A stretch of DNA of 32,404 nucleotides, taken from IMG/VR virus record IMGVR_UViG_3300033148_008487, positions 1 through 32,404 of that record; one strand, given 5' to 3'. This document shows, piece by piece, positions 1 to 32,404 of this stretch (its first letter is position 1; each line of letters starts with the position of its first letter). A model generated the notes under the pieces. The model was not told where the DNA came from. It worked only from the letters and a program-made list of their open reading frames with translations, and searched no databases. Made by a program: the position numbers and the translations under genes. The DNA comes from a virus.

Positions 1-1
1 G

Positions 2-30
2 TGTAACCTCTTACTATAAATGGCATAAAT
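2..30 (+). repeat. Left terminal inverted end with transposase site L1
   Basis: The sequence is TGTA, 12 non-conserved bases, then AAATGGCATAAAT at 18-30. The right end shows the same TGTA-N12-AAATGGCACAAAT arrangement on the opposite strand. This should be the site where the transposase nicks and joins the left end. The call rests on symmetry between the two ends, not on a known consensus for this phage. Confidence 0.8.
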
Positions 31-134
31 GTCCGAGGGGTGGGAATAGGCGGGAACCGGCGGGAAATCGTGGTTTTTGGGGGCAAGAAAAGGGTTTTTG
101 GGGTGCCCGGGCGCGTGAGTAATTAAACAGTGCT

Positions 135-147
135 AAATGGCACAAAA
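135..147 (+). repeat. Transposase end-binding site L2
   Basis: AAATGGCACAAAA, in the same orientation as L1, with its core 117 bp further in. The surrounding bases (CTAAATGGCACAAAAG) match L3 exactly. Mu-family transposases use three sites at the left end with uneven spacing, which fits L1, L2 and L3 here. Confidence 0.75.
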
Positions 148-175
148 GTGTCCACACGGGCACGCAGTGTGTTCT

Positions 176-188
176 AAATGGCACAAAA
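176..188 (+). repeat. Transposase end-binding site L3
   Basis: AAATGGCACAAAA again, 41 bp from L2 and in the same orientation. L2 and L3 share 16 identical bases (CTAAATGGCACAAAAG). The rest of 189-435 shows no gene that I can support, only a short local repetition of cggacatcgg near 275-305. Confidence 0.75.
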
Positions 189-438
189 GCTATCAATTGC
201 CAAAGTGTTTAAGAAGTGTTTAAAACCCCGCCAAACTGCCCATAGCTCGAAATCGATAGCGAGCAAAACGTCGCAATTTACGGACATCGGTCGCGGACAT
301 CGGACATGGGAAAAGACATTGGTTTTGCCTGAGGAATAAAAATTTTTCAATAAGACATACACTCCCCGCCCGATTTTCGACGAATTTTTCAAAGAACCGG
401 ATACTACATACCTACAACGAATTTTTTATTTAAGATAC

Positions 439-454
439 TGGCACGCTTTTTGCT
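439..454 (+). promoter_or_regulatory. Sigma-54 (RpoN) -24/-12 promoter
   Basis: TGGCACG, four bases, then TTGCT matches the sigma-54 consensus TGGCACG-N4-TTGCW at every conserved base, with the GG and GC pairs spaced canonically. It faces inward and would start transcription near 465, just ahead of a run of hairpins and opposite in direction to the late operon that ends at 662. I saw no second full match in the window. Its TGGCAC core also resembles the transposase site, so part of the match could be a degenerate end site, although the TTGC half is not part of that motif. Confidence 0.55.
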
Positions 455-464
455 TATGCCAATA

Positions 465-640
465 TTTATTTTTTACCACCGCTTCGGCAGCGGATAATTA
501 GCTATCACAAGTTCAGTCCGGTCGCGAGCCTTCGACCTCTTGTCGCGAGAGACCGAGTACTTAACTTTCACCTTTACCCTGGACAATCCTTTATATAATT
601 TCCGAATCTCGGGGCCTGTTTTTTGTCCAGGATAAAGTAT
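465..640 (+). ncRNA. Candidate structured untranslated RNA at the left end
   Basis: The stretch downstream of the sigma-54-like promoter has no plausible reading frame (the longest from the first ATG is 13 codons) but holds three hairpins in a row. They are CCGCT/AGCGG at 479-493, TCGCGA/TCGCGA plus CGG/CCG at 519-555, and a long stem at 572-637. No clear U-tract terminator follows, so the 3' end is a guess. It may be a regulatory RNA, an antisense RNA to the end of the late operon, or simply 3' structure of the leftward mRNA. The family is not recognised. Confidence 0.3.
572..637. repeat. 15-bp inverted repeat beyond the end of the late operon
   Basis: CTTTACCCTGGACAA at 572-586 pairs with TTGTCCAGGATAAAG at 623-637, with one mismatch and a 36-base loop. 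A further ACTTAA/TTAAGT pairing lies outside it. It sits about 25 bp beyond the stop of the last leftward gene, so it could stabilise that mRNA's 3' end, form part of the candidate RNA, or act as a DNA site. There is no T-run on the leftward strand to call it an intrinsic terminator. Confidence 0.5.
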
Positions 641-661
641 TAAGTTTTAAAAGAGCGTTTA

Positions 662-1135
662 TTATGCCGCGTTCAAGACAAGCACATCGGTTGTCTTGTT
701 GTAACTGTTTTTGCTAAGCCTAGTCGGTTCCGGCGGTGCGATGTGCACGTGCACGGTTACTTCCTCAGGCGTGCCGGTGTGAGCATTGCCGAGCGAATCG
801 TAGGCCTTGAAGCCAAAGTTCCATGCACCGCAGGCGGCTACCTGGTGTCCGGCCTCGATAACAGCAGAGCCATATCCAAAAGGGAACAACCCAAAGGGCA
901 TCTCGCCGAAGCCGGCGGTCCCCATAGGATGAGGCTCACCGAATCGGAACTGACCGAATGGAGCGTAGCCAAATCCATAGCAGCCGGCACCGCCGGGGAA
1001 CAACTCAAATATCTGATTGTTTAAGGGGCTGTCCCAGTCAATACTGCCGACCCCGTTGTTGGAATGTAACTGCATATAATCACCCGGCTCGTAACCGAGA
1101 GGCACAATAAACTGGATTGCAATTACCGCACTCAT
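662..1135 (-). CDS. Gly/Phe-rich tail-tip protein, last gene of the late operon
   Basis: This 157-residue protein of unknown family is the last gene of the late operon. Its middle is very rich in Gly, Phe and Pro, with repeated FG-containing units (about residues 52-90: GFGYAPFG, FRFGEP, GFGEMPFG, LFPFGYG). The C-terminal part looks like a small beta domain. The start overlaps the stop of the upstream tail gene (ATGA) with a GAGGTG ribosome site 8 bases ahead, so the two are translationally coupled. Position after the hub-like protein suggests a tail-tip or receptor-contact role, but no domain was recognised. FG-rich turns of this kind are seen in some phage tip proteins and could contact a receptor; this is inference only. 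Confidence 0.7.
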   Translation of the reverse strand: MSAVIAIQFIVPLGYEPGDYMQLHSNNGVGSIDWDSPLNNQIFELFPGGAGCYGFGYAPFGQFRFGEPHPMGTAGFGEMPFGLFPFGYGSAVIEAGHQVAACGAWNFGFKAYDSLGNAHTGTPEEVTVHVHIAPPEPTRLSKNSYNKTTDVLVLNAA

Positions 1136-3285
1136 AAGCCAGTCACCTCGGTAAATCTTAGATCTCGCGTAATCAATTTGGTCATTTGTTTGTCAGGCAA
1201 ATATATAATCTGAATAATTTCCGGACGAGTATTACCTGCGCCCAGGTTGAAGGTGAGGTTGTAATCACGCCCTGCAATTTTTTCAATACAATCCCCGATC
1301 GCGAAATCGGGCTGGCCGGCCCCATCACCGAGCCACAATCTATCGAGCGTGAACTGACCGCTAACGCTCATGCCCTGATTGGCTTCACGAACCGCCTGCA
1401 GATGTTTGTCGAAGGCATCAGTATCATCCGCTTCCACCGCTGTCAAAGAACCATTAAATTCACTCGATGGGGTTCGTTTATTTAAATAATAATCGCCGGA
1501 AAAATCATAAATAGCGGCATGATGGAAAGGACTTCCGGATGCCGCCGCCGGCTGAATCTCTTTTTGCAGCCGCTGGTCGAGCTGCACGCTGGCGGTAACC
1601 CGGACTCGCGTTTTCCAATCGCCGTCCTTAAAGGAGCGGTCATTAAGCTTATCGTTGCACAAACTTGCAAAATAATTAAGCTGCACGCCATCCAGCGTGC
1701 CGCCGGAGATAGTGCCTTCGGCCTCATCAACCATTTCTGCAAGGTTGGCTTCGTCGATATATATGCCGCATTCGTTTTTTAAACAGCTTATTGCAGCGGG
1801 AATTACCTGCCAGGTATCACCCTCGTCAAAACTGAATTCGAGTTTGATACCGACCGAATTTAAACCATCTTTATCAACGGTTAGACAGGGCAGTAACCGG
1901 CGATTAAACGGTGCGTAAAGACGCCTGCCATCCTGGGCCAGGATGTATTCGGCGGGGACGATTGTTGTAAAATCAAAAGGCACACCCCTATCGTACGTAT
2001 CACTCACACTATATTTGCCGGTCTCGTTCAATGTCCATTTACGCCCCACATCGCGGCGAAATTCCGCGCCGCGAGGATGATAGTATTTATAATAAGTGTG
2101 ATCGTTCGGCGAAGTCAGGTCCTGCAAATCCGCTTCCGTGAAAAACAGGTTTGCGTTATTATCCGAAGTATCTGGTTCAAGCTGTGAATCCAGCCAGGCG
2201 GGAACAAGCTCGGCGGTAAATTCGAACCGGTGCGGAGCGCCGAGACCGAATGGATTGTTCACAAGAGTTGTAATATCTTCGGCCAGTTGCATAGCCCACA
2301 GCATCTTGTTGCCGGCGTTGACGGCCTCTTTAATGTTTTCGCCGGCTGCAGGGGCGTACAATTGGTGAAGGATGGTAGGCTGTTCGCTGGTTCTGGTATA
2401 AGCCGAGGCACCGCCGATCTTGTAAAAGACAAAATCAATCCCGTCCAACGAATAATCAAGCCGGAAATGCCAGCCCAAATTACGGCAAATTAAATCCAGG
2501 GCATCTATGATGTTAAGGCCTTCGATGACAATGTGCTTTAATACTACATCCCAGTTTTCATGGCCCAAACCGTTTAATTCATTCGGATCAGGGATTGGTA
2601 CGTAATCATAGGCCTTGTTAAATAACGGGCTTAAAATGTAACGGACCATGTCGCGAGCGGACCACAATGATGCGTTGTATGGGTCGGCAAAGATTGGAGC
2701 CTGGCAAAGTGTTTGGCCGGAATCGCTTTTTACCGTCAAAAGAGCTGGGTCGCGATTAGGTTTGCCGCCGGCGTTGAAGATAGCCCGTTGCCCGGATAAA
2801 AACGTATATTCGCCTTCAATCGGCTGCTGTTCTGGTAAACCATAACTGAGGTAGTCATCGGGGCCGCGAGCAATTTGACCATAAAGCGGGCTGGTTATTT
2901 TTAATACCCACCGGGCATCCATGCAAACAAAAGCAAGACGTTCATGCGCCTGCGTTTTATCGCTGCCTCCGCAAAAATCGGAAAGATAACTTGTTATAAA
3001 TCCTGAAAAAACAACGGACGAACTGATCTGCTGCTGCTCGTTTGAGCGTATGCGAATCATGTCGCCCCATTTCACATCGAAAGATTCGTTCCATCGGCGC
3101 ATCGGGAACCATATAGTTGCTACCGACGGCCTGGCTCCGCCGCGAATTTCTATTCGATCGACCTTGGCCGCCATCACAGGGTTCCATACGCTTTCATACA
3201 CCGGCGGTGAGCCATTGTACCGTCTCACCTCAATGACCAGGTTCTGAGCAGTCCTGTCCAGACGTTTGGAATCTTCAACTGTCAT
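1132..3285 (-). CDS. Putative tail hub / tail-associated protein
   Basis: This 717-residue protein follows the tape measure gene and one small gene, the usual place for the tail hub or Tal-like protein of siphoviruses. Its N-terminal third (about 15-130) has beta-rich segments like the first domain of baseplate hub proteins, including a stretch of the type WGDMIRIRS and a following SGFITSY, resembling the oligonucleotide-binding-like entry of gp27/gpD folds. The middle and C-terminus are unrecognised, with no obvious peptidase or lysozyme motif. The ATG lies 2 bases after the previous stop; the ribosome site is weak (GAGTTGACG), suggesting coupling. Function rests on gene order and length, not on a confirmed domain. 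Confidence 0.65.
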   Translation of the reverse strand: MTVEDSKRLDRTAQNLVIEVRRYNGSPPVYESVWNPVMAAKVDRIEIRGGARPSVATIWFPMRRWNESFDVKWGDMIRIRSNEQQQISSSVVFSGFITSYLSDFCGGSDKTQAHERLAFVCMDARWVLKITSPLYGQIARGPDDYLSYGLPEQQPIEGEYTFLSGQRAIFNAGGKPNRDPALLTVKSDSGQTLCQAPIFADPYNASLWSARDMVRYILSPLFNKAYDYVPIPDPNELNGLGHENWDVVLKHIVIEGLNIIDALDLICRNLGWHFRLDYSLDGIDFVFYKIGGASAYTRTSEQPTILHQLYAPAAGENIKEAVNAGNKMLWAMQLAEDITTLVNNPFGLGAPHRFEFTAELVPAWLDSQLEPDTSDNNANLFFTEADLQDLTSPNDHTYYKYYHPRGAEFRRDVGRKWTLNETGKYSVSDTYDRGVPFDFTTIVPAEYILAQDGRRLYAPFNRRLLPCLTVDKDGLNSVGIKLEFSFDEGDTWQVIPAAISCLKNECGIYIDEANLAEMVDEAEGTISGGTLDGVQLNYFASLCNDKLNDRSFKDGDWKTRVRVTASVQLDQRLQKEIQPAAASGSPFHHAAIYDFSGDYYLNKRTPSSEFNGSLTAVEADDTDAFDKHLQAVREANQGMSVSGQFTLDRLWLGDGAGQPDFAIGDCIEKIAGRDYNLTFNLGAGNTRPEIIQIIYLPDKQMTKLITRDLRFTEVTGL

Positions 3286-3287
3286 AT

Positions 3288-3686
3288 TTACGTCAACTCG
3301 TTTAAACAGGCAACAAATTTACAGGTTACATAACCATCGCTGGTCCAGTAAAAAACCTTCCCGTTGTTGTCAGGTACAAGCTGGAATTTATCGAATACCA
3401 CATCGGTGTAAGTTTCCCCGGCGAAACTGTAATCAGCCTCCGGCTCCTGTTGGTAGGCTTCAATAGCATCGATTGTCGCTTGAAGATTAGCCCGGGCGTT
3501 ATAGTAATTGCTGCCGGTATCCGCGAGCATGCCGGTAATGACAATCTGACGACCGCGAGTGCCCATAAACATGCCGACCACGCCGTCGGCACCGGGGAAG
3601 GCCGCGTATTGTCTTTGCCCCTGGCGAGGCTGGGCGTAAACCTTGATTTCAGTGCCGAATATATTTGTCAAAGGCGTTGCTGCCAT
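3288..3686 (-). CDS. Small tail protein (distal tail candidate)
   Basis: This 132-residue, soluble, beta-rich protein lies between the tape measure and the hub-like gene. That slot normally holds a distal tail or tail-to-hub adaptor protein. Recurrent features are an early IFGTEIKVY strand, RGRQIVITGM, and a C-terminal WTSDGYVTCKF strand; none is a diagnostic motif. An AGGAC-type ribosome site precedes the ATG, and the gap to the tape measure stop is only 4 bases. The role is assigned by synteny alone. Confidence 0.6.
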   Translation of the reverse strand: MAATPLTNIFGTEIKVYAQPRQGQRQYAAFPGADGVVGMFMGTRGRQIVITGMLADTGSNYYNARANLQATIDAIEAYQQEPEADYSFAGETYTDVVFDKFQLVPDNNGKVFYWTSDGYVTCKFVACLNELT

Positions 3687-3690
3687 TTAA

Positions 3691-5130
3691 TCAGTCCTGA
3701 CTAAATCTCGGTCCGCGTTCGTCGCTGCCGATTCGAGGGTAATAGTTAGTGCTTTGATCGTTTATGATTATAGGCGGGCTTTCAGGGCGGATATTTCCCC
3801 ACGCAAAAGGCGTAGTCCATCCAGCCAGATCCCCCGAACTAAGACCGAAGCCAGCCTTTATTTGTTCGAACTTTTTTTGTGTTTGAATTACCGCTTCAGG
3901 CACCCCTTTTAGCCGCATCGCTTTTTCATAAGCTTTAAGATAAACATTCCATCGCATCGCCCCGATGTCGCCGCCTTTGATATTCGCCAGTTCAACATCG
4001 AGCAGGCGGGTCTGTTCTTCAAGCCTGGCCCGTTCATCAGTCCCCATCAGATCGGCGATCATGTCCTGTGTGATATCAAACTGGCCGGTATCGGCTCCGA
4101 CAACATTGCCAACCGTCTGCATCATCGCAGCCGGATTTTGTAGGATGGATAAAAGAACGGGTGCTCCTTCACGCCCGGCTATTAGTTCAGCATGGCCCAA
4201 CGAAAATTTTCCCGATTGAAACCGCTGTGAGAGGCGAGCGATTTTTTCAAAAAAATCCATCCCCTTATTTATTCCGAACCTTTTCAACAATCTTTGCCCC
4301 TCAGGTGAGCCGCGACCCTGCAGACCCATAAACGTAGAACGCATCCCAGTTGTTGCGATTGATGCATCAGCCAATTGCGTTGTAACGTACGACCAAAGCC
4401 CTGCAGTTTCGGCACCCGATAGGCCGCCGCTCATTCCGATGGGTAAAAATTGAGGCATATAACTTGCGACATCGGCGGCGGTACCACCGGCCTCGGTGAT
4501 TGTTTGGTTTAATACATTCTGGACTCTATTGGCGTCCTGCACGCCGGTTCTTTTTGCGTACAAACTAAACATATCAATAAGGGTGCCGAGTGGCGTTGAT
4601 GGTGTGGTTCTGCCAAGCTCGAGCGCTTCGCGCAGAATGGAACTTTGTTGTTGTTCGCTCAAGCCGGCACCTTTGCTTCGCAGGGAATACCATGCACCGG
4701 CGACTTCCTGAAACGGGCGTCGCCCAAATTCCGCCAACGTCGCAACTTCTTTTTGCAGCTCAGGCCGCTCGCGAAAAAACCCGCCCAAAAATTGCAGTTC
4801 AACTAATGATTTCTGCTGCTCAGCGGCTATTCTGGCGTGTTCCTGCATAGCTTCTATTTGTGAGCGGATGGCACTGGTTACAAGTCGAATAGCGGTTGCG
4901 ATACTGGCTAGCTTGACCACCCACGAGGTGAGCGAACCGGCGAATTTACCAAACGCACCTTTTGCCGAATCGGTTGAGTTGCGAAGCTTATCAACTTCTT
5001 TAGCCCCTTTTCGGCTACTATCTTTTACCGTCTGGCCGACATTCTTTGACGACTGACCAACACTGTCGAGATCGCGTTTGGCCTTACCGGCTCCCGGAGT
5101 CTTTATATGTATGTTAATATTTTTTGACAT
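3691..5130 (-). CDS. Tape measure protein (short)
   Basis: The tape measure sets tail length and is ejected with the DNA. This 479-residue protein starts with a charged, Ser/Lys/Gly-rich helical region (1-60), a hydrophobic helix near 64-88 (SWVVKLASIATAIRLV), and then a Gln/Glu-rich helix. A block resembling phage TP901/lambda-type tape measures follows at about 215-275 (ITEAGGTAADVASYMPQF, then SGGLSGAETAGLW and IATTGMRS). At the usual 0.15 nm per residue it predicts a tail of roughly 70 nm, short for a siphovirus. It directly follows the tail tube gene by 9 bases, leaving no room for the frameshifted chaperone pair usually found there. The ribosome site is weak. Confidence 0.8.
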   Translation of the reverse strand: MSKNINIHIKTPGAGKAKRDLDSVGQSSKNVGQTVKDSSRKGAKEVDKLRNSTDSAKGAFGKFAGSLTSWVVKLASIATAIRLVTSAIRSQIEAMQEHARIAAEQQKSLVELQFLGGFFRERPELQKEVATLAEFGRRPFQEVAGAWYSLRSKGAGLSEQQQSSILREALELGRTTPSTPLGTLIDMFSLYAKRTGVQDANRVQNVLNQTITEAGGTAADVASYMPQFLPIGMSGGLSGAETAGLWSYVTTQLADASIATTGMRSTFMGLQGRGSPEGQRLLKRFGINKGMDFFEKIARLSQRFQSGKFSLGHAELIAGREGAPVLLSILQNPAAMMQTVGNVVGADTGQFDITQDMIADLMGTDERARLEEQTRLLDVELANIKGGDIGAMRWNVYLKAYEKAMRLKGVPEAVIQTQKKFEQIKAGFGLSSGDLAGWTTPFAWGNIRPESPPIIINDQSTNYYPRIGSDERGPRFSQD

Positions 5131-5139
5131 TTTACGTTA

Positions 5140-6039
5140 TCAGGCGATTGAGATTATTTTGTTATCGCCGGCCAAAGTCAGTTGCGTACTGATATCATTG
5201 GCAACATTAAAGGCTGCGGTATAGCCGGTAAACGGTGAACCGGCTGCAGAGTCGCTGCCGACATTGCTGAAGTCCACGCCGGCTATTGTTATTGTCTTAT
5301 TGGCACCGCCGGCGGACTGTTTGACCGCAATTACAAGGCTGGCCTTCGCAGCGGTAATCAATTGCTGACATTTGAGCTTGGCGGTTGTTATTTCCGCATC
5401 CTGAAAACTTATCGACCCACCCGCTGTCAGGCCGTCGAGCCGGGCATCGACGCAGGTATAGCCGACATCGGCATCGTTACATTCCTTAACGAGCGGCAGG
5501 GCCAGGCTGAAGTCAAATGCCGTCAAGTGGTAAATGCTGACTTCGCCGTGTGCGCAGGTTACTATTCGCCATCCGCCGCGAGCAGCGGATACGTTGGATG
5601 GTGCCGACTGATCATCAAGCGGGGTCCACATATCGGCAATGCCTTTTGTCTCATCAGCGGCACGGCACTCGAAGTCAAGGCTGACCGTCGCGTAACCGCC
5701 TTTGTTGAAATTCAAATTTGCGCGATGGATGATCGGGTTAGTAATAGTGTGTTTGACATAGCCGGTTTCCTCGGCAACGCCGGACTTTCGTTCGTAAAAT
5801 ACGTACGTGCCGACCGTGCCGGTCAAAAGATTGACCGCCTCTATCCAGTCCTGGGTTACGATAGTGCCGCGAACGAACTGAATCTCTTTGTCCTGTAAAG
5901 CTACCTGCAGGCCATCAGGTGCCGAGCGGACTGTATTGTCGTAACCTGCCTGAATAGCGGCGCTCATGGCCCCGCCGGCATCGACGCCGTTGATTACAAA
6001 TGCCTGCGGAATTCCTACTCGATTATTTACCGTAGCCAT
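5140..6039 (-). CDS. Major tail (tube) protein
   Basis: This 299-residue protein directly upstream of the tape measure is the best candidate for the tail tube subunit. It opens with a short loop and INGVDAGG-type strand, continues as a beta-rich domain with paired acidic and aromatic segments, and contains a segment near 105-125 (HRANLNFNKGGYATVSLDF) like the strands of tube subunits. The C-terminal third is Ala/Ser/Thr/Gly-rich and may be an added surface domain. AGGAG lies 7 bases before the ATG, one of the better ribosome sites of the operon, as expected for an abundant protein. No tail sheath gene is present, supporting a non-contractile tail. Confidence 0.7.
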   Translation of the reverse strand: MATVNNRVGIPQAFVINGVDAGGAMSAAIQAGYDNTVRSAPDGLQVALQDKEIQFVRGTIVTQDWIEAVNLLTGTVGTYVFYERKSGVAEETGYVKHTITNPIIHRANLNFNKGGYATVSLDFECRAADETKGIADMWTPLDDQSAPSNVSAARGGWRIVTCAHGEVSIYHLTAFDFSLALPLVKECNDADVGYTCVDARLDGLTAGGSISFQDAEITTAKLKCQQLITAAKASLVIAVKQSAGGANKTITIAGVDFSNVGSDSAAGSPFTGYTAAFNVANDISTQLTLAGDNKIISIA

Positions 6040-6049
6040 AACAAAACTC

Positions 6050-6526
6050 CTAATTAGGTGTCAATTGACTTGTCTCAAAATTTATTTGTATTGCATGCCG
6101 CCTGGGGCCGTCAAATACCTCGACCTCGCCGGTATAATAAAACTCATCGCACGTAAGCCCGCCGCCAGGATGTTTGCGGTCGAACGCGGCGATAACCAGA
6201 TCGCGAATCTTGCTCGTACCGAGATTGTTCGCATCGCCAAACCTGGCAACTCCATCTTCTTTGTGCTCCGCTCCTATGAGAACAGCAAACTCCAATACCT
6301 GCCTTAAATCATAACCGCCTTCGCGAGCGGCATCGGCCCCGGAATAACTAACAAACGCAAACGGTTCGTATCTTGCAAATGCCTCGATACCGGCGTTGGT
6401 AGCTGCTATCTGATGCCTCCAGATATCAGCGGTCTTGAAGACAATTTCGTCGCCGTTTGTCAGAGCGGCGAGTGTGTCGGCCATCCACTGCTCTACTTGC
6501 GCAACTAAGCCGCCATCGTTTGCCAT
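6050..6526 (-). CDS. Tail terminator / Mu gp37-like (DUF1834-type) protein
   Basis: This 158-residue protein starts with a helix and alternates beta strands and helices. It ends in an EVFDGPRRHAIQINFE segment, like the closing strand of tail-terminator or DUF1834 proteins that follow the connector genes in Mu-like phages. GGAG lies 8 bases before the ATG. The gene lies between the HK97-gp10-like and tail tube genes, the position of the tail terminator that caps the tube and joins it to the head. Family assignment is moderate; the position is strong. Confidence 0.65.
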   Translation of the reverse strand: MANDGGLVAQVEQWMADTLAALTNGDEIVFKTADIWRHQIAATNAGIEAFARYEPFAFVSYSGADAAREGGYDLRQVLEFAVLIGAEHKEDGVARFGDANNLGTSKIRDLVIAAFDRKHPGGGLTCDEFYYTGEVEVFDGPRRHAIQINFETSQLTPN

Positions 6527-7123
6527 TTACGCAGCTCCCGTTCTTCTTGCAATTTCAGTTTCCATCTCGCCGGTTATGTTGTCGAGACTGTTATTCACAC
6601 CGTCGTAAAGGGCGCCTGATCCCTGAACGAAAACACTTTTCTTCAGCACGAATAACGCCCTGAACTTGCCTTTTTTCCCGCGTTTATAACCGAATAAAAG
6701 ATTACCTGTTTTGCTGCGGATAAAAAATCCCTTCGGCACCTGTCGCGGCGATGAGAATCTTGCAACGCCGGCACCGGTTAGGTTCTCACCGATAGGAATA
6801 GTTAGAAACTTTGCGCGTTTGGGAGTGATTGTTTTGGACTCATCGCCCAATAGCCATGCGTACTTTGCAACGCTGCTGTTCGGTCGCACGCCGACAACGC
6901 CTTCAAAATCACCCGCCATCCAGCCGTCAACCGCCCTGGCCAAACGGCCCGTCCTTCTTTTAAGCGACTGGCCTGTCAGGTAATTTTTCACCACATTACC
7001 GGCGGCCAGTTTGACACCGGTCCTCAGGCCGGCACTAGCCCCTGCCAGGACCGCCCTGCCTGCGCCGCCAAGTTCGCGGATGGTGGTTTCAAAATTCCTG
7101 CCTAGTTCGAGTTGAATCATCAC
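6527..7123 (-). CDS. HK97 gp10-like head-tail / minor tail protein
   Basis: The 198-residue product carries the features of HK97 gp10-type tail completion proteins: an N-terminal helical segment, then GQSLKRRTGRLARAV near 51-65 (residues that typically bind in such proteins), and a strand block GVVGVRPNS leading to VAKYAWLLG. The middle part (about 95-150) is an extra basic beta insertion. The start is either GTG at 7123 or ATG at 7120; an AAAAGG site 8 bases ahead of the GTG favours the GTG. It lies between the head-tail connector and the tail terminator, as in many siphoviruses. Confidence 0.7.
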   Translation of the reverse strand: MMIQLELGRNFETTIRELGGAGRAVLAGASAGLRTGVKLAAGNVVKNYLTGQSLKRRTGRLARAVDGWMAGDFEGVVGVRPNSSVAKYAWLLGDESKTITPKRAKFLTIPIGENLTGAGVARFSSPRQVPKGFFIRSKTGNLLFGYKRGKKGKFRALFVLKKSVFVQGSGALYDGVNNSLDNITGEMETEIARRTGAA

Positions 7124-7125
7124 AG

Positions 7126-8073
7126 TTAATACCTTTTATAATTTTGCAGAATATCTTTAACCATTGGCAGCAAGTTAATTGGGTTGAACTTGCTGATACT
7201 GCCGCCCTGGAAACCCACACCGGCCAGGCCGATGTCATCTTTTCGTTTAAAGAAGAAACTTGCCTGCTCGATAGCCGCCTCGCGCAGGTCCGCCGGCATT
7301 GCAGTTTCACCATCGCCGGGACTCTGGCCCGCTGCGCAATATCCGCCGCGATAAACAACCTTGATCGAATCGGGCGTGTCGAACCACGATAAATTGTAAG
7401 TGCGATATAAAATTCCGTTCCTGCCGGCGTTGACCAGGCGATAATCGGTATCAGCGACGAGGGCATCTGTGTTGTCGAAATCGTAAGTTACTGATTGCGT
7501 AACCGATGTTATTGTGATAATTGGATAGCGTTTAAGCTGCAGGTAGCTGCCCTGGCCTGTGTAATATTCAGTAACATCGGCGGATGTCTGCAGCAGTGTT
7601 CGCCTGGTATATTGATTGAATATTGCCTCAAGGCCGGTAATGATTCTGTTGATAACCGAATCGTGATCGGTATTGCTCAGGCCGAGCCTGTCTTTTACAT
7701 CGGCAAGTGCGCATATTCTTGCTGTTGACGAATCAGCTAACAGTATTGCGGTTGCCGTAGTGTCTTCTATCGCCGCACATTTGGCTCGTATTCGCACAAA
7801 CGCTGCGGTCTCTGTGAACGTACCCTGCTTCGCATTGCCGCTTGTAATCGGCACAGCAGGGGTACCATCATGCTGGTCGAGACTGGATGTTGCACCGCCG
7901 TCGCTGCTCGTATCTATCTGAACATCGGTAATATCGTTGGCACTTCCACCGCCGGCGTTTCCGATGATAATAGTAAAGCCGGCAACCGCCTCGATGTTCG
8001 TCCAGTCTATCAGCGTCGTCAAATCCTCATCGACGGCAACTGCCGCACTTGTTTTTGCTACGAGTTCCGGCAT
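7126..8073 (-). CDS. Head-tail connector (HK97 gp6-like) with extra N-terminal beta domain
   Basis: This 315-residue protein has two parts. Residues from about 118 on fit the gp6-like connector: ICALADVKDRLGLSNTDHD begins the helix pair, followed by NRIITGLEAIFNQYTRR. A YYTGQG...LQLKRYPI strand pair and a terminal helical segment (MPADLREAAIEQASFFFKRK) complete the fold. The first 115 residues look like an independent Ser/Thr/Asp-rich beta domain not seen in standard gp6 proteins, possibly a surface or decoration domain. GAGG lies 7 bases before the ATG. Expected to join portal and tail completion proteins. Confidence 0.75.
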   Translation of the reverse strand: MPELVAKTSAAVAVDEDLTTLIDWTNIEAVAGFTIIIGNAGGGSANDITDVQIDTSSDGGATSSLDQHDGTPAVPITSGNAKQGTFTETAAFVRIRAKCAAIEDTTATAILLADSSTARICALADVKDRLGLSNTDHDSVINRIITGLEAIFNQYTRRTLLQTSADVTEYYTGQGSYLQLKRYPIITITSVTQSVTYDFDNTDALVADTDYRLVNAGRNGILYRTYNLSWFDTPDSIKVVYRGGYCAAGQSPGDGETAMPADLREAAIEQASFFFKRKDDIGLAGVGFQGGSISKFNPINLLPMVKDILQNYKRY

Positions 8074-8092
8074 TTTAAGGCCTCATCGAACA

Positions 8093-8151
8093 GCTTTTAA
8101 TCACTGGTTAAAAGCCTTTTGTTTTGTATTTACCGCCCGCTTTTTCGGGCG
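8093..8151 (-). other. Two stem-loops upstream of the connector gene
   Basis: Perfect stems GCTTTTAA/TTAAAAGC (8093-8100 with 8108-8115, 7-base loop) and CGCCCG/CGGGCG (8134-8139 with 8146-8151, 6-base loop) lie between two minus-strand genes. Neither is followed by a clear T-run on the leftward strand, so they look like mRNA processing, stabilising or pausing structures and not classical terminators. Confidence 0.4.
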
Positions 8152-8189
8152 TAAACTGTTTATCATTCGGCGAATGGTCGATTGCCTTT

Positions 8190-8645
8190 TTATAGTTTTC
8201 CGGCATCGACAGCTGCTTTGTCCGCCGGTTTGATTTTTCGCACGGCATCGTCGTACTCCAGTCTTCTTAAGGTTGCGGCTGCGATTGCTTGCTCAGCAGT
8301 CGTTGCGTGCTCAGCAATCGTTAAAGCGACATAGGCCTTTGCTTTGCTAATCTCAGCCTGGGATAATCGCTCCTCGGCCTCGGCCACTGCCTCTTTGCCT
8401 ATTGCGTGCTCAAACATATTGACAGCATCAATCCTTGCCTGTTCAGCATCGGACTGCATTTGTTTCGCTTCGGCCTTTGTAATTGTCTTGGCATCTTTGT
8501 GCTCATCCCAGGGTGCGAGGCATTTTTTAATTTTGGCCCTGGCTTTTTTGAGCAGCTTCAGTACTGATTCAGGCAGGTCGTATTTCAGGCCGGCAAAGAA
8601 CATGCCAAGCTCGCCTGCGTAAGTTTTTTTGAATATAACCCACAT
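8190..8645 (-). CDS. Hypothetical helical protein in the head-tail region
   Basis: This 151-residue product of unknown family is almost entirely helical and Ala/Lys/Glu-rich, with strong heptad-like patterning from about 45 to 130 that suggests a coiled coil. The N-terminus (MWVIFKKTYAGELGMF) is short and hydrophobic but not a signal peptide. AAGGA lies 8 bases before the ATG. It is the first gene after the strong terminator at 8676-8706, so it is probably made at lower level than the capsid genes. Position between decoration and connector genes suggests a head accessory protein. Confidence 0.6.
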   Translation of the reverse strand: MWVIFKKTYAGELGMFFAGLKYDLPESVLKLLKKARAKIKKCLAPWDEHKDAKTITKAEAKQMQSDAEQARIDAVNMFEHAIGKEAVAEAEERLSQAEISKAKAYVALTIAEHATTAEQAIAAATLRRLEYDDAVRKIKPADKAAVDAGKL

Positions 8646-8675
8646 AATTTTTTTCCTTACTGAAATTTGTTTTTC

Positions 8676-8706
8676 AAAAATCCGCCCGCCACGATTGACG
8701 GGCGGA
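8676..8706 (-). terminator. Intrinsic terminator after the capsid/decoration genes
   Basis: On the leftward strand an 8-bp perfect stem (TCCGCCCG/CGGGCGGA) with a 10-base loop is followed directly by TTTTT. It lies 23 bases after the stop of the preceding gene at 8729. Incomplete termination here would give more capsid and decoration transcript than connector and tail transcript. Confidence 0.75.
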
Positions 8707-8728
8707 TAATTACCGTTTTAAAAAAAAG

Positions 8729-9202
8729 CTACGCCTCGATCAATTCTGTTAAGCCCATTCCTGCTGCATCGCGGGGGCTTTCATCGGTCGGAAAGCCTAT
8801 AGCCAGGACGGCCATATTCGAGCCATTTTGTGCACCCGCTGCCGAGTGCGGCGCATTAGCCTGCATGTACCTCTTGTGCGACTTAGTCAAATCGACATAA
8901 ATGCCGAATAGCTTATTGTCTTCGTCGTGCTGGATTGAATCTGCTAACGCTGCAGATGATACATCCGAATAGGTGCCGCCTGATGTGTCGCATTCCTCGA
9001 TTTTTGGCGCTGTGCCTTCGGCAGTCGAACCGATAGCATCGCCCGACGCAACATCGGTGTCTCCGACGAGAAAGAGGAACAACAAAGCGCCCAGCCCCTG
9101 GGTATCAACATACGTGTTGTTGCCAAAGTCGCCGTCGTCCTTTAGCTGAGGGCGTAACGTCATCGTAAATTTAAGCGTTTTTAATATCGCTCTTAGATCC
9201 AT
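8729..9202 (-). CDS. Head decoration protein candidate
   Basis: This 157-residue soluble protein lies immediately downstream of the major capsid gene. It is rich in Asp, Ser, Gly and Ala, with a hydrophobic segment GALLFLFLVG near 37-46 and a Gly/Ser-rich run. The first 20 residues are Lys/Leu-rich. AGGAGAC lies 9 bases before the ATG and the operon terminator follows, so it should be made in amounts similar to the capsid. Many phages encode a decoration or stabilising protein in this position. No diagnostic motif was recognised, so the assignment is by position. Confidence 0.55.
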   Translation of the reverse strand: MDLRAILKTLKFTMTLRPQLKDDGDFGNNTYVDTQGLGALLFLFLVGDTDVASGDAIGSTAEGTAPKIEECDTSGGTYSDVSSAALADSIQHDEDNKLFGIYVDLTKSHKRYMQANAPHSAAGAQNGSNMAVLAIGFPTDESPRDAAGMGLTELIEA

Positions 9203-9251
9203 TTTTTTGTCTCCTAAGGTTGTGATTTAATTTTTAAGTTTCCGCCAATTT

Positions 9252-10640
9252 TTAACTGGAGGCCGTAATCAATCCGCAGATAGGGCCGGCTTTAGTCGTG
9301 TCGCCGACACCGAAAGCGTTCACCGCAATGCGGTCTCTGCCGCGAACTGCGACAACGCCCTTTTCGAAATATCTTTCCGAAGATTGGGCGAATTCAATAC
9401 CGCCTCTGGTGCCGAGCATCGCACCCTGGCGAAGATTCGCCAGAAGTGCGCATATCTGGCTGTTCGCCTCTACCTTGGGCATTACCTGTGTGAATTCTAC
9501 AGAATAGCCAAGATAGGTTCGCTGGTGGATAACTTTGCCTGCGAGAATTTCGGTCGCCGTGCCACTACCTGCCGCAAGTGCCAGCTTCACCATTATTGTC
9601 CAAAAGAAATAACGATGCACGTACCACTTGGCCTCACCGTCATCTGCGAACTCCGGTAAGGTTCCGACGAGCGATTCGAAGTTGGCCAAAGTCAGCTCGC
9701 TGTAAGCGTTGCCGGCGCCGACTACCAGGCTCTTGATATTACCGATTGTGGCGTCAACCGCCCGAAGTGCTCCCGTGATGCCGGTCATGCCGAAATATGT
9801 GCTGGTGCCATCGCCCAAAAAGCCGATGCGGTCCTCATCGTAAGCCATCGATCGGGCGAACAGACCTGCTAACATCTCGCCAAGGGCCACCAAGGCATCA
9901 TCCTCAAGCTCTATCGAATAACCGGTTAGGTAATTGATTGTTCGTGGCGTTAGTGTAACTACCGGGATATCGGGAGAGGTCTCGGTAATAGTGCCGCCTT
10001 CGCCGGGAACATAGCCGGTCAATAAGCCGTCAATTTTGGGCTGCGTTGTCTGCCCCGCTCCCATGGGAACATTCTGGGCATTAGCTCGATACTTACCGTA
10101 TTGTTCCAGCAGCATGATGATGCTGGGAACCTGCTCGACCGTTACTAACGAGCCGGCGGCCTGGCTGGAGCCTGTCATCGTCTTGCGACCATTACTATCG
10201 ACCAAGTACGGACCAACGCCCATATTTTCGATGGCCTTGTTGATTTCTTCAACTCTCGATTTAAATCGAGCGTGATTGCCCATGCTCGCGGACATAATCA
10301 AGAGGGCGAAAAGCTTTGCCTCTTGAGGGGAGGAAAAATGCCCTTTGTAACCTTTAACCGAGAGATTGTGGTTGTTGTTGTTTAGATTGCCGCGATTAAG
10401 ACTTCGCAACTGCTCTTTGAGGCTGTCAACGTAGCCCTTGACTTCGTCGATACCGATGTTAAGTCGCTCGATATCGGCCTGGCTGTTTTTGATAATCTCG
10501 TTATCTTCGCCGGTTCTTTCGTTGATCAAATCAAGCACTTCCTTTTTCGTGGCCGTATTTTTCTTGATATCTTCGACCCCGCTCTCGATTAGATCGGCGG
10601 TTTGTTTCAAACGAGCTTCGATTTGTTCATTTGTTAGCAT
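9252..10640 (-). CDS. HK97-fold major capsid protein with N-terminal scaffold domain
   Basis: This 462-residue protein begins with a charged coiled-coil region (about 1-110), then a basic, Asn/His/Gly-rich linker (NNNNHNLSVKGYKG) where protease cleavage of a delta domain would be expected. The capsid core follows: the AAGSLVTVEQVPSIIMLLEQ entry segment, PRTINYLTGYSIELEDDALV, and a Gly-rich loop YDEDRIGFLGDGTSTYFGM near 270-290, all typical of HK97 gp5-family proteins. AGGAGAC lies 8 bases ahead of the ATG. Its first 14 bases overlap the end of the protease gene. The delta domain is the internal scaffold. Confidence 0.9.
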   Translation of the reverse strand: MLTNEQIEARLKQTADLIESGVEDIKKNTATKKEVLDLINERTGEDNEIIKNSQADIERLNIGIDEVKGYVDSLKEQLRSLNRGNLNNNNHNLSVKGYKGHFSSPQEAKLFALLIMSASMGNHARFKSRVEEINKAIENMGVGPYLVDSNGRKTMTGSSQAAGSLVTVEQVPSIIMLLEQYGKYRANAQNVPMGAGQTTQPKIDGLLTGYVPGEGGTITETSPDIPVVTLTPRTINYLTGYSIELEDDALVALGEMLAGLFARSMAYDEDRIGFLGDGTSTYFGMTGITGALRAVDATIGNIKSLVVGAGNAYSELTLANFESLVGTLPEFADDGEAKWYVHRYFFWTIMVKLALAAGSGTATEILAGKVIHQRTYLGYSVEFTQVMPKVEANSQICALLANLRQGAMLGTRGGIEFAQSSERYFEKGVVAVRGRDRIAVNAFGVGDTTKAGPICGLITASS

Positions 10641-11388
10641 TGTTTTTGTCTCCTATAAAACATTTTTCGATTCGTTCTAACTGCTGCTCGGCATTTTTGA
10701 GATCGCCGGCGGATTCGGGTGATTCAAAAGACTCACCGAGCAGGGTCTTTGCAAACCCGTCCGAATCGGCGATTAAAAGCGATTTAATATCGTCAAGACT
10801 ATCTTCGATGCGAATTGTAAATTTATCCAACTCGCTTTTGAGCGTTGCCTCTAAAACAGATTTAACGGACTCAACGGCAGAGTCCTTTGCGGTTTCGACT
10901 TCATAAAAACCCTTCATCCTTACTAACGCCAGGCGATTGCTCGGGACCGGCACCGCCGATATTTCCAATAACTCAATTTTGGTATAGGTTCGGATATATC
11001 CGAGCTTTTCGTCCTTTTCATCGGTCCATTCGATCGGCATGAAACCTACCGAAAAGGCACGCATATGGCGGTCTTTGTAAAGCTGCCAGTATTCATTGCC
11101 GAGTGGCGTGTCGGCGAATCGCATCGTAAATGTCATTTGCTTCTTATCGGTTCTGATACTATCCGGTATCGCCGAACCGATTACCGGCGATGAACCGCTG
11201 GCGAGCCTGTGCTGATGACCTGCCAAAATGACAGGATTGTCCTTAAACGGTTGCAGGCTTTTCTCAAACGCGCTCGGCAGAATAATATCACCGTCCCGAT
11301 CCATATCGCTGGTTGATGCAACCGCGTCAAGCGTTCTCTCGTCTTCGTTAATTGCTTTGACGGCGGCAAAAAAGTATTTGTTTTTCAT
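10627..11388 (-). CDS. Prohead protease (S78/U35 family)
   Basis: The protease matures the capsid by cutting scaffold regions. Motifs of the HK97-type prohead protease are present: VASTSDMDRDGDIILPSAFE near 23-42, ILAGHQH with candidate catalytic His58, AFSVGFMP with candidate catalytic Ser113, and ELLEISAVPVPSNRLA near 139-154 with a conserved Glu. The C-terminal 90 residues are helical and may act as a scaffold tail. AGGA lies about 8 bases before the ATG, which begins just after the portal stop. Length (253) is slightly above the family average. Confidence 0.85.
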   Translation of the reverse strand: MKNKYFFAAVKAINEDERTLDAVASTSDMDRDGDIILPSAFEKSLQPFKDNPVILAGHQHRLASGSSPVIGSAIPDSIRTDKKQMTFTMRFADTPLGNEYWQLYKDRHMRAFSVGFMPIEWTDEKDEKLGYIRTYTKIELLEISAVPVPSNRLALVRMKGFYEVETAKDSAVESVKSVLEATLKSELDKFTIRIEDSLDDIKSLLIADSDGFAKTLLGESFESPESAGDLKNAEQQLERIEKCFIGDKNNANK

Positions 11389-11389
11389 T

Positions 11390-13780
11390 TTACTGGTCCT
11401 CTATTTTGGCTTGAGATTTTTGCATCTCGTCGTAGGAATAAAATTTCATATTTGCATAAAAATTCATATCGAACGTTTTATTGCTTGCCTTGCGAGCTAT
11501 CGAAACGCACCGACAATTAATAATGTTTGCCGCCGAGCCTGCCGGGTCGCAGGGGTATCGAAGCGTCTCGCCATCCACTTCAAAGGGAGTGTCAATTGGG
11601 ATGCCTTGGGCGTATCTTTCACCGGCGGCAACATGCCCCTGGCGGACCTGTGAGTCGCCGCTGGTCAGCCAGCTTTTTAATTCGACCCCGGCATGTTTCA
11701 TACCAACGTGCCGTCCGGTCGATATCGCTCCGGAAGTTTGGGTGCGTGCTATCGACAAGGCCCTTGCCCTGTTTGAGCCAAGTGCTTTGCTGATTCTGCC
11801 GGTAAGTTGTTCCAGCCCTTCCTCGGCATCAAGGCCCCGGCGAATCTGCGAAGCAACCATGTTCTGGGTCGTGCGATTAATGCCCCCAATCTTGTGCGAT
11901 TGGGTTACAAGGGCTGCTTTGATAGCGGCGTTGCGTTTGGCCTGTTCGACGGCTCCGGTAAGTTTATCACCGGAAAAGCCGCCCACTTCGGAAAAAATCT
12001 GACGAATGCCGAGTTCGCTTGCCTTGCCAAAAAAGATGCGATTGATGACTTTTATTTTGTCATCTTCAATCTTGATATCAAAAACGACGCGTAAAATTAT
12101 GTCATCAATGTAATCTTTAGTCGTGGATTTATTCGCCGATTCGCTCATTGCTTTCTTGAGCTTGTCGGTAAGTATTCGCTGCTGCCGTAGAAAGAACCGT
12201 CGCATTGCTTCTTTGTATTCACGTTCGATTCCCGCCCAGCTTATTACCCATTTCTGCCAGATGCGAAGCCGTTGCTGCTCGTTGTCTTTGTTTATCTTTT
12301 CGGCCTCGGCGACTTCAGCGATATCCTTTTTAAATTCAACAAAACTCTTGTCTTCGCCGGGAGTCTCACCTTCAGGCAGTGATGGCCCGGTTAATCCTTC
12401 AATACCGGTTTCGAGAATATAACTCGCCGGCACCTGCCCCATACCCACCCACCAGTCATTGCCCCACGGCTGAGTCTCGTAGGGCAAATCGTGAGCCTCT
12501 ATTAAGTTATTGAGAGGGACACCTGCCTGGGTGAACTTAAAGACTTTTTCGGCGACCTCTCGCTGATGCTCCTGGACCACCGGGTGCTGGTCGTAATCAA
12601 ACCATGCGAAGATTTTCTGCTTGGCGGCGGCTGCCTTGCTGCAGGCGGTGCGGTAAATACGCCGCAAGGCCAAAGGCTTGGCTTTTGTGCCTCCGTAAGA
12701 TTTAGCCTTCGCCAAAGTAACGGCCCGCCCATCGCTGCTGTAAAAGCGAGACAATATTCCGCGAGTGATTTCGCCGGCAATCAAGTTACCCAGCGGCATT
12801 ATTGTATTAAACAGGAAGGCTCGTTGGGCCGGACCTTGAGCGTACTGGGCTTCAGTGCCGAGACCTACAATCTCCGGCGGCACGCCGAAGGTCGAGCAGA
12901 TTCGCCGGTCTTTAATCTGCGATATCTCGGCAAGCTGCATATCAGTCATCTTCAAAGCTACCGTTTTAACGTCCATGCCACCGGTTAAGACCGCCGTTCT
13001 TTTTGCTTTCGCAGCTCCGCGATGACGGGCGTCGAACTGTGCTCGCAGAAGGTCGACCTCTTCTTTTATTAACGAAGTCGGAGTGTGAAGAATAAGTCCC
13101 GGCTCTGCTGCGTTATCGAGCGCGCTGGTATTAAATAAAGATGCGGCGTAGCTGTAGTTTATACTTAACCTGGCCGCCGATGTTGGCCCGACGCCGTGAA
13201 AGCGATCGTAAGGGCTAAAGTTCTTTATTTGGTAAACTTCGTCGAGGCTATATTTGGCTTGCCTGCCGGCGACACCGCGAAACTCCCAACCAATAAGCTC
13301 ACCGTCACTTTGACGATTGTGGGTAACAGGATGCATCTGTGTTCCGGATACGACTGCGATCTCTTTAGGCCGGACACCGGCCATGTCAGTGAAGATCCAG
13401 AATACATCTCGACTCAGTGCATAATGTCCAATCGTTTGGACGATGAACTTCTCGAAGCTCATCAATGGATTATTGTAAAGGATGTCGTGTTGCGGCCCGC
13501 CTTCAATAATCTTTTCGTCAACCGTAGAAAGCACCAGCGGCAGGCCCACTACAGCATTGACTAATTCTTCAACGCATCGAAAGACAAGCTCGACCTGGCT
13601 ATAAGGCCGTCGAGGTGTGGAACTGTTGTCACCATCGACCCATAGCGACTTGTCGAACAGTTGGTGGAACTGCGGAAATCGAATCGTATAATCCTTTTCT
13701 GCCTGACGATCGATTGGGAATAGCAACCGCTCGGCTTCTTCAGTGTTTAGTTTTCTTTTTGCCTTTACGATTTGTGTCAT
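11390..13780 (-). CDS. Portal protein fused to a MuF-like head morphogenesis domain
   Basis: In this 796-residue protein, the N-terminal part (to about 480) looks like a portal: a YSQVELVFRCVEELVNAVVGLPL entry helix, a DVFWIFTD strand, and the FSPYDRFHGVGPTSAARLSI segment typical of HK97-type portals. The C-terminal 136 residues carry the MuF signature: SNRARALSIARTQTSG, then HVAAGERYAQGI and the closing NIINCRC. Portal and MuF are separate genes in Mu (gp29 and F). Fusions are known in other phages but are not the standard arrangement. The chosen ATG at 13780 overlaps the terminase stop as ATGA; a GTG at 13792 is the longer alternative. Confidence 0.85.
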   Translation of the reverse strand: MTQIVKAKRKLNTEEAERLLFPIDRQAEKDYTIRFPQFHQLFDKSLWVDGDNSSTPRRPYSQVELVFRCVEELVNAVVGLPLVLSTVDEKIIEGGPQHDILYNNPLMSFEKFIVQTIGHYALSRDVFWIFTDMAGVRPKEIAVVSGTQMHPVTHNRQSDGELIGWEFRGVAGRQAKYSLDEVYQIKNFSPYDRFHGVGPTSAARLSINYSYAASLFNTSALDNAAEPGLILHTPTSLIKEEVDLLRAQFDARHRGAAKAKRTAVLTGGMDVKTVALKMTDMQLAEISQIKDRRICSTFGVPPEIVGLGTEAQYAQGPAQRAFLFNTIMPLGNLIAGEITRGILSRFYSSDGRAVTLAKAKSYGGTKAKPLALRRIYRTACSKAAAAKQKIFAWFDYDQHPVVQEHQREVAEKVFKFTQAGVPLNNLIEAHDLPYETQPWGNDWWVGMGQVPASYILETGIEGLTGPSLPEGETPGEDKSFVEFKKDIAEVAEAEKINKDNEQQRLRIWQKWVISWAGIEREYKEAMRRFFLRQQRILTDKLKKAMSESANKSTTKDYIDDIILRVVFDIKIEDDKIKVINRIFFGKASELGIRQIFSEVGGFSGDKLTGAVEQAKRNAAIKAALVTQSHKIGGINRTTQNMVASQIRRGLDAEEGLEQLTGRISKALGSNRARALSIARTQTSGAISTGRHVGMKHAGVELKSWLTSGDSQVRQGHVAAGERYAQGIPIDTPFEVDGETLRYPCDPAGSAANIINCRCVSIARKASNKTFDMNFYANMKFYSYDEMQKSQAKIEDQ

Positions 13781-15123
13781 ATCAATATACACTCCGCCTT
13801 GTTGGATGTGCTGGATGCTTCGCAGCCTAACGCAGCAGCCCAGAACTCATCGGCATGGCCTGCTTCGGTGCTTGCCGCATCGTAGCGAATATTGCCGGCG
13901 GCGGTTACGGTCTTACGCACCGCATGAAAGCTCTCCCTGATTGTCATATCTTCAGGTACGCGGATTCTTTTATCTTCAAACCTGCTCAAGATGAGACTCG
14001 CCAGGTGTTCTTTGATCGGAGCGGTGAACTTTACTTTTTCAACTCGATAAGTGCCGAACCGCCGCTGCAGGGCTTCAACCAGCATATCGCCGATACCGGT
14101 TGCATCGCCGCAGGCACGCAGGATTGTATTGTCGGCGAGCAAATCGGCGGCAACTTGTTCCTGAACGTGGTAAGGTTGCTTTTTTAATTTGATCATCTGC
14201 CGGGTTACAAGCACATCGCCGACGAGTTCGTAAATCCAGAACACCGTCAGGTCTTTTTCCCTGCCAATATCGAAACCCATAAACTTGCTGCCTTCACCTC
14301 TTGTCTTGAGGCAGCTGGAGTCTTCACAGCTTTGGTATAGATCATAAGGAATCAATGTTGACGCCGCTGCGGATGGGATGCACATGTATTCCTGATTAAA
14401 GGCATCTTCGTTTCTGGCCCGAGCCCGGCATTCATCAAAAAATCTTTGCCTGGCCTCGGGATCCATGCGATCGAGCCGGTAAACTTTTTCAGCCAGGCCC
14501 TGCTCTATAGCAGTGGTAATAGGGGTCAAGTGATACGACCAGTTGAATGTGTGAAGCTCTTTGGCGGTTGCCTGGCCGTCGGTTATTTTTTTTGCAAGTT
14601 TAACAAGTTTGTCAAACTCGGAACCTTCGCCGTTTCGCGTCGTCAAAATGCGAAGCGAATAACCCCACGTGGTTGTCGGCATTGCAGCGTCAAGCATCTC
14701 GCCGGGTTTATCATGCCAGTCAAATTCGTCAAGCACAACGTCTCCGCCTTTAGAGCGGAACCGCCTCGGATTGCTCGTCATACTGTTGATTCGGCTGCCG
14801 TTTGGTAGAACGCAAACGTAATTATTGAATTTATAACCCTGGTCGTCTTCAAGCGTTTCGGTCAGTTCTTTAACGGCAGTCTTCAACAACTCGCCCCACT
14901 GCCGGCAGTAAAGAGCGTATTCGATTGCCGCCGATTCATCCGCCGAGCTGAACCACAGATCCCGCCGGTGATCGATGAGACTGCGATCTCTGACCGATTT
15001 GTAACTGTCGGCGTAAGTAGCGCCGATACGCCTGCTCTTGTCCCACAAGCAGGCATTGGCTTCGTCCAGAATCCAGTTGACCTGGTAAGGCAAAAAATAC
15101 CCTTTAGGCAATTTGTCCTGCAC
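13777..15123 (-). CDS. Large terminase subunit (Mu gp28-like)
   Basis: This 448-residue packaging motor and nuclease has a Walker-A-like KSRRIGAT (29-36) and Walker B VVLDEFD (129-135). A nuclease block follows with MGFDIGREKD (candidate metal ligand Asp285) and RACGDATGIG (Asp340), and a late HADEFWAA segment. This arrangement fits Mu gp28-like large terminases, which package by the headful. It starts with GTG right after the small terminase stop, with a weak ribosome site, so translational coupling is likely. The C-terminus overlaps the portal gene by 4 bases. Confidence 0.9.
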   Translation of the reverse strand: MQDKLPKGYFLPYQVNWILDEANACLWDKSRRIGATYADSYKSVRDRSLIDHRRDLWFSSADESAAIEYALYCRQWGELLKTAVKELTETLEDDQGYKFNNYVCVLPNGSRINSMTSNPRRFRSKGGDVVLDEFDWHDKPGEMLDAAMPTTTWGYSLRILTTRNGEGSEFDKLVKLAKKITDGQATAKELHTFNWSYHLTPITTAIEQGLAEKVYRLDRMDPEARQRFFDECRARARNEDAFNQEYMCIPSAAASTLIPYDLYQSCEDSSCLKTRGEGSKFMGFDIGREKDLTVFWIYELVGDVLVTRQMIKLKKQPYHVQEQVAADLLADNTILRACGDATGIGDMLVEALQRRFGTYRVEKVKFTAPIKEHLASLILSRFEDKRIRVPEDMTIRESFHAVRKTVTAAGNIRYDAASTEAGHADEFWAAALGCEASSTSNKAECILI

Positions 15124-15125
15124 CG

Positions 15126-15728
15126 CTACGATTTTACAACTCCCAATTGCTCATCGATAATTTCCTGGATTAGTTTTCTATTAACGCCGGCTTTGGTTAA
15201 TTTTTTCCTGGTAGATTTTGCAGCGGCCTCGGCTTTTTCTTTCATTTGCTCGCGGATGTATTTGTCGGCGTTGATACTGACGGCTGTGCAATCCCGCATT
15301 GCCTGCGATACTTCCTTTATTTGTTTGCTCGATAAATCATCGCGGTCGGCGATGAACTCAATCGTCTGAGCGGTAATCATCTCGGCGACCGCCTTTTGTG
15401 TTGCCGATGCGTTCTCGGCGGTCAGGTCCTTCATTACATCGCGAACGATAACGCCGGCGTTCTTCATGCGTGCGAGTATTCGCATACGCATACCGAACCT
15501 GCCTATTGCCGACTCCGATACCTTGTAGTCCTTGAATTGGCAATAAGCGGCAACGTCTTCATAACGCGGCTTGCCGGTAAGCTCTGCTTTATCACCCTTA
15601 AATCCGAAGCCCTCGCGTTTCGGAAAATCCGCAGGCCATTCGTTATCGACTACCATGCGGGTTAATGTTTTACGCAGTCCCTCCGGCAGCTTATCAATCG
15701 ATGAATGTGTCCGCCTGTTTTTGGCCAT
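15126..15728 (-). CDS. Mu gp27-like small terminase (DUF3486)
   Basis: This protein of about 200 residues fits the DUF3486 family of Mu gp27-like small terminase subunits: an N-terminal RRTHSSIDKLPEGLRKTL segment and a DNA-binding region ending in KVSESAIGRFGMRMR near 70-82. The rest is a long helical region. Two ATGs are possible, at 15731 and 15728. The GGAG is only 2 bases before the first and 5 before the second, so the second is preferred. It directly precedes the large terminase, as gp27 precedes gp28 in Mu. Confidence 0.8.
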   Translation of the reverse strand: MAKNRRTHSSIDKLPEGLRKTLTRMVVDNEWPADFPKREGFGFKGDKAELTGKPRYEDVAAYCQFKDYKVSESAIGRFGMRMRILARMKNAGVIVRDVMKDLTAENASATQKAVAEMITAQTIEFIADRDDLSSKQIKEVSQAMRDCTAVSINADKYIREQMKEKAEAAAKSTRKKLTKAGVNRKLIQEIIDEQLGVVKS

Positions 15729-16039
15729 CATATCTCCAGGGCCGGGTCGGTCTGGGTCTGCTCGGCGATCTCTTTACCTCTGGCCGTCAAACCGACTACC
15801 TTCTTTTTGAACTCGCCGGCACCGCCGATTTTCTCATCGATAAACTCAACGTAGCCTTTGTCTTTTAAATAGCTGATGTCTTTGGTGAACAGCTCGAAGC
15901 TGTAAGCCGGGTCAATATAGCAGCAGCCGGATTCGTACAGAGTTCCGAGCTGCAGCGGGGTCGGGTACATCGTGTCGAGAACCGAGAGTATTCGATTACG
16001 CTGAATTTTGATTTTTACTGCTTCCGGTACCTTCGCCAT
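15728..16039 (-). CDS. Mu gp26-like winged-helix protein
   Basis: The 103-residue protein is a predicted winged helix: helices with NRILSVLDTMYPTPLQLGTLY, a following helix and strand DISYLKDKGYVEFID, and a wing FKKKVVGLTARGKEIAEQ. The C-terminal LTARGKEI...DPALEI pattern is like that of Mu gp26-family proteins, which occur next to gp25 and gp27 in Mu-like phages. AAAGGG lies 7 bases before the ATG. Its exact function is unknown. Confidence 0.7.
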   Translation of the reverse strand: MAKVPEAVKIKIQRNRILSVLDTMYPTPLQLGTLYESGCCYIDPAYSFELFTKDISYLKDKGYVEFIDEKIGGAGEFKKKVVGLTARGKEIAEQTQTDPALEI

Positions 16040-16042
16040 GGC

Positions 16043-16396
16043 TTACCCTTTCTTAGTCAACTCCAGCATTTCGCGAACAGTTTGCGATGCGATTTGGCCT
16101 GCTATCTGCGGCAGTTGTGAAACCACATCAAGTTTGCCTGTCAGTGCCGTTACCGCCTCGACCACATCATCAAGTCTTTTACGCGTATAGCCGGCATCGC
16201 GTATAAATTGCCCGACCGGCACAAATTCCTGCTGACATTCGCTTTTACGCTGCATAAAGATTTGCTGATTAGCTTCCAGCGTCTCGATTCGCTTATTCAT
16301 CGACCGCAAATTAAACAGCACCATCGAACTTGTAACCGTCGCCGTTGCGCCCAAAAGGGCGCTTAGAACGATCCCAACCAAAAACCACGGACTCAT
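16043..16396 (-). CDS. Mu gp25-like membrane-anchored coiled-coil protein (DUF2730-type)
   Basis: This 117-residue protein has one N-terminal membrane segment (about 4-30) followed by helical coiled-coil sequence (32-115, including NLRSMNKRIETLEANQQI). This is the plan of DUF2730/Mu gp25-like proteins, which precede gp26 and gp27. AAGGAG lies 5-6 bases before the ATG, a strong site. No lysis function has been demonstrated for the family as far as I can say from sequence; a structural or membrane-linked role is only suggested. Confidence 0.65.
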   Translation of the reverse strand: MSPWFLVGIVLSALLGATATVTSSMVLFNLRSMNKRIETLEANQQIFMQRKSECQQEFVPVGQFIRDAGYTRKRLDDVVEAVTALTGKLDVVSQLPQIAGQIASQTVREMLELTKKG

Positions 16397-16405
16397 AAAA
16401 GCTCC

Positions 16406-16987
16406 TTAAGATTTAATTTTTGTTACAAGCTGTCTGGTAGCCGGTGATTGATTTGTTTGAGTTTGCTTAAAAATATTGAAGGCTTCGATGCTCGCTTGTT
16501 TTTTAAATATTTCGTTATTCCGCACAATTTCCTGCAGGGCCGTACTTTTTTGCTGCGCAAGTCGAATCCAGTCAATTGCCTTTTTACCTCCGAAGCCAAC
16601 GCCGCCTACGCCAAACAGGATTGCAAGCTCGGCAGCCAGTGATAGACCCTCACCAACAGAATCAAAGACCTGCTCGGTCTTTGGTCTTTTGTGCGCATCG
16701 AGCCGGGCCTGGGCGATGGTCTTATCGTAATCGGAAATTACCGGCTCTTTCGGTATGCCGATATATGCCATGCCTGTTTTTGCCCCGCCCACAAGCCGGG
16801 CGGTTGTAGATGTGTTTGGCTCGGCACCGAGGCGGTCAACAAACAGCGCAGACTGGTAAGTGTCGAGTGCAATCTGTTTTTGCCCCTCGCTCGCGGCAAA
16901 ACGCAGGCCCTCACAGCCGGCGGTGAGAAACAGCAGGCCGATTGAAAACAGAATTGAAACGACGATTAAGGGTTTGTTACAATTCAT
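16406..16987 (-). CDS. Putative lipoprotein with second hydrophobic segment
   Basis: The 193-residue protein begins with a type II signal peptide ending in lipobox LTAGC (Cys25), so it should be a membrane-anchored lipoprotein. A second hydrophobic Gly-rich segment lies at about 113-134. The remainder is charged helix. A GGAGG site lies 6 bases before the chosen ATG; a longer frame starts at 17038 but would place the signal peptide internally. It sits beside another secreted coiled-coil gene, so envelope or lysis (spanin or holin-like) roles are possible, but none is proven. Confidence 0.7.
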   Translation of the reverse strand: MNCNKPLIVVSILFSIGLLFLTAGCEGLRFAASEGQKQIALDTYQSALFVDRLGAEPNTSTTARLVGGAKTGMAYIGIPKEPVISDYDKTIAQARLDAHKRPKTEQVFDSVGEGLSLAAELAILFGVGGVGFGGKKAIDWIRLAQQKSTALQEIVRNNEIFKKQASIEAFNIFKQTQTNQSPATRQLVTKIKS

Positions 16988-17046
16988 TTTACACCTCCAT
17001 GCGTTCTGTGGTACCAGTCCTTCGGCACCGGTTAGCATTTTTCGGA

Positions 17047-17070
17047 GGCGGGTATAGACAAAAACCCGCC
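17047..17070. other. Stem-loop in the gap before the lipoprotein gene
   Basis: GGCGGGT at 17047-17053 pairs with ACCCGCC at 17064-17070 around a 10-base loop. It lies in the 204-base gap between the lipoprotein and coiled-coil genes, next to hairpin element copy A. No T-run follows on the leftward strand, so it is not a confident terminator. Confidence 0.45.
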
Positions 17071-17076
17071 GCTAAG

Positions 17077-17142
17077 TTCTCTAACACTCAGTCGACGGGC
17101 TGATGATTTCAGACCGTTTGGCAAAAGCGGGAGACTTTTGCC
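17077..17142 (+). repeat. Hairpin element, copy A
   Basis: This copy begins with CTCTAACACTCAGTCGAC, nearly identical to the start of copy B at 18525-18601, and contains a small TCAG/CTGA hairpin. A second hairpin follows: GGCAAAAG (17120-17127) and CTTTTGCC (17135-17142) around a 7-base loop, CGGGAGA. The loop is the same in copy B although the stem bases differ completely. It lies in the gap between two minus-strand genes. What it does is unknown. Confidence 0.55.
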
Positions 17143-17191
17143 TATTCAATTATCAGTACAATCTATAGCATCGGCAAATCGATTGCAAACA

Positions 17192-17659
17192 CTAAAATTT
17201 TATTTTTTCCGTTTTTTTCCACACCAATTTTTCGAGCGATATTATGCGTTCCTCAAGCAGCGGAACCAACTCTCTCAGCCTGTAAACTTCGCGCTCAAGG
17301 GCGGTAATTCTTTTTTCCATAGGCGACTTGGTATTTTTTTCGTTCTTTTGCTTGCGCTCGGCCATTGCCTGTTTGAACCGCAGCCGTTCTGCCTCTCGAT
17401 CAGCTCCCTGCTTTTCGCGGATTCTGTCTTTTTCAGCCCATTTTCGCAGGCGTTCCTGGCGTTCCTTTTCAGTTTCCCCCCTCGGATAGATGCGATTTCG
17501 CGAATCGCTGCTTCGGCGAGTATGCGACCCGCCTTGGACTGTAGTTTGACCTCGTTGCGGGCGAATATTTTTTGCCCCCGCCGGCCAGACGTTCGGTACT
17601 ATCCAGAGCAGCAGGGCCGCTGCTGATAAAAATAACGCTAACTTTTTGTGAGTAATCAT
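17192..17659 (-). CDS. Secreted coiled-coil protein (spanin-like candidate)
   Basis: The 155-residue product starts with a signal peptide or membrane anchor of about 29 residues (basic ITHKK, then a long hydrophobic run, then AGA). A low-complexity Gln/Arg/Ser stretch follows, and then a long, charged coiled coil (about 72-145). An inner-membrane spanin would have this plan, but no spanin signature was seen. A GAAGGGG site precedes the ATG at 17659; a longer frame from 17692 lacks one. It lies upstream of the lipoprotein gene, so the pair could be a two-component envelope or lysis unit. Confidence 0.65.
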   Translation of the reverse strand: MITHKKLALFLSAAALLLWIVPNVWPAGAKNIRPQRGQTTVQGGSHTRRSSDSRNRIYPRGETEKERQERLRKWAEKDRIREKQGADREAERLRFKQAMAERKQKNEKNTKSPMEKRITALEREVYRLRELVPLLEERIISLEKLVWKKTEKIKF

Positions 17660-17692
17660 TTTAAGGCCCCTTCCCAATTTTTCAAAAAACAA

Positions 17693-18100
17693 TCAAGCAA
17701 CCCCCTCATCGACATTTGGAGGCCGATTACTTTGCTTTTTTTTGTGTTTTGGCTCTGGCCCCAAAAGACGCCGTAATTCAGCAAGCTCCGCCTGTTCTTC
17801 TTTAGAGTGTAGCCGGAAGATGATTTCACCCTCGGGGGTCCACTTTGCCTGTTTTTTTATGGCATTTATTGCAGCTTTTAAGCTTTCCGGCTTCGACTGT
17901 TTAGCCTTCGTTTCAATTGGTTTAACTGGTTTTTGGTTTACTGCCGCAGCAAGTTCAATCTTCTTGTTATCCGGCAACTTATCAAACAATTCCAGCCCTA
18001 CGGACAATATCGTCTTGAGGCCAAAAACTGGCGCTAGTCGGTTTTTTATTTGCTGAGCCTTGTCTCCCAAAACCACTGTAGTTGTCTTTTTACTGGGCAT
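17693..18100 (-). CDS. Small basic protein, RHH-like candidate regulator (leftward)
   Basis: The 135-residue basic protein is the first leftward gene. Residues 5-50 can be read as a ribbon-helix-helix: a strand TTTVVLGDK, helix AQQIKNRLAPVFG, a Gly turn and helix LKTILSVGLELFDKLP. The rest is Lys/Pro/Gln/Glu-rich. It faces a second RHH-like gene across an operator-like palindrome. I did not recognise a known family, so this may be only structural similarity. The -10 box lies just 7 bases from the ATG, so the mRNA may be nearly leaderless. Repressor or activator of the late operon is inference. Confidence 0.55.
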   Translation of the reverse strand: MPSKKTTTVVLGDKAQQIKNRLAPVFGLKTILSVGLELFDKLPDNKKIELAAAVNQKPVKPIETKAKQSKPESLKAAINAIKKQAKWTPEGEIIFRLHSKEEQAELAELRRLLGPEPKHKKKQSNRPPNVDEGVA

Positions 18101-18107
18101 AAAACCA

Positions 18108-18135
18108 ATTATAGAAAAAAAAACAATTATTGCAA
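18108..18135 (-). promoter_or_regulatory. Leftward promoter of the late operon
   Basis: On the minus strand, TTGCAA (18130-18135) and TATAAT (18108-18113) are separated by 16 bases that include a run of nine T. The -10 is a perfect consensus. The -10 ends only 7 bases before the start codon at 18100, so transcription would begin at or next to the ATG. Confidence 0.55.
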
Positions 18136-18139
18136 GTCT

Positions 18140-18160
18140 TTACAACAACATGCGTTGTAA
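18140..18160. promoter_or_regulatory. 21-bp operator-like palindrome in the divergent control region
   Basis: TTACAAC, 7 bases, GTTGTAA: a perfect 7-bp inverted repeat midway between the leftward promoter (18108-18135) and the rightward promoter (18201-18228). Symmetric half-sites of this size are typical operators of dimeric regulators. The protein that binds is not known; the neighbouring RHH-like and HTH proteins are candidates. Confidence 0.55.
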
Positions 18161-18200
18161 TAGTTACGGCAGCTTTTTATATTTTCAGTAAATAATTTTA

Positions 18201-18228
18201 TTGACTTCTGCCGACGATTATGTATATT
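18201..18228 (+). promoter_or_regulatory. Rightward promoter of the early arm
   Basis: TTGACT at 18201-18206, 16 bases, TATATT at 18223-18228. It lies about 40 bases upstream of the first rightward start codon at 18271 and is a good sigma-70-type match, except for a spacer one base short of the optimum of 17. Confidence 0.6.
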
Positions 18229-18270
18229 GCTTTTGTTTTTTGGTCAAATTTTCAAATTGGAGACGTCGTA

Positions 18271-18555
18271 ATGATAGGTCAGCAAGTATCAGTCGTATTG
18301 CCCGGAATTTTACAGACAGCTTTTCAGACATATTGTATTCGTCGCGGAATATCGAACGGAGCCGAAGGTCTCCGCACGATGGTTCGCGAGTTGCCGGAAT
18401 ATCTGGCATTACTGGCAGATCCGCCCAGTCTGGTTGACCCGGCCGGCCCGGTTGATCCGGCAAATCCCTCGACATCAGAAGATACGAATTCCGCAGCGAC
18501 TCAAGAGGCCCTTGCTGGTAAAGAAATCTCTAACCCTCAGTCGACCGTCGGCTGA
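18271..18555 (+). CDS. RHH-like small putative regulator (rightward)
   Basis: The 94-residue protein is the first rightward gene. Its first 45 residues fit a ribbon-helix-helix: a strand QQVSVVLPG, a helix ILQTAFQTYCIRRG, a turn, and a helix SNGAEGLRTMVRELPEYL. The rest is a Pro/Asp/Ser-rich, probably disordered tail. A TTGGAGA ribosome site precedes ATG 18271; an upstream ATG at 18220 overlaps the promoter and is unlikely. An intrinsic terminator overlaps its stop. By position it could be the Ner- or Cro-like regulator or the repressor; the RHH reading is my pattern match. Confidence 0.55.
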   Translation: MIGQQVSVVLPGILQTAFQTYCIRRGISNGAEGLRTMVRELPEYLALLADPPSLVDPAGPVDPANPSTSEDTNSAATQEALAGKEISNPQSTVG

Positions 18556-18601
18556 GGTGCTTTTTTATAACTTTGCCCGGCGGGCGGGAGACCCGCCGGG
18601 C
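18525..18601 (+). repeat. Hairpin element, copy B
   Basis: The sequence ATCTCTAACCCTCAGTCGAC matches copy A. It is followed by a terminator hairpin (18535-18557) and then a 10-bp perfect stem (GCCCGGCGGG at 18575-18584 with CCCGCCGGGC at 18592-18601) around the loop CGGGAGA, identical to copy A's loop. A further short stem (TCGAGC/GCTCGA, 18611-18626) lies before the lysozyme gene. Confidence 0.55.
18535..18566 (+). terminator. Intrinsic terminator overlapping the RHH-like gene's stop
   Basis: CCTCAG (18535-18540) pairs with CTGAGG (18552-18557), and CGA pairs with TCG inside the loop. TGC and TTTTTT (18561-18566) follow. It would stop most transcription after the first rightward gene; the lysozyme and transposition genes would then need read-through, antitermination or a further promoter. 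Confidence 0.7.
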
Positions 18602-18656
18602 TGTAAAGAATCGAGCGAAGGCTCGAAAGCAATAAAAGATTGTCGGAGCCAAGTTT

Positions 18657-19229
18657 ATGGCGGCGAAAGTTAAACGACAAGGTAATTTAAGGGCGATTTT
18701 TCCAGCGGTGATTATAATCGCCCTGCTGTTGTTCGATCTCATAGTTCCCCCTCCAAGCCCTGCGGATTGTTTCCCCCCCGGCAACCGGCAGGGCTCCTGC
18801 TATTTTTCTTTTCTTTGCCATTGCCTGAAGGTCGGGTCCCCGGCGACCGCGAACGCCGGGGTTCCTGACCAAGTGGACTGGCTCGATGAGCTTATCGACA
18901 AATTGTGGCAGGTCGAATCCGCCGGCTCGCTCAATCCGCCCGATGGTGACGGCGGCAGGGCAGCGGGTCCGCTGCAGATCCATAAGTGCGTCGTTGATGA
19001 TGTCAATCGTTTTTGCCGCACAGACTTTACATATTCTGACCGTTACGAACCGGCGAAAGCAAAGCAGATCACAAGGCTTTACATAACGCTGTGGCTGGAG
19101 CGTAATCGCGAGGAGCTTGCTGCGCGTATCTTTAATGGTGGGCCTCGCGGCTGGCGAAAAACCGCGACGAATAGTTACTGGGCGAAAGTGAAAAAAAACG
19201 ACGGGAACCTTACCGGCCCGGCGGAATAG
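18657..19229 (+). CDS. Membrane-anchored lysozyme-like transglycosylase / endolysin
   Basis: The 190-residue protein has an N-terminal basic and hydrophobic stretch (about 12-32), a signal anchor or signal-arrest-release type helix, then a Pro/Cys-rich linker. The enzyme part (about 72-180) has a WQVESAGS motif with candidate catalytic Glu87, AAGPLQIH near 102-109, and a later AARIFNGGPRGWR (155-167), as in lysozyme-like transglycosylases that cut peptidoglycan. GGAG lies 8 bases before the ATG. Its place in the early arm, right after the regulator's terminator, is odd for a lysis gene; it may be used in DNA entry or another stage. Confidence 0.75.
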   Translation: MAAKVKRQGNLRAIFPAVIIIALLLFDLIVPPPSPADCFPPGNRQGSCYFSFLCHCLKVGSPATANAGVPDQVDWLDELIDKLWQVESAGSLNPPDGDGGRAAGPLQIHKCVVDDVNRFCRTDFTYSDRYEPAKAKQITRLYITLWLERNREELAARIFNGGPRGWRKTATNSYWAKVKKNDGNLTGPAE

Positions 19230-19270
19230 GGAGCTAATTCCAAACCGCCGAGTCGCGAAGCAGAATTAGC
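19229..19270 (+). other. Inverted repeat after the lysozyme gene, and one half of a spaced repeat
   Basis: GCTAATTC (19233-19240) and GAATTAGC (19263-19270) form an 8-bp stem with a 22-base loop, followed by acTTTT, a possible weak terminator. The first arm lies in GGGAGCTAATTCCAAACCG, which recurs with one base missing at 19421-19438. Confidence 0.4.
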
Positions 19271-19366
19271 ACTTTTAAAAATTGAGAAGAAGCGGCGGTC
19301 CGCAGTGCGAAACGTGCGGAGTTCAGCAGCACGTTGGCTGAGCGAGGCCTGAAGGGTGCAAATCCC

Positions 19367-19552
19367 ATGGTCGCTTTTTATAAAATGCGAAAGAAACCAC
19401 AGGGAACGGCGGTCGGAACAGGGAGCTATTCCAAACCGGCCGCCAAAATTAAAGCAAGGACGCGATATGCAAAAGGGAGTCGAAGTGAGCGACGATCATA
19501 TTCTGCTGAGTACAATTTGCGACGAGCGAGACATAACCGCCAAGCAGCTTAG
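19367..19552 (+). CDS. Possible small basic protein overlapping the HTH gene
   Basis: A frame of 61 codons from ATG 19367 (a longer one starts with TTG at 19334) encodes a very basic Arg/Lys/Ser/Tyr-rich peptide. It overlaps the start of the HTH gene in another frame, and has a modest AAGGG 10 bases before the ATG. It could be a small DNA- or RNA-binding peptide or a translation-coupling leader, but the bias is also compatible with a shadow frame. Confidence 0.25.
   Translation: MVAFYKMRKKPQGTAVGTGSYSKPAAKIKARTRYAKGSRSERRSYSAEYNLRRARHNRQAA
19421..19438 (+). repeat. Second copy of the GGGAGCT...CCAAACCG repeat
   Basis: GGGAGCTATTCCAAACCG matches 19229-19247 except for one missing A. The copies are about 190 bp apart and direct, near the lysozyme end and HTH start. 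This may be a binding site pair or a small duplication. Confidence 0.45.
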
Positions 19553-19952
19553 TATGCTGACCGGCAGGGCGTTATCGACCGTTTATAAGTATCTGGCCGG
19601 TGAATTGACGATACCTTCGGTCATGTGGCGAAGCCTTTATAAGCTTACGCTCGATGTGCGAATTATGCTGCTGCTGGCGGGCGATGTGCCGATAATTATC
19701 GTGCCGTTGATAAAGCAAAAATGCAAAAACGGAAACGAAGATACGCCATCGCTGCAGGAACTGATTGAGGTACGCAAAAAGCAAATTGCCTGCGAATCTT
19801 TGGTATTAAAGATACTCGCAGATAACCGCATCGATTCGGCCGACAGAATTGCAGTCGCAAAATACCGAACAGAATTTGCTCTGATGATAGAAAATCAATC
19901 GCAGATTTTTCAGGCAATCACACATGAATTTAATGTTGCAACTGCAAAATGA
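19467..19952 (+). CDS. Helix-turn-helix regulatory protein (CII-like plan)
   Basis: The 161-residue protein has an N-terminal HTH (about 22-48: DITAKQLSMLTGRALSTVYKYL, then AGELTIP), a hydrophobic middle segment, and a helical C-terminal part (about 100-155) that may oligomerise. This is the plan of phage CII-like regulators. AAGGA lies 6 bases before ATG 19467, so that start is preferred to the longer frame from 19356, which has no good site. The stop is separated from the next gene's ATG by 13 bases. It may regulate the transposition operon or the switch. Confidence 0.65.
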   Translation: MQKGVEVSDDHILLSTICDERDITAKQLSMLTGRALSTVYKYLAGELTIPSVMWRSLYKLTLDVRIMLLLAGDVPIIIVPLIKQKCKNGNEDTPSLQELIEVRKKQIACESLVLKILADNRIDSADRIAVAKYRTEFALMIENQSQIFQAITHEFNVATAK

Positions 19953-19965
19953 AAGGGGATTGTTT

Positions 19966-20466
19966 ATGGTTGCTTTGGCAAAAGAACCAGTCGAACTTCA
20001 GGGGACAATTAAGGATGTGGTCTGCCCGGTGTGTGCGAAGCCGCTGCCGTACCCACAAATTTGCTCACACAAAAAAGACCGCTACGGACGCGAGATAAGA
20101 ACGTATTTTGGCTGGTGCTTTTTTTGTGCGAATTCCAATTGCGATGATGCCGGCTGCGAAGTGATACAATTCAAACGCGACAACAAATGGTTTATTCATA
20201 AATACCAGCAATATGCGATAGACCGGCAACATGACACCTGCCGACCGGCCGGCAAGTGGATAACACTTAACGAGCTGCCGGAACCGGCACCCGTGGTTAC
20301 AGGTACGGGCGGTGATTATGACAAATCAATCGAGCCGGCGGTTGTAAGTATTATCGAACCACTTTATAAAATTCTAAGCAACGTAACGCAATTGTTAGGG
20401 TCGCTGCATAAAATTCTAAGCAACGTAACGCAATTGTTAGGGTCGCTGCTAAAAAAGCAAGGATGA
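19966..20466 (+). CDS. Zinc-ribbon protein with duplicated C-terminal heptads
   Basis: The 166-residue protein has paired Cys motifs, CPVC (20-23) and CFFC (51-54), with further Cys at 33, 59, 64 and 92, suggesting a zinc ribbon in the first 70 residues. The C-terminal hydrophobic region carries an exact 14-residue repeat (134-147 and 148-161, YKILSNVTQLLGSL / HKILSNVTQLLGSL). AAAGGGG lies 7 bases before ATG 19966; an upstream ATG at 19924 lacks a site. Directly before the transposase gene, it may assist transposition or act as a regulator; no family was recognised. Confidence 0.6.
   Translation: MVALAKEPVELQGTIKDVVCPVCAKPLPYPQICSHKKDRYGREIRTYFGWCFFCANSNCDDAGCEVIQFKRDNKWFIHKYQQYAIDRQHDTCRPAGKWITLNELPEPAPVVTGTGGDYDKSIEPAVVSIIEPLYKILSNVTQLLGSLHKILSNVTQLLGSLLKKQG
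20366..20449 (+). repeat. Perfect 42-bp tandem duplication inside the zinc-ribbon gene
   Basis: Bases 20366-20407 and 20408-20449 are identical (42 bp, 14 codons), so the reading frame is kept. The encoded unit is a hydrophobic heptad-like helix (KILSNVTQLLGSL). The absence of any mismatch indicates a recent event. Confidence 0.9.
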
Positions 20467-20470
20467 TCCT

Positions 20471-22402
20471 GTGAATGACTATGTAGATTCGGCTAAGGCG
20501 GCAAAACAGCTAAACATGACAGAGCGGCATGTATGCCGTATGTGCAGGGCTGGCAAATTCAAAGGTGCCGTCAAGAGCGGCGGGCAATGGCGAATTCCCC
20601 TGGCTGCTGATGCCCGGCTTTGCGGAATAAAGGGGCCTGAAGATATGCTGCAATCGCGAGAATTGCTGGATGTGCCCGCCAATAAGCGTGAAGACGCGAT
20701 TCGCAAGGTTGGTTTTATTCAGGCCTTTGAGAAATTTTCAGCGAAATTCGTGAAAGCCGGCGGCACTCGCAGCGAGGCGATGTCGGTTTTTGCCAAAAAC
20801 AACGCCGTCGGCAAAAGAAGTTTTCAACGATGGATTGTGCGTTATCGCAATCAGGGTCTTGTCGGCCTGGTTGATACGCGTGGCGGTGGTAAATTTATCA
20901 GTCAAATGATAAGTACTGAGGCGTTCGAGCTGTTTAAGTCGATGTACCTGACACCGCAGCAGTTGAGCGTCAAGATATGCTGGCAGAATATCAATTACAT
21001 AAACCGCTCGGAAAATAAGGGCTGGAAAATTCCGAGTCTGCAATTCTTTTATAAATACATAAAAGCTCAAATTCCTTTGTTTGTCGAGATTCTGCACCGC
21101 GAAGGTATCGCTGCTTACGAGGCTAAATGCGCACCATACGTTGAAAAAGACCCAAACAGCGTAGCGCCAGGGGCGGTCTGGATAGGCGATCATTCGCAAT
21201 TGAATCTGTGGATTAGGCACAGAGGCCAATGGATTCGCCCCTGGGTAACCGCCTGGCAGGACATGCGGAGCCGGGCAATCGTAGGCTATTACCTCACCGC
21301 CTCGCCCAATCAGACGACTATCCTGCTGGCGATGAAGCGGGCGATTGAAAAATACGGTCCACCTGATTCGGTTAAGATCGATAACGGCAGGGATTACGAC
21401 TCCGAGATGTGGACCGGGACTACAAAAGCGAAAAGGCGGGCGATTAAGGCCGGCTATATAGATGAGCAGATGTTAGCCGGCATTTACGCCATGATGGATA
21501 TCGGTGCATCGTTTGCAATAGCATATCATCCGCAAAGCAAGGCAATTGAGCGGTTCTTCGACACGCTTGATTGCCAATTCAGTAAAACTTTTCCGACATA
21601 TTGTGGAAAAGACACAAAACGCAAACCTGAATATTTAAAAGAGTTGTTAAAAAGCAAAAAAGCAATCGAGCAGGCGTATGACCTGGAAGGCTTGAACAAT
21701 CTTTTTGTGCAATACATCGATGCTTACAATAATGCCGCTCATCACGGCAAAGGCATGGAAGGTCAATCGCCTTTGCAGGTACTCAATAGCCGCGAATCCC
21801 GCCGTGTTGTTGCCGATGGCGTTATAGATTTATTGCTGCGAGTCTGGAGCGGCGAACTCGTTGCCGGCAAAAACGGTGTGCGATTCAAAAATATGTGGTA
21901 TGGTCAATATGATATTAAACTTATGAATTATCAGGGGAAAAAGGTACGCATCGCCTATGACCCGGACGACTTGCGAAAAGTTTATGTCTATAATTCAGCG
22001 ACTTACGAGCTGATCACAATCGCCGAGCAGAACCGACTTGTTCAATATGGATCTGCTGTTAATGAGGAGGCCCTGCGGGATGCGATGCGGCAGAAAGCAA
22101 AGGCGGTTCACCTTGCTAAATCTTATCGTGATTCGCGGTTGACAGCAAATATGGATCTTACAACTTTAACGCTTAAGGCCATGGCCGAGGGCCGCAAAGA
22201 AACCCCGCCGCCTGCGGCTGCAAATTTAAGGCCGGTGCGCACGCCGTTCGATAAACAGGTCAAGCTGCACAAAGCACTCGAACTTCAAAAACTGGTAAAA
22301 AAGGCAGCGGGTGCTGAGTCGGTAGAAACGGTTCTGGATATAGACCTGTCTTTAATGAAACCAAAGCAAAAACCCGTAAAGGTAAAATTATTCGATGACT
22401 GA
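20471..22402 (+). CDS. A: Mu A-like DDE transposase
   Basis: This 643-residue transposase should bind the end sites, pair the ends and carry out strand transfer. It begins with an excisionase/MerR-like HTH (about 5-45), then a second HTH (about 100-135). The catalytic core has WIGDHSQLNLW with Asp240, VKIDNGRDYD with Asp304, and YHPQSKAIERFF with Glu360; the second and third residues are 56 apart, as in MuA. The C-terminal part (about 430-643) should contact protein B. It starts with GTG 20471, with AAGGA 7 bases ahead; no in-frame ATG near the start is available. The stop overlaps the start of B by 8 bases. Confidence 0.93.
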   Translation: MNDYVDSAKAAKQLNMTERHVCRMCRAGKFKGAVKSGGQWRIPLAADARLCGIKGPEDMLQSRELLDVPANKREDAIRKVGFIQAFEKFSAKFVKAGGTRSEAMSVFAKNNAVGKRSFQRWIVRYRNQGLVGLVDTRGGGKFISQMISTEAFELFKSMYLTPQQLSVKICWQNINYINRSENKGWKIPSLQFFYKYIKAQIPLFVEILHREGIAAYEAKCAPYVEKDPNSVAPGAVWIGDHSQLNLWIRHRGQWIRPWVTAWQDMRSRAIVGYYLTASPNQTTILLAMKRAIEKYGPPDSVKIDNGRDYDSEMWTGTTKAKRRAIKAGYIDEQMLAGIYAMMDIGASFAIAYHPQSKAIERFFDTLDCQFSKTFPTYCGKDTKRKPEYLKELLKSKKAIEQAYDLEGLNNLFVQYIDAYNNAAHHGKGMEGQSPLQVLNSRESRRVVADGVIDLLLRVWSGELVAGKNGVRFKNMWYGQYDIKLMNYQGKKVRIAYDPDDLRKVYVYNSATYELITIAEQNRLVQYGSAVNEEALRDAMRQKAKAVHLAKSYRDSRLTANMDLTTLTLKAMAEGRKETPPPAAANLRPVRTPFDKQVKLHKALELQKLVKKAAGAESVETVLDIDLSLMKPKQKPVKVKLFDD

Positions 22403-23513
22403 CGATATAAACCAAGGGTTGGCGAGGGACGCCCGAATCGTTGCGGAAAGGATTCCAATGAATAAAGCTGAAGAAAAGCGAATAGCCGACAGGCTGAAGG
22501 CTTTTATAAAATCGCGTAAAGGCGTTTCGCAAAACACCGTCGCCGAAACACTCGGCATAAGCCGCACACTGTTGAGTCAATTCCTTAACGGCAGATATAA
22601 AGGCAACACAAAAGATGTTGTTAATAAGATAGTCAATTTTTTAGATACCATAAGCCGAATGGACCGGCGGGTCAAGGGTAAAGCATTCGTTGAAACCAGC
22701 ATAGCGAAACGAATCGGCACACTGATTACCCAGACCGAGGCGTTCAGCGATGACGAGGGCAAGATTGGCGTAATAGTCGGCGATGGTGGTCACGGCAAGA
22801 GCCACTGTTTAAGGCAATACGCCGAGGCGAACAAAAATACGGTTTACGTTGAGCTTGATGATGCGATGAATTCTACGACTGTGTTTGCCGAGATCGCAAA
22901 AAAACTTGGCATCGATTCGGACGGCTCGCTCGACAAAGTAACACGGCGATTAATTGACGCCCTGCAGAACAGGCAGATAATTGTAATGCTCGACGAGGCG
23001 TCGGGCCTGACAGTCCGGCAGTTGAATCGACTTCGTCAGATAATCGTTGTCAAATCCAGATGCCCCCTGGTCCTGGCCGGTAACCATGACCTTTTAAAGA
23101 CAATCATGCAGCCGACTACTCGGCGTGGCTTCGAATCGCTCGACCAGTTCACATCGCGTTTGATGTGTATACTGAATCTCGACGAACACGCCGCCGAAAA
23201 AGACGGTGGGCTTTATACGGTCGAGGACATCCGCCGATTGTATGAATATGGAGGTGTCAAGCTGACTATCGATGCGGTTGGGACGCTTCGGAATATTTGC
23301 AGAACGCCGAGAAGCGGCAGGCTGCGTACCTGTAGTCATGTAATCGCGGCGTTACATACCGCCGGCGTGGTGTATGAGACCGGGGCGATTGATTTGGCAC
23401 TTATTATTGCTGCGATAGAGCAGCTTGATTTGCCGGTCAGGGTACGGCTGCCTCTGGCAACCAGGCATATTGCGGAACATAAAGAACAGCAAGCGGTTGC
23501 AAGGACTGGTTAA
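22395..23513 (+). CDS. B: Mu B-like transposition ATPase (target capture)
   Basis: The 372-residue AAA+ protein has an N-terminal HTH (about 42-68: GVSQNTVAETLGISRTLLSQFLNG) as in MuB, then an ATPase domain: Walker A GDGGHGKS (129-136), Walker B IIVMLDE (195-201), a sensor-like CPLVLAGN (223-230) and an arginine-rich segment near 240-258. MuB binds target DNA and activates A. The ATG overlaps A's stop codon, ensuring coupled translation. A 21-codon frame at 23514-23579 follows but is too short to call a gene. Confidence 0.9.
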   Translation: MTDDINQGLARDARIVAERIPMNKAEEKRIADRLKAFIKSRKGVSQNTVAETLGISRTLLSQFLNGRYKGNTKDVVNKIVNFLDTISRMDRRVKGKAFVETSIAKRIGTLITQTEAFSDDEGKIGVIVGDGGHGKSHCLRQYAEANKNTVYVELDDAMNSTTVFAEIAKKLGIDSDGSLDKVTRRLIDALQNRQIIVMLDEASGLTVRQLNRLRQIIVVKSRCPLVLAGNHDLLKTIMQPTTRRGFESLDQFTSRLMCILNLDEHAAEKDGGLYTVEDIRRLYEYGGVKLTIDAVGTLRNICRTPRSGRLRTCSHVIAALHTAGVVYETGAIDLALIIAAIEQLDLPVRVRLPLATRHIAEHKEQQAVARTG

Positions 23514-23568
23514 ATGATTGCAGCGACAAAAACAAAACCGGCGAAAAAAGAAAGTAAAAGGTGTTTAA

Positions 23569-24108
23569 ATGCTGAATAATCAGCAGATAAAACTTGTTCA
23601 AATGGCGGTCAGAGCCGCCGGGTTGCGAACCAAACACTTCGATGCCAGGTACCGGCTGCTGTTGCGGCAGTACAAACAGCCGTCTGGCGATATGGTTACG
23701 AGCTGCAAGCAACTCAACGCCATGCAGATGGAAGATCTATTAGCTATCTGCGAATCGCACGGCTGGCGGTATCCGGGCAAGCCCGCCGATCATTTCAGAA
23801 AAAAAGCTGCCAGCCGTTACACGGTTGCCAGCTTTGCGCAGCAGTCGGCGATCAAGAACCTGGCATTCGATATCGGCTGGAGCTTAGAGAATCTGTTCGA
23901 TTTTATTACAAAACAAACAAAGCACAAAGCAAGATATCTTGATCAGCTTACGCCCAAACATGCGTATGAAGTTATTGAGGCGTTAAAAGCAATTGTGAGT
24001 CGCAAACAGGGCAGGTGTTATAAAAACTTAAACGAAATCAGGGAAGATTTTACGAAAGGAGCCACGGATGCCCAAAACCAAACGTGTCAAGTCGAAACAG
24101 ACACTTAA
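23569..24108 (+). CDS. gemA: GemA / Gp16-like regulatory protein
   Basis: The 179-residue protein matches the Gp16/GemA family plan (DUF1018): an N-terminal helical segment with VRAAGLRTKHFDARYRLLL, and a middle segment with the pattern SCKQLNAMQMEDLLAICE (about 46-62). It is basic and helical throughout. In Mu, GemA alters host gene expression and DNA supercoiling. AAAGG lies just before the ATG, and its last 41 bases overlap the gam gene. Confidence 0.75.
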   Translation: MLNNQQIKLVQMAVRAAGLRTKHFDARYRLLLRQYKQPSGDMVTSCKQLNAMQMEDLLAICESHGWRYPGKPADHFRKKAASRYTVASFAQQSAIKNLAFDIGWSLENLFDFITKQTKHKARYLDQLTPKHAYEVIEALKAIVSRKQGRCYKNLNEIREDFTKGATDAQNQTCQVETDT

Positions 24109-24622
24109 GCCTATAATCGGATGGGACCAGGCCGATGAACTGGTTCGTGAGGTTGGCGGACTTCTTATCAAGATTCAGGCCGCCCAGGCAAAGGCCAAAA
24201 AAGAAATAGACGAGGTCAAGTCCGGCCTGGCACTTGAAGTCAAACCGCTGCAAAACTCAATTGCTCAACATACTGCAAGCATCGAGGCATTTGCGGTAAA
24301 TCGCAAAAAAGATTTCAAAGCCAAGCGAAGCAAAAAGCTCAACTTCGGCACGCTCGGCTGGCGAAAAAGCGTATCGATCAAAGTCAAGAAAACCACGCTT
24401 TCGCTAATCAAAAAGGTGTTCATGAAAAAGGCCGATGCCTACATTCGCATCAAAGAAAGCGTCGATAAAGAAGCGCTGGCCAAACTCACGGACGAGCAAT
24501 TAGCCAAAGTAACGGCTCGACGAGTGGTTATGGACGACTTTTTCGTTGAGCCATTTATTCCTGAAGCAATCGATTACGACTCAACGATGGCTGTGGCTAA
24601 AAAAAAGCGGAATGGAAGATGA
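24068..24622 (+). CDS. gam: Gam-like DNA-end-binding host-nuclease inhibitor
   Basis: The 184-residue protein fits Mu Gam: a basic N-terminus, a long coiled-coil region (about 28-80) and a block resembling the Gam core, FGTLGWRKSVSIKVKK followed by a helical stretch to about 165. Gam dimers bind DNA ends like Ku and shield them from exonucleases. AAAGGAG lies about 8 bases before the ATG. The stop overlaps the start of the next small gene (ATGA). Confidence 0.85.
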   Translation: MPKTKRVKSKQTLKPIIGWDQADELVREVGGLLIKIQAAQAKAKKEIDEVKSGLALEVKPLQNSIAQHTASIEAFAVNRKKDFKAKRSKKLNFGTLGWRKSVSIKVKKTTLSLIKKVFMKKADAYIRIKESVDKEALAKLTDEQLAKVTARRVVMDDFFVEPFIPEAIDYDSTMAVAKKKRNGR

Positions 24623-24762
24623 CTGACCCAAACACAATTATCGAAGCGATAACACAAGCAACCAAGGCTCTTGAATCAATACAGGACGCTTTGTTTAGAA
24701 TAACTTTGATACTGGTGAGTATATGTGTGGCGACTTGGGCGACTTGGGCGACAAATAAATGA
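24619..24762 (+). CDS. 47-residue single-pass membrane protein
   Basis: A 47-codon frame starts inside gam's stop (ATGA) and ends overlapping the next gene's ATG (ATGA at 24759-24762). This tight coupling on both sides supports a real gene. The product has a short polar helix, then a hydrophobic segment (about 26-44) ending ATWATWATNK. The ATW repeat comes from a 9-bp tandem repeat at 24730-24747. It could be a small holin-like or host-interaction protein such as Mu Kil, but no family was recognised. Confidence 0.6.
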   Translation: MTDPNTIIEAITQATKALESIQDALFRITLILVSICVATWATWATNK

Positions 24763-25127
24763 GCAAACCGAACATAACAACTGAACAGGCGAATCGCTTA
24801 CTTGCGATATTGCAGAAAGCGAATTGTACTATTGTGGCGGCGGACCTTGCCGCCAGGCTTCGGCTGGCCGGGACACGAGAGACGCAGCGACGTCATGTTC
24901 GGGCAATTATAAAACACCTGCGGGATAACGGCAACTGGGTAGTGGCTACACTGCAGGGCGGTTATTTTTTAACAACCGACCGGCGGTTGTGGAACGATTA
25001 TAATGAAGGCCGCCAAATCGATGCCAAACGGGTGCTGGCAATAACTCACAAACGAGAGCGAACACTGTTCAATTCGGCGGGTCAGGGAGTTCTGTTCGGT
25101 CCGGTAGTAATGACGGGGATAGGCTGA
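24759..25127 (+). CDS. Small winged-helix DNA-binding protein candidate
   Basis: The 122-residue protein has a helical N-terminus followed by a likely winged-helix: LLAILQKANCTIVAADLAARLRL, then a recognition-helix-like region (TRETQRRHVRAIIKHLRDNG), and a wing WVVATLQGGYFLTTD. It begins in ATGA overlap with the small membrane gene. It may regulate middle or late transcription, but this is inference. Confidence 0.6.
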   Translation: MSKPNITTEQANRLLAILQKANCTIVAADLAARLRLAGTRETQRRHVRAIIKHLRDNGNWVVATLQGGYFLTTDRRLWNDYNEGRQIDAKRVLAITHKRERTLFNSAGQGVLFGPVVMTGIG

Positions 25128-25134
25128 GAAGTAA

Positions 25135-25413
25135 ATGCAAAAATTAAAAGCGATAGACTTATTCGCCGGGGCTGGCGGGATGGCATTGGGCCTTCAACAG
25201 GCTGGACTCGATGTAGTGGCAGCCGTTGAAATGAACAAAATGTGCGTCTCGACATTGAAAGCAAATAAGGCAAAAGCGTTTCCGGAAACGAAAATAATCC
25301 CGGCTGACATCGATGCCCAGCCGACGTTGGCGCAGCTTATAATCGTTGCCAGGAAACTTAATATGAAAGTGGTCATAAGCGGGCTGGACCTGTTTGTGGC
25401 TGCAAATAATTAA
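25135..25413 (+). pseudogene. N-terminal fragment of a C5-cytosine DNA methyltransferase
   Basis: The 92-residue frame begins with the SAM-binding motif I of C5 methyltransferases (IDLFAGAGGMALGLQQAG), a motif II-like AAVEMN with Glu32, and a motif III-like PADIDAQ with Asp57. It stops just where motif IV should follow: VVISG is expected to continue into a PCQ catalytic loop, but instead reads LDLFVAANN and ends. No catalytic Cys, later motifs or target-recognition domain is found in the next stretch. A truncated or remodelled relic is likely, although it keeps an intact SAM-binding half and might be a regulator or decoy. Confidence 0.75.
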
Positions 25414-25442
25414 ACCCGGAAAACAAAAAAGGAGTTTGAAAG

Positions 25443-26549
25443 ATGGTTATGAGCAGAGGATATCCGGTTGAGGCTGATATTGACAGCTCCATGAGCGCAC
25501 GCGGGCTTGAGGTAGTACCGGCGGGCACAATGCCGTTCACGGCGGAAAACAAAAAATTTGCATGGGGCATACTTAATGCTCTGGATTGGGCGATGGCGTT
25601 AGGCGTTTACTTCGCAACGGCTACAACCTTCAATGTTCGCGGCGGCAAATATCTTTTTAAGGGCGAACCAAAGACATATACGCCCGGCAACGCTGTTGAC
25701 CCGACTGATAACGATACCACCTATGTCTGGATGAAAGACGACAATACCATCAGCTCCGGTATCGACGGCAACGGCTGGCCGGCGACAGAGCATATCAAGC
25801 TTGCCGAGATCACAGTCAACAGCGAAGGAACTATCACAGCAATAACCGATTTGCGAGGCCGGACGTTCCTGCAGTACCTGGCAACGTATCTGACAGCGAC
25901 AGGGACCAGTGTGCAGGCCCTGCCGATTCACTGGAACAAAGATACGCCTGCGAACGATGATGAGATACGCATTCCGATTTATGGCGAGAACGATAACGAT
26001 GAAAAAATTGAGTACGCCAGGATCGTTGTGAAATTTACTGATGTTGCCGATGGCACAGAGGATGCAACTGTTTCGCTTATGAAGATGATCGCCGGTGCAC
26101 TGACTACGATCGGCGAGATAGTCGGGACAAGCGGCACTCAAACATTGACCAATAAAACCATCAACTGCGCCAGTAATACAATAACCAATGTGGATGGTAC
26201 GGAGCTTGCTAATTACAGCATCAACGGCGGGGTCGGGTTTATTCTGACCGCCGAGCTAACCGGCGGCAATACTGTTCAAATACACAACGCAAATGCACCA
26301 TTTAAGTACCGTGTGCTCGATGCCTGGAGTGCTGCCAAAAGCGCCGATGGTGGAACCTGGAAGCTTACTGATGGCACTAATGATATTACCGACACAGTAA
26401 CCGTTACCGGCACCGATAAGACAATCAATAAAGCGGGTACTGTCGACGATGCCTACCATGAGATTGCCGCCAGTGGCAGCCTGTCGGTCGTTGGCGATGG
26501 GGCAAATGCTGATTGCGATGTTTACATTACCTGTATGAGGGTCAGCTAA
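25443..26549 (+). CDS. Tail fibre / adhesin protein
   Basis: The 368-residue protein opens with a globular segment (about 1-130) of the kind seen at the base of phage fibres: a YFATATTFNVRGGKYLF strand and a GIDGNGWPATEHIKLAEITV motif at about 102-120, followed by TITAITDLRGR. Beta-rich, Gly/Thr/Asn-rich sequence fills the rest, with LTNKTINCASNTITN near 240. AGGAG lies 8 bases before the ATG. It is the first of six genes forming an adhesion cassette at the right end. Confidence 0.7.
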   Translation: MVMSRGYPVEADIDSSMSARGLEVVPAGTMPFTAENKKFAWGILNALDWAMALGVYFATATTFNVRGGKYLFKGEPKTYTPGNAVDPTDNDTTYVWMKDDNTISSGIDGNGWPATEHIKLAEITVNSEGTITAITDLRGRTFLQYLATYLTATGTSVQALPIHWNKDTPANDDEIRIPIYGENDNDEKIEYARIVVKFTDVADGTEDATVSLMKMIAGALTTIGEIVGTSGTQTLTNKTINCASNTITNVDGTELANYSINGGVGFILTAELTGGNTVQIHNANAPFKYRVLDAWSAAKSADGGTWKLTDGTNDITDTVTVTGTDKTINKAGTVDDAYHEIAASGSLSVVGDGANADCDVYITCMRVS

Positions 26550-28063
26550 TGTCAGTTAGTATTGAGTCGGTACATTTTGTTTACGGCACGCATACGGGTG
26601 ATACAGGCGGTGGCTGTACAAAGGCTGCCTGGGATGCCAGTGAAACATTGACTGATTTTATGACTGCTGCCGGTGCCCCGAAATGCGAAAGTAATAGTTG
26701 TCCTGTTACAACTGAAGATGCCTGGGTACATTCGATAATTACAGCTTCGACGCCTGGTGATTTTGCAGATGCGGTTGTCGGTACTATCGCACGATTAGAT
26801 AGCGAGGGGGTAGATTATTTTGAGATTACAGCCGTTGACGGCAGCGGTGATTCCATTACAGTTTTGGGCGAGGTGGATTTGGGAGAGGAAGGTGAACATG
26901 ATGAAGTTAACGCGCTTGTCGGTGGGGCCTTTGAAGACATTGATACCGCCCTTACCGAGATGTATGTAGGTGTTTATCACAGTCGTATTGTTTATACGAA
27001 TAAGGACGAGACTTTCACCAGCAAACTTACCATTCCTGTAACAGGCAGTGTTTCAAATAATGTATCTGTGCGGATTATCGGTTTCAAAACAACGCCAGGC
27101 GATATGAGTTATGGCGGCGATTACTATGGGGGTGCTCTGGATGCTTTACGCCAGGATGAAAGTATGACCCTGAAAAATTCCAGTGCCGATTGGGTTGAAT
27201 GGTCAGGCGGTGGTACATTAACAGATGATTTAATTCTTATAGATGGTAAGGGCTGTTTGGTTTTTGAGAATATATGGTTCAAAAATACGAGTGGTAATAA
27301 TAATGATGGGATAGCTTTCGCTAACAATCCAACTGATTGTGCTTTTATCAACTGTATATTTGATGGTGTTTATTCTGCAATTTCAGGATTTGCTTATGAA
27401 GTTGCTTTGATTGATTGTTACTTCGGTGCAACGAGACTTTCTACTGGAGTGTCTTTGATATTTAACAGTGGTATTATAGATTCTTGTGTATTTAATGGCA
27501 GCGATAGAGCAAGCAATCCAGGTGTATGTGCTATTATACGTCATGATAATGTTATAAATTCTATTTGTTATGGGGGAACGATAGGATTTCAAACAAGCAC
27601 TCTTTTGGGGATGGGTGTTAGTAATTGCATTTTTTATAATCAGACTACGACTTGCATCAGTATGCAAAACGGACATTTTATAACAGGCAGTTCAAACATT
27701 TTTTCACCCGCCGCTGCAAATGATTATGCTATAAGAATGGAAGGTGTCGCGAAAGGCAGCATATCTTCTACGTTTAGCCATAATTGCGTTTACAGCGTTA
27801 CAGCAGCAAGTCAATTAACTCATCATTGTTATAATACTGGTAATTCCAGTCAGGATTATAAGTTGCCTGATTCGGTTGAAGAAAATCCGTTGTTTGTCGA
27901 TGTCGCCAACGCCGACTTCAGGCCGCGAAATGCAAATGTGCTTCGCGGCGGCAGGCCGGGGATTTCCGGCAGCGAAGGTCAGATAGGTGCCATACAGCAA
28001 AAATATCAATTTGCTCAGCGGGCAAGAACGGGCAATCCGGCCCGGCTGTCGATATTCAAATAG
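26549..28063 (+). CDS. Parallel beta-helix tailspike-like protein
   Basis: The 504-residue protein has an N-terminal attachment-like region and a central part (about 190-415) with the look of a right-handed parallel beta-helix: repeating turns such as LVFENIWFKNTSG, CAFINCIFDG, ALIDCYFG, DSCVFNGSD and VSNCIFYNQT, each with N/C/F ladders. Tailspikes with this fold often bind or cut surface polysaccharides; no catalytic residues were assigned. The gene overlaps the preceding stop by one base (TAATG). Bases about 27200-27850 are more AT-rich than the neighbours, suggesting transfer. Confidence 0.7.
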   Translation: MSVSIESVHFVYGTHTGDTGGGCTKAAWDASETLTDFMTAAGAPKCESNSCPVTTEDAWVHSIITASTPGDFADAVVGTIARLDSEGVDYFEITAVDGSGDSITVLGEVDLGEEGEHDEVNALVGGAFEDIDTALTEMYVGVYHSRIVYTNKDETFTSKLTIPVTGSVSNNVSVRIIGFKTTPGDMSYGGDYYGGALDALRQDESMTLKNSSADWVEWSGGGTLTDDLILIDGKGCLVFENIWFKNTSGNNNDGIAFANNPTDCAFINCIFDGVYSAISGFAYEVALIDCYFGATRLSTGVSLIFNSGIIDSCVFNGSDRASNPGVCAIIRHDNVINSICYGGTIGFQTSTLLGMGVSNCIFYNQTTTCISMQNGHFITGSSNIFSPAAANDYAIRMEGVAKGSISSTFSHNCVYSVTAASQLTHHCYNTGNSSQDYKLPDSVEENPLFVDVANADFRPRNANVLRGGRPGISGSEGQIGAIQQKYQFAQRARTGNPARLSIFK

Positions 28064-28075
28064 GAGCGTTAAATA

Positions 28076-28519
28076 ATGGCAAATACGGCAATTGAAATTC
28101 CGTTTTATGTAGCCAGTGACGGCGAGCCGCTTACAGGTGCAGCGGCCCAGATGGAGTTTGAGTCTTTGATGCTGCTGGATGGCACGGATAAATCCGGTTC
28201 TGCGCCTTCAATCAGCGAGATAGGCGGAGGCTGGTACAAGTTCAGCGTTGCCTACGGCACCGCTCCGTTTGATGCCGGCGACCTTGTCGGTGTTATCGAT
28301 GCCGACAAGAACGGCAATAATTCCCTGGCGAATGCCGAGCGGTATATACCGGTTGAGTCCCGGCTGGATGTTTACGGACTATTGCGGCTGGTCGGCAAGA
28401 TGAGCCAGGACAAAGTTACCGGCGATATGTCAATAAAAGATGCGGCGGGCAATACGGTTTTGAAGCTGGATATAACCGACGGCGAAAGCACGGTGGATAG
28501 AGACCCGGCAGAGGCATAA
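28076..28519 (+). CDS. Small beta-rich distal tail protein
   Basis: The 147-residue protein has no family that I recognise. It is beta-rich, with IEIPFYVASDGEPLTGAAAQ at the N-terminus and a GGWYKFSVAYGT segment near 52-63, which resembles the repeating modules of phage fibre or fibre-adaptor proteins. The C-terminus is acidic. AGGAGCG lies about 7-8 bases before the ATG. Its position between the tailspike-like and fibronectin genes suggests a structural tail role. Confidence 0.6.
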   Translation: MANTAIEIPFYVASDGEPLTGAAAQMEFESLMLLDGTDKSGSAPSISEIGGGWYKFSVAYGTAPFDAGDLVGVIDADKNGNNSLANAERYIPVESRLDVYGLLRLVGKMSQDKVTGDMSIKDAAGNTVLKLDITDGESTVDRDPAEA

Positions 28520-28534
28520 GCGGGATTATTTAAT

Positions 28535-28705
28535 ATGGACGAGCAAAAACGAGCTTTGGGGCATTTGCAGGATTTGTTAGATATTGAAGAAGGTTTGACC
28601 GATTCGGAACTTAAGTGGGTTGAAATATTGGCAAAGATTGATGATAGACCGTTTTCGGAAAGAGAGAGAGAAATTATTTATAATATTTATGACAGAAGAT
28701 GTTGA
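28535..28705 (+). CDS. 56-residue helical protein
   Basis: A 56-codon frame from ATG 28535 ends in TGATG overlap with the next gene. The product is charged and helical (MDEQKRALGHLQDLLDIEEG at the N-terminus) with no motif recognised. Its coupling to the fibronectin gene supports translation, but the ribosome site is poor. Possibly a small assembly chaperone for the neighbouring fibres; this is inference. Confidence 0.45.
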   Translation: MDEQKRALGHLQDLLDIEEGLTDSELKWVEILAKIDDRPFSEREREIIYNIYDRRC

Positions 28706-29400
28706 TGGACGCAAAGTTTTTTGACAGTTTGTATGAGGGTGATTCGGCCCACGGTGTCAAGCTCGCAATGGGCATAACCGGCGGCGATTTCTGGCCCAGG
28801 CCGGCGGGTTGTTTTACTATTTATCGCGGGCAGGACGGCAATATGGATTACGACGCCATCCAGGCCGTAGCCGGACTTGATGATGGTCAGGTTTCAATTG
28901 CCAATCAGTACCTGCCGGCAAACACAGTATGGGTTTATCGCCGGCGGCAGGTCAGCGACTGCGGCCGCGAATCTGATCCATCGGATGCGTGTGCCGTTGT
29001 TATCGACTCGAACGGTGATATGATAGGTAATACACCGAACGCTCCTGTGTTGACGACAGTCGAACAACTGGCGGGGGCCAGGCTGAGAGTTAGCTGGCGA
29101 TACACACCACTGGCGCAGGAGATTGAGCCGACAGGCTTCAATATATATATGGATTCGGGCAGCGGCTTTGATTTTAACAACCCAACCGCAACCGTGCCTT
29201 ATAGCTCACGAGGACATTTTGCGGGTGAGTTCAACTGGACCTCAGGTGTGCTGGTAAACGGGCAGGTATATTGCTTTATCGTCCGCAGTTATCGAACCGG
29301 AGCGGGTGAATCTCAAAACGACAGTTACGTTTTTGCCGTTGCCGACAGTGAGGGGCCTGCCGCTATTACCGGCCTGCGAGCAAGTTGGGATGAAGTTTAA
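28705..29400 (+). CDS. Fibronectin type III-containing distal tail protein
   Basis: The 231-residue protein (a start 6 bases earlier, at 28699, is also possible) has a beta-rich first half, including PAGCFTIYRGQDG and TVWVYRRRQVSD. A fibronectin III-like domain follows at about 113-210: LRVSWRYTPLAQEIEPTGFNIY and GQVYCFIVRSYRTG. The closing AITGLRASWDEV looks like the start of a second domain that the stop cuts off. FnIII domains on phage tails often give weak surface contacts. AGAAG lies 6 bases before ATG 28705. Stop and next start overlap as TAATG. Confidence 0.65.
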   Translation: MDAKFFDSLYEGDSAHGVKLAMGITGGDFWPRPAGCFTIYRGQDGNMDYDAIQAVAGLDDGQVSIANQYLPANTVWVYRRRQVSDCGRESDPSDACAVVIDSNGDMIGNTPNAPVLTTVEQLAGARLRVSWRYTPLAQEIEPTGFNIYMDSGSGFDFNNPTATVPYSSRGHFAGEFNWTSGVLVNGQVYCFIVRSYRTGAGESQNDSYVFAVADSEGPAAITGLRASWDEV

Positions 29401-29978
29401 TGACCTTATCGCAAACAAACAAAACGGTCGCAAGATTTGACCTGGCAGCTCGGCTGGAACGTCAAGCCCCGCCAGAAACAATTCAGCGGAACAAGGCGGT
29501 AAGGTTCAAAGGCGGAGATTCATATACATTTGCTAAAGTCGTTACGTCTTTAAGCTGGCCTGAAAATGATGATGTTTCAACATATACTCTCAGGCTCGTT
29601 GCAGATGGTACCGAAGACTGGGCGGCGGGGAACTACGTTTCAGGCGACCTTGTTATCGATACCGAAACAGGTGGGGGGGGAAAAAAATACGAGTGTAAGA
29701 CCGGCACTGCCGAAGAACCGTTTGATTCCCAAACAGCTCCACATTCCGACTCGGCAAATTGGAATTTGGTAAACGAAATCACTCCAAAAATCTTTAACAT
29801 GAACGGAGAATCTGATTACAGATTATTTGTTCCCTGGTTGGCAAAAGATGCGATTGTGCCCATCGCATCATATGGCGGAAATTGGTATATTTTAGGTATT
29901 TTTGTTTTTGTGGGTGAAGATAAATCTATCACATGGTACGAAACAGATTGGCGTATAATAAGTTGCTTTGCGGGCTAA
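29400..29978 (+). CDS. Distal tail protein with chitin-binding-like insertion
   Basis: The 192-residue protein begins with a polar region (1-60), then a segment resembling carbohydrate-binding family 5/12 modules (about 75-125: DWAAGNYVSGDLVID, then KKYECKTGTAEEPFDS and SANWNLV). A C-terminal beta part with several Trp follows. The same YVSGDLV-type feature recurs in the next gene. It contains the G8A7 tract at 29673-29687. It overlaps the preceding stop (TAATG). Confidence 0.6.
   Translation: MTLSQTNKTVARFDLAARLERQAPPETIQRNKAVRFKGGDSYTFAKVVTSLSWPENDDVSTYTLRLVADGTEDWAAGNYVSGDLVIDTETGGGGKKYECKTGTAEEPFDSQTAPHSDSANWNLVNEITPKIFNMNGESDYRLFVPWLAKDAIVPIASYGGNWYILGIFVFVGEDKSITWYETDWRIISCFAG
29673..29687 (+). 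repeat. Homopolymer tract G8 followed by A7 inside a tail gene
   Basis: Eight G and then seven A, directly inside the coding part of the 29400-29978 gene (near codons 92-96). Slippage of one base would shift frame and truncate the protein. Phages and hosts use such tracts for phase variation of surface proteins; here it is also the site most prone to sequencing error. Confidence 0.7.
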
Positions 29979-29981
29979 AGT

Positions 29982-32150
29982 ATGGCTGAATTCCCTTCAT
30001 CAAGATGGCCGGTTAAAGCCAGAGACGAAATTACCTCGGAGGTGTTTGAGGATATTCGCAAGGCCCTGTTTCGTCGCATGAAAGTCCTGGGGGGTGGTTA
30101 TACATATGACGAGTGGGACATAGGTGATACACCCTATCCAATTGGCCACGCTGTTATGCACAACGATATTCTTTATGTTAGTGTTGATGAAACTAGTGAT
30201 GAACCGCCTAGCGGCGATTGGGCCAGACGACCTACCGGGGACGATTATTCAGAATTCGGTTGGAACTCACCTTGTCAATTAGAAGACTACGCCGGCGGTG
30301 AATGGATATTTTATAACGCATGGCAAAGGTTCCCTATTCAGACGGCAAGAATTAATAATCTGTCAGGACATGAAACTAGGTGGGAACTTGGCCAAAACTA
30401 TACTGTAGGTACTATCCGCCGGATTTGTGATGCGTTAGACATCGAATGGGAATATATTGTTATAGTTCCGCACACATCTACCGTCGAAAATCACCCGACA
30501 GGTGAATATGGTGAAATATACTGGAAAGCATACGGCGAACCAACACGTGTTAATCAAATCAATGCCAGAAAAGGAGGGTGGAACTGCGGTTTCATCAGCG
30601 ACAACATAGGTGCGTGGTATACACAATATGTCGGGGCAGGTGCAGGAGAAGTGGGCTTCTGGGGCTATTTTATTAACTACGGTTGCCCTGATGAAGATAG
30701 CATAAACTGGGACCCTAAATTTTACGAATACCAAAGTGCGGTCGAGCATATAAGTGCTCCAGGCCCATGGGCCTGGAATTACAGTGGCACATGGAAAAGA
30801 TTAGATCAGCGCGGTGTGGAGAGTAACTGGAACGGATTCGAGGAAATTCTACGATTGCTTGGCGGAGACCACTATGACTGGTATCTTGATACGGCCTTTT
30901 ACCCACGCACGGTAGATGGGGATGACCCTAATCATGCAGGCTGGCACGCCCACCCTGTCTGGCGGCGTACATGGAAACATACTATGAAAACGCCCAGCTT
31001 CTTTTACCATCTGCGAGACGATGATGCTGAACGTCCCTTCGATGGGGTCGATGATTGGCATGATGCGGGCTGGGATGAGCTACCCTGGGGTACCGATTGG
31101 ACGTATACTGGCACTGTAAGTACCGCCAACTATGACAGCGATACTAATATAACAACCCTTGCTTTGAACATTGGGAATTGGACGATAGATTCCTACTGCC
31201 TTGGCGGTGATATCGACATCACCGATAGTGGCAGTTATCTTATTACAGAAGTAACAGATGGGACGCATATTAAAGTCGAAGGCGATGCTTCTGGCGGGCA
31301 AGGTAAGTCTTATGCAATCTTCTGCGACATGAATGTCGCATTCCCCGGTTTCATAAATAGCATCGACTGGAAAGATGACACGTGGGGCGATGCAACGAAA
31401 AGAGCAGCATGCATCAAACGGCATACTTATGCATCGTGGTGCAAAAATCCATCCGCTACTATGATGAACCACATGCGTGATGTCCTCTTGAAGCTAAAGT
31501 ATTTTATTTGGGTCCCCACAGCTTCATTACAGACTCGAACGAAAGCTACAACAACCTATGAAGGGTTACCAACTGATACTTTTGGAGCCGCATGGAATAT
31601 AGCAATGAATACAACAACCGGTGATTGGGGGGCGGGCGATAGTGTGATTGCCCTTGGCGAAATGTCTTATGAATGGTTAGGGGCCCCGGATAACAAATGG
31701 CGGTATGGTATTGCGCCGTGCTTCGCTGACTATTCAGAAACGATTGGGATGCGTCTGAGATTAAATCCTTTACCGGCCAATCTACAATTCCTAAGACGAG
31801 TGGGAAGTTTCACTCAATGGGAAGTATGGTGCAGGTGGCGAGGTTGTGCCCATAATGCGTCCGCATCTGCGGGGGGATTCAGTGTGTCCGGCTGGAAGCC
31901 AATGACGGAATGGGTTTACGACCATTTAGTTACAGTTGGAGCAGCAAATTGGGATGACGATTATTCCTACGTAAACATCGGAACCTCTTGCAACGCGGAG
32001 GTCCCTGACCCAGAAGTACATACCCCTCCAGAAGAAGGCGAAGTAGGAGGAGACCTCGGTTGTGATGCTGCAATCCAGATAGACCTGTATATAACTAATG
32101 AACACCCGGTTATCATAACAATAGATTACAATAAGGTAGGTTTAACTTAA
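29982..32150 (+). CDS. Large Trp-rich receptor-binding candidate at the right end
   Basis: The 722-residue product has no family that I can name. Its first 90 residues (EFPSSRWPVKARDEI, then GGGYTYDEWDIGDT and AVMHNDILYVSVDETSDEPPSGDW) include a module similar to the carbohydrate-binding-like part of the preceding gene. The rest is rich in Trp, Tyr, Gly and Asp, typical of sugar-binding surface proteins. No hydrolase motif was recognised. It is the last gene before the right-end transposase sites, the position of host-range genes in many transposable phages. Confidence 0.6.
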   Translation: MAEFPSSRWPVKARDEITSEVFEDIRKALFRRMKVLGGGYTYDEWDIGDTPYPIGHAVMHNDILYVSVDETSDEPPSGDWARRPTGDDYSEFGWNSPCQLEDYAGGEWIFYNAWQRFPIQTARINNLSGHETRWELGQNYTVGTIRRICDALDIEWEYIVIVPHTSTVENHPTGEYGEIYWKAYGEPTRVNQINARKGGWNCGFISDNIGAWYTQYVGAGAGEVGFWGYFINYGCPDEDSINWDPKFYEYQSAVEHISAPGPWAWNYSGTWKRLDQRGVESNWNGFEEILRLLGGDHYDWYLDTAFYPRTVDGDDPNHAGWHAHPVWRRTWKHTMKTPSFFYHLRDDDAERPFDGVDDWHDAGWDELPWGTDWTYTGTVSTANYDSDTNITTLALNIGNWTIDSYCLGGDIDITDSGSYLITEVTDGTHIKVEGDASGGQGKSYAIFCDMNVAFPGFINSIDWKDDTWGDATKRAACIKRHTYASWCKNPSATMMNHMRDVLLKLKYFIWVPTASLQTRTKATTTYEGLPTDTFGAAWNIAMNTTTGDWGAGDSVIALGEMSYEWLGAPDNKWRYGIAPCFADYSETIGMRLRLNPLPANLQFLRRVGSFTQWEVWCRWRGCAHNASASAGGFSVSGWKPMTEWVYDHLVTVGAANWDDDYSYVNIGTSCNAEVPDPEVHTPPEEGEVGGDLGCDAAIQIDLYITNEHPVIITIDYNKVGLT

Positions 32151-32291
32151 AAAAACGAGCAGGATACATAAAACCAGCAAAAAATAAAAAATTTTCTTAA
32201 GCAATTTTTTTTGTTGATTTTTGAAAAAATTTGATTTTTGGAGTTTGCAAACGAGATTACTGTCCCGTGCGGATTTTTTTTGCGCAAAACT
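32151..32291. other. AT-rich right-end non-coding region with weak hairpin
   Basis: The stretch before the right-end sites is AT-rich. AAAAAATT (32186-32193) and AATTTTTT (32203-32210) form a weak stem followed by further T, a possible terminator for the rightward arm. No gene is supported here. Confidence 0.35.
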
Positions 32292-32304
32292 CTTGTGCCA
32301 CTTT
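32292..32304 (-). repeat. Transposase end-binding site R2
   Basis: The minus strand reads AAAGTGGCACAAG, one mismatch in the first half of the AAATGGCACAAA core. It is 19 bp from R1 in the same orientation. No third right-end site was found. Confidence 0.6.
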
Positions 32305-32310
32305 GATATA

Positions 32311-32339
32311 ATTTGTGCCATTTTGCCCAAAAGCCTACA
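32311..32339 (-). repeat. Right terminal inverted end with transposase site R1
   Basis: The minus strand reads TGTA, 12 bases, AAATGGCACAAAT, equal in spacing and nearly in sequence to the left end (2-30). TACA at 32336-32339 is the inferred last base block of the phage. Confidence 0.8.
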
Positions 32340-32404
32340 CCCTGAAATTGGCTGGTGTTTGTTTTCCTTGCTTGACATGTGCGGAGGCATCCAGAATACC
32401 TATT
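32340..32404. other. Probable host flank after the right end
   Basis: The 65 bases after the right end have no transposase site and no gene that can be identified. Its first five bases (ccctg) would be the target duplication, consistent with the single left flank base g at position 1 but not provable. Confidence 0.45.

Follow-up and report, generated by a model that had tools for sequence, protein, structure and literature searches.

The window, as we call the whole stretch of DNA analyzed here, is a 32,404-base IMG/VR virus record that represents a transposable phage by its gene content. It carries a Mu-type gene set (MuA transposase, MuB ATPase, GemA, and Gam), and its minus strand contains the portal, terminase, and tape-measure genes. 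The alignment of relatives starts at a TGTnAA terminus, so the left end of the phage is base 2 of the window, with one host base to the left of the terminus in the record. By symmetry, the right end would lie at about 32339. Transposase-type sites also occur near the right end of the window, where they are inverted, as in a Mu-type phage. The features of the left end and of the early region are as follows.

2–5: TGTA, the phage terminus in the left-end alignment
17–32, 131–148, and 172–189, plus strand: three transposase-type end sites (AAATGGCAnAAA)
281–307, plus strand: CGGACAT direct repeats at 281, 294, and 301, candidate activator or operator sites, in the same place in most left ends
367–400: conserved block CGCCCGATTTTCGACGAATTTTTCAAAGAACCGG of the left-end alignment, an imperfect inverted repeat
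439–454, plus strand: predicted sigma-54-type promoter (−24 element TGGCACG at 439–445, spacer CTTT, −12 element TTGCT at 450–454)
439–461: inverted repeat enclosing the promoter (TGGCA at 439–443, TGCCA at 457–461)
473–613, minus strand: what remains of a D12-class DNA adenine methyltransferase gene, its 3′ end of 46 codons plus stop, by homology to the gene in relative L156
572–637: inverted repeat forming a 15-bp stem (572–586 with 623–637) that spans the deletion joint
662–1135, minus strand: ORF of 157 amino acids, conserved in relatives, with which the intact part of the leftward late operon ends, function not assigned
20471–22402: MuA-type transposase (domains DDE_2, Mu-transpos_C, and HTH_Tnp_Mu_2; phrog_310)
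22395–23513: MuB-type ATPase
23569–24108: GemA
24068–24622: Gam

Positions 1–661 form the interval between the leftward late operon, which ends with gene 662–1135, and the terminus. The product of this gene had no match in Pfam, PHROG, or NCBIfam. Two further conserved elements were noticed in the interval: a strongly G-rich block (GGGTGGGAATAGGCGGGAACCGGCGGGAAATCGTGG...) at about 37–110, which separates the first two transposase-type sites and is present in every left end that extends this far, and a pair of GTTTAAnnnGTGTTTAA at 205–222, directly past the third site, in nearly all relatives. Elsewhere in the window, a tandem duplication of about 47 bp (AAAATTCTAAGCAACGTAACGCAATTGTTAGGGTCGCTGC...) occupies positions 20362–20452, near the end of the ORF preceding the transposase gene.

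In genomes, the transposase has its closest relatives almost entirely in Planctomycetota, many of them in Phycisphaerae MAGs, and we infer from these relatives that the host of the phage belongs to the Planctomycetota. The phage resembles Mu and other transposable phages in its MuA, MuB-type ATPase, GemA, and Gam genes and in the three transposase-type sites of its left end. The layout is different. Mu early genes start near the left end, whereas in this phage that end is where the leftward late operon closes, the early genes lying in the middle. The end of Mu is not known to include a sigma-54 site.

The element at 439–454 combines GG at −24 and GC at −12 at the fixed spacing of sigma-54 promoters, and transcription from it is predicted to start at about 465. 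An exact match to TGGCACGNNNNTTGCW was found on either strand of the window only at this position and in none of 100 shuffled sequences, in agreement with the preliminary description of this DNA, which had reported a single full match to the RpoN consensus. When up to two mismatches were allowed, seven sites were found in the window compared with 6.3 expected; only the exact site at 439–454 stands out from chance.

We then compared the left end of the window with those of 15 other transposable phages related to it, drawn from IMG/VR and from MAGs of Planctomycetota. Relatives were collected from viral contigs and MAGs through alignments of the neighboring tail protein (A2) and of the product of gene 662–1135 (A4). 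As a single-sequence query, the tail protein found no relatives; an alignment of three sequences recovered them. No left end was identifiable in L285, L287, L288, or L290. One further genome, G005, has a differently arranged end region and was left out of the comparison: at G005:C1:11500–12750 (L027 1–1250), the homologue of gene 662–1135 and the tail gene lie on opposite strands, separated by end-type sites in minus orientation, which represents either another genome arrangement or an assembly joint.

The 16 left ends, including the window, were scanned for sites that have GG and GC at their positions and match 10 or more of the 12 consensus letters. Such a site was present in 10 of them, always on the plus strand and at the exact spacing, and the minus strands of the 16 contained none. 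All 12 letters are matched in the window, L156, L286, L292, and L297, 11 in L157 and L305, and 10 in L160, L291, and L299. Per-region dinucleotide shuffles give a chance of 0.5–3.2% per left end, or about 0.26 sites expected over the 16. The element anticipated by the preliminary description in related left ends thus recurs in 9 of the 15, in the same place and on the same strand. The six left ends lacking a good site are L158, L159, L161, L284, L303, and L155, the last of which keeps the −24 half (GGCACG) and has no −12 half; the more distant L289 also has no good site. The conserved sites adjoin the end of the last minus-strand gene, whichever gene that is. In L286, which has no cargo, the site and the stop codon of the homologue of gene 662–1135 are about 40 bp apart, and in L305, it overlaps the end of the last minus-strand gene at the contig edge.

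The strongest evidence that a sigma-54 element is conserved comes from the column profile of the 10 phages, which reads RYTGGCACG-N3-TTTGC with near-random bases outside the half-sites. GGCA and TTGC are invariant on either side of the spacer, and the T before GGCA and the C after it are each present in nine phages. Part of this profile is ascertained, because the selection itself required GG, GC, and a minimum score. Columns outside the selection criteria are also conserved: a pyrimidine precedes TGGCAC in all 10 phages, preceded in turn by a purine in nine, and a T stands before TTGC in nine. The published extended sigma-54 consensus is YTGGCACG-N4-TTGCW, and the letters around both half-sites agree with it in the 10 phages. 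The 60 bp directly upstream of the site show 50–68% alignment identity between phages, and the tail proteins of the relatives are 52–62% identical to that of the window, as expected of related, clearly diverged phages.

Wider searches produced candidates that we rejected. A 15-base core, GGCACGNNNTTTGCNNNTGCC, occurred in at least 119 stretches of viral contigs, nearly all of them chance matches as judged by left-end context. An exact scan of viral contigs for the hairpin pattern recovered only an already known relative. An exact sigma-54 match in G004 (466–481, L024) was discarded, as it lies in coding-like sequence and at the opposite end of its phage.

A host lacking RpoN, which the preliminary description had named as evidence against its proposal, is not what we found: the RpoN DNA-binding domain is present in all nine tested host MAGs of relatives, the host of the window itself being taken from these relatives. 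The same MAGs contain 31 exact consensus sites, two of which are phage sites, compared with five for the reversed pattern. A survey of sigma-54 regulons likewise predicts sigma-54 regulation in Planctomycetota (PMC12316311). We also searched for an activator encoded by the phages, and no Sigma54_activat domain was detected in 15 phage records, several of which are fragments. Candidate upstream sites are the CGGACAT repeats, which lie about 160–185 bp before the predicted start and could be a phage-specific operator or enhancer, and the block at 367–400. Both are present also in left ends that have no promoter. L286 and L297 carry other repeats (GCGAAACC and ACGAAGCGCAAT, respectively) at the position of CGGACAT.

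Between gene 662–1135 and the left-end block, the phages have a cargo slot, seen in L160/G003, L155–L157, L284, L291, L292, L297, L299, L303, and L305, which can hold an adenine methyltransferase gene, a cytosine methyltransferase gene, both, unknown genes, or none. L155, L156, and L157 have an intact minus-strand gene of about 260 codons at this position, whose product in L156 is a D12-class N6 adenine DNA methyltransferase (PF02086, E 1.5e-27). In G003/L160, the slot holds a cytosine-5 methyltransferase (PF00145) that ends with nearly the same short tail, LIIANYPLPKRR; this adenine methyltransferase-like tail marks a recombination joint. L158 and L161, where the sigma-54 site is lacking, have plus-strand cargo at the slot.

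A separate observation in the slot is a conserved RNA of about 79 nucleotides with three predicted stems, located between gene 662–1135 and the methyltransferase cargo, directly upstream of the methyltransferase genes and sense to them. Copies were found at L156:8664–8742, L160:8683–8761, L291:531–610, L299:4785–4864, L157:8623–8703, L155:8661–8741, L284:1393–1471 (minus strand), L305:5598–5678 and 4679–4760, and L289:1362–1439. The second copy in L305 precedes a second D12 methyltransferase. RNAalifold gave 19 pairs, seven of them with compensatory changes, and a slightly unfavorable net covariation term. A covariance model built from seven of the RNAs recovered those of L299 and L289 and the second copy in L305, none of which was in the model, at 54–86 bits; nothing similar was found in Rfam. 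The RNA precedes adenine as well as cytosine methyltransferase genes and is a candidate leader element, possibly a new leader RNA or riboswitch. The window has no copy because its methyltransferase gene has been deleted.

What is left of that gene accounts for the sequence downstream of the promoter. The minus strand is open over 473–634 (53 codons), and the last 46 residues (476–613) are methyltransferase-like: from 613 down to 473, this strand reads PEIRKLYKGLSRVKVKVKYSVSRDKRSKARDRTELVIANYPLPKRW followed by a stop, 80% identical over 46 residues to the C terminus of the L156 enzyme. By this homology, the window is a derivative that lost most of the methyltransferase gene and kept its last 46 codons. 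The preliminary description had seen here 200 bases devoid of a reading frame, which the open frame contradicts, folding as hairpins. The 15-bp stem is indeed present, and the overall fold exceeds shuffled sequences only modestly (z −1.86 on the plus strand and −2.16 on the minus strand). One arm of the stem (572–586) consists of methyltransferase codons, the other (623–637) lies past the joint, and the homology ends between them; the stem cannot form locally in relatives with the whole methyltransferase gene. Its near-perfect inverted copy is probably the scar of a template switch. The first hairpin, CCGCTTCGGCAGCGG, codes for part of YPLPKRW.

The preliminary description had also proposed an RpoN-dependent noncoding RNA at 465–640, into which the promoter-like element does point and where folding is slightly better than in shuffled sequence. 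That reading did not survive the comparison, and we now regard it as very improbable. The region is what is left of a cargo gene on the opposite strand; relatives lack it, have other sequence in its place, or contain it within an intact cargo gene, and we found no homologous RNA whose pairing is conserved. The main stem is confined to the deletion joint, which it spans, and 465–640 matched no Rfam family. Because the sequence downstream of the element differs between phages, we conclude from the alignments that there is no conserved RpoN-dependent noncoding RNA at this position.

The remaining alternatives concern the element itself. Chance without function is very improbable too: a single left end has a 0.5–3% probability of such a site, but nine independent repeats in the same place and on the same strand of diverged phages do not fit this explanation. 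The element might instead be an operator or assembly site for a phage repressor or the transposase, since TGGCAC resembles the transposase site core AAATGGCAC and the element lies within an inverted repeat, inside a left-end block rich in conserved sites, and has TGGCA in common with the end sites. However, the AAA flanks found before and after the transposase sites are missing, conservation is asymmetric, and both halves fit the sigma-54 consensus at a fixed spacing. In L286, moreover, the end sites read TATATGGCGG and the element still reads TGGCACG, so the two do not vary jointly, and we consider this role quite improbable. Somewhat more can be said for the inverted repeat 439–443/457–461, which encloses the site and was absent from the preliminary description. 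A hairpin around the site is found in nine of the 10 phages in differing registers (mean z −1.8 on the plus strand and −2.2 on the minus strand), and the pair beside GGCA varies as T-A, C-G, or A-T, with L155, which has the stem and lacks the −12 half, included. These complementary changes just past the last stop codon of the late operon suggest that the stem is probably also under selection, perhaps as a 3′-end structure of that operon. It does not follow that a hairpin serving as mRNA end or terminator was selected and that the resemblance to sigma-54 promoters is incidental. L297 lacks a stem yet has a 12/12 promoter; the stem therefore does not account for the promoter, and we rejected it as the sole explanation. 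The unpaired TTTGC and the spacing are invariant while the stem register shifts between phages, and on the minus strand, the stem is not followed by a U-run and gave no terminator call. An incidental resemblance is therefore improbable.

The main rival to transcription as the function is a site for binding only, at which a closed RNA polymerase-sigma-54 complex would, regardless of initiation, act as a roadblock or insulator for late transcription that leaves through the left end or would shape the transposition end. The sigma-54 holoenzyme is inactive when promoter-bound, and most intragenic sites in E. coli are silent (PMC4591121). The position just past the last late-operon stop codon and the nonconserved downstream product also suit this role. 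On the other hand, no roadblock effect was observed in E. coli (PMC4591121). The conserved −12 element and the exact spacing are compatible with initiation and do not require it. We consider binding alone unlikely.

Together, these data make it quite probable that 439–454 is a selected sigma-54 promoter. Because no RNA product is conserved, we favor transcription itself as its function. The model that we find rather likely overall is a host-gated inward promoter, fixed in the left end, whose transcription opposes the leftward late operon. The promoter would be a fixed inner part of the left end in this phage family, adjoining the transposase sites. With an active host enhancer-binding protein, the host's RNA polymerase-sigma-54 would initiate near 465 and transcribe inward, yielding an RNA antisense to the late operon's 3′ end; in the window, this RNA would extend through the methyltransferase remnant and then gene 662–1135. 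Such convergent transcription may keep late or cargo expression, or readthrough into the left end, in check depending on host physiology; that the role of the promoter is to interfere with the late operon is a tentative proposal. We infer that the promoter is used, that it acts on the late operon, and that it responds to an enhancer-binding protein of the host, the last because the 15 phage records yielded no activator domain. A further reading, which we regard as rather unlikely, is that transcription running inward from 465 ties either transposition or late expression to the host RpoN regulon without a conserved RNA product. The promoter, gated by host stress or nutrients, would then be hard-wired into the transposition end and act through negative supercoiling left at the left end or through late-operon interference.

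The site shares with known sigma-54 promoters the GG at −24, the GC at −12, the spacing, the letters of the extended consensus, and the presence of RpoN in the hosts of the relatives. It differs in lying in a transposition end, facing the 3′ end of an operon rather than the start of a gene, and in having no conserved gene or RNA downstream. In a genome-wide study in E. coli, most sigma-54 sites showed no transcriptional activity, but interference by those that are active was not excluded (PMC4591121). The antisense and intragenic sites of that study resemble the phage site in orientation, in serving no obvious gene, and in the conservation of some positions; they are scattered in the host, whereas the phage site is held in place while neighboring genes are exchanged. 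In the Salmonella prophage Fels-2, four genes were down with RpoN in a microarray (PMC3844500); prophage expression changes with RpoN there as well, but no conserved phage-end promoter was described. In the open literature, outside of which most subscription journals fall, we found no precedent for sigma-54 in transposable phages or planctomycete prophages and came across no phage family described as conserving a sigma-54 promoter.

Promoters through which phages give control to host sigma-54 seem little described; in the open literature, we found only incidental links between RpoN and prophages. That the site is kept across diverged phages despite gene swaps suggests that transposable phages of Planctomycetota read a physiological signal of the host at their end. 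The element provides a direct test of the ability of antisense sigma-54 transcription to control mobile DNA elements.
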